This document shows, one piece after another, positions 1 through 64,000 of a stretch of 64,000 nucleotides of DNA. The translations under genes were made by a program, and so were the position numbers. The DNA lies in assembly GCF_000203915.1 (NCBI RefSeq), contig NC_008392.1:496001-560000 (forward strand). Reading direction: 5' to 3'. Numbering within the stretch: the stretch's first letter is position 1; each line of letters starts with the position of its first letter. The DNA comes from Burkholderia ambifaria AMMD (GTDB lineage: Bacteria > Pseudomonadota > Gammaproteobacteria > Burkholderiales > Burkholderiaceae). The notes beneath the pieces were generated by a model, which did not search any database, was not told where the DNA came from, and saw nothing but the letters and a program-made list of their open reading frames with translations.

Positions 1-88
1 CGACATGCCGAAGGTTGCCGGGCTGAAGCAGCGCTTCCCGGCGCTGTATCGTCCCGATGCGGTGCTGTGGCGCGACGCCCATCTGTGA
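1..88 (+). CDS. C-terminal end of an unidentified protein (partial)
   Basis: An open frame enters from the left edge and stops at TGA 86-88. The last 28 residues, ending PDAVLWRDAHL, use GC-rich codons like the neighbouring genes, so this is probably the tail of a real gene. Too little is present to name a family. About 220 bases without a gene separate it from the Rieske oxygenase gene downstream. Confidence 0.5.
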   Translation, partial: DMPKVAGLKQRFPALYRPDAVLWRDAHL

Positions 89-306
89 CAGGCAACCGTC
101 GGTGCGGCGGCCGGCCCGCGGCATGACGCGGCCGGCCCGCGCCGCCGGCCGCGTTTGAGCTGCATCAACGAAACGCATGCCGCGCCGACGGGGCAAACCC
201 CGATCAGGTCAGCTGCACGGGCCAACTTCGCGTAGACTTCTCCAGATCAGTCCCCGCCGCATCACGCGGCGCCCGGAACTCACCAGATTGCCAGGAGGCG
301 TCACGC

Positions 307-1428
307 ATGCGCGCAGTGCCTTTGTCTGACAGCAGTACCCTCGAACAACCGTCCACCGGCGCAGTCGTGCGCGACCTGCGCCGCGTGCCCATCCATCCCG
401 ACCACTGGTATCCGCTCGCGTGGTCGCGCGAGCTCAAGCGCGGCAAGACGCTCGGCGTGCGCTTCGCCGGCGATCCGATCGTGCTCGTGCGCACCGAATC
501 CGGCGCCGTGTATGCGCTCGAAGATCGTTGCGCGCACCGCCAGGTGCCGCTGCATGCGGGCGTCGTGTCCGGCGAAACGCTGCGCTGCTGCTACCACGGC
601 TGGACCTATGCGTGCGACAGCGGCCGCTGCGTCGACGTGCCTTACCTCGGCCGCGACCGTTTGCCCAACGGCGTGCGCGCGTATCCGTGCCGCGAGGCGC
701 ACGGGTTGATCTTCGTGTTCCCCGGCGACGCGACGCTCGCCGACGAACGCCCGTTCCCCGCGCTCGAATCGGCGGACGACCGTGCATTCAAGACGCGCCG
801 CTTCGGCCGCGAGGTCAAGTGCCACTACTCGTTCATGCACGAGAACCTGATGGACATGAACCATCAGTTCCTGCATCGCAAGCAGATGGGACAGATGCGC
901 GCGCGCAGCGTCGGTCGCCGGCGCGGCGACGACTGGGTCGAGGTCGACTACACGTTCGCACGGATGGAAGGCAAGCAGCCGGTCGGCGAGGCGCTCGTGT
1001 TCGGCGCCAGCAAGAAGCCGGCCGACCAGTCCGACAAGAGCGTGATGACGGTGCGCACCCTCTACCCGTACCAGACGCTGCAGATCCGCTCGAGCGAGGG
1101 CACGCTCGTGATGGACCTGTGGATCGTCTACGTGCCGCTCGACGCGGAGCAGCGCACCAACCGCACGTTCGGCGTGCTGTCGATCCACAAGCCGGGCATT
1201 CCGTTCGCGCTCGATCTCGCGTGGCCGCTGCTCGTGTGGTTCACCGAGCGGATCTTCCGCGAGGATCGCTGGATCGTCGAGCGCGAGCAGGAAGCGCACG
1301 ACCGACAGGGCGCCGACTGGAACCACGAGGTGTTCCCGGTCATCAACGAACTGCGCGACCTGCTGCGCCAGTGCGGCGCGCGCACCGTGATCCCGATCCG
1401 CGAAGCGAACGCGGGCGACGCGCGCTGA
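307..1428 (+). CDS. Rieske [2Fe-2S] aromatic ring-hydroxylating oxygenase, alpha subunit
   Basis: A 373-residue oxygenase component. The N-terminal Rieske domain shows C75-x-H77 and C94-x2-H97, the ligands of a [2Fe-2S] cluster. A mononuclear-iron catalytic segment follows around H178, H185 and H190 (HENLMDMNH). Length and order match single-component-type Rieske oxygenases that demethylate or hydroxylate aromatic substrates using a separate reductase. No reductase gene is adjacent, so electrons must come from elsewhere. The ATG at 307 is preceded by AGGAGG. The gene converges on the pyrimidine operon and is probably unrelated to it. The substrate cannot be read from sequence. Confidence 0.9.
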   Translation: MRAVPLSDSSTLEQPSTGAVVRDLRRVPIHPDHWYPLAWSRELKRGKTLGVRFAGDPIVLVRTESGAVYALEDRCAHRQVPLHAGVVSGETLRCCYHGWTYACDSGRCVDVPYLGRDRLPNGVRAYPCREAHGLIFVFPGDATLADERPFPALESADDRAFKTRRFGREVKCHYSFMHENLMDMNHQFLHRKQMGQMRARSVGRRRGDDWVEVDYTFARMEGKQPVGEALVFGASKKPADQSDKSVMTVRTLYPYQTLQIRSSEGTLVMDLWIVYVPLDAEQRTNRTFGVLSIHKPGIPFALDLAWPLLVWFTERIFREDRWIVEREQEAHDRQGADWNHEVFPVINELRDLLRQCGARTVIPIREANAGDAR

Positions 1429-1489
1429 CCGCCGCGGCGGGCGCGCGCGCCTTTGTCCGGTTCGCACGCTTTGCCCGCTTCGCCCTCGC

Positions 1490-4502
<3,013 letters not shown>

Positions 4503-4601
4503 CGAAAGCGCTCCACGTAAACGTCGGCGCCGGCATCGCGCGATGCCGGCGAAACAGGACACAAGCGGCGGCGCGGCCCGTACCGCGCCGCCGGCCGCCG
4601 G

Positions 4602-5909
4602 TCAGGCCGCCTTCGCGTGCTTCGCGGGTTCCGCCGGGCCGGCACCCGCGTCGGCCCGCGCCGGATTGTTCGGATGCGTGGTCCAGTTCGCATAGTCGCC
4701 CGCGTCGACCCGCTCCATCGTGATGCATTGCTCGACCGGACACACATGCATGCAAAGATTGCACCCGACGCACTCCGCGTCCACCACTTCGAAATGCCGC
4801 ACGCCGTCCTTCTCGGCGGTGATCGCCTGGTGCGACGTGTCCTCGCACGCGATATGGCACAGCCCGCACTGGATGCAGCGGTCCTGGTCGATGCGCGCCT
4901 TGATGTCGTATTTCAGGTTCAGGTATTTCCAGTCGGTGACGTTCGGCACCGCGCGGCCGCGGATGTCGTCGAGCGTCGCGTAGCCCTTCTCGTCCATCCA
5001 GTTCGACAGCCCGTCGGCGAGATCCGTCACGATCCGGAAGCCGTAGTGCATCGCGGCGGTGCACACCTGCACGCTGCCGGCGCCGAGCACCATGAATTCG
5101 GCCGCGTCGCGCCACGACGAAATCCCGCCGATGCCGGAAATCGGCAGGTTCGGCGTTTCCGGGTCGCGCGCGATCTCCGCGACCATGTTCAGCGCGATCG
5201 GCTTGACCGCGGGTCCGCAATAGCCGCCGTGCGTGCCCTTGCCGTCGACGGTCGGCATCGGCGCCATCTGGTCGAGGTCCACCGCGACGATCGAGTTGAT
5301 CGTGTTGATCAGCGACACGCCGTCCGCGCCGCCCTTGTAGGCGGCGCGCGAGCCCATCCGGATGTCGCTGATGTTCGGCGTGAGCTTCACGAGGCACGGC
5401 AGCTTCGTGCCTTCCTTGACCCAGCGCGTGACCATCTCGACGTATTCCGGCACCTGTCCGACGGCCGCGCCCATTCCGCGCTCGCTCATCCCGTGCGGGC
5501 AGCCGAAGTTCAGTTCGACCGCGTCGGCGCCCGTGTCCTCGACGAGCGGCAGGATCCATTTCCAGTCGCGCTCGTTGCACGGCACCATCAGCGACACGAT
5601 CAGCGCGCGGTCGGGCCAGTCGCGCTTCACCTGCGCGATCTCTCTGAGGTTCACGTCGAGCGGGCGGTCGGTGATCAGCTCGATGTTGTTCAGCCCGGCG
5701 ATCCGCTGGCCGTTCCACTGCACCGCGCCGTAGCGCGAGCTGACGTTGACGACGTGCGGATCGAGCCCGAGCGTCTTCCAGACGACGCCGCCCCAGCCAG
5801 CCTCGAACGCGCGGTTGACGTTGTAGGCCTTGTCGGTCGGCGGCGCGGACGCGAGCCAGAAGGGATTCGGCGAAGTGATGCCTGCGATGGTGCAGCGAAG
5901 GTCGGCCAT
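4602..5909 (-). CDS. preA: NAD-dependent dihydropyrimidine dehydrogenase subunit PreA
   Basis: A 435-residue protein with an N-terminal dihydroorotate-dehydrogenase-like FMN barrel, starting MADLRCTIAGITSPNPFWLAS, and a C-terminal bacterial ferredoxin domain. Two 4Fe-4S motifs are visible, CIQCGLCHIAC and CVGCNLCMHVC. With PreT it reduces uracil or thymine to the 5,6-dihydro form, the first step of the pathway. preT lies 72 bases upstream on the same strand. After the second cluster there is an extra alanine-rich tail (AGAGPAEPAKHAKAA). Confidence 0.96.
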   Translation of the reverse strand: MADLRCTIAGITSPNPFWLASAPPTDKAYNVNRAFEAGWGGVVWKTLGLDPHVVNVSSRYGAVQWNGQRIAGLNNIELITDRPLDVNLREIAQVKRDWPDRALIVSLMVPCNERDWKWILPLVEDTGADAVELNFGCPHGMSERGMGAAVGQVPEYVEMVTRWVKEGTKLPCLVKLTPNISDIRMGSRAAYKGGADGVSLINTINSIVAVDLDQMAPMPTVDGKGTHGGYCGPAVKPIALNMVAEIARDPETPNLPISGIGGISSWRDAAEFMVLGAGSVQVCTAAMHYGFRIVTDLADGLSNWMDEKGYATLDDIRGRAVPNVTDWKYLNLKYDIKARIDQDRCIQCGLCHIACEDTSHQAITAEKDGVRHFEVVDAECVGCNLCMHVCPVEQCITMERVDAGDYANWTTHPNNPARADAGAGPAEPAKHAKAA

Positions 5910-5981
5910 GTTCGGCTCCGTGAAAATGGGGCGTTTATCGTGATCCGCGCGGCATGCGCGATGCCGTTGCGTAGGCCGCGC

Positions 5982-7319
5982 TCACGCGGCCTTCGCGTCG
6001 CGCTGCGCGAGCGCCGCGTCGATCGCGGCCGCGGCGCGCTTGCCGTCCTTCACGGCCTGCACCGTGAGGTCGATGCCGCCCGTCGCCGCGCAATCGCCGC
6101 CGGCCCACACGTCGGGCAACGCGGTGCGTCCGTCCGCATCGACCGCGATGCGCGTACCGTCCGCCGTCAGCAACGCAGCCGCGATGCCGTCCGGCACCAG
6201 CGTCTGGCCGATTGCCTTCAGCACCATGTCCGCGTCGACGGTGAAGCGTTCGCCCGACGCGGCCTCGAATTCGACGCCCGTCACGTGTCCATCCCCGCCC
6301 ACGATGCGCACCGGCTTCGCGTGCGTGACGAGCGTGACGCCGCTCTTTTGCGCGAACTCGCGTTCGGCCCACGTCGCGCTCATCGCGTCCACGCCGCGCC
6401 GGTACACCATCGTCACGCGCTCGGCGCCGAGCTTGCGGCTCTGCACGGACGCGTCGATCGCCGTGTTGCCGCCGCCGATCACGACCACACGCCGCCCGAC
6501 CGGCACGTTCTCCAGCCCGTCGGCCTGTCGCACCTGCTCGATGAAGTCGACCGCGTTCATCACGCCGGTCAACTGCTCGCCGTCGATCGCGAGCGTGCGC
6601 ACGCCGCCCAGCCCCATCGCGAGAAACACCGCGTCATGCCGCTCGCGCAATGCGTCGAGCGTCACGTCGCGGCCGAGCGCGACGCCCGTCTCCAGCGCGA
6701 TACCGCCGACCGACAGCAACCATTCCACTTCGCGCTGCGCGAAATCGTCGACGGTCTTGTACGCGGCGATGCCGTATTCGTTCAAGCCGCCCGCCTTCGG
6801 CCGCGCGTCGAACAGCGTGACGCGATGGCCGGCCAGCGCGAGCCGGTGCGCGCAGGCAAGCCCAGCCGGCCCCGCGCCGACCACCGCGACATGCCGCCCC
6901 GTATCGGGCGCACGGGTGAAGCGCACCGCGCCGGTCGCCATCGCCCAGTCGGTCGCGTGCCGCTGCAGCGCGCCGATCGCGACCGGCTGCGCGTCCTGGT
7001 GATTGCGCACGCACGCGCCTTCGCACAGGATCTCGGTCGGACACACGCGTGCACACATCCCGCCGAGCGGATTGGCAGACAAGATGTCGGTCGCCGCGCC
7101 CTTCAGGTTGCCGTTGCCAATCTTGCGGATGAAGCTCGGGATATCGATCTGCGTCGGGCAAGCCTGCACGCACGGCGCGTCGTAGCAGTAGTGGCAGCGG
7201 CTGGCGGCCGCCGCGGCGGCGGTCGGATCGAGCAGCGGCGCGATATCGGCGAATTCGCACGAGAGTTGCGTGGACGTCAGGCGATGCGCGGCGATATCGC
7301 CGGTTGGCTTGGTGGTCAT
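5982..7319 (-). CDS. preT: NAD-dependent dihydropyrimidine dehydrogenase subunit PreT
   Basis: A 445-residue flavoprotein of the glutamate-synthase small-subunit type. Cysteine-rich N-terminal motifs (CHYCYDAPCVQACPTQID, then CARVCPTEILCEGACV) bind Fe-S. Two dinucleotide folds follow, GAGPAGLACAHRLA for FAD and GGGNTAIDASVQSRKLG for NAD(P)H, and a C-terminal WAGGDCA motif. It passes electrons from NADH to PreA. The ATG is at 7319. The 129-base gap to the upstream carbamoylase gene could hold an internal promoter (a TATATT lies at about 7386-7391) but I see no convincing -35 element. Confidence 0.95.
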   Translation of the reverse strand: MTTKPTGDIAAHRLTSTQLSCEFADIAPLLDPTAAAAAASRCHYCYDAPCVQACPTQIDIPSFIRKIGNGNLKGAATDILSANPLGGMCARVCPTEILCEGACVRNHQDAQPVAIGALQRHATDWAMATGAVRFTRAPDTGRHVAVVGAGPAGLACAHRLALAGHRVTLFDARPKAGGLNEYGIAAYKTVDDFAQREVEWLLSVGGIALETGVALGRDVTLDALRERHDAVFLAMGLGGVRTLAIDGEQLTGVMNAVDFIEQVRQADGLENVPVGRRVVVIGGGNTAIDASVQSRKLGAERVTMVYRRGVDAMSATWAEREFAQKSGVTLVTHAKPVRIVGGDGHVTGVEFEAASGERFTVDADMVLKAIGQTLVPDGIAAALLTADGTRIAVDADGRTALPDVWAGGDCAATGGIDLTVQAVKDGKRAAAAIDAALAQRDAKAA

Positions 7320-7448
7320 ACGCGTTCCTTCGACTGAGTGGAGACAAAACCGTCCCCGCCGGCTGTGAACGCACAGTCGGGTCGGCTATATTTTGGAGTG
7401 CTACGGTCAGGCGATGAGCCGCCTGCCGGCCGCGCTAGATTCGATCCG

Positions 7449-8729
7449 TCATGAAGCCGGCTCGCACGCACGCGAGAGCATCGCGTGCAGCAGCACGTTC
7501 GCGCCTGCCTCGATCCACGCAGGCGTCGCGTCCTCGATCTCGTTGTGGCTGATGCCGTCGACGCAGGGCACGAACACCATCGACGTCGGCGCGACCTGCG
7601 CCAGATAGCACGCGTCGTGTCCCGCACCCGACACGATGTCGCGATGCGAGTAGCCGAAGCGGTCGGCCGCGTCGCGCACGGCCGCCACGCAGGCCGGATC
7701 GAACGCGACGGGCTTGTAGTAGAAAATCTGCTCGAGCGCGGTCTCGAGCCCGATCTCGCCCGCGATGCGTGCGACGCCGTCGCGCAGCGCTGCATCCATC
7801 TTCGCGAGCACGGCGTCGTCCGGATGACGGAAATCGACGGTGAAGAACACGCGGCCCGGAATCACGTTGCGCGAGTTCGGATGAACCTGCATCATCCCGA
7901 CCGTCGCGCAACCGAACGGCGCGTGATCGAGGCCGATCCGGTTCACGAGATCGACGACGCGCGACGCGCCGAGCAGCGCGTCGCGGCGGCGCGGCATCGG
8001 CGTCGGCCCCGCATGTGCTTCCTGGCCGGTGAACGTGATCTCGTACCAGCGCTGCCCCTGCGCGTCGGTCACCACGCCGATCGTCTTGCACTCCGCTTCG
8101 AGAATCGGCCCCTGCTCGATATGCAGCTCGAACGCCGCATGCAGCTTGCGGCCGCCGCATGGCACGTCGCCGGCATAGCCGATGCGCGCCAGCTCCTCGC
8201 CGATCGTCTTGCCGTCGACGTCCTTGCGCGACAGCCCGTATTCGAGCGAAAACACCCCCGCGAACACGCCCGACGCGACCATCGCCGGGGCGAAGCGCGA
8301 GCCTTCCTCGTTGGTCCAGATCACGACCTCGATCGGATGCTCGGTCTCGATGCCGTAATCGTTCAGACTGCGAATCACCTCGAGGCCGCCCAGCACGCCG
8401 TAGATGCCATCGAAGCGGCCGCCCGTCGGCTGCGAATCCGCGTGCGAGCCGGTGACGACCGGCGCCGCGTCGGCCACGCGCCCCGCGCGACGCATGAATA
8501 CGTTGCCCATCGTATCGACCGTCACCGTGCAGCCGGCCGCCTTCGCCCAACTGACGATCAGGTCGCGGCCGGCCTTGTCGAGATCGGTCAGCGCGAGGCG
8601 GCAGACGCCGCCCTTCGGCGTCGCGCCGATCTTCGCCACCTCCATCAGGCTGTCCCACAACCGTCTGCCGTCGATCTTGATCGACGTGTCGAATGCTGCC
8701 CGCTTCACTGTTTCCGATACCGTGTCCAT
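7449..8729 (-). CDS. Zn-dependent N-carbamoyl-amino-acid hydrolase (beta-ureidopropionase type)
   Basis: A 426-residue M20-family amidohydrolase that removes the carbamoyl group from N-carbamoyl-beta-alanine or N-carbamoyl-beta-aminoisobutyrate, the third step of reductive pyrimidine catabolism. Metal ligands lie in GSHADSQPTGGRFDG, TNEEGSRF, ELHIEQGPILE and SGAGHDACYLA. I choose ATG 8729 (MDTVSETVKRAAFD) because AGGAG lies 9 bases upstream; earlier in-frame ATGs (8756, 8876) lack this. It is the first gene of the operon and faces the TetR regulator gene. Allantoate amidohydrolases share the fold, so the assignment leans on the neighbours. Confidence 0.9.
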   Translation of the reverse strand: MDTVSETVKRAAFDTSIKIDGRRLWDSLMEVAKIGATPKGGVCRLALTDLDKAGRDLIVSWAKAAGCTVTVDTMGNVFMRRAGRVADAAPVVTGSHADSQPTGGRFDGIYGVLGGLEVIRSLNDYGIETEHPIEVVIWTNEEGSRFAPAMVASGVFAGVFSLEYGLSRKDVDGKTIGEELARIGYAGDVPCGGRKLHAAFELHIEQGPILEAECKTIGVVTDAQGQRWYEITFTGQEAHAGPTPMPRRRDALLGASRVVDLVNRIGLDHAPFGCATVGMMQVHPNSRNVIPGRVFFTVDFRHPDDAVLAKMDAALRDGVARIAGEIGLETALEQIFYYKPVAFDPACVAAVRDAADRFGYSHRDIVSGAGHDACYLAQVAPTSMVFVPCVDGISHNEIEDATPAWIEAGANVLLHAMLSRACEPAS

Positions 8730-8898
8730 TCGTATCGCTCCTGTGGGGTCGGTCATGTCGTGATCCGGTCGGTGCCGGTGCACGCATTGCTGCTGTCGGG
8801 GCAAACCCGCACCTGCGAGGTGCAGGTGCGCATCGTTCGTGCGATTCGTCCGATCGATCGGCGGGGGTGCTGGCACTGCGTTCCGCCGCTCGTCGAAT

Positions 8899-8916
8899 CC
8901 TGTCCGATTGGACAGG
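8899..8916. promoter_or_regulatory. Candidate operator for the RutR-like repressor
   Basis: A perfect inverted repeat, CCTGTCC-GATT-GGACAGG, lies in the 363-base gap between the divergent carbamoylase and TetR genes. Its 16-base core (CTGTCC-GATT-GGACAG) has the size and half-site spacing of the E. coli RutR site but a different half-site sequence. It is placed to control both promoters. Binding is inferred. Confidence 0.6.
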
Positions 8917-9092
8917 TTTTAGACCATCAAAATGTCCAGCGCAACGTCTTTCTTGCGTGACGTGTTCCAGCGAGAACCGTGCCATCGCATCGCAGCATCG
9001 CGCCCGCACGAATGCATCGTGCAGGTGCGTTCGAAGCGGACCTGCGACTAGAATGAAGCCCAACGCGGCACCCATGCCGCGCGAGGGCAACG

Positions 9093-9785
9093 ATGAGACA
9101 TGATGAAGCGGCCGCCGCAGCCGGCGGCCACGACGAAACGGGCACGCCTTTGCGGCGACGCAAGGCGCACATCCGCGAGTCCAACGAAGCGCATTTGCTG
9201 GCCTGCGCGGAAGCCGTGTTCGCGGAGCGCGGGCTCAACGGTGCGAGCACCGCGATGATCGCCGAACGGGCGGGCCTGCCGAAGGCGAACCTGCATTACT
9301 ACTTCCCGACGAAGCTGGCGTTGTACCGCCGTGTGCTCGACGACCTGTTCGAAGACTGGCATCACGCGGCCGGCTCGTTCGAGGCCGGCGACGATCCGGT
9401 CGAGGCGATCGGCAGCTACGTGCGCGCGAAGATGGATCTGTCGCGACGGCGCCCGCTCGGCTCGAAGGTGTGGGCCAACGAGATCATCCACGGCGCCGAG
9501 CACATGCAGGACATCCTGTCGGAACGTGTGAAGCCGTGGTTCGACACGCGCGTGCACGTGATCGAAGGCTGGATCGCGCGCGGGCTGCTCGCGCCGATCG
9601 ACGCGCACGCATTGATGTACCTGATCTGGGCGACCACGCAGCACTATGCGGATTTCGATGCGCAGATCCGCGCGCTGAGCGGCAAGCGTGCGTTCACGCA
9701 GAAGGCCTTCGCCGCGAAGACCGAGCACGTCGTGCAGCTCGTGATCCGCGCGTGCGGTGCGGTGTCGCCGGGAGCGAGCGCATAG
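9093..9785 (+). CDS. TetR-family regulator, RutR-like
   Basis: A 230-residue regulator. The N-terminal helix-turn-helix (STAMIAERAGLPKANLHYYFPTKLALYRRVLDD, about residues 49-82) is of the TetR type. The C-terminal part carries GLLAPIDAHALMYLIWATTQHYADFDAQI, which closely follows the same region of E. coli RutR, a repressor that senses uracil and thymine. It is transcribed divergently from the reductive pyrimidine operon, so it is probably a pyrimidine-responsive regulator of that operon. The N-terminus is about 20 residues longer than RutR, and a later start is possible. Confidence 0.88.
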   Translation: MRHDEAAAAAGGHDETGTPLRRRKAHIRESNEAHLLACAEAVFAERGLNGASTAMIAERAGLPKANLHYYFPTKLALYRRVLDDLFEDWHHAAGSFEAGDDPVEAIGSYVRAKMDLSRRRPLGSKVWANEIIHGAEHMQDILSERVKPWFDTRVHVIEGWIARGLLAPIDAHALMYLIWATTQHYADFDAQIRALSGKRAFTQKAFAAKTEHVVQLVIRACGAVSPGASA

Positions 9786-9804
9786 CGCGATCGCGCATTC
9801 CCGG

Positions 9805-9843
9805 GAAAACAAAACGGGCGACGGGCACCATGCCCGCCGCCCG
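9805..9843 (-). terminator. Rho-independent terminator of the thiolase operon
   Basis: Near-perfect 12-base arms, CGGGCGACGGGC (9815-9826) and GCCCGCCGCCCG (9832-9843), are separated by a 5-base loop. Read on the minus strand the stem is followed by a T-rich run (GTTTTGTTTT). It lies between the ends of the convergent TetR and thiolase genes. Confidence 0.7.
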
Positions 9844-9900
9844 CGTCGCGAGAGACGGCTTACGTGCCGTCCCCGCGGGTGATGCGTGAACGCGTTCGCG

Positions 9901-11091
9901 TTACGCGACGCGCTCGATCGCGATCGCCGTCGCCTCGCCGCCGCCGATGCACAGCGATGCGATGCCGCGCTTCAGGCCATACGATTCGAGCGCGGCCAGC
10001 AGCGTCACCATCACGCGTGCACCCGATGCGCCGATCGGATGGCCGAGCGCACACGCGCCGCCGTGCACGTTGACCTTGTCGTGCGACAGGTCGAGATCGC
10101 GCATCGCGGCCATCACGACCACCGCGAAGGCTTCGTTGATCTCGAACAGGTCGACGTCGCGCAGGTTCCAGCCGATTTTTTCGGACAGCTTGCGAATTGC
10201 GCCGATCGGTGCCGTCGCGAACAGGCCCGGCTTGTTCGCGTAGGTCGAATGCCCGACGATCACGGCCTTCGGCGTGAGGCCGAGCCGCTCCGCTTCCGAG
10301 CGGCGCATCATCACGAGCGCGGCCGCGCCGTCGGAAATCGATGACGAATTGGCCGCCGTCACCGTGCCGCCTTCGCGGAACGCCGGCTTGAGCGTCGGAA
10401 TCTTGTCGAGCTTCGCCTTGCCCGGTTGCTCGTCGATCGAGACCACCGCTTCGGTCTTGCCGGCCTTCACGGTCACCGGCGCGACCTCCGACGTGAAGCG
10501 CCCTTCCGCGATCGCACGTTGCGCACGCGTCAGCGACGCGATCGCGAACGCATCCTGCTCCTCGCGCGTGAACTGGTAAGCCTGCGCGCAATCTTCCGCG
10601 AACGTGCCCATCAGCCGGCCCTTGTCGTATGCGTCCTCGAGCCCATCGAGGAACATGTGGTCGAGCACCTGGCCGTGACCCATGCGCATCCCCGCGCGCG
10701 CCTTCGGCAGCAGGTACGGCGCGTTCGTCATGCTCTCCATCCCGCCCGCGACCGCCACGTCCGCCGAGCCGGCCAGCAGCAGGTCGTGCGCGAACATCGC
10801 GGCCTTCATCCCGGAGCCGCACATCTTGTTGACCGTGGTCGCGCCCGCGGCCAGCGGCAATCCGGCCTTCAGCGCGGCCTGCCGTGCCGGCGCCTGACCC
10901 TGGCCGGCCGGCAGCACGCAGCCGAACACGATTTCATCGATGCGCTCGGCCGGCACGCGCGCGCGCTCGAGCGCCGCGCGGATCGCCGCCGCGCCGAGCT
11001 CGCTCGCGCTTGCCCCGGCGAGGTCGCCTTGAAAACCACCCATCGGCGTGCGTGCCGCGCCGACGATTACGATCGGATCCTGTGTCGTCAT
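9901..11091 (-). CDS. Acetyl-CoA C-acyltransferase (thiolase)
   Basis: A 396-residue thiolase that condenses or cleaves acyl-CoA with CoA. The nucleophilic Cys91 sits in VNKMCGSGMKA. The C-terminal motifs NEAFAVVVM, GGACALGHPIGASGARV (active-site His) and SLCIGGGEATA (second Cys) are all present. Length is normal. It is third in a minus-strand operon after an acyl-CoA synthetase and a short-chain dehydrogenase, which together could activate, oxidise and thiolytically cleave a short or branched acid. Chain-length preference cannot be read. Confidence 0.95.
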   Translation of the reverse strand: MTTQDPIVIVGAARTPMGGFQGDLAGASASELGAAAIRAALERARVPAERIDEIVFGCVLPAGQGQAPARQAALKAGLPLAAGATTVNKMCGSGMKAAMFAHDLLLAGSADVAVAGGMESMTNAPYLLPKARAGMRMGHGQVLDHMFLDGLEDAYDKGRLMGTFAEDCAQAYQFTREEQDAFAIASLTRAQRAIAEGRFTSEVAPVTVKAGKTEAVVSIDEQPGKAKLDKIPTLKPAFREGGTVTAANSSSISDGAAALVMMRRSEAERLGLTPKAVIVGHSTYANKPGLFATAPIGAIRKLSEKIGWNLRDVDLFEINEAFAVVVMAAMRDLDLSHDKVNVHGGACALGHPIGASGARVMVTLLAALESYGLKRGIASLCIGGGEATAIAIERVA

Positions 11092-11127
11092 GATCGAGTT
11101 TCTCCAGTTCCAGTTCTAGTTCCAGTT

Positions 11128-11895
11128 TCAGCGCGGCGCCATGCGCAACGCGCCATCGAGACGGATGACTTCGCCGTTCAGCATCGTGTTCTCGGCGATG
11201 TGGCGCACCAGCGCCGCGAATTCGTCGGGGCGGCCGAGCCGCGGCGGGAACGGCACGCTCTTGCCGAGCGCGTCCTGCACGTCCTGCGGCATGCCGGCCA
11301 TCATCGGCGTCGCGAAGATGCCCGGTGCGATCGTCACCACGCGAATGCCGAACCGCGCGAGTTCGCGCGCGATCGGCAGCGTCATGCCTACCACGCCGCT
11401 CTTCGATGCCGCATACGCGGCCTGCCCGATCTGTCCGTCGAACGCCGCGACCGACGCGGTGTTGACGATCACGCCGCGCTCGCCTTGCGCGTCGGCGTCC
11501 TGCTTCGACATTACTTCGGCCGCCAGGCGGATCATGTTGAACGTGCCGACCAGGTTGATCGACACCGCGCGCGCGAAGCGCTCGAGCGAATGCGGACCGT
11601 CGCGCCCGACGACTTTCTCACCCGGCGCGACGCCCGCGCAGTTCACGAGCACATCGATGCGGCCGAACGCGTCGCGCGCGGCGGCGACGGCAGCTTGCCC
11701 GTCGGCTTCGCTCGTCACGTCGGTCTTCACGAAGCATGCGGCCGCACCGAGTTCGTGCGCGAGGCTCGTGCCGGCATCCTCATTGACGTCCAGCAAAACC
11801 GCCTTGCTGCCTGCGGCCACCACCATGCGCGCCACCGCGGCGCCGAGGCCCGAACCGGCGCCCGTAATCAGAAAAACGCGATCCTCGATATTCAT
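11128..11895 (-). CDS. Short-chain dehydrogenase, 3-hydroxyacyl-CoA dehydrogenase type 2-like
   Basis: A 255-residue classical SDR. The N-terminal cofactor motif is TGAGSGLG and the catalytic YxxxK is in AAYAASKSG. The end ([15 protein letters not shown]) resembles the HSD17B10-type branch that oxidises 3-hydroxyacyl-CoA. I favour ATG 11895 (MNIEDRVF) because GGAG lies 5 bases upstream; the GTG at 11901 overlaps that ribosome site. It sits 20 bases after the acyl-CoA synthetase gene and 36 before the thiolase gene, consistent with one beta-oxidation-like operon. Confidence 0.9.
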
Positions 11896-11915
11896 TCGCA
11901 CTCCGTATTCAGTCT

Positions 11916-13589
11916 TCAGGATTGAGCGGTCTTCTCGGCTTCCATCTTGCGCAGAACGAAGCGCTGGATCTTGCCGCTCGGGGTTTTCGGCAGCGCGTCG
12001 ACGAAGTCGATCGCGCGGGGATACGCGTGAGCCGACAGCCGCCGCTTCACGTGCTGGCTCAGTTCGTCGGCCAGCGCCGGCGTGCCTTCAAAGCCTTTCG
12101 ACAGCACGACGAACGCCTTGACGATCTCCGTGCGCTCCGGGTCCGGCACGCCTATCACCGCGGCCTCGCTGACGGCCGGATGCTCGATCAGCGCGCTTTC
12201 CACGTCGAACGGGCCGATCCGGTAGCCGGACGACGTGATCACGTCGTCCGCGCGGCCGATGAAGCTCACGGTGCCGTCCGGCTCGAGCTCGACGTTGTCG
12301 CCGGTCCGGTAGTAGCCGCCCGCGATCGCCGGCGTATCCTGCTGCCAGTAGCCGGTGAACCACAGCAGCGGCGAGCGTGCGATGTCGATGGCGAGGTTGC
12401 CGGGCTCACCCGGGCCCAGCTCGCGACCGGCTTCGTCGAGTACCGCGACGCGATAGCCGGGCATCGCGAGACCGGCCGAACCGACATGGACGACGTGCGT
12501 GAGCCCGTGATGGTTGTTCACGACCATCCCGAGTTCGGTCTGGCCGTAGTGATCGTGGATCGGCGCGCCGAGCGCCGCGTGGAACCAGCGCACGACTTCC
12601 GGATTCAGCGGCTCGCCCGCGCTACTGACGACGCGCAGTTGCCCTTTCAGCCGCGCCGCCACTTCGGTGCCGGCCGCCATCAGCATCCGGTACGCCGTCG
12701 GAGAACCGGCGAGGCTCGTGATGCCGAGCCGTTCGATCACGTCGCAGGTGCTGTCGACGGTAAAGCTGCCTTCGTACAGCGTCGTCGCATGGCCGAGCAG
12801 CAGCGGGCCCGTGATCGCATAGTAGAGACCGTATGCCCAACCGGGGTCGGCGATGTTCCAGAAGCGGTCGCTGTCGCGCAGGTCCACCGCGTCGCGCATG
12901 TACGCGCCGAACGCAAGCAGGGCGCGCAGCGGCACCGGCACGCCCTTCGGCAAACCCGTCGTGCCCGACGTCGACATCATCATGAACAGGTCGGTCCCCT
13001 TGCGCAGCACCGGTTCGAACCTGCCCGACTGCGCGTCGAGCGCCGTACGGAAATCGATGTCGCGGGCCGGCAGCGTGTCGCCCGGCTCGCGCACCGTCGC
13101 CACCGGCGGGCAATCCACGATTTCGTCGAGCTTCGCGCGATTCGCGATGTTGGTGACGATCAGCCGCGCATCGCTCATGCGCAGCCGGTGCTCGATCGCC
13201 TTCGGTCCGAACGCTGTGAAAAGCGGCTGGTAGACGGCCCCCGCGCGCCACGTGCCGAGGATCGTCGCGACGAGTTCGGGTGTGCGCGGCAACAGGCCGG
13301 CTACCACATCACCCGGCTTCACACCCTGCTCGACCAGCAGGTTCGCGACGCGCGCCGACAGCGCCTGCATCTGCGCGAACGTGAAGCTGCGATGCCGGCC
13401 GCCAGCGTCGATCCAGTCGAGGGCGATCGCGTTCGGGTCCGCCGCCGCATGCCGGTCGCAGCATTCGACGCAGGCGTTCAGGCCCTGCTCCAGGTCGCCG
13501 TGCAGATATGCGGTGGCGGTCTCGATACGGAAGCCGGCCACGGCGTCGGCGTAGGCCGGCACCTCCCGGGCAGTTGCTCCATCACGCAT
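11916..13589 (-). CDS. AMP-forming acyl-CoA synthetase
   Basis: A 557-residue adenylate-forming ligase that activates a carboxylic acid with ATP and CoA. The phosphate-binding motif [13 protein letters not shown], the [11 protein letters not shown] segment, [10 protein letters not shown], and the C-terminal [15 protein letters not shown] lysine motif are all visible. Start chosen at 13589 ([11 protein letters not shown]), where AGGAG lies 6 bases upstream, rather than an upstream in-frame start at 13658. It resembles the medium-chain or acetyl-CoA synthetase-like branch. First gene of its operon, divergent from an AraC-type activator. Confidence 0.93.
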
Positions 13590-13657
13590 GCGTGTCTCCT
13601 GTTCGTTATGACCGCCCGGTGAACCGAGGGTATATCGATGATGGTAGACAGCAGTCA

Positions 13658-13671
13658 CATTGCAATCAATG
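13658..13671. promoter_or_regulatory. Small inverted repeat in the synthetase/AraC divergent promoter
   Basis: CATTG-CAAT-CAATG is a perfect 5-base-arm inverted repeat in the 137-base gap between the acyl-CoA synthetase and AraC-regulator genes. It is AT-richer than its surroundings and suitably placed for an activator site, but short enough to be chance. Confidence 0.3.
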
Positions 13672-13726
13672 ACAAACAGAATCTAGAATCGTGATCGCTT
13701 TTGCCATGTCTGGAGGGCATGAAAAC

Positions 13727-14731
13727 ATGGGGCCGCAGATGATCTCGCCCGATTTCGTCGAAGATGCGCTCGAGAGCCTGCGCCGGCAACGGATTCCGGC
13801 CGGGCCGGTACTGCACGCGGCCGGCCTGCCGGCCGCCGTGCGCGGGCCGGTTACGCCGCAGCAGTATGGCCGGCTGTGGCTGGCAATCGCCAGCGCGATC
13901 GACGACGAATTTTTCGGGCTCGCGGCCCGGCCGATGCGGCGGGGCAGCTTCATGCTGCTGTGCCATGCCGTGCTGGATGCGGGCACGCTCGAGAACGCGC
14001 TGCGGCGTGCGCTGCAGTTCTTGCGCGTGGTGCTGGACGAGCCGCACGGCGAGCTCGTGGTCGCCGACGGACAGGCGCAGATCGTGCTCAAGCAGGCCGG
14101 CGCGCCCTATTCCGCGTTCGCTTACCGGACGTTCTGGCTGATCCTGCTCGGGGTCGCCTGCTGGCTGACCGGCCGGCGCATTCCACTGCAGCGCATCGAT
14201 TTCGCGTGCCCGTGCCCCGATCACCGCAGCGATTATCACCAGTTCTTCGGGGTACCGGTCCATTTCGACCGGCCCGACAGCCGGCTCGCCTTCAACGCCG
14301 CGTATCTCGGGCTGCCGACGATCCGCTCCGCACAAGCATTGAAGACCTTCCTGCGCGGCGCGCCCGGCAATCTGCTGGTCCGCTACCGGCACGACACCGG
14401 CTGGGTGGCAAAAACGCGCGCGCACCTGAAGGCACTGCCGGCCGCCGAGTGGCCGGACTTCGACACGCTGGCCGTGCGCCTCGGCACGACGCCCGCGACG
14501 CTGCGGCGACGCCTGCGCAGCGAGGGACAGAGCTTCGCGTCGATCAAGGACGAGCTGCGCGGGGCACTGGCGCAGTCGCTGCTGCGCGCGCACAGGCTCA
14601 GCGTCGCGGAAATCGCGGCCGAACTCGGCTTCACCGAACCCAGCGCGTTTCATCGCGCGTTCCGGAAATGGACGGGCACGAGCCCGGGCGCGTTTCGGCG
14701 GGACGTCAATGTGGGGCAATCGGAGCATTGA
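13727..14731 (+). CDS. AraC-family transcriptional regulator (arabinose-binding-like N-domain)
   Basis: A 334-residue regulator. The N-terminal about 220 residues look like the ligand domain found in OruR/ArgR-like AraC proteins (DEFFGLAARPMRRGSFMLL is typical), and the C-terminal about 100 residues hold two helix-turn-helix motifs ending ELGFTEPSAFHRAFRKWTGTSPGAFRR. I choose ATG 13727 (MGPQMISPDF), with GGAGGG 9 bases upstream, over ATG 13691 or 13706. It is divergent from the acyl-CoA synthetase operon and probably activates it in response to that operon's substrate. Confidence 0.9.
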   Translation: MGPQMISPDFVEDALESLRRQRIPAGPVLHAAGLPAAVRGPVTPQQYGRLWLAIASAIDDEFFGLAARPMRRGSFMLLCHAVLDAGTLENALRRALQFLRVVLDEPHGELVVADGQAQIVLKQAGAPYSAFAYRTFWLILLGVACWLTGRRIPLQRIDFACPCPDHRSDYHQFFGVPVHFDRPDSRLAFNAAYLGLPTIRSAQALKTFLRGAPGNLLVRYRHDTGWVAKTRAHLKALPAAEWPDFDTLAVRLGTTPATLRRRLRSEGQSFASIKDELRGALAQSLLRAHRLSVAEIAAELGFTEPSAFHRAFRKWTGTSPGAFRRDVNVGQSEH

Positions 14732-15212
14732 TGCGCGGCGGGGCCCGGGCGGGCGCGCTGCGGGATCGGTGCGACATGCCGTCGACGCGGGCGGCTACCG
14801 GCTTGCTGACTTTCGTCGTGAGCCTGTTTCGTGGGGAACGCGGCTGGTCGCATCGGCTGGTTTTTCGCGTGCGCGGCGCTATCGCGCGATACCGCTCTGG
14901 ATGCGGACCGACGACCCGACGATGTCGATCTGCCTGGTCATGCTGATCGAGCTTGCCGGCCTCGGTGCGACCTACGCTGTGCGTGCTCAAGTACGTGCTG
15001 AGCACGTTGAATGTCGCGGTTGTGTTCTATCCGTCGGTCAACAGCTTCGCGAGGATCGGCATCTGCTGGCTGATGATGGTTCGGCGTCAGACGCTGTCGA
15101 AAGCGGAGTAGTCTCTGTCGAATAGCCGTGATGGCGGAATGCGAAGGCCACCGCGGGCCGCTTGGCGAGCACGCGTGGAATCGCGATCCTTCGAACTGAT
15201 GCGAGGCCCGAT
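14732..15212. other. Gene-poor gap, possible gene remnant
   Basis: Between the AraC regulator and the SnoaL-like gene I find no intact gene. The only plausible coding trace is the short membrane-like frame listed at 14947-15111. Confidence 0.5.
14947..15111 (+). pseudogene. Possible remnant of a membrane protein C-terminus
   Basis: A 54-codon frame without a good start ends LSKAE at TAG 15109-15111. Its middle (KYVLSTLNVAVVFYPSVNSF, then ARIGICWLMMV) has the residue mix of a real membrane protein end. An upstream stretch in another frame (SICLVMLIELAGLGATYA) is also hydrophobic, as if one frameshift separated the two. No family was recognised; this may be coincidence. Confidence 0.25.
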
Positions 15213-15584
15213 ATGGATGCAGTTCGTGCAGTCATCGAACCGTATGAAGCCGCACTTCGAGCGGCGATGCTCGCCAACGACGTCGACGCGCTCGACACGT
15301 TGCTCGATGACGACCTGATCTTCACGGTTCCGACCGGGCAGGTCATTGCAAAGCACGACGATCTGTCCGTGCATCGTGCGAAGCTGCTGCGCCTCGACGC
15401 ACTCGATATCCAGGAGATGGGGACGAAGATGATCGGCGAGATGATTCTCACCACGACGAAGGCGATGCTTGCCGGTCGTTTCGACGGCGCCGTATTCCAC
15501 GGCATGTTCGCCTATACGCGCCTGTGGCGCCGGTCGGGAAGCGACTGGCGTGTGGTTGCAGGACATGCATCGCAGATCGGTTGA
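15213..15584 (+). CDS. SnoaL-like / DUF4440 small protein
   Basis: A 123-residue protein with the alpha+beta cone pattern of the NTF2-like superfamily: an N-terminal helix (RAVIEPYEAALRAAMLANDVDALDTLLDDDLIFTVPTGQ), then strands ending in FAYTRLWRRSGSDWRVVAGHAS. Such proteins include small hydrolases and isomerases as well as binding folds, so no reaction can be given. Start ATG 15213 is preferred over an upstream TTG at 15162. It stands alone between an AraC regulator and the end of the rrn operon. Confidence 0.75.
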   Translation: MDAVRAVIEPYEAALRAAMLANDVDALDTLLDDDLIFTVPTGQVIAKHDDLSVHRAKLLRLDALDIQEMGTKMIGEMILTTTKAMLAGRFDGAVFHGMFAYTRLWRRSGSDWRVVAGHASQIG

Positions 15585-15756
15585 ACTGAGACATGCCGGC
15601 AATCGACGAACTGCGGGATCCAAAGGTGAATCGATGCCGCGAGTGTCGCGCACCGACATGCTCGGCGCGGTGGGAGCTGCGCCAATGAGGGGGAGAAGAG
15701 ATGCGCCAACGCTGACTCCGCCCCGCGCTGCCATCGCGTTTCCGCCGCGCCAATGC

Positions 15757-15784
15757 AAAAACCCCCGCCTTTCGGGCGGGGGTT
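15757..15784 (-). terminator. rrn operon Rho-independent terminator
   Basis: Perfect 8-base arms CCCCCGCC (15762-15769) and GGCGGGGG (15775-15782) with a 5-base loop. On the minus strand the stem is followed by five Ts. It lies just past the 5S rRNA and ends the operon. Confidence 0.9.
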
Positions 15785-15797
15785 CTTGGCTTAGGGA

Positions 15798-15912
15798 GCC
15801 TGACGATTACCTACTTTCACACGGGAATCCGCACTATCATCGGCGTAGAGTCGTTTCACGGTCCTGTTCGGGATGGGAAGGGGTGGGACCGACTCGCTAT
15901 GGTCATCAGGCA
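15798..15912 (-). rRNA. rrf: 5S ribosomal RNA
   Basis: On the minus strand the sequence runs from TGCCTGATGACCATAGCGAG to TAATCGTCAGGC. The two ends pair as the helix I stem, and the internal CCATCCCGAACAGG is the conserved loop of 5S rRNA. About 115 bases. Ends are placed from the stem and could be off by a base or two. Confidence 0.95.
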
Positions 15913-16141
15913 AAGAGGGTTGTCACGTTGCTTCGCAACGCGACCAATCTGGGAAGAAGCAGTAATTTAGGTTGTGTGTATCACACACGAGAATCCAACT
16001 TGTCTCGTCTTGCTACGCAGGTCGCCGGTACTTCAACCGGCGCGCCGCATCGATCAGCTTTGCTGCTCGATGCTCTGCGTGGGATGCTCGTAAGTGCTGA
16101 AGCACTAACGATCATCGACACAAGGCAGACTTGTTATAGGA

Positions 16142-19020
<2,879 letters not shown>

Positions 19021-19196
19021 TATAACGAGTCTGTCTCATCGACAGTCGCTACAGGTTGAGTTCTCGCGTTGTGCCGTATTCCAATTGAGTCAAACATAGA
19101 GTTCGAATCATCTTGAGATACATCGATACAATCACAACCCGGATAGTTTCCACGTCCATCTCAAGACGCTTCCGCTATCCAAATTACTTACTTCTT

Positions 19197-19213
19197 CCAG
19201 ATTGTTAAAGAAC
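19197..19213 (-). promoter_or_regulatory. boxA antitermination element in the 16S-23S spacer
   Basis: The minus strand reads GTTCTTTAACAATCTGG, close to the rrn boxA core (CTTTAACAA) that recruits NusB/NusE for antitermination. It lies between tRNA-Ala and 23S, where rrn operons usually carry a second boxA. Confidence 0.7.
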
Positions 19214-19308
19214 GACAGCCGATATCTGTTGATATCACTCTGACTGGCTCAATCGCCAATGCAAAATTCTCGGTTCAGTGTCTGAACCAAGCCCTTAGCG
19301 TTGGTGAT

Positions 19309-19384
19309 TGGTGGAGGCAGACGGGATCGAACCGACGACCCCCTGCTTGCAAAGCAGGTGCTCTCCCAGCTGAGCTATGCCCCC
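19309..19384 (-). tRNA. tRNA-Ala (anticodon TGC)
   Basis: A 76-base tRNA starting GGGGGCATAGCTCAGCTGGG with encoded 3' CCA. The anticodon loop reads CTTTGCAAG, giving TGC. The T-loop GTTCGATCC and closed acceptor stem are intact. It is the second spacer tRNA of the operon. Confidence 0.97.
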
Positions 19385-19469
19385 ATGTACAGATGACCTC
19401 AGGTTTCAGCCTAGCGGTAGAGGTACTCGTAAGCGCTGAAGCGCTAACGACCACCGACACGTCAGACAA

Positions 19470-19546
19470 TGGTGGGTCTGGTTGGATTCGAACCAACGAC
19501 CCCCGCCTTATCAAGACGGTGCTCTAACCGACTGAGCTACAGACCC
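19470..19546 (-). tRNA. tRNA-Ile (anticodon GAT)
   Basis: A 77-base tRNA starting GGGTCTGTAGCTCAGTCGGT with encoded CCA. The anticodon loop CTTGATAAG gives GAT, and GTTCGAATCC is the T-loop. Ile before Ala in the 16S-23S spacer is the common proteobacterial order. Confidence 0.97.
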
Positions 19547-19608
19547 CTGAGTCTGTCTTTAATTTACAGCCGATAAGCGTGAGCGCTCAATTTTGCGAGA
19601 AGCTCTGG

Positions 19609-21141
<1,533 letters not shown>

Positions 21142-21305
21142 AAACCTGTTACTGTTTTCGGTTCGGTTAAGAACCGGTCGCTCACTCAAAGCTGACAGGA
21201 ATATGAATCACTTCATAAACCTGACTTACTTTAGTGTGAGACTCTTGATACTTTCGCTATCTGATCCGAAGATCAGCTCGCTTCCATCAAGCGCCCACAC
21301 TTATC

Positions 21306-21327
21306 GGCTGTTAATTTTTAAAGAGCA
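21306..21327 (-). promoter_or_regulatory. boxA in the rrn leader
   Basis: The minus strand reads TGCTCTTTAAAAATTAACAG, close to the rrn leader boxA consensus (TGCTCTTTAACA). It lies 165 bases before the 16S start and 220 bases after the promoter, the expected place for the antitermination signal. Confidence 0.75.
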
Positions 21328-21548
21328 TTTCTGCGAGAAACCTTCTGTTTCCCAGCAGCGCTGCGTTTTCAGCAGCAGAGAAGCGAGATTATGAACCGTC
21401 TTTCTTCGCTCGTCAACAACTTTCTGAACTGCTTCGTTGCGACGGCGGGGGTTCAACTTCGTGTGCGCCAGGGCTTCTACAACCTTCCCCGTCAGCACCG
21501 CTTCCCTTCCCTCCCGCGCCGCGTTTCCGTTAGCGCGAAAGAGGCGTG

Positions 21549-21606
21549 ATTCTAAGCACCCGCCCCTGCCGACGCAACCCCTTTTGTGAAAATATTTTGA
21601 AAAAGC
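21549..21606 (-). promoter_or_regulatory. rrn P1 promoter with UP element
   Basis: On the minus strand TTGCGT (21577-21572), a 17-base spacer and TAGAAT (21554-21549) form a sigma-70 core. Just upstream (21580-21606) lies an AT-rich run, TTTTTCAAAATATTTTCACA, like an UP element. A GC-rich discriminator (CACGCCTC) follows the -10, as in promoters under stringent control. The start site is inferred. Confidence 0.8.
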
Positions 21607-21771
21607 CGCCCGCGCAGCCTCCAGGGCGCGCGCCCTTCTTTCCTCTTATATAAGGAGGCCGACAGCATCCCGATCGTACGCACCCGTGCCAGTCACCATG
21701 CCGCGGAACAAACAAAGGGGTACGCGCGGTCGAGTATCATCCCGCGATCGAACAACGCACTCATACCGACG

Positions 21772-22209
21772 ATGGACAGCACCACTCAATCCGGCGACGC
21801 CGATCTTCGCGACGAATATGCCGCGCTTCGCGAGCGCGCCGTCATGCTGGAAGAACAGGCCCCGCCGCTCCTGCAACGCATCTCGGATGTGCTGCCGCGC
21901 ATCAGCGGCGAGTCCGAACTGGCGGACGAGCATCGCGAACGGCTCGTCGGCGCACGCAACGCCGCGATGGTCTCGATCGAAAACTATCAGCAGGCGATTC
22001 CGTTCCTGCAGACGGCCGACTCGATCATCGAGCAGCTCGACAAGACGCCCGAGCGCGACGAGGACATCGAGTGGCGCGAATCGCTGCTGCAGCGGCTCGA
22101 CGAACTGATCGACGTCGCGGTCGTGATGATCGACGATGCGCAAGCCTATTTCGAGCAAGCGGATGCTTGCGATCTCTCCAGCGTGCCGAAGTCCATTCTC
22201 GAAGACTGA
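21772..22209 (+). CDS. Hypothetical acidic helical protein
   Basis: A 145-residue, strongly acidic protein predicted to be mostly helical, with heptad-like runs (LREYAALRERAVMLEE-like near the N-terminus, and LLQRLDELIDVAVVMIDDA). No signal peptide, no cysteine-rich motif and no recognised domain. Codon use fits the genome. It reads away from the rrn promoter, 195 bases beyond its -35 element. Function unknown; the helical, acidic character suggests a protein-binding role but nothing more can be said. Confidence 0.65.
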   Translation: MDSTTQSGDADLRDEYAALRERAVMLEEQAPPLLQRISDVLPRISGESELADEHRERLVGARNAAMVSIENYQQAIPFLQTADSIIEQLDKTPERDEDIEWRESLLQRLDELIDVAVVMIDDAQAYFEQADACDLSSVPKSILED

Positions 22210-22375
22210 GCATCACGGCCCGGACACGCACTGCGCATCGACTGAACATGATGTTGCGCATGCCGATCGGCTGTCACTGCTCGACACCTTGACGTCGACG
22301 ATCAGATACGTCCCGCAAAAGCTCACCTTGCCGTCACGGGTTTACGGGTACCCGCCAACCGTGGCCCGTGAGTGA

Positions 22376-23059
22376 CTAGAGCGTATCGAGCACGATCGTC
22401 TCGCTGACGATCGGCACACGGATGTACCCGCCCACCGCATCGCCATACGCGTGCGCATTTCCATCGATTACGTATTGCGCGGTCAATGCGCACAGCGTCG
22501 CGTCCCGCGCGTCGACCGAGCGCAGAGTCGACACGTCGATCCCGACTTGCGCGAGCAATTGCCGGCGCTGGTTGCGTTTCTGCTTCGCCGACGCAATCGC
22601 CTTGCCGAGCATCGCGCAGGTAATCGCGTACGGATAGGTCTCGAAGCTCACGTTCCCGCCGGCGTACCGTGCATCGGTGAGCAGCGGATAGGCCTGCGCC
22701 AGCGCGCGGTACACGCGCTCGCCCATGAACATCCAGTCGAAGAAGCCCGACGCACTGGTCACGGCCTGTTCGCGCGACGGCGTCGGAAAGCACGAGATCC
22801 GCTCGCGCGCGAGCGCCTGCTCGGCCGCGCGGCGTCCGCTTCCCGTCCACCACAGGCTCGGCGCATCGACGCCGACGGCCACCACGCCATGCTCGATGCA
22901 CAGCGCGGGCAGCGCTTCGGGTGCGATCCGAGCCTCGCGGCAGACGATCGTCGAGCCGCGCAGGATCACGAGATCGCATTGCTTCTTGTCGCCGCCGACA
23001 TCGACGCCCGCCACCGCAGGCACCGACCACGCGACGGATCGGGATCGGGCCGCCCGCAT
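22376..23059 (-). CDS. DUF429 family protein (predicted RNase H-like fold)
   Basis: A 227-residue protein. The opening VAGVDVGGDKKQCDLVIL and the following VVAVGVDAPSLW are the two acidic strands typical of DUF429 proteins, which belong to a predicted RNase H-like nuclease superfamily. FETYPYA and VDARDATLCALTA also fit the family. No activity has been settled for the family as far as I know. The gene starts 9 bases after the HD hydrolase gene on the same strand, so the two are probably co-transcribed. Confidence 0.8.
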   Translation of the reverse strand: MRAARSRSVAWSVPAVAGVDVGGDKKQCDLVILRGSTIVCREARIAPEALPALCIEHGVVAVGVDAPSLWWTGSGRRAAEQALARERISCFPTPSREQAVTSASGFFDWMFMGERVYRALAQAYPLLTDARYAGGNVSFETYPYAITCAMLGKAIASAKQKRNQRRQLLAQVGIDVSTLRSVDARDATLCALTAQYVIDGNAHAYGDAVGGYIRVPIVSETIVLDTL

Positions 23060-23068
23060 GGCTGCGCG

Positions 23069-23593
23069 TCAGTCCGCCGGCCGCGCGTCGTACGCGGCAT
23101 CGAAGATCCCTTCCAGGCCGGGATGCACGCCGCGCATCCGGTCGACGACCGACTTCGCCCAGTCGAAGTACGCCTGCTTTCGCTCGAGCGGCCAGTCCGC
23201 GGGCGGATGCCGCGTGATGTCGCGCAGGTTGCAGATCTTGTCGGCCAGCTTCACGAGCTTCGCGCGCCGGCTGATGCTCGCCGCATGCTCGACCTGAAGG
23301 CGCTTGCGCTCTTCCTTCGGCAACGACTTGTCGTCGGTGACTTCCATCACGATGTCCGCGACGTCCTTGCCGAACAGCCGCAGCAGTTCCTGCTCGGTCG
23401 TCTCCGTATCCTCGATCGTGTCGTGCAACACGGCCGCGACGATCACGCGCTCGTCCTCGATGCCGGCTTCGTTGGCCAGCACATCGGCCAGCGCGATCGG
23501 ATGGTTGATGTACGGCGATGCCTCGTCGTCCTTGCGCCGCTGATTGCGATGCTTGTCCGCCGCGAATGCGATGGCAGCTACCAGCTTGTTCAT
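23069..23593 (-). CDS. HD-domain hydrolase, MESH1/SpoT-hydrolase-like
   Basis: A 174-residue single-domain HD protein. NQRRKDDEASPYINHP, VAAVLHDTIEDT and KLVKLADKICNLRDI match the hydrolase domain of SpoT and the small MESH1 hydrolases that remove pyrophosphate from (p)ppGpp or act on NADPH. There is no synthetase or regulatory domain. ATG 23593 is chosen because GAGGGG lies 5 bases upstream; an upstream in-frame start at 23659 is unlikely. It lies between yhaN and the DUF429 gene. Confidence 0.85.
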   Translation of the reverse strand: MNKLVAAIAFAADKHRNQRRKDDEASPYINHPIALADVLANEAGIEDERVIVAAVLHDTIEDTETTEQELLRLFGKDVADIVMEVTDDKSLPKEERKRLQVEHAASISRRAKLVKLADKICNLRDITRHPPADWPLERKQAYFDWAKSVVDRMRGVHPGLEGIFDAAYDARPAD

Positions 23594-23714
23594 ATTGACC
23601 CCTCGTGTGGCCGGACTACGGCCGGCAGAACCGGTCGCGTCCGTTTCGGAACCGCACATACTACCTGTACGCGATGATCATTCCCACGTATCGGGAACAT
23701 CGAGCCGCCCGGCG

Positions 23715-26700
23715 TCATGCGCCGGCCGTCTCGCGCTGCAGCCCGACCACGTTGACCTGCGCGCCGAACACGTCCCGCACGAGCGGCAGCAGGTGATCGT
23801 GGTGCGTCAGGAACAGCACCTGGGTTCGCGTCGACAGATCGCGCAGCGCCTCGAGCCCCGCCTTCGCACGCGCATCGTCGAAGTTGATGAACAGATCGTC
23901 GGCAACGAACGGCAGCGCGGTCCGGCTGGCGAGCTGCAGTTCGAGCGCCGCGATCCGCAGCGCGAGGAACAGCTGGTCGCGCGTGCCTTCGCTCAGGCCG
24001 GCGACCTCGACCGACGCGCCCTTGGTGCGCCGCGCGTATAGCGCGGGCGGCGTCCGTTCGGTGTCGACGGTCAGCCGCGCGAATTCGCCGAGCGTGAGCC
24101 CCGCGAAAATCTCGCCCGCCCGGCGCAGCATCGGCCCCTGCTTCTGGTCGCGATAGCGATCGGTCGCCCACTTCAGCAGACGGCTCGCGGTCGCCGCTTC
24201 CAGATACTGTTCGGCCGCGTCGCCCATCGCGGCCAGCGCTTCCTGCCGCTTCGCCTCGGCGACGGCCGCGCTCGCCTGGCCGTCGATCGCGCCGAATGCC
24301 TGCTGCGCGACGACCTGCTGCTGCGCGAGTGCGTTCAGGCGCTGGCCGACGTCGCCGAGCGCCTGCTTCACTGCTTCGAGATGCGCGGGCACGTCGGCGA
24401 TGTCCTGTTCCGCGACCTCCGCCTCGACGACCGCCTGGGACAACCCGTCGCCATCGCGCACCAGCGCCTCCTTCGCGGCATCGACGGCCTGCCGAAGCTG
24501 GCGCTGCCGATCCGATCGCTCGGCCAGCGGCAGCGCCGCGTCGATCGACGCGACGCCGGCCAGTTGCAGCAACGGCTGAATGCGCGCATCCGCACCGGCC
24601 ACCGCGGCGGCCGCATCGGCGACCTTGCCGTCGGCCTGCCGCACCGCCTCGTCGGCACGATCGATCGCGCGCGCGGTTTCCCGTGCGGCCGCCACGCGCA
24701 TCGTCAACCGGCGCGCAACGTCCAGCCAGTCGCCGCTCGCCAGCCATGCGGGCTCGAGCGCTTCAGCGAGCCGCCGTGCGCCTGCCTCGAGCGCCGCCAG
24801 CTCCGCGCGGATCGCGGCCATCCGGTTGCGCGGCGCATCGACCGCGGCCAGCTCGGCCGTCACCGTATTCGCAAGCCCGAGCGCCCCTTCCGCCGCAGCC
24901 AGCGTCACAGCATTCGCTGACAGCTTCGCGTCGGCGAGCGCATCGCGCCATTGTGCTTGCCACGCATCGTAGGCCGCCTGGGCCTGGCCCGCGCGTGAAC
25001 GGGCCGTCGCGCATCCGCGTTCGGCTTCGCGCGCGCGGTCCTCCAGGCTGTCCTTCTGCGCGAGCGTCTTCTCGGCCGATTGCACGAACGTCTCGGCGAT
25101 CGCGATGAGCGCAGCCAGCCCGTCGGCGTCACTGCCGCGCGATACCAGACGCAGCGCCGTACGCAACGCAGCTTCCGCGCCGGCCCGCGCTTCGCGGATC
25201 GTCTCGAAGTCACGGCGCTGACGGTCAAGCTCGAGTTGCGCGGCAAACACCACGTCGCGCTTCGCGAGCCAGTCGCCCATCGCCGCCAGCGGCATGCCAG
25301 GCACGCCGGCCGTCGCCGCGAGGTCGGACCATGCGTCGCGATGCGCGGCCAGCTCGCGCTCACGCTCGTCGACGGCCGCCTGTCGGCGCGTCAATACGGC
25401 GCGGGCGGACTCGACCTGCTGACGCAGCGATTGCAACGTCGCCGCCGCTTGCGTGGCACCGAGCTGCGCGTCGACGAGTTCGTCGGCGAGGCGAATCGCA
25501 TCGTCGACGGCCGGCGCACCCGTTGCGAGATCGACCGCGCCGCTGCGGATGTCGCCCCACGCACCGTCGCGACGTGCGCGCGCCGCCAGCACCTCGGCGG
25601 TCGTGACGACCTTGTGAGTCTCGGCGAAATGCTTCTCTTGCAGTTCGAGCCGCTCGAGTTCCTCCTGCGCGGCGTCGCGCGCATCGCGTGCGGCGGCCGC
25701 CGCGCTCGCGCGCTCGCTTGCTTCGTTGAGCAGCACGCCGAGCCGCGCCGCAGACGGCACATCGAGCACCCGCAGCGCGTCGACCGGCTTGCGCCACTGG
25801 CCCAGCGCATCGAGCGCATCGGCGAGCGCGCGCTCCGCGGCGGCGATGTCGCGTTCGAGCGCCTGTTCGCGCTGGCCGCTGCTGCGAAAGCCCTGCGCGT
25901 CGGCAAGCGCCGCGCGAAGCACTTCCGGCACATCGACCGTGGACACACGCGCCAGTTGTTCCTGCGCGTGCGCGAGTTCCTGCGTGCGCTCGTCGAGCGA
26001 TTCGCGCGCGCCGGCCAGCGCCTGATGCAGCGCGCCGTGATCGCGCAACAGGTTCGCGACCGTCTTCAGCGACAGCGCGCTCGGCAGCGCCGCACGCAGC
26101 GACGCCTCGTCGGTCGGCCAGCCGAGCTGAGCCGCGGCGGAAGCGGCGGCGGACAGATGCCGCTCGACGTCCGCGCCGAGCAACAGCAGATCCTGTGCGT
26201 GATTCATGCAGGCGCCGCGCAACTGGTCGAGTGCTTCGATGTCGCGTTCGAGCGCGATCGCGTCGGCATCCGGATCGATCGCATCGCGCGCCTGCCGTTT
26301 CGCGAGCAGATCCGCACGGCGCTCCTCGAGCACCTTCTGTTCGGCCGCGAGATCGCCTTGCGCTTTCAGCAGGTCTGCGTACGCGGTCGGCGGCAATTCG
26401 ACGACGGCGCCCAGTTCGGCAAGCGCCGCTTCCTTGATCGTCAATTCCTTCAGGTACGGCGCCAGCCGGCGCACGCGCTCGAGCTTCGAGCGCAGCGCTT
26501 CAAGGCGGCGCTGCTCCGTGCGCGCCTGCTCGATCTCCTGTTCGACCGCATCGCGCGCTTCCTTGCGATCGACCCAGTCGCGCGTGCGCACCTGGACCGC
26601 CTTCAGTTCGCCGACCGCCTCGTTGAACGACGTCTCCGCCTGCGCGAATGCGCTGCCGCTGCGCCGCGGCGCCCACAGCTCGCCCGCGCGCGCGTCGAGT

Positions 26701-27185
26701 TCCTCGCGCACGGGCCCGAGCGTGCCGACGCCCGCCGCCGATTCGAACAGCACCTGGCCGAGTTTGTCGGACGCGTCGAGTATGCTGCGGCCGCCATCGA
26801 CGAGCCGACCGTGGTCGAGCCCGAACATCTGCTCGAAGAATTCGCGCGTCGCGCCGTCGAGGATGGCGTTCAGATAGTCGTCCGGCAGCTTGTCGTCGGC
26901 GGGGGTGCGCAGCGGGCTGCGCCCGCGGGCGCGATGAAATGCGAGCGCGCCGGTGCCGCTCTCCAGCACGCCGCCGATCCGCAGTTCGGGCGTCGCATGC
27001 AGGAAGTCGAGCGGCGTCTGCAGCTTCATCCCGAACAGGAGCTCCGACACGGCCGTCCGGATCGTCGACTTGCCGGCCTCGTTCGGCCCCACGATCACGT
27101 GGAAATCCTGGTCGGCCGACGGAAAGCGCAGCGTCTCGTCGGTGAACTTGCCGTACTTGATCAGATCGAGCTGGCTGATGCGCAT
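23715..27185 (-). CDS. yhaN: YhaN-like SMC/Rad50-type ATPase
   Basis: A 1156-residue ATPase. The N-terminal domain has the P-loop GPNEAGKST (residues 33-41) after MRISQLDLIKYGKF. The long middle is alanine-, glutamate- and arginine-rich coiled coil. The C-terminal head has a Walker B-like LPFVADDLFINFDD (about 1087-1100) preceded by LSEGTRDQLFLALRIAAL, the signature loop. This is the YhaN relative of SbcC and Rad50, partner of the YhaO phosphoesterase encoded 3 bases upstream. Likely DNA-end processing or repair. Rad50's zinc-hook CxxC is not seen. Confidence 0.9.
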   Translation of the reverse strand: MRISQLDLIKYGKFTDETLRFPSADQDFHVIVGPNEAGKSTIRTAVSELLFGMKLQTPLDFLHATPELRIGGVLESGTGALAFHRARGRSPLRTPADDKLPDDYLNAILDGATREFFEQMFGLDHGRLVDGGRSILDASDKLGQVLFESAAGVGTLGPVREELDARAGELWAPRRSGSAFAQAETSFNEAVGELKAVQVRTRDWVDRKEARDAVEQEIEQARTEQRRLEALRSKLERVRRLAPYLKELTIKEAALAELGAVVELPPTAYADLLKAQGDLAAEQKVLEERRADLLAKRQARDAIDPDADAIALERDIEALDQLRGACMNHAQDLLLLGADVERHLSAAASAAAQLGWPTDEASLRAALPSALSLKTVANLLRDHGALHQALAGARESLDERTQELAHAQEQLARVSTVDVPEVLRAALADAQGFRSSGQREQALERDIAAAERALADALDALGQWRKPVDALRVLDVPSAARLGVLLNEASERASAAAAARDARDAAQEELERLELQEKHFAETHKVVTTAEVLAARARRDGAWGDIRSGAVDLATGAPAVDDAIRLADELVDAQLGATQAAATLQSLRQQVESARAVLTRRQAAVDERERELAAHRDAWSDLAATAGVPGMPLAAMGDWLAKRDVVFAAQLELDRQRRDFETIREARAGAEAALRTALRLVSRGSDADGLAALIAIAETFVQSAEKTLAQKDSLEDRAREAERGCATARSRAGQAQAAYDAWQAQWRDALADAKLSANAVTLAAAEGALGLANTVTAELAAVDAPRNRMAAIRAELAALEAGARRLAEALEPAWLASGDWLDVARRLTMRVAAARETARAIDRADEAVRQADGKVADAAAAVAGADARIQPLLQLAGVASIDAALPLAERSDRQRQLRQAVDAAKEALVRDGDGLSQAVVEAEVAEQDIADVPAHLEAVKQALGDVGQRLNALAQQQVVAQQAFGAIDGQASAAVAEAKRQEALAAMGDAAEQYLEAATASRLLKWATDRYRDQKQGPMLRRAGEIFAGLTLGEFARLTVDTERTPPALYARRTKGASVEVAGLSEGTRDQLFLALRIAALELQLASRTALPFVADDLFINFDDARAKAGLEALRDLSTRTQVLFLTHHDHLLPLVRDVFGAQVNVVGLQRETAGA

Positions 27186-27188
27186 CGC

Positions 27189-28439
27189 TTATTCCCCCCT
27201 CGCCAGCCGCGCGAGCAACGCGGGGCCCACCTGCTCGACCAGCGCCGTGAGTTCGCCGGCGCGGGCCATCGTCAGCAGCGGCACCTCCTCCTTCACGTCG
27301 CTGCGCACCTTGCCGATGAACGGCTTCAGGTCGCGCTCCAGCAGCGCGAGAAAATCCGGATCGTGCGCGGCGTCGGCCAGGATCTGCTTGAGATCCTCCA
27401 GCGCCTCGAGTTGCTCGCTCTCTCCTTGCGGCTGCTCGGGCGCGGACGTCGCGAGCCGGACCTTCTCCAGCCACAACCGTTCGTTGCCGATGATGCCGAT
27501 CTGGTTCAGCACCTCCGCGCGCAGTTGCGGCGCGCGCCCGAAAAAGAGGCCGTGCGCGGGCGTACGCCCCGTGACCGTCACGCGCACCGCGCGCGGCACG
27601 TGGCCATCGACGTTCAGCAGCGCCTCCAGCGACTGGCCGATCTTTCTCGACAGGTCGGCGACCGTGAAGCAGTCGGACGCGTCGACCGACACGGCTTCCC
27701 AGCGCAACACGTCGAGGTACAGACGTTCGAGGTGCGTGCGCCCCTGCTCGATCGTCACGAGCACTGCGCCGCGGCGGCCCGTCTCGCGGATATGGCGGCC
27801 CTGCAGGTTGCCGGGAAACACGACGGTCGACGGCCCCGACCATTGCTGGAACTCGTGCACGTGGCCGAGCGCCCAGTAGTCGTAGCCTTTCGCGTGCAGC
27901 TCCGCCAGCGTGCACGGCGCATAGTTCGCATGCGCCGCATAGCCTTCGAGCGCGGTGTGCAGCACGCCGATGTTGTAGTAACCCGGCACCGGGTCCGGAT
28001 AGCCGATCGCGAGATTGTCGACGACGGCCTTGTCCTTGAAGCTCTGCCCGTGCAGCGCCACGTCGAATTCCGGCAGTCGGTGGGTTTCCGGCTTGCGGTG
28101 GCCGAACACGGTGACGTTGTCGGGCAACGTGAGCTTCTTCGTCATCTCGCTTTCGGCATCGTGATTGCCGCCGAGAACGAATGCGCGAATGCCGGCCTTG
28201 CGCAGGCGGCCCATTTGCTGGCCGAAGAAAATGCCGGTGTTGTGGTCCTTCCAGTCGCCGTCGTACAGGTCGCCGGCGATCACGAGGAACGCAACCTCCT
28301 CTTCGATCGCACGATCCACGAGTTGCCGCAGCGCCTCGCGCGACGCGTTGCGCAACTGCGCGGCCGGCGCGTCGGGATACGCGCTCAGGCCGTGCAACGG
28401 ACTGTCAAGGTGAATGTCTGCCGCGTGGATGAACTTCAC
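27189..28439 (-). CDS. yhaO: YhaO-like DNA repair exonuclease (SbcD/Mre11-type)
   Basis: A 416-residue calcineurin-like phosphoesterase. Metal motifs are in order: HAADIHLDSPLHG, IAGDLYDGDWKD, LGGNHDAES and ALGHVHEFQ. The C-terminal 150 residues form the capping region. The initiation codon is GTG at 28439 with GAGGA 6 bases upstream. It is followed after only 3 bases by yhaN, so translation is probably coupled. As a pair they should form an SbcCD-like nuclease. Confidence 0.92.
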   Translation of the reverse strand: MKFIHAADIHLDSPLHGLSAYPDAPAAQLRNASREALRQLVDRAIEEEVAFLVIAGDLYDGDWKDHNTGIFFGQQMGRLRKAGIRAFVLGGNHDAESEMTKKLTLPDNVTVFGHRKPETHRLPEFDVALHGQSFKDKAVVDNLAIGYPDPVPGYYNIGVLHTALEGYAAHANYAPCTLAELHAKGYDYWALGHVHEFQQWSGPSTVVFPGNLQGRHIRETGRRGAVLVTIEQGRTHLERLYLDVLRWEAVSVDASDCFTVADLSRKIGQSLEALLNVDGHVPRAVRVTVTGRTPAHGLFFGRAPQLRAEVLNQIGIIGNERLWLEKVRLATSAPEQPQGESEQLEALEDLKQILADAAHDPDFLALLERDLKPFIGKVRSDVKEEVPLLTMARAGELTALVEQVGPALLARLARGE

Positions 28440-28905
28440 GAAGATTCCTCTGTTTCATGACGAAGGGGCGATGTCGACCGGCATCGTGCGCGATCGAACG
28501 CCGGGCGCGGCCGCCCGTCGCCAGCGGTCGGGATGGTACCTGAAAGCGGGTGCCGGCCAGGCACGCCCGACGACGGCGATGTTCGTCGCGCCGCGTCACT
28601 CGCCGCGCGGGCACACGGGCGGCAGTGCAAAGCCATTGCGTTGCCCGGGAACGGATTCGCGTGGCGACGCAGCTTCCTTGTCGCCTTCCTTCCGCGCGAA
28701 CAATGCGATGCCGATCACACCGACGTTCGCCGTCTCGCCGTACTTCGAATTCGTGATGCCTCGGCATGTTACCCGACCACGCCGGGAGGGCCGGCGACCG
28801 GGAGCCCTGCTATTTAAGCATGGCGTGCGGGCAACGGGCAGAGCGTACACGGACCGCCGGGTCGGTCCGCGGCACACACTTCCTGTCACGATGCGCGGCG
28901 CATCA
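28440..28905. other. Intergenic region without a supported gene
   Basis: This 466-base gap is upstream of yhaO and downstream of the secreted-protein gene. It should hold the yhaO promoter, but I see no convincing -35/-10 pair. Open frames across it on both strands look like GC-rich noise. Confidence 0.5.
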
Positions 28906-28943
28906 ATAAAAAAGCCCGGCCCGCATCGAAGCGGGCCGGGCTT
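28906..28943 (-). terminator. Rho-independent terminator
   Basis: Perfect 13-base arms, AAGCCCGGCCCGC (28912-28924) and GCGGGCCGGGCTT (28931-28943), with a 6-base loop. On the minus strand a run of Ts follows, so it terminates the secreted-protein gene that ends at 28962. Confidence 0.9.
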
Positions 28944-28961
28944 GTGCGGGAAGCAGGTCGC

Positions 28962-29519
28962 TTACAGCGCGCCGCCTTGTGCCGACGCCGAACCCTTCAC
29001 GCCGACCGATGCGCCGCCTTGCACCGAGTTCGTTGCGCCCTCGAGCGCTTCGCCGGCCTTCGCCTTCGCGCCGCCGGCGACATCGCCCGCCGTCGACACC
29101 GCGCCTTGCGCATGGCTCTTCGCCGAACTCGCGACGTGCTTCACGTGCGACTTCGTCGCGTGCGTGGCCGATACCGCCGCATCCTTCGCCGAACCGGCCG
29201 CCGAGCCGACTGCCTGCGTCGCGCCACCGACCGCACCACCGACCGTGTTGCCGGCCGCCGAGCCAACGCTACCGACCGTCTTGCCCACGCCGTTCAGCGC
29301 ACCGCCGACGACGTTGCCTGCGCCCGCACCCGAGCCCGAGCCCGCGGCATTCGCGCCCGCGCCAGCCTGCACGCCCACGCCGCCGCCGAGCAGCGGCGTC
29401 TGGACTTGCGCGCCGACGCCGGCGGAACCCTCAGCGCCCGTCTGGGCCGTTTGTGCGAAAGCCGCCGATGCGATTGCCGTCAGCGCGGCGCCAAGCAGAA
29501 TCGTGCGAATCTTGTTCAT
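28962..29519 (-). CDS. Secreted Ala/Gly-rich low-complexity protein
   Basis: A 185-residue protein with a classical signal peptide (MNKIRTILLGAALTAIASAAFAQ, cleavage after the AFA). The mature part is almost entirely Gly, Ala, Ser, Val and Thr (GVGVQAGAGANAAGSGSG, then repeated VGSAAGN-like units), with a few Lys/His near residues 115-130. I choose ATG 29519, which has GGGGAG 7 bases upstream, over 29525 or 29582. No family was recognised; glycine-rich secreted proteins of this kind are often surface or stress related. It has its own terminator. Confidence 0.75.
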   Translation of the reverse strand: MNKIRTILLGAALTAIASAAFAQTAQTGAEGSAGVGAQVQTPLLGGGVGVQAGAGANAAGSGSGAGAGNVVGGALNGVGKTVGSVGSAAGNTVGGAVGGATQAVGSAAGSAKDAAVSATHATKSHVKHVASSAKSHAQGAVSTAGDVAGGAKAKAGEALEGATNSVQGGASVGVKGSASAQGGAL

Positions 29520-29765
29520 GGTCATTCTCCCCAAAGACGTTGTTGCTGCGGGCCGCGTTCCGCGGCTGGTCGCATGCCTCACCGCGACGTGCGGCAGGTG
29601 GAGCTAATGTAGCGGCGCCAACGTCCAAAACCGTCGAATTGCGGGGACTGTTACTTCAGTTGCAAATGCTGACGATTGACTCACACTGTTTGACAAACAT
29701 CGAAATCGGCCCGTGATTGGCGCCGTCCGATGGCATGCATCGGTGCGCCGGGCACAACGCGCCGG

Positions 29766-30188
29766 TTAGCAGGGAAAGCGGCCATTCCTGTAGGCGTCCC
29801 AAAGAATCTCGGTGGGCCAGCCGTCGGTGCGGCCCGATGAACGGCTCCGCGCGATCAGCTCGATGTCGTCGGATACGCACGCCGCGATGTCGGCATTCCC
29901 CGATGCGCGGAACGCCAGCCTGAACGCCTTTTCCCTGAGCGCGTCCACCGCCTGCTTGTCGAGCGGGGCACCCGGTTCGCCGTCGACTTCGTCGAACGCC
30001 GTCATCCAGCACGCGTCGAACGGCTCCGCGTCGCGGCTGGCCAGCGCGCGATCGCAATCGATGTCGCCGAGGAAATCGAAAAATCCCGGGGCCGACAGGA
30101 CGGCGTCCATTTCAAGCAGATGCGCGTTCGTCACGGCGGCCCCTTGCCACGATGCGTGGTTGTTCTGTTCATCGATCGTTGCCGCCAT
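29766..30188 (-). CDS. Hypothetical protein
   Basis: A 140-residue soluble, acidic protein (many Asp/Glu) ending WDAYRNGRFPC. It has no signal peptide or membrane segment and no recognised domain. The aromatic-acidic pattern (GFFDFLGDIDCDRAL, SDDIELIARS) suggests a compact folded domain. Codon use fits the replicon. Downstream of the gamma-glutamyltransferase gene on the same strand, 94 bases away, so co-transcription is possible but not shown. Confidence 0.6.
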   Translation of the reverse strand: MAATIDEQNNHASWQGAAVTNAHLLEMDAVLSAPGFFDFLGDIDCDRALASRDAEPFDACWMTAFDEVDGEPGAPLDKQAVDALREKAFRLAFRASGNADIAACVSDDIELIARSRSSGRTDGWPTEILWDAYRNGRFPC

Positions 30189-30282
30189 GCGCCGCTTTCA
30201 CGTTCGGCATCGGCGACGCGCAGCCCCGTATCCACCGCGACCGGCAGACGGGAGCCGCACGCCATGCTCCGCTACCGCCGGC

Positions 30283-32271
30283 TTACGGCTTGAACGTGTC
30301 GCCGAGCACGACGCCTTCGCGACGCGGATCGGTACCGCCCTGCAGCGCGGGCGACTGTCCGACCGTCACGCGCATCACGGTGTTGACGCCGCTCGCCTGC
30401 GCGGATGTCGATACCTTGTGCCCGAGCGCGACGAGGCCCGCGATCAGCGGATCGTTCGCGCCATTGTTCGCCGCATTGACGTTCGGATGCTCGCCGCCGA
30501 TGTTGGTCGTCGGGCTGTTGCTCGCGCCGAAGTCGACGAGGCCCGCGGACTGCTGCGCATCGAGCCCCCAGTCGAGCGCGCCGACGAGCGTCTTCACCAC
30601 GTATTGCGGAATCGTGCCGCCGCCCGGCGAACCGGTAGCCATCACGAAATCGCCGCGCGAGCCGTCCGCGGCCGTGCCGAACACGATCGTCGGCGCCATC
30701 GAGCTGCGCGGCCGCTTACCCGGCTGCACGCGGTTCGCCACCGGATTGCCGGCACTGTCGAGCGGGTTCGCCGAGAAATCGGTCAGCTGGTTGTTCAGCA
30801 GGAAGCCGTTAGTCATGTGGAACGAGCCCATGCTCGACTCGACGGTCGTCGTCGCGCTCAGCACGCTGCCGTCCGCGTCGACGATCGTGAAATGGTTCGT
30901 GCCGTGTTCGATCAGCGTCGTGTCGACGCCGAGCGGCACCGCGCCGAAATTGCCGGGCTGCGCGGTGCCCATGCTGTGGTTCGTGTCGATCAATGCGGCG
31001 CGCGACTTCAGGTACGGCTTGTTCAGCAGCGTGTCCCACGTGCCGCCCGGCAGCGGCACGAAATCGGTATCGGCCACGTACTTGTCGCGATCGGCATACG
31101 CGAGCCGCTCGGCTTCGGTGATCAGATGCACGCCGGCGACGGTCGGCTTGCCGCCTTCGAGATCGATCGCCGTCGGCTTCAGCGACTTCAGGTCGAAATT
31201 CTCGAGAATGCCGAGCGCCGACGCGACCGCGATACCGCCCGACGACGGCGGCGGCATCCCGCATACCCAGTAGCTGCGATAGGTCGTGCATACGGGGTCG
31301 CGACGCTTCGCCTGGTACGCGGCCAGATCGGCGACGGTCGTCTTGCCGGGCGTGATCGTCGAGCCGTCGGCGCCCTGCGTCGTCGCGATCTTCGCGACGA
31401 TGTCCTGCGCGATCTGTCCCGTGTACAGCGCATTCGCGCCGGACTGCGCCATCAGCGTCAGCGTGTGCGCGTAAGCCGGGTTCTTCAGCACGGTGCCGAG
31501 CGTTTTCGGCGTGCCGTCCGCCTTCAGGAAATACGCGGCGGCCTCGGGATCGCGCTTCAGGTTCGCGGCGTTCAACGCGATCGCATCGGCCAGCCGGCCG
31601 CCGATCGGGAAGCCGTTGTTCGCGAGCGTGATCGCGTCGCCGAACAGCCCCTGCCACGGCAGCTTGCCGTGATCCTGCTGCAACGCCTCGATGAGCCTCG
31701 GTACGCCGATCGTGCCGATCGAACGGCCGCTTGCACGCGCGTTCGGTTGCGGCGCCGACCGGTCGTTCTGGTCGTCGACGTAGCGCAGGTAGTTCTCCGT
31801 AGCCGCCGCCGGCGCCGTTTCACGTCCGTCGTATGCCTGCAGCGTCTTGGCGCGCGCATCGTAGTAGAGCAGCACGCCGCCCGAGCCGAGGCCGGTCGCC
31901 TCGGGCACCGTCAGGCCGAGCACGGCCTGCACGGCGACCGCCGCATCGGCGGCCGTGCCGCCCCGCTTCAGCACCGCGCAACCGGCCGCGCTCGCATACG
32001 CGTTCGAGGTGGCCACGAGGTACCGCTTCGCGTAGACGGGCTTCATGCCGGTGCGGTAGCCCGACGAGGCTTCCGGCAGCGACGGATCGCCGGGCTGGTT
32101 CGAGCCCACGACGACCGTCGAACCGCTGCTGTCGATCGCGAGGCAGCTCGTGTCGGGCGCCGGCGGCGACGTGGCGCCCGCGTTGCTTTCGATTTCGTCA
32201 CTGCCGCACGCCGTCATCAGGACGGCGGCGACCAGTGCGGACACGTACGGGAAAAGCGCGGTTCTGTTCAT
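30283..32271 (-). CDS. ggt: Gamma-glutamyltransferase, probable lipoprotein
   Basis: A 662-residue autoprocessing gamma-glutamyl transferase or glutathione hydrolase. The expected nucleophile is Thr458 in HGTNHFTIVDADG, which after self-cleavage becomes the N-terminus of the small subunit. SATTTVESSMGS, FLLNNQLTDFS and the downstream SSMAPTIVF match the substrate pocket region. The signal ends LMTACGSDE, so Cys22 could be lipidated; most bacterial enzymes are soluble periplasmic instead. It is longer than the usual 580 residues because of an extended N-terminal linker and insertions. Confidence 0.93.
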   Translation of the reverse strand: MNRTALFPYVSALVAAVLMTACGSDEIESNAGATSPPAPDTSCLAIDSSGSTVVVGSNQPGDPSLPEASSGYRTGMKPVYAKRYLVATSNAYASAAGCAVLKRGGTAADAAVAVQAVLGLTVPEATGLGSGGVLLYYDARAKTLQAYDGRETAPAAATENYLRYVDDQNDRSAPQPNARASGRSIGTIGVPRLIEALQQDHGKLPWQGLFGDAITLANNGFPIGGRLADAIALNAANLKRDPEAAAYFLKADGTPKTLGTVLKNPAYAHTLTLMAQSGANALYTGQIAQDIVAKIATTQGADGSTITPGKTTVADLAAYQAKRRDPVCTTYRSYWVCGMPPPSSGGIAVASALGILENFDLKSLKPTAIDLEGGKPTVAGVHLITEAERLAYADRDKYVADTDFVPLPGGTWDTLLNKPYLKSRAALIDTNHSMGTAQPGNFGAVPLGVDTTLIEHGTNHFTIVDADGSVLSATTTVESSMGSFHMTNGFLLNNQLTDFSANPLDSAGNPVANRVQPGKRPRSSMAPTIVFGTAADGSRGDFVMATGSPGGGTIPQYVVKTLVGALDWGLDAQQSAGLVDFGASNSPTTNIGGEHPNVNAANNGANDPLIAGLVALGHKVSTSAQASGVNTVMRVTVGQSPALQGGTDPRREGVVLGDTFKP

Positions 32272-32409
32272 GGTCTCTCGGGATTCTCGTAGGTCGTTGC
32301 GCGTTCGTCACGCTGACGGCGCCGCCCCTCGGCGGGCGGACAACGCGTTCGATAGTCCCATGACCGGATTTTTTTCCGCAATAAGGAATTGATGCGAGGT
32401 GAGCGGCGC

Positions 32410-32454
32410 AGCAAGCACGGGCTTGCTAGACGGCGCCGGCGGTTATGCCGCCGG
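32410..32454. other. Two adjacent GC hairpins in the ggt upstream region
   Basis: AGCAAGC-ACGG-GCTTGCT (32410-32427) and CCGGCGG-TTATG-CCGCCGG (32436-32454) are perfect inverted repeats 8 bases apart, in the 316-base gap between ggt and the small secreted gene. Neither is followed by a T run. They may be RNA structure in the ggt leader or a Rho-type terminator for the DUF4148 pair. Nothing else is seen in this gap. Confidence 0.35.
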
Positions 32455-32587
32455 TCTGCCGTGCCAATCCGCACGACATCTTTTTGACCGGGTGATAGCC
32501 GACGCGCGACAGGGCTACACCGCCGCGGCTCACTGTCGCGCGACTTCGACGTACGGGCGTGAAAGGGTGTCGAACTCAAACCCCGGA

Positions 32588-32860
32588 TCACCCCTGTGCG
32601 CTCGACGAGGCTCGGACCCGCCAGGTCGCGGCATTCCTGTCAGCGTTGCCGCCGCCCTTCGAGGAGGAAGCGGATGCCGTGCGCGACCGCGCGTCATCCG
32701 ACACCCGCGTCGGGTCGAGCTCGCGCAGCACACTCGCGCGGCCGCCGTCGTCGCTCGGCAATTCCGGCTGCCCGCGCGCAAAGGCCGGTATGGCCGTCGC
32801 CGCGAGCAGCGCGGCGACCACCATCCGGGAACGGAGCTTCGTCACGTTCCCCCGCTTCAT
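32588..32860 (-). CDS. Small exported protein, translationally coupled to a DUF4148 gene
   Basis: A 90-residue protein with an N-terminal signal (SRMVVAALLAATAIPAFARG). The mature part is charged and Ser/Asp-rich with no recognised family. Its ATG overlaps the stop of the upstream DUF4148 gene (ATGA at 32857-32860), which supports a real, coupled gene. No terminator with a T run follows. Function unknown. Confidence 0.6.
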   Translation of the reverse strand: MKRGNVTKLRSRMVVAALLAATAIPAFARGQPELPSDDGGRASVLRELDPTRVSDDARSRTASASSSKGGGNADRNAATWRVRASSSAQG

Positions 32861-33138
32861 TGCGCGCTCGCGGTCGATACGGTCGCTGCCGCGCCGGCCA
32901 TGGCGGTGCGCTGGTCACCGTGCGCGATCGCGTAGAGCTCGCGGTTGCGTGCGACCGTCGCCGCGCTCGGCGGATAGTCGGAGTTCGAAGTGGGCACGAT
33001 GCCGTCGCGTTCTGCCTGAACGAGATCGGCGATCACTTCGGCACGGGTCACGCCGGACGACGAAGTTTGTGCGAAGGCGGCAACCGGCGTTCCGACGACG
33101 ACGGCGAGCAGTGCGGCTGCGATCAGTTTGCGATTCAT
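32857..33138 (-). CDS. DUF4148-domain exported protein
   Basis: A 93-residue protein with a signal peptide (MNRKLIAAALLAVVVGTPVAAFAQ). The mature region VTRAEVIADLVQAERDGIVP, ending with a Tyr-Pro-Pro segment, is the DUF4148 pattern seen in many short Burkholderia exported proteins. Function of the family is not established. The start has a GGGAG ribosome site upstream (GGGAGTTTCATC). First gene of a two-gene unit. Confidence 0.8.
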   Translation of the reverse strand: MNRKLIAAALLAVVVGTPVAAFAQTSSSGVTRAEVIADLVQAERDGIVPTSNSDYPPSAATVARNRELYAIAHGDQRTAMAGAAATVSTASAQ

Positions 33139-33406
33139 GATGAAACTCCCGAGAACGGTTCAATGAAGACGCATCGTCGATGCGCCGCCGGCGTGACCGC
33201 AATCGCGATTCGCCGCCTGACACGTCCATTCTGGCGATCGACCCGTACCCCACGCTGACCGGCAGATGACAACTTTGAAATCCGTCGCCCGCGCCCGGAT
33301 AACAGTTTCGTAATGTTCAGGTCAGCATCGGGTCAACGCCGCGCCAGCAGACTGCATGCTCACCGCATCGAATGCGGCACCCATGCCCTGCTTCGAGGAA
33401 AAAATC

Positions 33407-36400
33407 ATGTGGATCGTCCGGCTGGCGCTGCGCAGGCCCTATACCTTCGTCGTACTCGCATTGCTGATCTTCATCGCGGGACCGCTCGCGATCCTGCGCA
33501 TGCCGACCGACATCTTCCCGAACATCGACATTCCGGTCGTCAGCATCGTGTGGTCGTACAACGGCTTTTCCGCCGAGGACATGGCCAAGCGCATCACGTC
33601 CAACTACGAGCGCGCGCTGACGTCGGACGTCGACGACATCGAGCACATCGAATCGCAGTCGCTGAACGGCGTGTCGGTCGTGAAGATCTTCTTCCACCCC
33701 GGCGCGGACATCAATCGCGCGATCGCGGAAGCCGCGAGCAATTCCGCGTCGATCCTGCGGATCCTGCCGCCGGGCACGCTGCCGCCGAACATCATCACGT
33801 ACAACGCGTCGACGGTGCCGATCCTGCAGCTCGGACTGTCGAGCAACACGCTTGCCGAACAGCAACTGTACGACCTCGGCAACAGCTTCATCCGCACGCA
33901 GCTCGCGACCGTTCAGGGCGCTGCGGTACCGCTGCCGTTCGGCGGCAAGATTCGCCAGATCGTCGTCGACCTCGACACGCGCGCGCTGCAGGCGAAGGGG
34001 CTCGCGCCGATCGACGTGGTGAACGCGATCAACGCGCAGAACCTGATCCTGCCGGGCGGCACCGCGAAGATTGGCACGCGCGAGTACAACGTGCAGATGA
34101 ACGGCAGCACGCAGACGGTCGCCGCGCTGAACAACCTGCCCGTCAAGACGATCGACGGCAACGTGGTCTATGTGCACGACGTCGCGCACGTTCGCGACGG
34201 CTACGCTCCGCAGACGAACATCGTGCGCGTCGACGGCAAGCGCGCGGCGCTGCTGACCGTCGAGAAGACCGGCAGCGCGTCGACACTGACGATCATCGAC
34301 CAGGTCAAGGCGATGCTGCCGAAGATCGCGGCCGGCTTGCCGAAAGCGCTGCACATCTCCGCGCTCGGCGACCAGTCGGTGTTCGTGAAGGCGGCGGTCC
34401 AGGGCGTCGTGCGCGAAGCGCTGATCGCCGCCTGCCTGACCGCGCTGATGATCCTGTTGTTCCTCGGCAGCTGGCGCGCGACGTTGATCATCGCCGTATC
34501 GATTCCGCTGGCGGTGCTCACGTCGCTGCTCGCGCTGGGCGCGCTCGGCCAGACCATCAACATCATGACGCTCGGTGGGCTCGCGCTCGCGGTCGGGATA
34601 CTCGTCGACGACGCGACCGTCGCGATCGAGAACATCACGCATCATCTCGAACGCGGCGCGCCGCTGGAAGACGCGATTCTGACCGGCTCGGGCGAAATCG
34701 CCGTGCCGACCTTCGTGTCGACGCTGTCGATCTGCATCGTGTTCGTGCCGATGTTCATGCTCACGGGCGTCGCGCGCTACCTGTTCGTGCCGTTGGCCGA
34801 AGCGGTGATCTTCGCGATGGTCGCGTCGTATTTCTTCTCGCGCACGCTGGTGCCGACGCTCGCCATGGTCCTGATGCGCGCGAAGGGGCAAGGCCGCCCG
34901 CCGCGTGGCGTGTTCGCGCGCATCGCACGATTCCAGGCCGCGTTCGAACGTCGCTTCGAGGCGGTCCGGCTGCGCTATCGCGCGCTGCTGTCGGCAGCGA
35001 TCTCGAATCGTCGCCGTTTCGCGGCCGCGTTCCTTCTCGCGTGCGCCGCGTCGACCGGCCTGTTCGCATTCGCCGGCCAGGATTTCTTCCCGTCGGTCGA
35101 CACGGGCGAGATCCGTCTGCATCTGCGCGCCCCGACCGGTACGCGGATCGAGGAAACCGCGCGCCTCACCGACGAAGTGGAAGCGCGCATCCGGACCGTG
35201 ATTCCGGCGAACCAGTTGGCCGGCATGCTCGACAACATCGGCGTGCCGGTGAGCGGGATCAACCTCACGTACGACTCGTCCGACCCGATCGGCACCGAGG
35301 ATGCGGACGTGAACATCACGCTGAAGCCGAACCACGCGCCGACGGCAGCGTATGTCGCGAAGCTGCGCAACCTGCTCGCCCAATCATTCCCGGGCGTCAC
35401 GTTCGCGTTCCTGCCGGCCGACATCGTCAGCCAGATTCTCAATTTCGGACTGCCTGCGCCGGTCGACATCCAGATCGTCGGTAACAAGCTGGACCAGAAC
35501 CGCGCGGTGGCGAATGCGCTGCTTGCCAAGCTGCGCGGCGTGCGCGGCCTCGTCGATACGCGCATCCAGCAGCCCGGCGACGAGCCGGCGATCAACGTCG
35601 ACGTGGACCGCACGAAGGCGATTCAGGCCGGCCTCGAACAACGCGACGTCGCGCAGAACCTGCTGATCGCGCTGTCGGGCAGTTCGCAGACGACGCCGAA
35701 CTTCTGGCTCGATCCGCGCAACGGCGTCAGCTATCCATTGATCGTGCAGGCCCCGCAGTATTCGGTCGACTCACTGCAGTCGCTGGCGAACATACCGCTG
35801 CCGACGGGTGCCGCACGCCCGCCGCAGACGCCCGCCGGCGGTCCGGCCGCAGGCGCGCCCGCCCAGAACCTGCTCGGCGCATTGGGCGCGTTCTCGCGCG
35901 CGACGCAGCAGGCCGTGGTGTCGCATTACAACGTGCAGCCCGTGCTCGACATCTTCGCGTCGGTGCAAGGGCGCGATCTGGGTGGCGTCACGGCCGACGT
36001 GACGAAGCTCGTCGACGATGCGCGCGCGCAACTTCCGCCCGGTTCGTCGATCGTGCTGCGCGGGCAGGTACAGGCGATGCACGAGTCGTTTGCCGGGCTG
36101 CTCGGCGGGCTCGCGATCGCGATCGCGCTCGTCTACTTGCTGATGGTCGTCAACTTCCAGTCGTGGCTGGACCCGCTCGTGATCGTCGGCGGCCTGCCCG
36201 CGTCGCTCGCCGGCATCGCGTGGATGCTGTTCGTCACGCGCACCACGCTGTCGGTGCCCGCGCTGACCGGCACGATCCTGTGCATCGGCATCGCGACCGC
36301 GAACAGCATCCTCGTCGTCAACGCGGCGCGCGAGCTGATCGCGAGCGGCGCATCACCGTGGCAGGCCGCGCTCGAGGCCGGATTCAGCCGCTTTCGTCCG

Positions 36401-36637
36401 GTCGTGATGACCGCGCTCGCGATGCTGATCGGCATGCTGCCGATGGCGCTCGGCCTCGGCGACGGCGGCGAACAAAATGCCCCGCTCGGCCGTGCCGTGA
36501 TCGGCGGGCTGGCGTTCGGCACGCTGTCGACACTGCTGTTCGTACCTGTGCTGTTCGGCTTCATCCACGCGTGGCTCGACCGACGCCGCGAAGCGGCCGA
36601 CGTCCGCCCCGCGCAGGACATGCCGGTGGTGCGCTGA
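33407..36637 (+). CDS. RND efflux permease, hydrophobe/amphiphile type
   Basis: A 1076-residue inner-membrane proton-driven pump subunit. The first membrane helix (YTFVVLALLIFIAGPLAIL) follows MWIVRLALRRP. The proton-relay aspartates D401-D402 lie in VGILVDDATVAIENI, equivalent to AcrB D407-D408; this double Asp marks the drug-type pumps rather than CzcA metal pumps. Two large periplasmic loops lie between helix groups. I choose ATG 33407 (GAGG upstream) over 33356. It is first in an operon with its adaptor and channel, an unusual order since the adaptor usually leads. Substrate unknown. Confidence 0.92.
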   Translation: MWIVRLALRRPYTFVVLALLIFIAGPLAILRMPTDIFPNIDIPVVSIVWSYNGFSAEDMAKRITSNYERALTSDVDDIEHIESQSLNGVSVVKIFFHPGADINRAIAEAASNSASILRILPPGTLPPNIITYNASTVPILQLGLSSNTLAEQQLYDLGNSFIRTQLATVQGAAVPLPFGGKIRQIVVDLDTRALQAKGLAPIDVVNAINAQNLILPGGTAKIGTREYNVQMNGSTQTVAALNNLPVKTIDGNVVYVHDVAHVRDGYAPQTNIVRVDGKRAALLTVEKTGSASTLTIIDQVKAMLPKIAAGLPKALHISALGDQSVFVKAAVQGVVREALIAACLTALMILLFLGSWRATLIIAVSIPLAVLTSLLALGALGQTINIMTLGGLALAVGILVDDATVAIENITHHLERGAPLEDAILTGSGEIAVPTFVSTLSICIVFVPMFMLTGVARYLFVPLAEAVIFAMVASYFFSRTLVPTLAMVLMRAKGQGRPPRGVFARIARFQAAFERRFEAVRLRYRALLSAAISNRRRFAAAFLLACAASTGLFAFAGQDFFPSVDTGEIRLHLRAPTGTRIEETARLTDEVEARIRTVIPANQLAGMLDNIGVPVSGINLTYDSSDPIGTEDADVNITLKPNHAPTAAYVAKLRNLLAQSFPGVTFAFLPADIVSQILNFGLPAPVDIQIVGNKLDQNRAVANALLAKLRGVRGLVDTRIQQPGDEPAINVDVDRTKAIQAGLEQRDVAQNLLIALSGSSQTTPNFWLDPRNGVSYPLIVQAPQYSVDSLQSLANIPLPTGAARPPQTPAGGPAAGAPAQNLLGALGAFSRATQQAVVSHYNVQPVLDIFASVQGRDLGGVTADVTKLVDDARAQLPPGSSIVLRGQVQAMHESFAGLLGGLAIAIALVYLLMVVNFQSWLDPLVIVGGLPASLAGIAWMLFVTRTTLSVPALTGTILCIGIATANSILVVNAARELIASGASPWQAALEAGFSRFRPVVMTALAMLIGMLPMALGLGDGGEQNAPLGRAVIGGLAFGTLSTLLFVPVLFGFIHAWLDRRREAADVRPAQDMPVVR

Positions 36638-36686
36638 TCAAGCACGCATCCCGATTCCCTACGACTCGCCCGACATCGAGCTCATC

Positions 36687-38054
36687 ATGAACGACACGAC
36701 CGAACCTCTCGCCCCGCCGCCGGCTCCCGAACCGGAAACGATGCCATCTGCCGCGCGCGGCGCAGCGCCGGAAACACCGCCGCCCCGGCGCGGCCGCAAG
36801 CTTGCCGTCCCGCTTGCCGCGATTGCCGTCGCCGCCGCGCTGCTCGCGATCGGCATCGTGCCGCGCATCGACGCGCGCGCCGCGCAGCGCCACCAGGTGG
36901 CGGCACAGCAGGCGCTGCCGGTGACCGTGCTCCAGCCCGGCGCCGCACCGGCCGACCAGACGCTCACGCTGCCGGGTGCCGTGACGCCGTATGCGGAGGC
37001 GTCGATCTACGCGCGCACGAGCGGCTACATCGCCCACTGGAGCGCGGACATCGGCACGCATGTGAAGGCCGGACAAACGCTCGCGCAGATCACGGCGCCC
37101 GACCTCGACGCGCAGTTGCGCCAGGCGCGCGCGGACGCGGCGACCGCGCAAGCGAACTACGACTATGCGAAATCGACCGCGCAGCGCTGGCAGGACATGC
37201 TGAAGACGCAATCGGTGTCGCAGCAGGATACCGACACGAAGGTGGCCGACATGAACGCGAAGCGCGCGATGCTCTCATCCGCGCAGGCCAATACCGCCCA
37301 TCTGAACGAACTCGTGTCGTTCGAATCCGTGACCGCGCCGTTCGACGGCGTGATTACCGCGCGCAACGTCGACGTCGGCACGCTCGTCACGGCGGGCGGC
37401 ACGCCGGGCAGCCCCGGGCTGTCGGGCGAGCTGTTCCATCTGGAGCAGACCGACACGCTGCGCGTGTTCGTCGACGTGCCGCAGGACAGCGCGACCGGCG
37501 TCTCCACCGGCACGGCCGTCTACCTGACCACGCAGCAGTATCCGGGGCGGCGCTTCGCCGCGCACGTCGCCCGCAGCGCGGGCGCGATCGACCCGGTCAC
37601 GCGCACGCTGCGCGTCGAGATCGACGTCGACAATCGCGATGGCGCGTTGCTGCCCGGCGCGTATGCGCAGGCGCACCTGCTCGTGCCGAGCGCGGCGCCC
37701 GCGTTCGAGCTGCCGGTCAGTGCACTGCTGTACCGGCCGAACGGCGTGACGGTTGCAACGGTCGACGCGAATGGACGCACGGCGCTGAAGACCGTGCAGA
37801 TCGGGCGCGATTTCGGCACGCACGTCGAGATCGTCGCGGGGCTCGGCGCGACCGATCGCGTGATCGACAACCCGGGCGATTCGATCGCAAACGGCGAAAC
37901 CGTGAAGATCGTGTCGGTCGAGCACGGCGCGGTGCCGGCCGCTGCGCCGGCAGCGCAATCGGCCACGGCAGGCGGTGCGCCGTCAGCGCCACGCGCGGCG
38001 ACGTCCATGCCCGCCTCCGCGCCCGTTGCGCCTGCCTCGAACGCCCGCACCTGA
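36687..38054 (+). CDS. RND efflux periplasmic adaptor (membrane fusion protein)
   Basis: A 455-residue adaptor. One N-terminal anchor helix (RKLAVPLAAIAVAAALLAIGIV) follows a Pro/Glu-rich start. Lipoyl half-motifs (SIYARTSGYIAHW, VTAPFDGVITARNVDVGTLV) flank a helical hairpin near residues 140-200, followed by the beta-barrel region (FVDVPQDSATG). The last 40 residues are Ala/Pro-rich low complexity. It starts 49 bases after the permease gene and 30 before the channel gene. Confidence 0.93.
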   Translation: MNDTTEPLAPPPAPEPETMPSAARGAAPETPPPRRGRKLAVPLAAIAVAAALLAIGIVPRIDARAAQRHQVAAQQALPVTVLQPGAAPADQTLTLPGAVTPYAEASIYARTSGYIAHWSADIGTHVKAGQTLAQITAPDLDAQLRQARADAATAQANYDYAKSTAQRWQDMLKTQSVSQQDTDTKVADMNAKRAMLSSAQANTAHLNELVSFESVTAPFDGVITARNVDVGTLVTAGGTPGSPGLSGELFHLEQTDTLRVFVDVPQDSATGVSTGTAVYLTTQQYPGRRFAAHVARSAGAIDPVTRTLRVEIDVDNRDGALLPGAYAQAHLLVPSAAPAFELPVSALLYRPNGVTVATVDANGRTALKTVQIGRDFGTHVEIVAGLGATDRVIDNPGDSIANGETVKIVSVEHGAVPAAAPAAQSATAGGAPSAPRAATSMPASAPVAPASNART

Positions 38055-38084
38055 CCCGCCATGCCTACCTGTGAGATTCCCGCC

Positions 38085-39578
38085 ATGCGCCTTCCTCACC
38101 CGCTCCCGTTCGCCCGCCGCGTCGTCGCGCTCGGCGTTGTCACCGCGTTGGCCGCTTGCTCGACGCTGCCGCCCTATTCGCCGCCGACCGTCGCGGTGCC
38201 CACGCACTATGCGGGCGCACCGGCCGCGCAACCGGGCTGGCAAGTCGCGGCGCCGGCCGATGCCGCGTCGCGCGGCGCGTGGTGGACCGTGTTCAACGAT
38301 GCGGATCTGAACGCGCTCGAAGCGCGCGTCGACGTGTCGAACCAGACCGTGAAGAAAGCCGTTGCCGACCTCGAGCAAGCGCGCGCGACGGTCGACTACC
38401 AGCATGCGGGCTTTCTGCCGACCGTGACGGCGGGCGTGGCGCAAAGCCGTTCACGCATATCGCAGAACAAGCTGGGTTCGTCACTCGCCGGCAAGACGAC
38501 ACCCGACCATCAGCTCGGCGTCGCGGCAAGCTGGGAACCCGACGTGTTCGGCCGCGTGCGCGATGCAGTCGCAGGTGCGCAGGCGAACGCGGACGCGAGC
38601 GCGGCCGATCTGCAAGCCGTCAAGCTGTCGGTCACGGCGGAACTCGCGACCGACTATTTCGCGCTGCGCTCGCTCGACACGCAAAAGCAGCTGCTCGACG
38701 ACACGGTGCGGGCCTATGCGGATGCGCTGAAGCTGTTGCAACAGCAGCTCGCGGCCGGCGCGATCGATGCGTCCGCCGTCGCACAAGCCGAAACTCAACT
38801 GGAAGCGACGCGCACGCAGGACACCGACATCGACGCGTCGCGGGCACAGCTCCAGCATGCGATCGCGACGCTCGTCGGCGAGAACGCGTCGACGTTCGCG
38901 TTGCCGCCGCGCGTTCAAGCGTTCGACGTGCCGGCCATTCCGGCCGGCGTGCCGTCGCAACTGCTCGAACGACGGCCTGACATCGCCGCTGCCGAGCGTC
39001 GCGTCGCGGCCGCGAACGCACAGATCGGCGAAGCGCGCGCCGCGTTCTTCCCCGACCTCGTGCTGTCGGCGAGCGCGGGGCTCGAAAGCGGGTTCTTCAT
39101 GCCGTGGCTGACAGCGCCAAGCCTGTTCTGGTCGCTCGGCCCGCAACTCGTCGGCACGCTGTTCGACGGCGGCCGACGCAGCGCGACGTTGCGCGGCGCG
39201 CACGCGCAGTACGATGGCGAGGTCGCCGACTATCGGCAGACCGTGCTGGGCGCATTCCAGCAGGTGGAGGATCAACTGTCCGCGCTCGATGCGCTCGCGT
39301 CCGAAGCCGCCAGTCAACAGCGTGCGACCGACGCGGCCGACCTGTCGCTGCGGCTGACGACGAATCGCTTCAACGCTGGCGCCGTCAGCTATCTGGACGT
39401 GGTGACCGCGCAAACGATCGCGCTGACCAATCGGCGCCTGGCCGACCAGATCGCCGCGCGCCGGATGGAAGCTGCGGTCGGATTGCTGAAGGCGCTGGGC
39501 GGCGGCTGGCACGCGGGCGCGGATCTCGCCGCTTCCACCGCCGGATCGGGCACGGCGATCAAGACGCAGCGTTCCTGA
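38085..39578 (+). CDS. Outer-membrane efflux lipoprotein, NodT family
   Basis: A 497-residue TolC-type channel. The lipobox LAAC (VVTALAACSTLPPY) makes it a lipoprotein. Two paired outer-membrane efflux domains are visible as repeated helical regions (EARVDVSNQTVKKAVADLEQA; RRVAAANAQIGEARAAFFPDL). I place the start at ATG 38085, with ATG 38061 in frame as an alternative. The stop lies 20 bases inside the 3' end of the opposing sensor-kinase gene (39559-39578 overlap). Confidence 0.92.
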   Translation: MRLPHPLPFARRVVALGVVTALAACSTLPPYSPPTVAVPTHYAGAPAAQPGWQVAAPADAASRGAWWTVFNDADLNALEARVDVSNQTVKKAVADLEQARATVDYQHAGFLPTVTAGVAQSRSRISQNKLGSSLAGKTTPDHQLGVAASWEPDVFGRVRDAVAGAQANADASAADLQAVKLSVTAELATDYFALRSLDTQKQLLDDTVRAYADALKLLQQQLAAGAIDASAVAQAETQLEATRTQDTDIDASRAQLQHAIATLVGENASTFALPPRVQAFDVPAIPAGVPSQLLERRPDIAAAERRVAAANAQIGEARAAFFPDLVLSASAGLESGFFMPWLTAPSLFWSLGPQLVGTLFDGGRRSATLRGAHAQYDGEVADYRQTVLGAFQQVEDQLSALDALASEAASQQRATDAADLSLRLTTNRFNAGAVSYLDVVTAQTIALTNRRLADQIAARRMEAAVGLLKALGGGWHAGADLAASTAGSGTAIKTQRS

Positions 39579-41040
39579 CGAAGATGAGGATGAACCGCGT
39601 GCCCGCCGCGTCGCTTTCGACGCGCGCGGTGCCGCCGTGCAGCTCCATCACCGAACGCACGATCGCAAGCCCGAGCCCGGCCGTGCCGCCCGGCACGCCG
39701 CCGCTGCGCGCGGGGTCGCCGCGCACGAACCGGTCGAAGATGCGCGGCAGCAGCGCGGGATCGATCGGCTCGCCCGGATTCTCGACGACGACGCGTACCG
39801 CGTCCGCCGTTTCGTCGACGCTCAGCGCGATGACACCGCCCGCAGGCGTGTAGCGAAGCGCATTCGCGAGCAGGTTGCCGACCGCGCGGCGAAACAGTTC
39901 GACATCGGCAGTCAGCTGGCCGTGCCCTTCCACACGCAGCGTCGAACCCGCTTCATCGGCGAGCCCTTCGAAGTATTCGGCGATGCGCGTCAGCTCGTCA
40001 TGCACGTCAAACGCGCGCTGCCGTGTCACGAAGGTCGGGTGTTCGGCGCGCGCGAGAAACAGCACGTTCTCGATCATTCGCGCGAGACGGTCGTATTCCT
40101 CGAGATTCGATTCGAGCAGCGCCTGATATTCGCCGGGCGAACGCGGCCGCGCAAGCGCCACCTCGGTCGCGCCGCGCATGTTGTTCAGCGGCGTGCGCAG
40201 GTCGTGCGCGAGATCGGCGCTGAATTGCGACAGATGTCCGAACGCTTGCTGCAGCCGGCCGAGCATCGCGTTCTGCGCATCGACGAGCGCGCGCAGTTCG
40301 CGCGGCGCGCGCGCGGCGTCGAGCCGCGCGTCGAGCTTGTCGACGGTGATCCGGCCGGTGTTCGCGACGATCTCGCGCAGCGGTGCGAGCGCCGTGCGGA
40401 TCAGCCAGTAGCTGAGCAGCATCGCGCACAGGGCGCCGAGCCCGCCGGCGAGCTTCAGCTTGTCGCGATAGCCGTCGAGCAGTTCGGCGCGATCGCTCAT
40501 GTCGCGCGCGATCGCGATGCGGATCTGCGTACCGTCGCGCAGCATCGCGCCGGCCACGACACCGCGCACGGACGTGCCGCCGTCGGCGCGCCATGTCGCG
40601 ATCCGGTCGACCGTGATCCGTTCGGCCGCCGGCACCGGCGTCGCGTGGGGCGGAAACAGCTCGGCATCGGGCAGCGCAGGCGGTGCGGGCGACGCCGTGC
40701 CAGACGCAGCCGGCGGCAGATCCTCGCGTTCGTTCCGCTTGACGTTGTGCCGCGCGAGCACGTTGCCCCGCTCGTCGACCACGGCCATCGACAATGCCGT
40801 GTTGCCGAGCACCTGGCTCGTCAGCCGGTCCGCGTGCGCGCGCACGGCGTCGAGCGAATCGAGTTCGCCCGCGAGCCGGCGCGTGTGTCGTGCGGCAAGC
40901 ACGATGTCCAGATCGTCCTGCGTCCTCACCTGCCGCTCGAGGCCGGTATACACGTACGTGCCGACGAGCGCGAAGACCGCGAGCATCGTCGCCCCGAACG
41001 CGAGCGCGAGCGTCGCGCCAAGCGATCGACCGAGCGTCAT
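39559..41040 (-). CDS. Sensor histidine kinase, CusS/heavy-metal family
   Basis: A 493-residue membrane kinase. Two transmembrane helices (residues 9-32 and about 196-216) flank a periplasmic sensor of about 165 residues. A HAMP region follows, then the H-box [16 protein letters not shown] with phosphoacceptor His279, and a HATPase with [15 protein letters not shown]. The domain order matches heavy-metal sensor kinases such as CusS. Its ATG overlaps the response-regulator stop (ATGA, 41037-41040), so translation is coupled. It is convergent with the RND operon and may control it. Confidence 0.93.
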
Positions 41041-41714
41041 GCACCGTCCTTCGGTTCGAGCACGTAACCTACGCCGCGCACCGTATGGATCAGCTTGACC
41101 GAAAACGCATCGTCGATCTTCGCGCGCAGTCGCCGGATGGCGACTTCGACGACGTTGGTGTCGCTGTCGAAGTTCATGTCCCACACATACGACGCGATCT
41201 GCGTGCGGCTCAACACCTCGCCTTGCCGACGCGCGAGCAGCTGCAGCAGCGAGAACTCGCGTGGCGTCAGGTCGATCCGCACCGTGCCGCGCTTCACGCG
41301 GCGGCGCACGACATCGATTTCCAGGTCGCCGATCACGATGCGCTCCGTCTCGCGTGGTGGCCCGCGGCGCGCAAGCGTGCGGATGCGAGCGAGCAGTTCG
41401 ACGAACGCGAACGGCTTCACGAGGTAATCATCGGCGCCCAGTTCGAGACCGTGCACGCGGTCCTGCACATCGTCGCGCGCGGTCAGGAACAGCACGGGCG
41501 TGGTATGGGTGTCGCGCAGGCGCTTGAGCACGCCCCACCCGTCGAGCACGGGCAGCATCACGTCGAGCACGATCACGTCGTAGTTCTCTTCCTGCGCGAG
41601 CATCAGCCCTTCCGCGCCGTCCTTTGCGAGATCGATGCTGAAGCCGGATTCCTCGAGGCCCTTCTTCAAGTACGCGGCCGTCTTCGGTTCGTCTTCGACT
41701 ATCAGGATGCGCAT
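41037..41714 (-). CDS. OmpR-type response regulator, CusR/IrlR-like
   Basis: A 225-residue regulator. Asp51 in [16 protein letters not shown] is the phosphoacceptor, with D8 and the conserved Thr and Lys of the receiver visible ([15 protein letters not shown]). A winged-helix DNA-binding domain ([20 protein letters not shown] onwards) follows. I choose ATG 41714 because GGAG lies 6 bases upstream. It is similar to metal-responsive regulators that act on efflux operons; the link to the neighbouring pump is inferred. Confidence 0.93.
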
Positions 41715-41726
41715 GCTCGGCTCCAT

Positions 41727-42059
41727 CGCATTCGGTTGGAATATGCGGCGATGTTACCGGTAAACCGGCGGGCGAAAGGCTTCGCCGACCAGCGGCGCGG
41801 CTCGATTACGAAAATGTAATCGGAGGGTCAGCGTGGTGACTGTCGCGGCATTGCGCACGTCGTGACGACGCGTCGGCGATTTGCCATGCCGCGGTGTGGC
41901 AGTGATGAGCCGCACGTTCGCTTTCAGCGGCTGCTCGTCGGATGGCGGTCGATCTCGGTGGATGCCCCCGCATCGGCACTGCCGTTTCCCGCACCACGCG
42001 GCGGCGGCGCAATGAACGACCTGTTCCTGCTGCTCGTCGTGCGCGGTGCGCGACGCGCC
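41727..42059. other. Intergenic region, no supported gene
   Basis: About 330 bases between the response regulator and the RES toxin gene. The stretch 41755-41822 is somewhat AT-richer and could hold the response-regulator promoter. No convincing motif was seen. Confidence 0.4.
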
Positions 42060-42539
42060 CTATTCGCTCTTGTTCGACTGGACCAGCCGCAGAATCCGGC
42101 TGTCGTACGGCGACTGCATGACTTCCGCGATGCGGACGTCGGATGCGGCCGGGTGCAGCGGATTCAACAGGAAGTTGTGCGCGTGCGGCACGACGACGCT
42201 CGGTACGCGCAGCAGTGCGCTCGGCTGCGTGTGCAGCCACTCGGTGCCGGCGCTACGGGTCCAGTCGACGTTCTCCCGCCAGTCGGCCGGCGCATCGCCT
42301 TCCGCGATCTCCGCAATGTCCACCGATTCAGACACCTCGACGCGCAGCAACTGGTATCCGCTCGGCAATTGCGCAACGGTGGCCATTTCGAAGTGGACGA
42401 GCGTCTCGAGCAGCGCGAGCGCCGGATGCTCGGCGAGATAGACGACGGGCTGCCCGGCAAAATGCCAGCGCCCGCCGGCCCGCAAACCGCCGATGCCTTT
42501 CAGATCGACGTAATTGCTGATCCGCCACAGCGTCGTCAA
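42060..42539 (-). CDS. RES-domain toxin
   Basis: A 159-residue RES-family toxin. LWRISNY, RAGGRWHFAGQPVVYLAEHPALALLETLVHFE and the later GTEWLHTQPSALLRVPSVVVPH follow the RES pattern; characterised members degrade or modify NAD+. The only sensible start is a TTG at 42539 (reading as MTTLWRISNY), which overlaps the antitoxin stop TGA by a shared TTGA; no ATG or GTG is available there. The toxin gene follows the antitoxin gene directly, as is usual for RES-Xre pairs. Confidence 0.87.
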   Translation of the reverse strand: MTTLWRISNYVDLKGIGGLRAGGRWHFAGQPVVYLAEHPALALLETLVHFEMATVAQLPSGYQLLRVEVSESVDIAEIAEGDAPADWRENVDWTRSAGTEWLHTQPSALLRVPSVVVPHAHNFLLNPLHPAASDVRIAEVMQSPYDSRILRLVQSNKSE

Positions 42540-42991
42540 GCGAAATACCCTTCGTCGATCTGCGTGAGCGCCTCTTCGACGAGTCGCGCGCCGTGCTCGG
42601 TGCTCGACATGTCGAGCGACGTGCGGCCGCCGAAGCGCTGGAGCCCGTTGCGCAGCCACGCCATCGCCTTGTCCTGGTCGCCGAACGTGGCCGTCGCCTG
42701 CGCGACGATGCGCGCCAGCCGGATCGCCTTGTCGGACTCCTCCGGCGACAGGCGCTCGTGCGCCTGGCGGCGATGACTCAACGTGCGCCGCGGGATGATG
42801 AAGGCGAGTTCGTCCGACTTCAGGCCGCGCTCCAACAGCCGATCGATCACCGCGACGTCGACGCGCGCGCTGGCCAGCTCGGCGAGATCGGCGCCCGAGC
42901 GCACGCGAATCGCGAGCAGTTGCTCGAGTATCGTGAATTCGGCCTGGCGCGGGTGCGCGACGCCCGAAGGGTGAAACGCGATCGTGCTCAT
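42536..42991 (-). CDS. Antitoxin of the Xre/MbcA/ParS type (RES partner)
   Basis: A 151-residue antitoxin. VRSGADLAELASARVDVAVIDRLLERGLKSDELAFIIP and the helical GDQDKAMAWLRNGLQRFGGRTSLDMSSTEHGARLVEEALTQIDEGYFA are the MbcA/ParS C-terminal pattern that covers the toxin pocket. I choose ATG 42991 (MSTIAFHPSG) with GGAG upstream; a longer arginine-rich frame to 43108 is unlikely. Antitoxin-first order and TTGA overlap with the toxin suggest coupled translation. Confidence 0.87.
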   Translation of the reverse strand: MSTIAFHPSGVAHPRQAEFTILEQLLAIRVRSGADLAELASARVDVAVIDRLLERGLKSDELAFIIPRRTLSHRRQAHERLSPEESDKAIRLARIVAQATATFGDQDKAMAWLRNGLQRFGGRTSLDMSSTEHGARLVEEALTQIDEGYFA

Positions 42992-43195
42992 GACTCTTCT
43001 CCGGCAATTTGCCCAATCATTATAGGCGTTTTGCCGAAGGCGGGCAGATTCTTGTCGTTGGCGGTTCGATCGCGCTTCGTCGCGAGCGGCCCGTTTCGGC
43101 CCCATCACACGTTGTCGCGGGCGCGCAATCGCCGGTTCGCGCGAGAACGGAGGCCGTGAAATTCAGGATACGACGGCCTGTACCGACGTCATGTG

Positions 43196-43211
43196 GTTGT
43201 CACGTAACAAC
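43196..43211. repeat. Isolated parS-like site
   Basis: GTTGTCACGTAACAAC lies in the gap between the toxin-antitoxin pair and the HD gene. Its reverse complement is identical, 16 of 16, to the parS copy at 58537-58552. It is about 15 kb from the main parS cluster. Function is inferred from identity. Confidence 0.7.
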
Positions 43212-43296
43212 TTTTCTAAGAAATAACGATCGGCAGGCGCGACGTGCGCCGCCCAGACCGCCCTTCCTCTCACGGCCTGCCCGGCGCCGATACCGA

Positions 43297-43938
43297 TCAG
43301 CCAACCCACGCCGACGATCGGATCACGCTGCAGAAATTGCCTGCATGGAAATGCGGATCCTTGTCGGCCAGCACATCGGCCTTCACGTTGCCGAACGTCG
43401 TGTCCGGCTTGTGCCGGATGCCGTCGTAGAACGCCTGGATGATGTCTTCCTTGAAATGCGGCGTGCGCGGATGCGCGCGGACGACGGCGTCTCGTTCGAC
43501 GTCGCTGTACTCCGGATACGCGAGGCCCAGCACGTCCATCTCGACCCCTGCGGTGACGAGCGCAACGACCGGATGCATATGCTTCGGAATGCCGGGTGTG
43601 GTGTGCAGCGCGATCGCTGTCCACACGATGTCGATGTCCTGCTGCGAAATGCCCTTGCTCTTCAGAAAATCGCGGGCGGCATTGGCGCCGTCCACTTCGA
43701 ATCGTTCGCACGCGCTGCTGTGCCGATGTGTGAGCCCCATGTCATGAAACATGCAGCCGCAATAGAGCAGTTCGGGATCGTAGCGGAGCCCGCGGCGCTG
43801 CCCCGCGAGCGCGGCGAAGTAGTAGACGCGGCTGGAATGATGAAACAGCAACTCGGACTCGGTGTCCCGTACGAGTTCGGTGATCTCGCGAGCGAGTTGG
43901 CTATCGGGAACGGTGATGCCGGCGACGTTCACAGTCAT
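43297..43938 (-). CDS. HD-domain hydrolase, cyanamide-hydratase-like
   Basis: A 213-residue metal-dependent HD protein. HHSSRVYYFAAL, CMFHDMGLT and IALHTTPGIPKHMHP give the metal-binding His/Asp set. The overall pattern resembles fungal-type cyanamide hydratases and related bacterial HD proteins rather than nucleotide phosphohydrolases. ATG 43938 has GGAGG upstream. It is divergent from a GlxA-type regulator, which may control it. The substrate is not evident from sequence. Confidence 0.8.
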   Translation of the reverse strand: MTVNVAGITVPDSQLAREITELVRDTESELLFHHSSRVYYFAALAGQRRGLRYDPELLYCGCMFHDMGLTHRHSSACERFEVDGANAARDFLKSKGISQQDIDIVWTAIALHTTPGIPKHMHPVVALVTAGVEMDVLGLAYPEYSDVERDAVVRAHPRTPHFKEDIIQAFYDGIRHKPDTTFGNVKADVLADKDPHFHAGNFCSVIRSSAWVG

Positions 43939-44162
43939 GATCGACCTCCATTGAAGACAGCACCCATTTTCGGGAGGGCCGGGTTTGGCATCAATCGTCG
44001 TATTACGCCAAATCCTGCCATTTCACTCGATCGACAGCCATCGCCGCTGGAACCCTCGAATCGTGCGCGCGAAGTGCGCCGATGCCCCACTCGCCGCCTC
44101 GCATTGCGCGTCTATACTGCTACGCGTCACGTTCGACACATCGATACAACACGCAACCGAAC

Positions 44163-45128
44163 ATGCCGAAGGTCGTGGGAATTTTCGCGGTACCGGGCGT
44201 ACAACTGCTCGACGTCTCCGCGCCGCTCGACGTATTCGCCCAGGCCAACGTCGAGTGCGGCAAGCCGTTCTATACGCTGCGGATCATCGCGAGCGAGTCG
44301 GGGCCGCTCCGCACGTCATCGGGCGCGCAATTGCTGGCCGACTGGATCGCTCCCGACATTCCCGATCGCCTCGACACGTTGCTCGTCGCCGGTGCGCCGC
44401 ATGCCGCCGGGGTCGCGCTGCGAACCGACGTTCTCGCATGGCTGCGCTCGGCCGCCGTGCAAAGCAAGCGGTATGGCTCGATCTGCACCGGCGCCTTCAT
44501 CCTCGCGGCGACCGGCCTGCTGAAAGGACGACGTCTGACGACGCACTGGGCCGCCGCCGACGCGCTCGCCGATGCGTATCCGTCGCTCACGGTCGAAGCG
44601 GACGCGCTGTACGTACGCGACGGCAAGCTGCGCACCGGAGCAGGCGTCACGGCCGGGCTCGATCTCGCGCTCGCGCTGGTCGAGGAGGATCTCGGCCGGG
44701 AAATCGCGCGGCGCGTCGCCGCGCAACTGGTCATGTTCTTCAAGCGCCCGGGCGGGCAGCTTCAGTTCAGCCGCAGCGGCGAGGCACGGCCGGCCGGGCG
44801 CTCCGTGCTGCAGGAAGTCCAGCGCTGGATCGCCAGCCATCCTGAACTCGAACACTCGGTGGCGGCACTCGCGCAGCATGCGGGCATGAGCCCGCGCCAC
44901 TTCGCGCGGCTCTTTCGCGCGGAGGTCGGCCTAACGCCGGCCGCGTGGGTTGAAGCGACCCGCATCTCCGCGGCCCGGCAACTGCTCGAAAACGGACATG
45001 ACACGCCGAAGCAGGTCGCCGCGAAATGCGGCTTCGCGAATGTCGATACGCTCAGACGGGCGTTCGCGAAGCATGTCGGGATCACGCCTGCCGAATACCG
45101 GAAACGACAGTCGGTCATCGACGAGTGA
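44163..45128 (+). CDS. GlxA-type regulator (DJ-1/PfpI plus AraC domains)
   Basis: A 321-residue regulator. The N-terminal half (VVGIFAVPGVQLLDVSAPLDVFAQAN; RYGSICTGAFILAATGLL) is a class-I glutamine-amidotransferase-like DJ-1/PfpI domain that keeps the nucleophile-elbow cysteine. The C-terminal AraC domain ends VDTLRRAFAKHVGITPAEYRK. ATG 44163 is preferred over 44082, although its ribosome site is weak. Divergent from the HD hydrolase gene, so it probably regulates that gene in response to a small nitrogenous compound; this is inference. Confidence 0.9.
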   Translation: MPKVVGIFAVPGVQLLDVSAPLDVFAQANVECGKPFYTLRIIASESGPLRTSSGAQLLADWIAPDIPDRLDTLLVAGAPHAAGVALRTDVLAWLRSAAVQSKRYGSICTGAFILAATGLLKGRRLTTHWAAADALADAYPSLTVEADALYVRDGKLRTGAGVTAGLDLALALVEEDLGREIARRVAAQLVMFFKRPGGQLQFSRSGEARPAGRSVLQEVQRWIASHPELEHSVAALAQHAGMSPRHFARLFRAEVGLTPAAWVEATRISAARQLLENGHDTPKQVAAKCGFANVDTLRRAFAKHVGITPAEYRKRQSVIDE

Positions 45129-45586
45129 GTGACGCGGTATGCGCGACGATGCGGCGTTGATACTCGCGTCGGTGCGTGAGAAGGCCGGGTCCGTCCGAAT
45201 TCCACAGCGATGGGGCGAACACACTTTCGTGCCCACGACAAATGCTTCGCAATCCGATTTAATCGATCTCTCGACCGACCGAGGTCGGCGCGCGGTTGCA
45301 ATACACCTCTGTCCCGGATCGCGCCAGTTCGTGGTTCAGCGTTGGCATGGCACGCGAATCCCCCAACGCCCCCTACGACCGTGCACTGCCAATCGCACCC
45401 CGCGAATGCGCTCCGACACGCCAACAATCATCAGACAAAACCCGGCTTTCCCCGCCAATCGTTTACCCAGTTGCAATAATTATTCGCTGGAACGCCTATT
45501 TCCGACCGGTATCGCGATCGTTACGATGCAATCAACCGCTGAACGCAACAAGCGAAGCGCGAAATCTACGAAAACCGGAGGTCACC
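45129..45586. other. Intergenic region upstream of the DUF4148 gene
   Basis: No gene is supported in this 458-base stretch. The segment 45465-45540 (TTGCAATAATTATTCGCTGG onwards) is AT-rich and is the likely promoter region for the downstream gene. Confidence 0.5.
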
Positions 45587-45898
45587 ATGAAGTCGTTCAT
45601 CTACGCAGTCGCTGCTGCCACCGCCCTTACCGCATCCGTTGGCGCATTCGCCCAGTCGAACCCGTCGGGCGAACTGACGCGCGCCCAGGTCCGCGCGGAA
45701 CTCGTGCAGCTCGAGCAAGCCGGTTACAAGCCGGAAGCGTCCGACGCCCACTATCCGAATGCGCTGCAAACCGCGCAGGCACGCGTGACGAACAGCGACG
45801 CAACGGGTTACGGCGCACAAGCCGCCGCCGGCGTGCGCACCGGCCGCGCGATCGCAGTCAAGCAAACCGCTCGCGACTCGGTCTATTTCGGTCAGTAA
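45587..45898 (+). CDS. DUF4148-domain exported protein
   Basis: A 103-residue exported protein with signal MKSFIYAVAAATALTASVGAFAQ and the DUF4148 core LTRAQVRAELVQLEQAGYKP, then SDAHYPNALQTAQARV. The C-terminal 30 residues are basic and Ala-rich. GGAGG lies 6 bases before ATG 45587, and a strong terminator follows. One of three related short proteins in this window (see 32857 and 52002). Function unknown. Confidence 0.85.
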   Translation: MKSFIYAVAAATALTASVGAFAQSNPSGELTRAQVRAELVQLEQAGYKPEASDAHYPNALQTAQARVTNSDATGYGAQAAAGVRTGRAIAVKQTARDSVYFGQ

Positions 45899-45943
45899 GA
45901 CCGATGCACGCGGCGCGTACCTCGATACGCGCGCTGCCGACAC

Positions 45944-45984
45944 AACACCCCGCTCCCGTTCATCGGGGCGGGGTGTTTCGTTTT
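45944..45984 (+). terminator. Rho-independent terminator
   Basis: ACACCCCGCTCCCG and CGGGGCGGGGTGT pair with a short ATTC-type loop, followed by TTCGTTTTCGG. It lies 46 bases after the DUF4148 stop. Confidence 0.75.
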
Positions 45985-46209
45985 CGGTGACTCCGACATG
46001 CGCACTCCACGACGCACGATCGATGCGCGAGCGCGGCGCGGCCGCTGCCCCGAACCATTCACGCAGACGGCCGGCGTTTGCGCATAGAATGGCCGCGTGG
46101 TCGGCGCCGGCCGAAGCGAACGCGAGCGAAACCTCGAGTCACCGGGCAACCGCACTCGCTGGCCGACCCGATGCCGCACTCATCGCATTTTTCGAAAAGG
46201 AGCGGTTTC

Positions 46210-46923
46210 ATGTCTCAAACATCCGGTTCCATGATCACGTTTCGCCGCCCCGACGGCAAGGAACTGCAGGGCTACCTCGCGACGCCGGAAAAGACCGAAG
46301 GTGCACCTGCGGTCGTCGTCATCCAGGAGTGGTGGGGGCTGAATGACCAGATCCGCGGCGTCGCCGACCGCCTCGCGCGCTGCGGCTACTTCGCGCTCGT
46401 GCCCGACCTGTATCGCGGCAAGTCGACGGTCGAGGAGGAAGAAGCGCACCACCTGATGACCGGCCTCGATTTCGGCGACGCCGCGTCGCAGGACATTCCG
46501 GGCGCAGTGCAATATCTGAAGACGCGCGCGTCGCGCGTGGCGGTCACCGGCTTCTGCATGGGCGGCGCACTCACGCTGCTGTCGCTGCAGTTCGCCGATG
46601 TCGATGCCGGCGTCACGTGGTACGGCTTCCCTCCGCTCGACTACCTCGATCCGTCGAAGCTCAAGGTGCCGCTGATGGGTCACTGGGGTACCCAGGATGC
46701 GTTCTTCGCGATCGATCAGGTCGATGCGCTGGAGAAGAAGCTGACCGATGCGAAGGTCGACATCGAATTCCACCGCTATCTCGCGCATCACGCGTTCGCA
46801 AACGAAACGGCCGTCGGCCCCGGCCGCATCGGCGGCACGCAGTTCGATCCGGTGTGGTCGCAGATCGCGTGGGATCGCACGCTGACGTTCTTCGGGCGCA
46901 CGCTCTGGGGCCAGCAGCAGTAA
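46210..46923 (+). CDS. Dienelactone hydrolase family protein
   Basis: A 237-residue alpha/beta hydrolase. The nucleophile Cys is in GFCMGGALTLLSL, with Asp in WGTQDAFF and His in YLAHHAFANE, the Cys-His-Asp triad of dienelactone hydrolases (ring-cleavage steps of catechol degradation). VVVIQEWWGLND is the typical oxyanion-side start. AGGAG lies 8 bases before ATG 46210. No other aromatic-degradation gene is adjacent, so the true substrate is open. A bidirectional terminator follows. Confidence 0.92.
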   Translation: MSQTSGSMITFRRPDGKELQGYLATPEKTEGAPAVVVIQEWWGLNDQIRGVADRLARCGYFALVPDLYRGKSTVEEEEAHHLMTGLDFGDAASQDIPGAVQYLKTRASRVAVTGFCMGGALTLLSLQFADVDAGVTWYGFPPLDYLDPSKLKVPLMGHWGTQDAFFAIDQVDALEKKLTDAKVDIEFHRYLAHHAFANETAVGPGRIGGTQFDPVWSQIAWDRTLTFFGRTLWGQQQ

Positions 46924-46980
46924 TACCGCAGCAGACAGCAGGCACCCGCCGACACCGTGCGGCGATACACGCAATGCGAA

Positions 46981-47006
46981 ACGCCACGGATCTGCATCCG
47001 TGGCGT
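46981..47006. terminator. Bidirectional terminator
   Basis: Perfect 11-base arms ACGCCACGGAT and ATCCGTGGCGT with a 4-base loop, between the convergent dienelactone-hydrolase and sulfonate-binding-protein genes. T runs are weak on both sides. Confidence 0.6.
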
Positions 47007-47029
47007 TGTCGTTTGCGGCTACGAATTCG

Positions 47030-48001
47030 TCACGCGAGCGTGGGCGGCGCCGCCTGGCTGACGTCCACGCGTTTCGGCAGGATGCCTGCCTGATAGAACA
47101 CGTCCGCGATGTGCTGCTGGTACGCGAGCGTCTCGCGCGTCACCGGTTCGACACCGAAGCGCGCACGGCGAAACGCGAGCGCCACGGCCGGCTCCGGAAT
47201 GCCCCACAGTTTCGAGAACTCGGCCGCACCCTGCGCGCGATTCGCATCGAGCCATCGCTGGACCGTCGTGAGCTCGGACACGGCCACACCCAGCACGTCG
47301 GCATTGCGCTGCGCATAGGTGCGCGACGCGAAGTAGTAGCTGCGGTTCTCGACGAGCCCCGTGCCATCCGCGACGATGCGCGCGCCCAACGTCTGCTGGA
47401 CGACGGCGAGAAACGGATCCCAGATGATCCACGCGTCGACCGAGCGGTTCTCGAACGCGGCGCGCGCATCGGACGGAGACAACCAGACCGGCTTGACGTC
47501 CGCAAAGTCGAGCTTCGCGGCCTGCAGCAAGCGGACCAGCAGGAAGTGCGTGTTGGATCCCTTCACCAGCGCGATGCGCTTGCCGCGCAAATCCGCGAAG
47601 GTCCTGACCGGCGAATCCTTCGCGACGACCACGGCCTCGGTCGAGGGCCCTGCCGGCGTTTGCGCGTAGTAGACGAGCGGCGCACCCGCCGCGAGCGCAA
47701 AAATCGGCGGCGCCTCGCCGACATCGCCGAAGTCGATCGACCCGGCGTTGAGCGCCTCGAGCTGCGGCGGCCCCGACGGGAACTCGGTCCAGGTCACGTT
47801 CACACCGAGCGTCGCGAGCTTGTCCTGCAGCGTGCCTCTCGCCTTCAGCAGGCTGAGCGGCCCTTTCTGATAGCCGATGCGCAACGTGCGTGCGCCGGCC
47901 GCGGCAGCGAGCGCGAAGCGCGGCTGGGCGGCAGCGCCGGCCGCGAGCGCCAGACCGGCCTGGATGAGCCGGCGGCGGGATCTGGATAGTCGATCTGCCA
48001 T
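47030..48001 (-). CDS. ABC transporter sulfonate-binding protein (SsuA-like)
   Basis: A 323-residue periplasmic binding protein. The signal carries twin arginines (MADRLSRSRRRLIQAGLALAAG), so export may be Tat-dependent. LRIGYQKGPLSLLKARGTLQ, WTEFPSGPPQLEALNAGSIDFGDVGEAPP and VDAWIIWDPF follow the aliphatic-sulfonate (SsuA) family closely. Start placed at ATG 48001, where MADRLSRSRRR begins, over the longer frame to 48175. No permease or ATPase gene is adjacent, so it works with a transporter encoded elsewhere or is an orphan. Confidence 0.9.
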   Translation of the reverse strand: MADRLSRSRRRLIQAGLALAAGAAAQPRFALAAAAGARTLRIGYQKGPLSLLKARGTLQDKLATLGVNVTWTEFPSGPPQLEALNAGSIDFGDVGEAPPIFALAAGAPLVYYAQTPAGPSTEAVVVAKDSPVRTFADLRGKRIALVKGSNTHFLLVRLLQAAKLDFADVKPVWLSPSDARAAFENRSVDAWIIWDPFLAVVQQTLGARIVADGTGLVENRSYYFASRTYAQRNADVLGVAVSELTTVQRWLDANRAQGAAEFSKLWGIPEPAVALAFRRARFGVEPVTRETLAYQQHIADVFYQAGILPKRVDVSQAAPPTLA

Positions 48002-48273
48002 GATGTCCTGGGTTCGATGGGAAGGCGCGCAAGCGCGAGTCGAGTCGATTCTAGGGGTTCGACGCTTCGCACCGAACCAACGAAGTCCGATATCGAAAGC
48101 ACGCGCTTTCATAAAGACGTGCATCGCGCGATGCAATCGATCGGAGACGTTGCGCCTATTCGTCTTCACCATCAATTTCGGTCTGCGAATTATCTGGCAC
48201 GGGCCAACGTCGATCTATGGACTACGTAACGTGTGCCGCGTCAATCAACCGGGCACACGCTGCCCACTTTCGC

Positions 48274-49215
48274 TCAGGACACGCAGGAACCGCGCAGCGC
48301 GGCCTCATCGGCGGCCAGCAATTCGGGCACGCATTCCCGCAGGAAATCGACGAAGGTCCGGATCTTCGCGTCGAGGTACTGGCGCGACGCGTACAGCGTA
48401 TAGACCGTCAGCTTCTGCAGCCGGTACTCGGGCAACACGCGAACCAGCGCGCCACTGGCCAGGGCCGGCACCGCGCTCGACATCGGCAACGAGCCGATCC
48501 CGAGGCCCGCGCGCAGCGCGGCGCCGAGCGCGTCGGCGATGTTCACCTGGAAGTCCGGCAGCGGCAACTCGAATGTCTCGCGACCGTCGGGGCCGTCGAG
48601 ATGCCAGCGGTCGCGCGGAAAGATCGGCGTGACGATCTGCAGGCATGAATGCGCTTCCAGATCGCGCACGGAGCGCGGCGTGCCGCGCTCCTTCAGGTAA
48701 GCGGGCGACGCGCACAGCACGCTGTGCACATCGCCGAGCCGCTGCGACACCAGGCCCGAGTCGGGCAGCTCCGCCGAGCTCAGCTGCAGCGACACGTCGT
48801 AACCTTCGTCGATGATGTCGGGCACGTGTTGCGACAGCGTAAGTTCGACCGCGACCGACGGATAGCGCTGCCGGTATCGCACGACCGCCGGCACCACGTA
48901 GGCCTGGCCGAAACTTGTGGTCGCATGCACATGCAGGCGCCCCGACGGCTTCGCCTGCGCGTCCGCCGCCTCGGCTTCCGCTTCGTCGATATAGCCGAGA
49001 ATGCGCTGACACCGGTCGAGATAGCGCTGCCCGGCATCGGTCAATGCGATGCGGCGCGTGCTCCGGTTGAGCAGGCGCGTGCGCAGATGCGTTTCGAGTT
49101 GCGCGACCGAACGCGACGCATAGGCGGTGGTGATGTCCAGGCGCTGGGCCGCGCTCGTGAAGCTGCCCTCCTCCGCCACCCGGACGAAAATGCGCATCAT
49201 CTGTAACGTGTCCAT
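48274..49215 (-). CDS. LysR-family transcriptional regulator
   Basis: A 313-residue regulator. The N-terminal helix-turn-helix (MDTLQMMRIFVRVAEEGSFTSAAQRLDITTAYASRSVAQLE) is standard LysR. The C-terminal effector domain includes IVTPIFPRDRWHL and DFQVNIADALGAALRAGLGIGSLP. I choose ATG 49215, near GGGGAC upstream, because longer frames have no plausible start. It follows the purA gene on the same strand with a 236-base gap; its target is not obvious. Confidence 0.9.
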   Translation of the reverse strand: MDTLQMMRIFVRVAEEGSFTSAAQRLDITTAYASRSVAQLETHLRTRLLNRSTRRIALTDAGQRYLDRCQRILGYIDEAEAEAADAQAKPSGRLHVHATTSFGQAYVVPAVVRYRQRYPSVAVELTLSQHVPDIIDEGYDVSLQLSSAELPDSGLVSQRLGDVHSVLCASPAYLKERGTPRSVRDLEAHSCLQIVTPIFPRDRWHLDGPDGRETFELPLPDFQVNIADALGAALRAGLGIGSLPMSSAVPALASGALVRVLPEYRLQKLTVYTLYASRQYLDAKIRTFVDFLRECVPELLAADEAALRGSCVS

Positions 49216-49451
49216 CGACAGGTCCCCGGGATTGAAATCGCTTCGCGGCGGCGCCCGCCCCGGCACAGCCCGGTCTGGCGCGAATTGTGCGGAACAGTAC
49301 CGCAGCGGTGCAGGCGTGTCCAGTTTGCCGTGCACCGTTGCTACGGGCCCTCGCTCACGCGACAACCGCTGTCGAAGGACGACCGGCATCGGATCGATGC
49401 AGGCCGCACGGTGGCAGCCTGCCGCGCACGCATTGCACGTGCGCGTTGCGC

Positions 49452-50741
49452 TCAGGCCTGCTCGAAGGGGTTGCTCAGTACGATCGTGTCGTCGCGCTCG
49501 GCGCCGGTCGTGATCATCGACACGGGCACGCCCGCGACCGCCTCGACGCGCGCGATGAAATCCTGCGCGGCACGCGGCAACGCCGCACGCTCGCGCACGC
49601 CCTTCACGGTGCCGTCCCACCCGGTGAACGTTTCGTAGACGGGCATTGCACGCGCCTGCGCGTCGAGACTCGCGGGCAGATGGTCGACCCGTGCGCCATC
49701 GAGCTCGTAGCCGACGCACAGCTCGATCGACGCAAAGCCATCGAGCACGTCGAGCTTGGTGAGCGCAAGCGAATCGATCCCCGAGATCCGGACGGCCTGC
49801 CGCAACTGCGCGGCATCGAGCCATCCGCAGCGACGCGGCCGGCCGGTATTGACGCCGAACTCCTGCCCGCGCGCGCGCAGCGTTTCGCCGGTGGCGTCGG
49901 TCAGTTCGGTGAGGAACGGGCCGCCGCCGACGCGCGTCGCGTACGCCTTGGTCACGCCCAGCACGTGGCCGAGTTTCGACGCGCCGAGCCCCGTGCCGGC
50001 CGCCGCGGCCGATGCAACGGTGCCCGACGACGTCACGAACGGATACGTGCCCCAGTCGATGTCGAGCATCACGGCCTGTGAGCCTTCGAACAGGATGCGC
50101 TCGCCGCGGTCGTTCGCGTCGTTGAGGTCGGCCCACACGGGACGCACGAACGGCAGGATCTTCGGCGCGATGTCGACCAGCGTTGCCAGCATCGCGTCGC
50201 GCGAGCACGGTTCGAGCCCCAGGCCGCGAAACCATGCATTGTGATAATCGACCAGCACGTCGAGCTTGTCGGCAAGCCGGCCCGGTTCCGCCAGATCGGC
50301 GACCCGCAATCCGCGGCGCCCGACCTTGTCCTCATAGGCCGGCCCGATCCCGCGCAGCGTGGTGCCGATCGGTTCGCGACGCAGACGCTCCTGCGCCTGG
50401 TCGATCGCGCGGTGAATCGGTAGGACCAGCGTGGCGTTTTCCGCGATCGACAGATTGTCGGGCGTCACCGACAGCCCGAGCTCGGCCATCCGCCCGATCT
50501 CGGCCAGCAGCGCCTCGGGATCGAGCGCCACGCCGTTGCCGATCACGCCGCGCTTGCCGCGCACGATCCCGCTCGGCAGCAGCGCCAGCTTGTACGTCTT
50601 GTCGCCGACGACCAGCGTATGGCCCGCGTTGTGGCCGCCGTTGTAGCGGGCGACGAGATCGGCCTGTGCCGCCAGCCAGTCCACGACGCGCCCCTTGCCT
50701 TCGTCACCCCATTGGGCGCCCACCACCACCACGTTCGGCAT
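49452..50741 (-). CDS. purA: Adenylosuccinate synthetase paralogue
   Basis: A 429-residue GTP-dependent ligase joining IMP and aspartate, the first AMP-specific step of purine synthesis. D13 in WGDEGKGR and H41 in GHNAGHT are the catalytic pair. TKLDVLDGF binds GTP, and Q222 in GSQAVMLDIDWG is conserved. Positions that differ from common PurA include VTSSGTVAS (usually VTSSNTTAG) and GTTLRG (usually GTTGRG). It is 429 residues, near the E. coli length, and ATG starts at 50741. Divergent from a LysR regulator. Probably a second purA of the genome, given its location on a secondary replicon. Confidence 0.92.
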   Translation of the reverse strand: MPNVVVVGAQWGDEGKGRVVDWLAAQADLVARYNGGHNAGHTLVVGDKTYKLALLPSGIVRGKRGVIGNGVALDPEALLAEIGRMAELGLSVTPDNLSIAENATLVLPIHRAIDQAQERLRREPIGTTLRGIGPAYEDKVGRRGLRVADLAEPGRLADKLDVLVDYHNAWFRGLGLEPCSRDAMLATLVDIAPKILPFVRPVWADLNDANDRGERILFEGSQAVMLDIDWGTYPFVTSSGTVASAAAAGTGLGASKLGHVLGVTKAYATRVGGGPFLTELTDATGETLRARGQEFGVNTGRPRRCGWLDAAQLRQAVRISGIDSLALTKLDVLDGFASIELCVGYELDGARVDHLPASLDAQARAMPVYETFTGWDGTVKGVRERAALPRAAQDFIARVEAVAGVPVSMITTGAERDDTIVLSNPFEQA

Positions 50742-50854
50742 GCTCCATACTCCATGTGAGAAATCCAGACACGTACTGCGGCCACATCGGCCGTTTGTGT
50801 GCCATATTGGCGGAGCAGGATCGCCCGATCAAACGATTAAATCTGAGCATTCAT

Positions 50855-50869
50855 GTGAGTAAAACTCAC
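50855..50869. promoter_or_regulatory. LysR-type operator (T-N11-A)
   Basis: GTGAGT-AAA-ACTCAC is a perfect inverted repeat in the 141-base gap between purA and a divergent LysR gene, and it contains T-N11-A (T50856, A50868). It is 14 bases before the LysR ATG, a place expected for autoregulation and control of purA. Confidence 0.65.
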
Positions 50870-50882
50870 GCGCAACGATGAA

Positions 50883-51785
50883 ATGGCCCGACGACTCCCT
50901 CCGTTGAATTCGCTGCGCGCGTTCGAAGCCGCGGCCCGGCTCGGCAGTTTCACGCTTGCCGCCGATGAGCTGTGCGTCACGCATGGCGCGATCAGCCGGC
51001 ATGTCCAGCAGCTGGAGGCATGGCTCGGCCGGCCGCTGTTCGAACGGCACAACCGGCGGGTCGAGCTCACCGATGCCGGTCGCGCGTATCTCGCCGAAGT
51101 TGGCGCATCGTTCGACCGGATCGCACTCGCCACCGCGCAGCATTTCGGCCAGGGGCAGCAACGCGTGCTGCGCGTCAGCGCGCCCGCGACGTTTTCGCTG
51201 CGCTGGCTCGTGCCGAAGCTGTCGTCGTTCCAGGTTGCTCATCCGGCCATCGAGGTGCGGCTGTCGACGTCGAACGAGCCGATCGAGAAGTTGCGCGACA
51301 AGGTCGACCTCATCGTCCGCGGCGGCCCGCAGGCGATCGACGGATACGTCGCCGAGGAATTCCTGTCGGAAGTGCGGTTGCCCGTCTGCGCGCCGAAGCT
51401 GCTCGAGGGCCGGCCGTTGCGTACACCGGCCGATCTCGCCGGCTTCACGCTGCTGCATGCGGCGACCTATCCCGGCATGTGGCCTGAATGGCTCGCGGCG
51501 GCCGGGCACGCGAATCTGGTGCCGCGGCACTCGCTCACGCTCGAGCATTTCTACCTGACGCTGCAAGGCGCGCTCGACGGCCTCGGCGTCGCGATGGGGC
51601 CGATCGCGCTCGTCGCGGACGACATTGCCGAAGGGCGGCTGGTGCAACCGTTCAGCGAACCGGCACTGCCGCCGTGGCGCTACTTCACCTACGTGGCGGC
51701 TGCGCGCGCGGATGACGAAGCGGTGCGGGCATTCAAGGACTGGTTGAAAACGACGGGGAACGCGGCGGCGAACGCGCGGCACTGA
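50883..51785 (+). CDS. LysR-family regulator, GcvA-like
   Basis: A 300-residue regulator. The start MARRLPPLNSLRAFEAAARLGSFTLAADELCVTHGAISRHV and FLSEVRLPVCAPKLLEG match the GcvA branch of LysR regulators. It lies divergent from purA with an operator between them. The most likely role is regulation of that purA, but GcvA-like proteins regulate many unrelated genes. It ends 216 bases before the next gene, whose terminator lies between. Confidence 0.9.
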   Translation: MARRLPPLNSLRAFEAAARLGSFTLAADELCVTHGAISRHVQQLEAWLGRPLFERHNRRVELTDAGRAYLAEVGASFDRIALATAQHFGQGQQRVLRVSAPATFSLRWLVPKLSSFQVAHPAIEVRLSTSNEPIEKLRDKVDLIVRGGPQAIDGYVAEEFLSEVRLPVCAPKLLEGRPLRTPADLAGFTLLHAATYPGMWPEWLAAAGHANLVPRHSLTLEHFYLTLQGALDGLGVAMGPIALVADDIAEGRLVQPFSEPALPPWRYFTYVAAARADDEAVRAFKDWLKTTGNAAANARH

Positions 51786-51963
51786 CTATGCCGGCTGTGG
51801 GTGGTCAAGCCGTTGCGGCGGCCCGGATATGAACATGCTGGAAGTCGCGCTCGGATATCGACTCGCTCAACCAAGATACAGAGGATACCGAATCAATTGA
51901 TACGGATATGCTATCCGCTTGGTAGCCACGACGCGCCGCGTATTTGCGCGGCACAAACAAGAA

Positions 51964-51983
51964 ACCCCGGCTCGAGCCGGGGT
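51964..51983. terminator. Terminator, 20-base perfect palindrome
   Basis: ACCCCGGCTCGAGCCGGGGT is a perfect palindrome. It lies 38 to 19 bases past the end of the 52002-52328 gene on the minus strand, followed there by TTCTTGTTTG, a weak T run. It may serve both convergent genes. Confidence 0.65.
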
Positions 51984-52001
51984 CTTTTCCGCGAAGCGCG
52001 C

Positions 52002-52328
52002 TTATTGGCTGGCGGCAGCGGCTTCGCCTGCCTTCTTCTCGGCCTTCTGCAGGTTCTGCGGATAGTTCGGATCGTTGGCCGCCGGCTTGTAACCGGCGTC
52101 TTCGAGTTTCTTCAGTTCGGCGGTGTTCTTCGCGCGCGCAGCCTTGTGTTCGGCTTTGCGTTGTGCCCGTGCTGCCTTGCGCGCCTCACGCTTCGCGGCC
52201 TTCGCATCCGAGGCCGAGGCGGCCGGTGCGCTGCTGGCGTCGGTCTGCGCGAACACCGGAGCGGCGGAGCCGAAGAGGAAGGCTGCTGCCGTAGCAGCCA
52301 GCGTGAATTTTCTGATCTGGATTCGCAT
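52002..52328 (-). CDS. DUF4148-like exported Ala/Lys-rich protein
   Basis: A 108-residue protein with signal MRIQIRKFTLAATAAAFLFGSAAPVFAQ. A Lys/Arg/Ala-rich stretch (KAAKREARKAARAQRKAEH) precedes the DUF4148-like segment ELKKLEDAGYKPAANDPNYPQNL. The highly basic middle could bind nucleic acid or acidic polymers, but that is speculation. Third member of this family in the window. Confidence 0.8.
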   Translation of the reverse strand: MRIQIRKFTLAATAAAFLFGSAAPVFAQTDASSAPAASASDAKAAKREARKAARAQRKAEHKAARAKNTAELKKLEDAGYKPAANDPNYPQNLQKAEKKAGEAAAASQ

Positions 52329-52329
52329 C

Positions 52330-53465
52330 GCTGAGCTCTCTATTCTGATTGATCACGGAGTGAAAATGCATCGAGATACCGCCCCTGCCCCCGGTCGGTT
52401 TTCATGCTGCGACCAGGGCCTTTGCATCATAACCGCGTTGCAAAAAATGTGGCGCCATCGTGTGCACAATGTTGGGGATACACGTATGGGAGAGATCGTG
52501 TCGCTGGGCCGCAGCGCTGCATCGGGCGCGACGATCATGAGCGCAGCAACCGTGTGACGAACCGGATTATTCCGTCGATACGATGCAGATGGCCTATGCG
52601 GATGCGATCCGTTTCCGCATGTCGTGCACTCGTATGAGGCTGACTGTTTCACCTGCGGAATTTGCCGATCGCGCAACGTGAGCGTCGCTTCATGAACGGG
52701 ATCACCTATCGACTTGCAAGTCTGTGTGCCTGGCTGTGATTCGTGGTCGCATGCGCGGCGGTTCATCCCATAAACGGGCACGCTTCGTTCGGTGCCGAGT
52801 TCGACGCGATCCCCTGCATGTACAGACGATGCAAAGCGAACGATCGGGTAGCCGCTCGCTGAATGCATGGTTACCTGTTCGGGGCGCTTCGTTACCAGTT
52901 GTGGGAGTGACGTTGGCGAACGAGAGACGTCGTCGCCGCACAGGGTGAATGCTTGGATTGACCTTCGTTCACGGTTGCGCGAAGAGCTTGCATCGTGCGT
53001 TTGCATGTGCGAATGCGAAGGCTTCGTCACCGCCCGGCGTCGCAATGAGTCTTGAGTCTGTGGGACGAGGATGCCGGCACGTGCTGCGCTGCGCGTCTGC
53101 GTCACAGCGTTTCCATTGGGCGGGCGCATCTGGCGCGGTGGCGTCGCGCACCCGATTTGCCCATCCGAGGAACACCTTATCGGTGAGCTTTTACAGGACG
53201 TGGCATTTTCCGACGGTGAGGATATTCGGGATTCGAGCGCGGATCCGATGGAGGTGAACTTGGTTGATGCCGGCCGCCTCACGTTCGGACATCCAGCTGC
53301 CTGCGGTTGCTGTCTCCCCGATCACGAAGCCGTACCGGTTCCGGTTCCGTCCAAAGGTAGAAAACTATGAGGCCGGGTGCCCGCGGAGACGCCGACCCAT
53401 TTCGTCAGTACACAGGCCAGCGATTGGAAAAGTGCCGATTGGCCAGGCTGGCGATAGCCGAAGAC
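52330..53465. other. Gene-free region left of the origin
   Basis: About 1.1 kb with no convincing gene on either strand. Short open frames exist but lack ribosome sites and family signatures. One iteron-like inverted copy (CCCATAAACGGGCACG, 52767-52782) is present. The stretch probably forms part of the origin region or carries small RNAs I cannot see. Confidence 0.5.
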
Positions 53466-53474
53466 TTATCCACG
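53466..53474 (+). promoter_or_regulatory. DnaA-box-like site
   Basis: TTATCCACG differs from the DnaA box TTATCCACA at one base. It lies about 370 bases left of the first clear iteron. Confidence 0.5.
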
Positions 53475-53876
53475 GAAGCCCCAGCCCAGACGACAAAAAA
53501 TTCACTTGCGCGTCGATTTCGGCGATTTCTCACTGCCGGGAGGGAAACCGAGGGCGCTCCCCTGTGGAGCGCAGGCTTCAGTTACTGCGGGTAATCCCGG
53601 ATGCGAGATAGAGCGGGACGGCCATTCTTGGGTCCCATACGCGGGTACCTATGTCCCGCAAACGGCGATTTCCTCCCATAAGTTTCTACGTTTGAGTGCT
53701 TGTGAGTGGGTACTCACCTCCTTGGAAAGCCTTGTTGGGCCTGGGAGCCTTGCAGAGTGAGTCCAGATATCGAGGATTGCACAGGCAGAAAAGCCGGTTT
53801 CCTGTGCGTGCGGAGCGCTGCAGACTGGCTTTGGTAGCGGTTTATGGGGGTTGTGTTTCTGCAGAGGCACACGTGT

Positions 53877-53904
53877 GTTTACATCTTTTGTAAACAACGT
53901 TTAC
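53877..53904. other. AT-rich inverted-repeat block, candidate DNA-unwinding element
   Basis: GTTTAC (53877-53882), GTAAAC (53890-53895) and GTTTAC again (53899-53904) form two overlapping inverted repeats in one of the most AT-rich parts of the window (to about 53920). It lies between the first two iterons, so it is a candidate for strand opening. Confidence 0.45.
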
Positions 53905-54055
53905 TTCTTTAACTACTTTTAGGCGGCTCAGAGCCTTGTCTGGCAAGGGTTTGACAGGTGTTCGGTACCCATTTATGGGGGCACAGGCGGAAGAGTATGG
54001 GGCTTCAGGTCTGTGGATTTGGGGAATGGGGTACCGAGTTGTGGGAAATGGGGGT

Positions 54056-54064
54056 TGTGGATAT
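54056..54064 (-). promoter_or_regulatory. DnaA-box-like site within the iteron array
   Basis: TGTGGATAT is one base from the complement of the DnaA box (TGTGGATAA). A second weaker copy, TGTGGATTT, is at 54012-54020. Confidence 0.45.
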
Positions 54065-54796
54065 GGGGTACGCATAGCCTGTTATGGGATTTCGGCCCGG
54101 AAATGCTTCAGGTAGCCCTCTATGGGGGAATCCGTTGGTAGCCATTTATGGTGCCTTTTTCCCGATCCGTCGGCGGCCTGCGGCACAGCATTTTATGTGA
54201 GGTTGCCGGTTATGGGATGGACTTTAGGTAGCCGGTTATGGGCGCCTCCACGGACCGAGTGATCTCGTTTTGCTTGGCCCTCGGGATGTAGAGTCCCATA
54301 GACAGGATCAGGGAAACGGAAAGGTTACCTTCTATGGGGAATTCGGAAGGTAGTCATCCATGGGAGTTATTTTCGCCCGCTGGACACGATTGAAGGCAAA
54401 ACGGCCAACCGGTGGTTCTCGTCAGGTACCCATTCATGGGAAGCATTAAAGGTAGTCTGTTATGGGAGCGCGCGGAGCGTGTTGCAGGGCACCACGAATC
54501 CGGTTTGCAAATCCCGTTCCGGTGAATTGTTTCCCATGAATGGGTACCTTCGATTGGGCAAGTCTCGTGCCGGATCCTGATGGCGAACTGCACAGGTAGC
54601 AGGATTTGGGAGCTATTTTTGGCGGAAAGGTATATGGATATGGGGCTTCGCGCACATCTAAAAAAAGCCAATTTCACTTTAATTACAATAAGTTAGGCGC
54701 TGTATTGAAAGTGATACTGGAGAAAGAGACGTTGCTCACCGGCTGGAAAAGGTATAAAGTCCGCCATCAACACGGTCACCTTCTCCGGACATCACG

Positions 54797-56113
54797 ATGC
54801 CGCGTAAGCCCGCAATCAAAGGCTCCGACAAGCAGGTTTCGCTATTTCAGACGCCCGAGCCTCCCGATCTGCTGCGCAAGGCGGTCCAGGCCATTCATAT
54901 CGCTCCGAAGTCCGGAAAGATCGGTCTCCAGCAGCGCAAGATGTTCAGCTCGCTGATCAAGAACGCCCTTCGTCAGGAAGCGTTCGAGCCCGGCCGGACG
55001 AGCTTCTCGATCTCGATCGCGGCGCTCTCGCACGAGAGCGGGTTGAACAGCAACAACACGAAGTACGTGAAGGACACGGTCAACTCGCTGATCAGTACCG
55101 TCGTCAACTGGGACTACCTTGCCGCGGACCGCTCGACGGTGTGGAAGGCGTCGGGCCTGCTCGCCGGCGCCGAGCTCGAGCAATCGGTGCTGAAGTACAG
55201 CTTCTCCGACCAGATTCGCAGCGAGTTGCTCAATCCGGAGATCTACGCGCTCATCGATATGCGGATCGCGCGCGAGTTTCGGCGCTCGCACTCGCTCGCG
55301 CTGTGGGAGAACACGGTGCGCTACGAAGGGATCGGCATCACGGCGAAGATTCCGCTGCCGAAATTCCGCGATCTCATTCTCGGTCAGGACAAGGCATCGC
55401 AGTCCTACAAGGAGTACAAGCTCTTCAAGAGCAAGGTCCTGGTGCCGTGCATTCAGGAGGTGAACGAAGTTTCCGACCATACGCTCGAGCTGATCGAACA
55501 CAAGTCAGGTCGCAGCGTGGAGGCCGTGCAGTTCAAGGTGACGCGCAAGCAGAGCGCGGATACGGTCGAGGAAGGCGACGTCAAGAACGAAGCGCTCGTC
55601 GACGAAGTCGCCAAGTTCGGCATCCCGCGTTCGGAAGCGCGCCGGTTGATCACGCAGTACGGCGTGCAGCGCATCAAGGCGGCGATCGCCTATACGCTCA
55701 ATCGGACTACGAAGAAGAACGCGGCGCCCATCGACAACGTGGCCGCGTATTTCCGCAAGGCGCTGACGCACGGCTATACGCTGGCTGACGGGCAGGGGAC
55801 CGAAACGGCCGCCCCGGCGAAGGAATCCGCGCAGAGCAAGCAGGAACAGATTCGCGACAAATACCTGGCCGCGAAGGTCGACGAAGCCGGTGCGTATTTC
55901 CGCGAGCTGGAGATCGACGACCAGACCAAGCTGATCGAGCGCTACAACGAGACGGTGGCCGGTTCGAAGGATCTCACGCTATCGCCGAAGAAGAAGGCGA
56001 GCAAGCTGGCGCAAACCAGTTTCTTCCGGTGGCTGGCGCTCGATACCTGGGGCGAACCGACCTCGGACGACTTGCTCGAATTCCTGCTGAAAAGCAGCCT
56101 CGCGACCAACTGA
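54797..56113 (+). CDS. repA: Replication initiator RepA (Rep_3-type)
   Basis: A 438-residue initiator. The N-terminal two-thirds fit the Rep_3 family of iteron-binding winged-helix initiators, with IALWEN-like SHSLALWENTVRYEG and KIPLPKFRDLILGQ. The C-terminal part carries a variable, charged tail. A possible promoter (TTGCT-like at 54732, TATAAA at 54753) lies just upstream. ATG 54797 is used, with a weak ribosome site. The iteron array precedes it. Convergent with parB. This gene defines the replicon as plasmid-derived. Confidence 0.93.
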   Translation: MPRKPAIKGSDKQVSLFQTPEPPDLLRKAVQAIHIAPKSGKIGLQQRKMFSSLIKNALRQEAFEPGRTSFSISIAALSHESGLNSNNTKYVKDTVNSLISTVVNWDYLAADRSTVWKASGLLAGAELEQSVLKYSFSDQIRSELLNPEIYALIDMRIAREFRRSHSLALWENTVRYEGIGITAKIPLPKFRDLILGQDKASQSYKEYKLFKSKVLVPCIQEVNEVSDHTLELIEHKSGRSVEAVQFKVTRKQSADTVEEGDVKNEALVDEVAKFGIPRSEARRLITQYGVQRIKAAIAYTLNRTTKKNAAPIDNVAAYFRKALTHGYTLADGQGTETAAPAKESAQSKQEQIRDKYLAAKVDEAGAYFRELEIDDQTKLIERYNETVAGSKDLTLSPKKKASKLAQTSFFRWLALDTWGEPTSDDLLEFLLKSSLATN

Positions 56114-56205
56114 TTGTTCGAGGCCTCGCGCCTGGCATGCATCGCGCGCCGGACTGCGTCCGGCTACGCGGAGCCGTGCAGGTGCGAGGCCCTTGCCTGC
56201 GGCGC

Positions 56206-57237
56206 TTACTTTTGCGCCGCTACAGCCAGTTCGGCGACATATGCGTCGATCACGGTCTTGAGCCGGTCGGCGAGCGATTCCTGGTGGGACGCATCGACGC
56301 CCTTCAGTTGCAGATCCAGGCGTCCGTCCGGATAGGTCTTCAGTTGACCGATCGCGCGCGATTCGAGCGCGAAATCGTGGCGAACGCTGTAGCGCGTGCG
56401 CCCCGTCTTCTTGTTGCCGTCGCTCTGCGCGCGCAGGAAATTCTCGAGGTCGCGTACCGACTTTTTCCGGTCGATCACCGCCGTGAGCAGACGGTCGGCA
56501 GCCGGTTCGCCCAGGCGCTCGAAGATCAGCTTGAGGAAGTACGCCGCCTGCAGGCCGACCACGTCGTTCGCGCTGGCCATCCGTTCGAGCAGCGTGTTCG
56601 GTAGCGCGTTCAGCGACAGCGTCTTGCTGATCGATGCCTTGTCCTTGCCGATCTTCTCCGCGAGCGTGTTCTGGTCGGGGAAGACCTTTTCGTCGAGAAG
56701 CCGCTTCCACGCGACCGCGTCGTCGAAGATCGTCTGGCGTTCGTGGTCGTGGTTGGCGCGATACGCGATCGTATAGAGCTGCTCGGGCGTATGGTCCGTA
56801 CGGAACGTCGCGTTGATCGTCTCGTCGCCGTTGATGCTCGTCGCACGCAAACGGCGTTGCCCGTCGATCACGACGAGCTTGCCGGGAAATTCCGGAAGCC
56901 GCGTGACCTTGATCGGTTCGATCTGCCCTTCCCGCTTCAGCGTCAGCGCGAGCTCGTGCAGGCTCGACTCCGAATAAAACACACGCGGGTTGAACGGGTT
57001 CGGGATGCAGTCCTTGACTGCGACTCTCTGCGGCGCGCCGAGATCGTGCGCGTCCGCGGGCGTGGCGGCAGTCGGGGCCGCGGGGGTTGCGGCTTCGGCG
57101 GTGGGGTTCGATGCCGGCGGCGGCTCAGGCAGGCGCGTTTCCAGCGCCGCGTTTTCCTGCGCGAGCCCGCGCAGCAGGCCGGCAGCGAGATGCAGGTTGC
57201 CGGTCGGCTTCTTGTCCTTCGATGTTTCCTTAGCCAT
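56206..57237 (-). CDS. parB: Chromosome/plasmid partitioning protein ParB
   Basis: A 343-residue ParB/Spo0J-like protein. The CTP-binding motif appears as GQRRLRA at residues 126-132 (usually GERRLRA). The helix-turn-helix LAEKIGKDKASISKTLSLNAL is about residues 192-212. An Ala/Pro-rich linker of about 35 residues (37-70) lies before the domain. Its ATG (57237) overlaps the parA stop by 8 bases with a GGGAG upstream, so expression is coupled. It should bind the parS sites at 58-59.5 kb. Confidence 0.93.
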   Translation of the reverse strand: MAKETSKDKKPTGNLHLAAGLLRGLAQENAALETRLPEPPPASNPTAEAATPAAPTAATPADAHDLGAPQRVAVKDCIPNPFNPRVFYSESSLHELALTLKREGQIEPIKVTRLPEFPGKLVVIDGQRRLRATSINGDETINATFRTDHTPEQLYTIAYRANHDHERQTIFDDAVAWKRLLDEKVFPDQNTLAEKIGKDKASISKTLSLNALPNTLLERMASANDVVGLQAAYFLKLIFERLGEPAADRLLTAVIDRKKSVRDLENFLRAQSDGNKKTGRTRYSVRHDFALESRAIGQLKTYPDGRLDLQLKGVDASHQESLADRLKTVIDAYVAELAVAAQK

Positions 57238-57925
57238 GTGCGGCTCCCGTAGCGCGCGTCGACGCGATGTATTGGGCCATTTCGGTGACCAGTCTCTCGA
57301 TTTCCGCGCGGGCTTCCTTCAGCCCCTTCAGGTATCGATTGTGGTGATGGATCGTGGTGCCGAGGGCGAACGTCTGACGGTAAACCTCGCGCTGCGCGAT
57401 CTGGCTGTCCAGCAGATGCTCCCCTATTTCTTCTGCCCTTAGAATTTTTAAAATTTCTTCACGCATTTTAGTTTTTCCATTGACGCTATTCAGCATCAGC
57501 GCGGAAGACAAATTCGGGTTACGAACCGCACGCATCGATTCGATCATGCGAATCATCGCGACAGTGCTGTACAGGTCGGCTGGCGACGGCGACAGCGGCA
57601 CGAGGCAGAAATCCGCCACTTCAAGCACGGATGCGATGCGCGGATCCTCAAGGTTGCCCGGGCAGTCGACGACGATCACATCGAAATTCGCATCCTGCTT
57701 CTTGATTTCGCCGCCGATCCCGCGCCCGGCGGGGGCCAGCGACAGCACCGTCATCGGGAGCGTATTTTCGCCGCTCGTCACCCATCTGACGGACGTGCCT
57801 TGAGGGTCGGCATCTATCAAGGCGACCTTGTTGCCGCCGGCCTCGAAGGCTGCCGCGATATTGACGGAGATGGTCGTCTTTCCAGTACCACCTTTCTGAT
57901 TGCTCACGGCGATCTTGAAAGCCAT
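57230..57925 (-). CDS. parA: Partitioning ATPase ParA
   Basis: A 231-residue deviant-Walker ATPase. NQKGGTGKTTISVNIAAAFE (Lys11 and Lys16) is the Walker A, and VIVDCPGNLEDPR is Walker B. There is no N-terminal DNA-binding extension, so it is the short ParA class (type Ib/chromosomal-size). GGAGG lies before ATG 57925. The upstream region carries the parS sites. Confidence 0.95.
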   Translation of the reverse strand: MAFKIAVSNQKGGTGKTTISVNIAAAFEAGGNKVALIDADPQGTSVRWVTSGENTLPMTVLSLAPAGRGIGGEIKKQDANFDVIVVDCPGNLEDPRIASVLEVADFCLVPLSPSPADLYSTVAMIRMIESMRAVRNPNLSSALMLNSVNGKTKMREEILKILRAEEIGEHLLDSQIAQREVYRQTFALGTTIHHHNRYLKGLKEARAEIERLVTEMAQYIASTRATGAAHG

Positions 57926-58021
57926 TAAATTCCTCCAAGGAGTTTTGCGTAATATATGCAGTTATTGCGGAAAAGTCCAGAAAAGTGGTAGATAAAAAGA
58001 TGAGCTTTGCGGAGTGATGTG

Positions 58022-58037
58022 GTTGTTACGTGACAAG
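58022..58037. repeat. parS site 1 (degenerate)
   Basis: GTTGTTACGTGACAAG, 14 of 16 matches to the consensus GTTGTCACGTGACAAC. It lies 97 bases upstream of the parA start, so ParB bound here could repress parAB. Confidence 0.75.
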
Positions 58038-58276
58038 CCGGCCAAGTGGCTAGGAAGTTCTTCGAGGAGTTGCGGGCGAATCGAAAATAAAAACTGATGA
58101 AAAATTTCGTTCGAGATGAAATTAGCTAAGAGACGCTAATGAAAATACTGGGGGCTTTAGCGTCGAGGGGGCGAGAAATCGGAGTAGTTCGTAAGCGCCC
58201 GGTTTCGTTCTTGTGCGGCAAGTGCTGATGCTGTTTTGCTAACGACTCGCGAGCCTAAACTGTGCCGGAATCCGCA

Positions 58277-58292
58277 GTTGTCACGTGACAAG
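58277..58292. repeat. parS site 2
   Basis: GTTGTCACGTGACAAG differs from the consensus only at the last base. Confidence 0.85.
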
Positions 58293-58412
58293 TCGATTCA
58301 GCTGATCGCGGCATTCAAATATGGATCATCGGGCGGCACGCGGATTCGATGTGCCGCGATGATTCCGGAAAATCCACTTTTCCCTCGATGCAATCCGCGC
58401 TCGGATATGGCT

Positions 58413-58526
<114 letters not shown>

Positions 58527-58536
58527 GCGACGGGCG

Positions 58537-58552
58537 GTTGTTACGTGACAAC
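58537..58552. repeat. parS site 3
   Basis: GTTGTTACGTGACAAC, one mismatch to consensus. Its reverse complement is identical to the distant site at 43196-43211. Confidence 0.85.
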
Positions 58553-58692
58553 CTCGCCACAGGCGATTGAGGACGGACGTCTTCTACCCCAGCGCGGCCA
58601 CGGTAGAGATTGCTACCCTGAAGGAATCCGAGGAGGGACACGAAGCGATGTTGGTCCGTTGTGGCCGGTCGCTGGTCGGCGTTCGATGTAGG

Positions 58693-58722
58693 CGCACCGG
58701 TTGTCACGTGACAACCGGTGCG
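58693..58722. repeat. parS site 4 in a 30-bp perfect palindrome
   Basis: The core GTTGTCACGTGACAAC (58700-58715) is extended on both sides by CGCACCG (58693-58699) and CGGTGCG (58716-58722), giving perfect symmetry over 30 bases. The other parS copies lack this extension. Confidence 0.9.
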
Positions 58723-59295
58723 GTTCGATCCGGGAATGACCAGCGTGATAGCGGTGTGGCGCGCATGCGGTCTTCGAGGAAGCGCGCTATGCGAGCCGGG
58801 GGCGTGCGCGTCGATATTCCGTTCCGCTACTCAGGTCAGCTGGCGCCTCTCCTGGCACCGTTCAACGGCGTGGGCTCTTGTGAGTGCGTGCCGGCCTGTA
58901 TTCTAGGGTCAATGATATGACCCCAATAAATTCGCCAGTTCAGCGTCCACAAAGCAAACAACCCGGGGCAGGGGAGGGGCAGGTATTCCTGAGCTTGTTG
59001 TATCAGCGAGTGGTCTGATGGAGGCCCGACATCGGCATCCTGTCACGTAGCCTCGCGTGACGATTCCTCTTTTGAAGGTAAATTCATATGTCCGGCGACA
59101 CGAGGCGACGTGGGTCCGCAGGGTCGTGAAACATTTCTGAAAAACAGGGTGTCTTCGTAAACCCTTGTCTGGCAATGGGTTGCGCCACTTTCTTCATGTT
59201 GTTTCACGCAAAATGCGCATGATCTGCCGGCAAAATGGGGGCGCATGAATTCCGCACGGGAGATTGGCTGCGAGCAAGGATCGTCGGTGCGAAAT

Positions 59296-59311
59296 CGTAT
59301 CGTACGATACG
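59296..59311. other. 16-bp perfect palindrome of unknown role
   Basis: CGTATCGTACGATACG is a perfect palindrome unlike the parS consensus. It lies between parS 4 and parS 5, followed by GTGTTTCGTGGTGAAAAACA, which is itself partly symmetric. It could bind a regulator. Confidence 0.5.
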
Positions 59312-59434
59312 TGTTTCGTGGTGAAAAACACGCATCGCAGACAAATGCAACCCGATCGACATACCGGCGACCCGATGCAGCGCGCCGAACAGTCGGGGAA
59401 GAATTCAGTCGATGCAGTTTCCTCTCGATCGCCA

Positions 59435-59450
59435 GTTGTCACGTGACAAC
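59435..59450. repeat. parS site 5
   Basis: GTTGTCACGTGACAAC, a perfect copy of the consensus, about 1.5 kb upstream of parA. Confidence 0.85.
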
Positions 59451-59819
59451 GAGGGTGCAGGATCGCGAACTGACGGGATGTCGGGAGAAGCCAAAGCTCG
59501 GGGCTGGCTATATTGACTCTACAGTGCGCCCCAAGGCGGGTCGAGCGATATGTGATTCTGTAGACAACCTGAGATGATCGGCGTGTCTATCGTGGCGCGG
59601 CGGGCGAATCCGGAATCTAGAGAGTCTGCATCAGGGAGGCGAAGCGCGTCGGCATCGTCGGCCGACCGAATAGCTCTCGGCCGACGCCGAACGTCTGCTT
59701 TTCCGGCCGACCATCGTCACCGACACGCAATTGAAGAGTCCGCCGCCACGGCTCACGCCGTAACAAAAAACCCCAACGCAGCGCAACACTTCTGGCGAGA
59801 AGCGCCCCGGCCATCAAAC

Positions 59820-60944
59820 CTACTTCGTCGTCTCCGATGCGCACAGCTGCCACCGGCGCGGCTTGGCTGCTTGCGCTTTTTCTGCGTCATCGACGGTTCG
59901 CCACCACCGTTCCCCGCGATGCGGCTCGGTCAGATCGAGCCGCTCGCCCATCCTGGGCGTTGACAGCTCGACGCCGCGCACCATTGCCAACGCCGTGACG
60001 CGCTCGAACGGCTCCTGCCAACGATGCATCGCGAGATCGAACGTGCCGTTGTGAATCGGTATCAGCGTGCGTCCGCGCAGGTCGATGTGCGCCTGCACGG
60101 TTTCTTCCGGCTGCATGTGCACGTAGGGCCATTGCGGGTCGTATGCGCCGGTCTCGATCAACGTCACATCGAAAGGCCCAAGACGTTCGCCGATTGTCCG
60201 GAAACCGTCGAAGTAACCGGTGTCGCCGCTGAAGAACACGCGTAGATCGTCGGCGACGATGACCCAGGACGCCCACAGCGTGCTGTTGCCGTCAAACAGG
60301 CTGCGCCCGGAGAAGTGCTGCGCCGGTGTTGCGGTCAGCGTCAGGCCGTCGATGTCGATGCTTTGCCACCAATCGAGCTGGCGCACCTTCTTCGCGTCGA
60401 TACCCCACTCGATCAGGCGGTCGCCGACACCCAGCGTCGTGACGAACACGCCAGTCGTGGCCGCAAGCGCGAGCACCGTGTCACGGTCGAGGTGATCGTA
60501 GTGATCGTGCGACAGGATCACGCCGCGCAACGGCGGGAGATCCTCGAGCGCAATCGGCGGCGCATGGAAGCGCTTGGGGCCGACGCGCCGAAACGGCGAT
60601 GCACGTTCGGCAAATACCGGATCGGTCAGCCAGAACTCACCGCGCAGCTTCAACAGCAGCGTCGAATGCCCGAGCCGATACAGGCTGCGGTCAGGGGCCG
60701 CGTCGAGTTGCTCGCGAGTCAGCGAATCGACCGGCAGGGCACCGGTCGGAACCGTGTTGCGTGGCTTGTTGACCAGCATGTTCCATGCAATGCCGAGCGT
60801 CTTGCCGAAGCCTTCGACCGGTCGCGGCGCGACGTTGCGGAAGCGTTCGCCATTGTGCTGCGGCGACTCGCCGGACAGCGTGCGGCCACGCCTGACGGCG
60901 GCGAAACCCAGTACACGATGAAGAAAAACGAGAGGCGAAGCCAT
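59820..60944 (-). CDS. MBL-fold metallo-hydrolase (NAPE-PLD/UlaG-like)
   Basis: A 374-residue metallo-beta-lactamase-fold enzyme. HDHYDH (residues 146-151) is the metal motif, with downstream metal-ligand region GDTGYFDGF and IPIHNGTFDLA. The pattern YRLGHSTLLLKLRGEFWLTDPVFAERASPF and the C-terminal PWPYVHMQPEE fit N-acyl-phosphatidylethanolamine phospholipase D-like hydrolases and the related UlaG-type enzymes. Divergent from a TetR regulator with twin operators between them, so it is likely induced by the effector of that regulator. Substrate not known. Confidence 0.9.
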   Translation of the reverse strand: MASPLVFLHRVLGFAAVRRGRTLSGESPQHNGERFRNVAPRPVEGFGKTLGIAWNMLVNKPRNTVPTGALPVDSLTREQLDAAPDRSLYRLGHSTLLLKLRGEFWLTDPVFAERASPFRRVGPKRFHAPPIALEDLPPLRGVILSHDHYDHLDRDTVLALAATTGVFVTTLGVGDRLIEWGIDAKKVRQLDWWQSIDIDGLTLTATPAQHFSGRSLFDGNSTLWASWVIVADDLRVFFSGDTGYFDGFRTIGERLGPFDVTLIETGAYDPQWPYVHMQPEETVQAHIDLRGRTLIPIHNGTFDLAMHRWQEPFERVTALAMVRGVELSTPRMGERLDLTEPHRGERWWRTVDDAEKAQAAKPRRWQLCASETTK

Positions 60945-60968
60945 TGTCGATCCGTCCGGAAATAAAAG

Positions 60969-60984
60969 TACACTGAGCAGTGTA
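60969..60984. promoter_or_regulatory. TetR operator 1
   Basis: TACACTG-AG-CAGTGTA is a perfect inverted repeat in the 84-base gap between the MBL-hydrolase and TetR genes. Confidence 0.7.
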
Positions 60985-61002
60985 GTTTATCCCTGGGAAA
61001 AG

Positions 61003-61018
61003 TAAACTCAGCGGTGTA
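61003..61018. promoter_or_regulatory. TetR operator 2
   Basis: TAAACTC-AG-CGGTGTA matches operator 1 at 13 of 16 positions, with centres 34 bases apart. It ends 10 bases before the TetR ATG. A pair of sites this close suggests two dimers controlling both divergent genes. Confidence 0.65.
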
Positions 61019-61028
61019 AAATTTTTGC

Positions 61029-61682
61029 ATGGATACGAGCACTTCCCCCCAGCGCATGACCGACCGAAAGCGCGCGGCAATTCTCGCTGCGGCGATCGAG
61101 GAATTTCGCGCGGCGGGCTACGACGCGACCAGCATGGATCGCATCGCCGCGCGCGCGGACGTGTCGAAGCGCACCGTCTACAACCACTTCCCCGGCAAGG
61201 AAGCATTGTTCGCAGCGATCCTGCACCAGCTGTGGGACGCGACGCTGACCGCCGGCGCGCCGACCTATTGCGCCGACGTGCCGCTGCGTGATCAATTGCT
61301 CGCACTGCTGGAGCGCAAATTGCGGTTATTGAACGACGAAGCGTTTCTCGCGCTCGCTCGCGTCGCGATCGGCGCGGCCATCCACTCGCCGGAACGCGCG
61401 CGCGACATGGTCGAACGCATGGGCGAGCGCGAAGAGGACGTGACGGTATGGATTCGTGCGGCCGCGGCGGCTGGCCGGCTGGCGGCGACCGATCCCGTAT
61501 TCGCCGCACATCAGCTGCACGGGATCGTGAAAGCGTTCGCATTCTGGCCGCAGGTGACGATGGGCCAGCCGCCGCTGGGCGCGCAGGAACAGCAGAAGGT
61601 CGCGGAAATGGCCGCCGACATGTTTCTTGCGTACTACGCGTGTCCGGATCACGGCGGGGAGTCAGGTGCAGGGCAGGGCTGA
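61029..61682 (+). CDS. TetR-family repressor of the MBL hydrolase
   Basis: A 217-residue TetR regulator. The DNA-binding domain is AILAAAIEEFRAAGYDATSMDRIAARADVSKRTVYNHFPGKEALFAAIL (residues 17-65). The C-terminal part resembles the AcrR-type ligand domain with a typical FAFWPQVTMGQPPL segment. Divergent from the MBL-hydrolase gene with two operators between. Effector unknown. Confidence 0.92.
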   Translation: MDTSTSPQRMTDRKRAAILAAAIEEFRAAGYDATSMDRIAARADVSKRTVYNHFPGKEALFAAILHQLWDATLTAGAPTYCADVPLRDQLLALLERKLRLLNDEAFLALARVAIGAAIHSPERARDMVERMGEREEDVTVWIRAAAAAGRLAATDPVFAAHQLHGIVKAFAFWPQVTMGQPPLGAQEQQKVAEMAADMFLAYYACPDHGGESGAGQG

Positions 61683-61841
61683 GGGCGCACTATGCGACGC
61701 GCGAAGCGCAACAGGCGCGTCGTTTTACTCGATGCGCGGTCCATCCGCCGCCTGGAAGAAATCGCCACGCAACGACGGGCGAGTGCAGGATCGGGCATAC
61801 CCGTGGAGATTGCCCGCTTGAGCCGATTAAGCCTTTTGCGC

Positions 61842-61931
61842 CGCATGAGCCGCATGAGCCGCATGAGCCGCATGAGCCGCATGAGCCGTATGAGCCGTAT
61901 GAGCCGTATGAGCCGTATGAGCCGTATGAGC
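61842..61931. repeat. 9-bp tandem repeat, ten units in two variants
   Basis: CGCATGAGC x5 (61842-61886) is followed by CGTATGAGC x5 (61887-61931). The blocks differ by one base (C to T), which suggests two separate expansions. The unit length is a multiple of three, so all frames stay open and code only short peptide repeats. It lies in the gap after the TetR gene. Confidence 0.9.
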
Positions 61932-61983
61932 CGCACCGACGCGTGTAGCCGGCGCATATGAACCCCAACCCGAGCGAACACCG

Positions 61984-62475
61984 ATGAAGACGCTGTTGAT
62001 CGTCTATCACACGATGACCGGCGGCACGCAGCAGATGGCCGAAGCGGCCGCGGGTGCAGCGCGCGAGCAGCCCGGTGTCGACGTGAGGTTGCAGCGTGCG
62101 GATGCGACGAGTGCGGACGATGTGCTCGCCGCCGACGCCTATCTGTTCGCGACGCCGGAAAATCTCGCCGCGATGTCCGGGCTGATGAAGGATTTCTTCG
62201 ATCGCTGCTACTACGCGGCGCTCGATCGCGTGAATGGTCGCCCGTATGCGGCGATGATCTGCGCGGGCAGCGACGGACAAAACGCGCTGCGCCAGATCGA
62301 CCGGATCGCGACCGGATGGCGGCTCAGGAACGTGGCGCCGGGCCTGATCGTTTGCACCCATGCGCAGACGCCGGAGCGGATCCTCGCGCCGAAGACGATC
62401 GGCGCCGAGGATCTCGCGCGCTGCGCGGAGATCGGTGCGGGTCTTGCTGCGGGGCTCGCGCTCGGCGTGTTCTGA
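61984..62475 (+). CDS. Flavodoxin-like / NAD(P)H-dependent FMN protein
   Basis: A 163-residue flavodoxin-fold protein. The FMN phosphate loop is VYHTMTGGTQQMAEAAAG near the N-terminus. FATPENLAAMSGLMKDFFDRCYY is the substrate-side segment, and AAMICAGSDGQN the third FMN loop. Related to WrbA-like quinone reductases and flavodoxins, but it lacks the extra WrbA insertion. It starts 53 bases after the 9-bp repeat; a GAGCGAACACCG leader gives a weak ribosome site. Confidence 0.88.
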   Translation: MKTLLIVYHTMTGGTQQMAEAAAGAAREQPGVDVRLQRADATSADDVLAADAYLFATPENLAAMSGLMKDFFDRCYYAALDRVNGRPYAAMICAGSDGQNALRQIDRIATGWRLRNVAPGLIVCTHAQTPERILAPKTIGAEDLARCAEIGAGLAAGLALGVF

Positions 62476-62652
62476 TGATCGGCGATCAATCGGACCGAAG
62501 CGGTGCCGCAGCGGCACGCAAGCGCCGCAGCGCGACGCCTGCCGTTATATCTCCAATCGCATCGAGTTCAAGCGAAGTGCACTGTTCGCGCGACGTGGCG
62601 GCTGCGACTCGCATCGCCGTTCGCCGCAGCGGCCCTGTCGAGTATCGATGCC

Positions 62653-63237
62653 CTAGTCACCCTGGGTCGACACGGTCGGCTGATGGTATTCGGGCCACAG
62701 GCGCTTCACGAGATCCCGCGAAGCGCCATACGCATAGCAGCTGTCGATCTTGAGCGGCTTTCCGTTGTCGTCCCGGTAATTCAGCGACGACGGCCGCACG
62801 CCGACCATCGTCTGATAAGCCGCGGTCGCGACCGGTCCGAGAATTTCCTTCAGATGCGTGCACGTGTCGCAGGACGGCAGGCGCTTGCGGACCTCGCTGT
62901 TCCAGCCCGCGCCGATGCGCAATCCGACGAGCGCCTGCAACGTATCGCCGCCGCCCGGACACTGTGCATAAGGATGCGATCGGATGAACGTGGATACCGC
63001 GCGCACGATCATGTCGACGTCGAACACCAGCGTCACGCCGAGGTCGTGAATCGGGGCCAGCGCCGCGACTGTGCGCGTGCCGCCGGGAGGGGTGAAATCG
63101 CGCGTCTTGCGGTCCGCGAGACAGGCCGTGACTTCGAACAGGCCGTCGCTGCGGCGATAGCCGCGCATGTCGATCTGCCGATGGTGAATCTCTTCGCGCG
63201 TAATGCCGTCGTGCGGGAGGTCGTGTCGGGGATTCAT
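62653..63237 (-). CDS. DUF2889-domain protein
   Basis: A 194-residue cytoplasmic protein. REEIHHRQIDMRGYRRSDGLFEVTACLAD, CPGGGDTLQALVGLRIGAGW and SCDTCTHLKEILGPVATAAYQTM match DUF2889, a family of unknown role. Cysteines in CDTCTHL are conserved and could bind a metal. ATG 63237 (MNPRHDLPHDG) has GGAG 7 bases upstream; a longer frame to 63321 is less likely. No neighbour suggests a role. Confidence 0.85.
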   Translation of the reverse strand: MNPRHDLPHDGITREEIHHRQIDMRGYRRSDGLFEVTACLADRKTRDFTPPGGTRTVAALAPIHDLGVTLVFDVDMIVRAVSTFIRSHPYAQCPGGGDTLQALVGLRIGAGWNSEVRKRLPSCDTCTHLKEILGPVATAAYQTMVGVRPSSLNYRDDNGKPLKIDSCYAYGASRDLVKRLWPEYHQPTVSTQGD

Positions 63238-63892
63238 GTAACCGCTCCGTTTCGTACAACCGGGTCTCTTTGCATTCGACAACGATGTCGTTGGCCGATC
63301 GGTGCGTCGCGAAACCACCACAGGCCGCCGACGATGTCGATCCGGTCATACTACGCATTTTCTGGTGCCGCCGTACGATCGACGATCGATGCGTACGCAA
63401 CTAATTGAATATCCGCAGCGAGCGACGCGAACGCCGCCACGCCGCGCGGGTCGTACGCGAAAGCCAGGTCTTCGAACCGCGTGAATCCGCTGGCGACGGG
63501 GTATTTGGACCTCCGTGCCATCTTTCGGCATTCCGTAGTGTGGAATGGTCGACTAAAACCGAAAGTACCGAAATGGCACTACGTAACGCGCGTCTCGCTA
63601 CTGATGCAAAACGCCGCGATAATGCGCAACGTAGCCACGTGGACGCATTCCGCACCCTTCGGATCCGTCAAATGCGAACCGGTGAGTCAGCCGACAGCCG
63701 CGCGTACCGGTATACTTCCACTCCTGCCTTTTGTCCGGCATCGTGGCCGGGTGCCTGAAAACAGCGGTTGTGGCGATGCGGCCCCGCAATGTTCCGCATC
63801 GGTGGCAGACAAGCCGCACGCAATGCGGCAAAACGCCGATGTGCGGAATGGCAGCACGAACCACACCTTATATTCCTGGTGGATTGAATTTA
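63238..63892. other. Intergenic region, no gene supported
   Basis: About 650 bases, AT-richer in places, between the DUF2889 gene and the partial gene at the right edge. Open frames here use rare codons and have no family signature. Confidence 0.4.
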
Positions 63893-64000
63893 TGGGTTTT
63901 GAACAACTTGCCGAATTGCGGGCGCAGCTCGCAGCCAAGGCCAAGCAGGAGCGCAATGCGAAGCGACCGGCTGCGCAACCGGACGCCGGCGCGAAGCCGA
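63893..64000 (+). CDS. N-terminus of a possible ProQ/FinO-like protein (partial)
   Basis: A reading frame begins at ATG 63893 (MGFEQLAELRAQLAAKAKQE) and runs off the right edge after 36 codons. This basic, Ala/Gln-rich start resembles the N-terminus of some Burkholderia ProQ/FinO-family RNA chaperones, but too little is present to be sure. It is preceded by a TGGTGG-type ribosome site. Confidence 0.35.

What the first reader, a model, noticed from the sequence alone, without database searches (positions are those of the whole stretch)
53833..54644. Plasmid-type replication origin with a dense iteron array
The repeated unit GGTAnCCnnTTATGGG occurs in at least a dozen copies immediately upstream of a Rep_3-type initiator gene, with DnaA-box-like sites and an AT-rich block. 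This is the layout of an iteron-controlled origin on a secondary chromosome or megaplasmid. Copy number, orientation and spacing are irregular, so the functional subset is unknown.
Basis: partly seen in the sequence, partly recalled or inferred. Interest (0 to 1): 0.75.

Follow-up and report, generated by a model that had tools for sequence, protein, structure and literature searches.

The report
Megaplasmid origin with distant satellite iterons
This is the replication origin of the third replicon (pC3) of a Burkholderia cepacia complex bacterium, a known kind of origin; its initiator-binding repeats include four strictly spaced pairs, and copies of them sit far away on the same replicon, where they may act as a brake on replication.

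Summary
The array is real and the interpretation right, but the origin is largely known: Du et al. 2016 (PMC4948915, legend) print a c3/pC3 iteron consensus that is the reverse complement of this unit. One point was wrong: the layout is not irregular. Across 41 origins the same 17 slots recur (all 17 in 35, 16 in 5, 11 in 1). Eight slots form four doublets spaced exactly 26 bp (four in 39 origins, three in 2), also in Paraburkholderia.

Iterons also sit far off on the replicon: a single site 3' of a transporter gene about 10 kb past repA (34 of 40 fetched loci; 0 of 6 controls) and sites, mostly 26-bp doublets, 3' of an araC gene (20 of 28 newly fetched loci, 0 of 6 controls). A sister clade lacks both; five of its members have another site 6-8 kb past repA in three unrelated flanking sequences.

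I read the satellites as RepA sinks that hold down initiation, like the external RctB sites of Vibrio cholerae. RepA binding and that role are inferred, not shown. 26 bp is about 2.5 helical turns; half-turn separation is reported to abolish cooperativity of Rep proteins elsewhere.

The parts
53634..53690 (-). two reverse-oriented iterons (53634-53649, 53675-53690)
   Evidence: weight matrix 21.8 and 24.2 bits; slots filled in 39 and 41 of 41 origins
53833..53848 (+). iteron, slot -964
   Evidence: 25.9 bits; 40 of 41
53870..53921 (+). conserved AT-rich block with three GTWWAC sites (53877, 53890, 53899); proposed unwinding and methylation element
   Evidence: two or more GTWWAC here in 41 of 41 origins; block conservation; role inferred
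53964..53979 (+). iteron, slot -833
   Evidence: 23.9 bits; 40 of 41
54030..54088 (+). two iterons (54030, 54073) flanking a DnaA-box-like site 54056-54064 on the - strand
   Evidence: slots in 37 and 40 of 41; a DnaA-like site at -693 to -751 in 41 of 41
54111..54152 (+). iteron doublet 1, 26-bp spacing
54201..54242 (+). iteron doublet 2, 26-bp spacing
54323..54364 (+). iteron doublet 3, 26-bp spacing
54425..54466 (+). iteron doublet 4, 26-bp spacing
54533..54548 (-). reverse iteron
   Evidence: 27.7 bits; 41 of 41
54595..54644 (+). two divergent-type iterons nearest repA (54595, 54629)
   Evidence: 41 of 41 each; a role in repA autoregulation is conjecture
54730..54758 (+). conserved promoter-like stretch before repA
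   Evidence: conservation in 41 origins; the consensus promoter scan found none
54797..56113 (+). repA, Rep_3-type initiator, 438 aa
   Evidence: Pfam Rep3_N, Rep3_C; profile hits RepE and Pi structures
56206..57237 (-). parB
   Evidence: Pfam ParB_N, HTH_ParB
57230..57925 (-). parA
   Evidence: Pfam AAA_31
58277..58292 (.). imperfect parS-like palindrome
58700..58715 (.). parS-like palindrome GTTGTCACGTGACAAC
   Evidence: the parSc3 positions named in PMC5450999 agree (passages)
59435..59450 (.). parS-like palindrome, second perfect copy
52767..52782 (-). weak outlying iteron-like site
   Evidence: 18.3 bits; a similar reverse site near -2.0 to -2.1 kb in 9 of the 15 origins printed; role unknown

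Best explanation
This is the iteron-controlled origin of pC3 (the third replicon, contig C4) of a Burkholderia cepacia complex genome. RepA binds 17 fixed sites and, with DnaA, opens the AT-rich block; the 26-bp iteron doublet is probably a unit of binding. Copies of the site kept elsewhere on the same replicon (a single site about 10 kb past repA; doublets about 300 kb before it in this genome) also bind RepA. As forks pass them these satellites double and draw off RepA, or pair with origin-bound RepA, which helps prevent early re-initiation. Shown by sequence: the array, its fixed layout and the conserved satellites. Inferred: RepA binding, origin firing, the brake.
For: Array above chance; 17 slots each filled in 37-41 of 41 origins; exact 26-bp doublets, 4 in 39 and 3 in 2 origins, 4 also in Paraburkholderia kirstenboschensis whose RepA is 70% identical. 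RepA family; published c3 consensus identical. GC-skew sign change. Doublet pattern in 51 of 61 genus genomes, RepA in the same 51, reversed pattern 2 places in all; this mainly reflects origin doublets. Single satellite 3' of the DMT gene in 34 of 40 loci, 0 of 6 orthologues not known to lie on pC3, column-permuted matrix mean 0.05, at most 4 of 40 (200 permutations). Satellite 3' of araC in 20 of 28 newly fetched loci, permuted mean 0.03, at most 3, and in 23 of 23 loci fetched earlier mostly through the motif. Core far better kept than flanks (DMT site 1.76 bits against 0.21-0.87). In a sister clade another site, 88-100% alike in the core, stands 6-8 kb past repA in three unrelated flanks (29-35% alike, ungapped). 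External RctB sites on V. cholerae chrII inhibit replication, most likely by titration (passages).
Against: No binding or replication data. The satellites add only a few sites to 17, so plain titration may be weak; in V. cholerae deletion of one external site (chrII-10) gave no growth phenotype. Genomes share ancestry, so loci are not independent. Sites were found with the matrix, so core conservation is partly by selection. Eight of 48 araC loci and six of 41 DMT loci examined lack a site. Single 1-mismatch hits away from the origin are not above background in every set: in the eight genomes I count 19 off-array hits against 27 reversed-pattern hits, and some of the 19 lie on contigs without repA (for example three in G048:C1, one in G053:C2). 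In this genome hits 8766, 599034, 691042 and 691282 lie inside open reading frames and may be chance.
Confidence: 0.65

Rival explanations
1. The satellites are operators through which RepA (or another protein) regulates neighbouring genes.
For: Some lie about 300 bp upstream of a gene start: acd in W03, G001 and G002, pntA in this genome.
Against: The two best conserved lie just past stop codons, the DMT one 31-58 bp past the gene match and araC copies within about 110 bp; the DMT one lies between convergent genes in the two annotated records looked at. The gene on the other side of the araC satellite differs between species.
Confidence: 0.15
2. The satellites are relics of old origin duplications or insertions, kept by descent only.
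For: In G007 and G040 doublets sit beside both araC and acd, as if one array had been split.
Against: Flanks have diverged while the core remains and 13 of 20 new araC loci with a site keep a 26-bp pair; a sister clade carries another site at a similar distance from repA.
Confidence: 0.15
3. The 26-bp spacing is an inherited accident with no role.
For: Within the origin it is shared by descent.
Against: Exact in Paraburkholderia, where the spacing between doublets differs (against 82), and in satellites at several loci.
Confidence: 0.1

Closest known systems
Burkholderia cenocepacia J2315 c3 (pC3) origin (Du et al. 2016, PMC4948915; abstract, passages and legends seen)
   Same: same iteron consensus, repA, parABS, replicon
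   Different: doublet geometry and named conserved c3 satellites are not in the passages seen; the S1 Table legend says other repeats are found throughout the genome and names a second c2 cluster 140 kb away; the table itself was not read
Vibrio cholerae chrII ori2/RctB and its external chrII sites (PMC3937223, PMC6090056; passages seen)
   Same: iteron origin on a secondary chromosome; initiator sites away from the origin on the same chromosome that inhibit it
   Different: different initiator; 12-mers with gaps of 10-11 bp; 39-mers and crtS there, no crtS-like copy of this motif found on the main chromosome here
F, P1, R6K, RK2-type iteron plasmids (PMC4980987; passages seen)
   Same: Rep_3-like initiator (F RepE and R6K Pi by profile), direct repeats
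   Different: 17 sites, eight of them in doublets about half a turn out of phase; half-turn separation is reported there to abolish cooperativity; distant satellites

Membership tests
Rep_3 initiators | WH1 and WH2 domains | tested here: met
   Rep3_N 41.8 and Rep3_C 40.5 bits, above cut-offs; profile of 51 homologues hits 1rep and 2nra; the single sequence alone has no PDB hit
Iteron-controlled origin | directly repeated sites next to the initiator gene | tested here: met
Iteron-controlled origin | initiator binds the repeats | not testable with these tools
   needs EMSA or footprinting
Iteron-controlled origin | fragment replicates autonomously | not testable with these tools
   only indirect: pC3 can be cured by plasmid incompatibility (PMC5614643, passage citing others)
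pC3/c3 replicon of the B. cepacia complex | c3 iteron consensus, RepA and parSc3 | tested here: met
   the letters of parSc3 are recalled, and only positions named in PMC5450999 were compared
Initiator-titration locus (datA-like) | initiator sites outside the origin on the same replicon | tested here: met
   by sequence only
Initiator-titration locus (datA-like) | extra copies lower initiation | not testable with these tools
   needs a copy-number assay
crtS-like trigger on chromosome 1 | conserved initiator site on the main chromosome | tested here: not met
   for this motif only: the one C2 hit at 1 mismatch scores under 10 bits; crtS itself is not an iteron copy, so another kind of site is not excluded

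The most novel reading that the evidence does not exclude
RepA of this family works through iteron doublets held half a helical turn out of phase, and its replicon carries dispersed sites whose duplication tells the initiator that the fork has passed: a self-contained, replicon-specific timer in place of a crtS-type signal.
Probability: 0.3. Interest if true: 0.7.

Novelty: new variant of a known kind. Interest (0 to 1): 0.45.

Why it matters
How secondary replicons other than V. cholerae chrII fire once per cycle is little known. A 2026 survey (PMC13342612, passages) names the identification of such timers in further systems as a next step and notes that third replicons of Burkholderia appear to finish before the chromosome. 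Conserved satellites give named DNA sites to test, and a sister clade with other satellites gives a natural comparison. A conserved doublet at about 2.5 turns sits oddly with the report that half-turn separation abolishes cooperative Rep binding.

Tried and rejected
Sites 8766, 599034 and 691042/691282 of this genome, first taken as satellites because they recur in other species, lie inside open reading frames; the first two score only about 15 bits, the last two 22.0 and 23.6. I do not count any of them. C4:587680 (23.3 bits) overlaps a doubtful 117-aa frame. A crtS-like site on chromosome 1: the C2 hit scores under 10 bits. Chromosome 2 hits of G001/G002: under 13 bits. Consensus promoter and terminator scans gave no more than shuffles. 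The structure model of RepA (mean pLDDT 70.9, pTM 0.36) is too weak to lean on and its fold search was not run. In one search the slot counter let neighbouring slots pick one site (14 spacings of 0); recount properly.

The site about 33 kb before the origin in G009, G012 and the B. stagnalis record is identical in the core, but its flanks are also 65-66% alike between G009 and the other two, so it is weak evidence; G012 and that record are near identical there (99%).

Paper searches on which 'not found in print' rests: (open-licence library only; supplementary files not read, including the table of PMC4948915 that lists the c3 repeats).

Full report
OBSERVATION. The unit GGTAnCCnnTTATGGG is dense before a Rep_3 gene: 23 matches in the window at up to 3 mismatches against 4.32 expected, 17 of them in 53634-54644. 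A weight matrix made from 41 origins (the window plus 40 of the 41 loci then held; L028, of Paraburkholderia, was left out because its repA start was not found by the script) scores the same 17 places. In the whole genome (7.53 Mb, 4 contigs; the window is C4:496001-560000) 17 hits at up to 1 mismatch comprise 10 at the origin, 6 elsewhere on C4 and 1 on C2.

WHAT IT IS. repA (54797-56113) has Rep3_N and Rep3_C; as a profile of 51 homologues it matches RepE (1rep) and Pi (2nra). parB, parA and three parS-like palindromes, one of them imperfect, follow. GC skew turns from mostly negative to positive at about 52 kb. RepA is 95-100% identical in 33 of 34 loci, two of them titled chromosome 3; the other, Paraburkholderia, is 70%. 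The c3 iteron consensus printed in the S2 Fig legend of PMC4948915 (tCCCATAAacggntACCtnt) is the reverse complement of this unit. The origin is therefore the known pC3/c3 origin. Methylated GTWWAC and CACAG at B. cenocepacia origins are also already reported (PMC7364216, passages).

FIXED LAYOUT. With each site given to one slot only, the 17 slots are filled in 37 to 41 of 41 origins; 35 origins have all 17, five have 16 and one has 11. Four doublets spaced exactly 26 bp are present in 39 origins and three in the other 2. A DnaA-box-like site (-693 to -751) and at least two GTWWAC sites near -920/-898 (-872/-850 in L023) occur in all 41. The 41 are not independent: some are from one species or even one assembly. 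Paraburkholderia kirstenboschensis (L028) has the same motif and four exact 26-bp doublets, but other distances between doublets: 71, 109 and 81 bp there (from the positions) against mostly 90, 122 and 102 or 92 in 39 origins here. So it is the spacing inside the doublet that is kept. At 10.5 bp per turn, 26 bp is about 2.5 turns; a review (PMC4980987, passage) reports that half-turn separation abolishes cooperative Rep binding.

SATELLITES. In this genome doublets lie at C4:248733 and C4:253411, about 300 kb before the origin, and single sites at C4:562537 (25.5 bits) and C4:587680 (23.3 bits). In nine other genomes or records at up to 1 mismatch I count 124 hits: 90 at the origin, 31 elsewhere on the contig or record with repA, 3 on other contigs; the reversed pattern gave 3 in all. 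Part of the 31 are the coding hits that I do not count. Two B. multivorans records have no off-array single hit at this threshold but one satellite by the doublet pattern. In 61 genus genomes the doublet pattern (up to 2 mismatches) hits 51, the reversed pattern 2 places in all; RepA is found in 51, the same 51. That co-occurrence is mainly due to the origin doublets. The list of places was cut; among genomes of at most seven contigs, ten in the listed part show an off-origin doublet, and in all ten it lies on the repA contig (G000, G017, G018, G024, G025, G035, G037, G054, G055, G059). In drafts the replicon cannot be told.

TEST BY NEIGHBOUR GENES. I took orthologues of the two neighbouring genes from the 61 genomes and looked just past their ends. 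DMT: 42 orthologues at 82% identity or more; 40 were fetched, 34 have a site. This genome has one too, so 35 of 41 examined; G011 was not fetched. Of the 40, 39 genes share a contig with repA, G005 does not. Of the seven weaker DMT matches (71-75%) six were fetched and none has a site: G008, G031, G034, G056 have no RepA; in G048 the gene is on another contig from repA; G015 is unclear; G033 was not fetched. araC: 48 orthologues at 80% or more. I fetched the 28 not yet held, and 20 have a site within 200 bp; for three of these (G029, G054, G061) a doublet there was already in the list. The 20 loci of the sample held before, 18 of them found through the doublet pattern, all have one. Together 40 of 48. 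Six more distant araC homologues (59-76%; one stretch cut short by its contig end) have none. Column-permuted matrices, 200 each: mean 0.03 and 0.05 loci, maxima 3 and 4. Of the 20 new araC loci with a site, 13 have a 26-bp pair and 17 a pair at 26, 51 or 52 (threshold 10 bits).

CONSERVATION. DMT satellite (34 loci): core 1.76 bits per position, flanks 0.21-0.87. araC satellite (20 loci): nearest copy 1.64, copy 26 bp away 1.01, spacer between them 0.94, far flank 0.23. The core figures are partly circular, since the matrix found the sites; the fixed place, the second copy and the decayed flanks are not.

SISTER CLADE. Six genomes (G009, G011, G012, G020, G026, G053) lack the araC satellite, and the five whose DMT locus was fetched lack that too; G028 and G057 lack the araC one and G055 the DMT one. 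Four of the six (G011, G012, G020, G026) and the B. stagnalis record have an inverted single site about 6-8 kb past repA, scoring 22.9-26.9 bits. Their cores are 88-100% alike, their flanks fall into three groups that are 29-35% alike to each other, i.e. unrelated. Against this, as a whole has 19 off-array hits for 27 reversed-pattern hits, so a lone hit means little; it is the repeated place that counts. G053 has other hits and G009 none past repA within that distance.

CHROMOSOME 2. With the c2 consensus of the same paper (up to 1 mismatch), hits on the c2 contig are 20 of 21 here, 21 of 21 in G001 and 23 of 24 in G002, with no reversed-pattern hit; besides the main cluster each has a second group about 133-152 kb away. 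PMC4948915 already mentions such a c2 cluster.

MECHANISM. Shown by sequence: array, fixed layout, conserved satellites. From published work: external RctB sites on V. cholerae chrII reduce replication, most likely by titration (PMC3937223, passages). Inferred: RepA binds the satellites, and their duplication draws off or couples RepA and delays the next round. Weak points: few satellites against 17 origin sites; no binding data; related genomes; species that lack one or both.

VERDICT. Origin: already known. Doublet geometry and conserved satellites: a new variant within a known kind as far as the searches listed here show, with the caution that the paper's supplementary table was not read.

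Noticed in passing
G059:C2 (4.85-Mb contig), repA at 1370123-1371439: The pC3 repA, array and araC satellite lie on a 4.85-Mb contig while 18 of 20 c2-iteron hits are on C1: perhaps pC3 fused to the main chromosome, or misassembly.
   Followed up: no
G000:C3:1847669-1851201 and 1983754-1984928: Chromosome 2 has its own iteron satellites about 133-137 kb from its main array; similar in G001 and G002.
   Followed up: partly
window 16001-20000: GC content falls to 0.53 and GC skew to -0.15, with the other bins at 0.58-0.71; maybe an acquired island.
   Followed up: no
window 58236-58707: Open frames with simple dipeptide repeats, i.e. a low-complexity DNA tract near the parS-like sites.
   Followed up: no
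G013:C16:70-1335 and G016:C58:34090-35358: Second RepA homologues (50% and 46% identical), probably other plasmids.
   Followed up: no
L082 and L080/L081: In G007 and G040 doublets stand beside both araC and acd, as if an insertion had split one longer iteron array.
   Followed up: partly
G048:C1:459, 2811, 151104: Three exact copies of the same iteron-like 16-mer on a contig without repA; unexplained.
   Followed up: no
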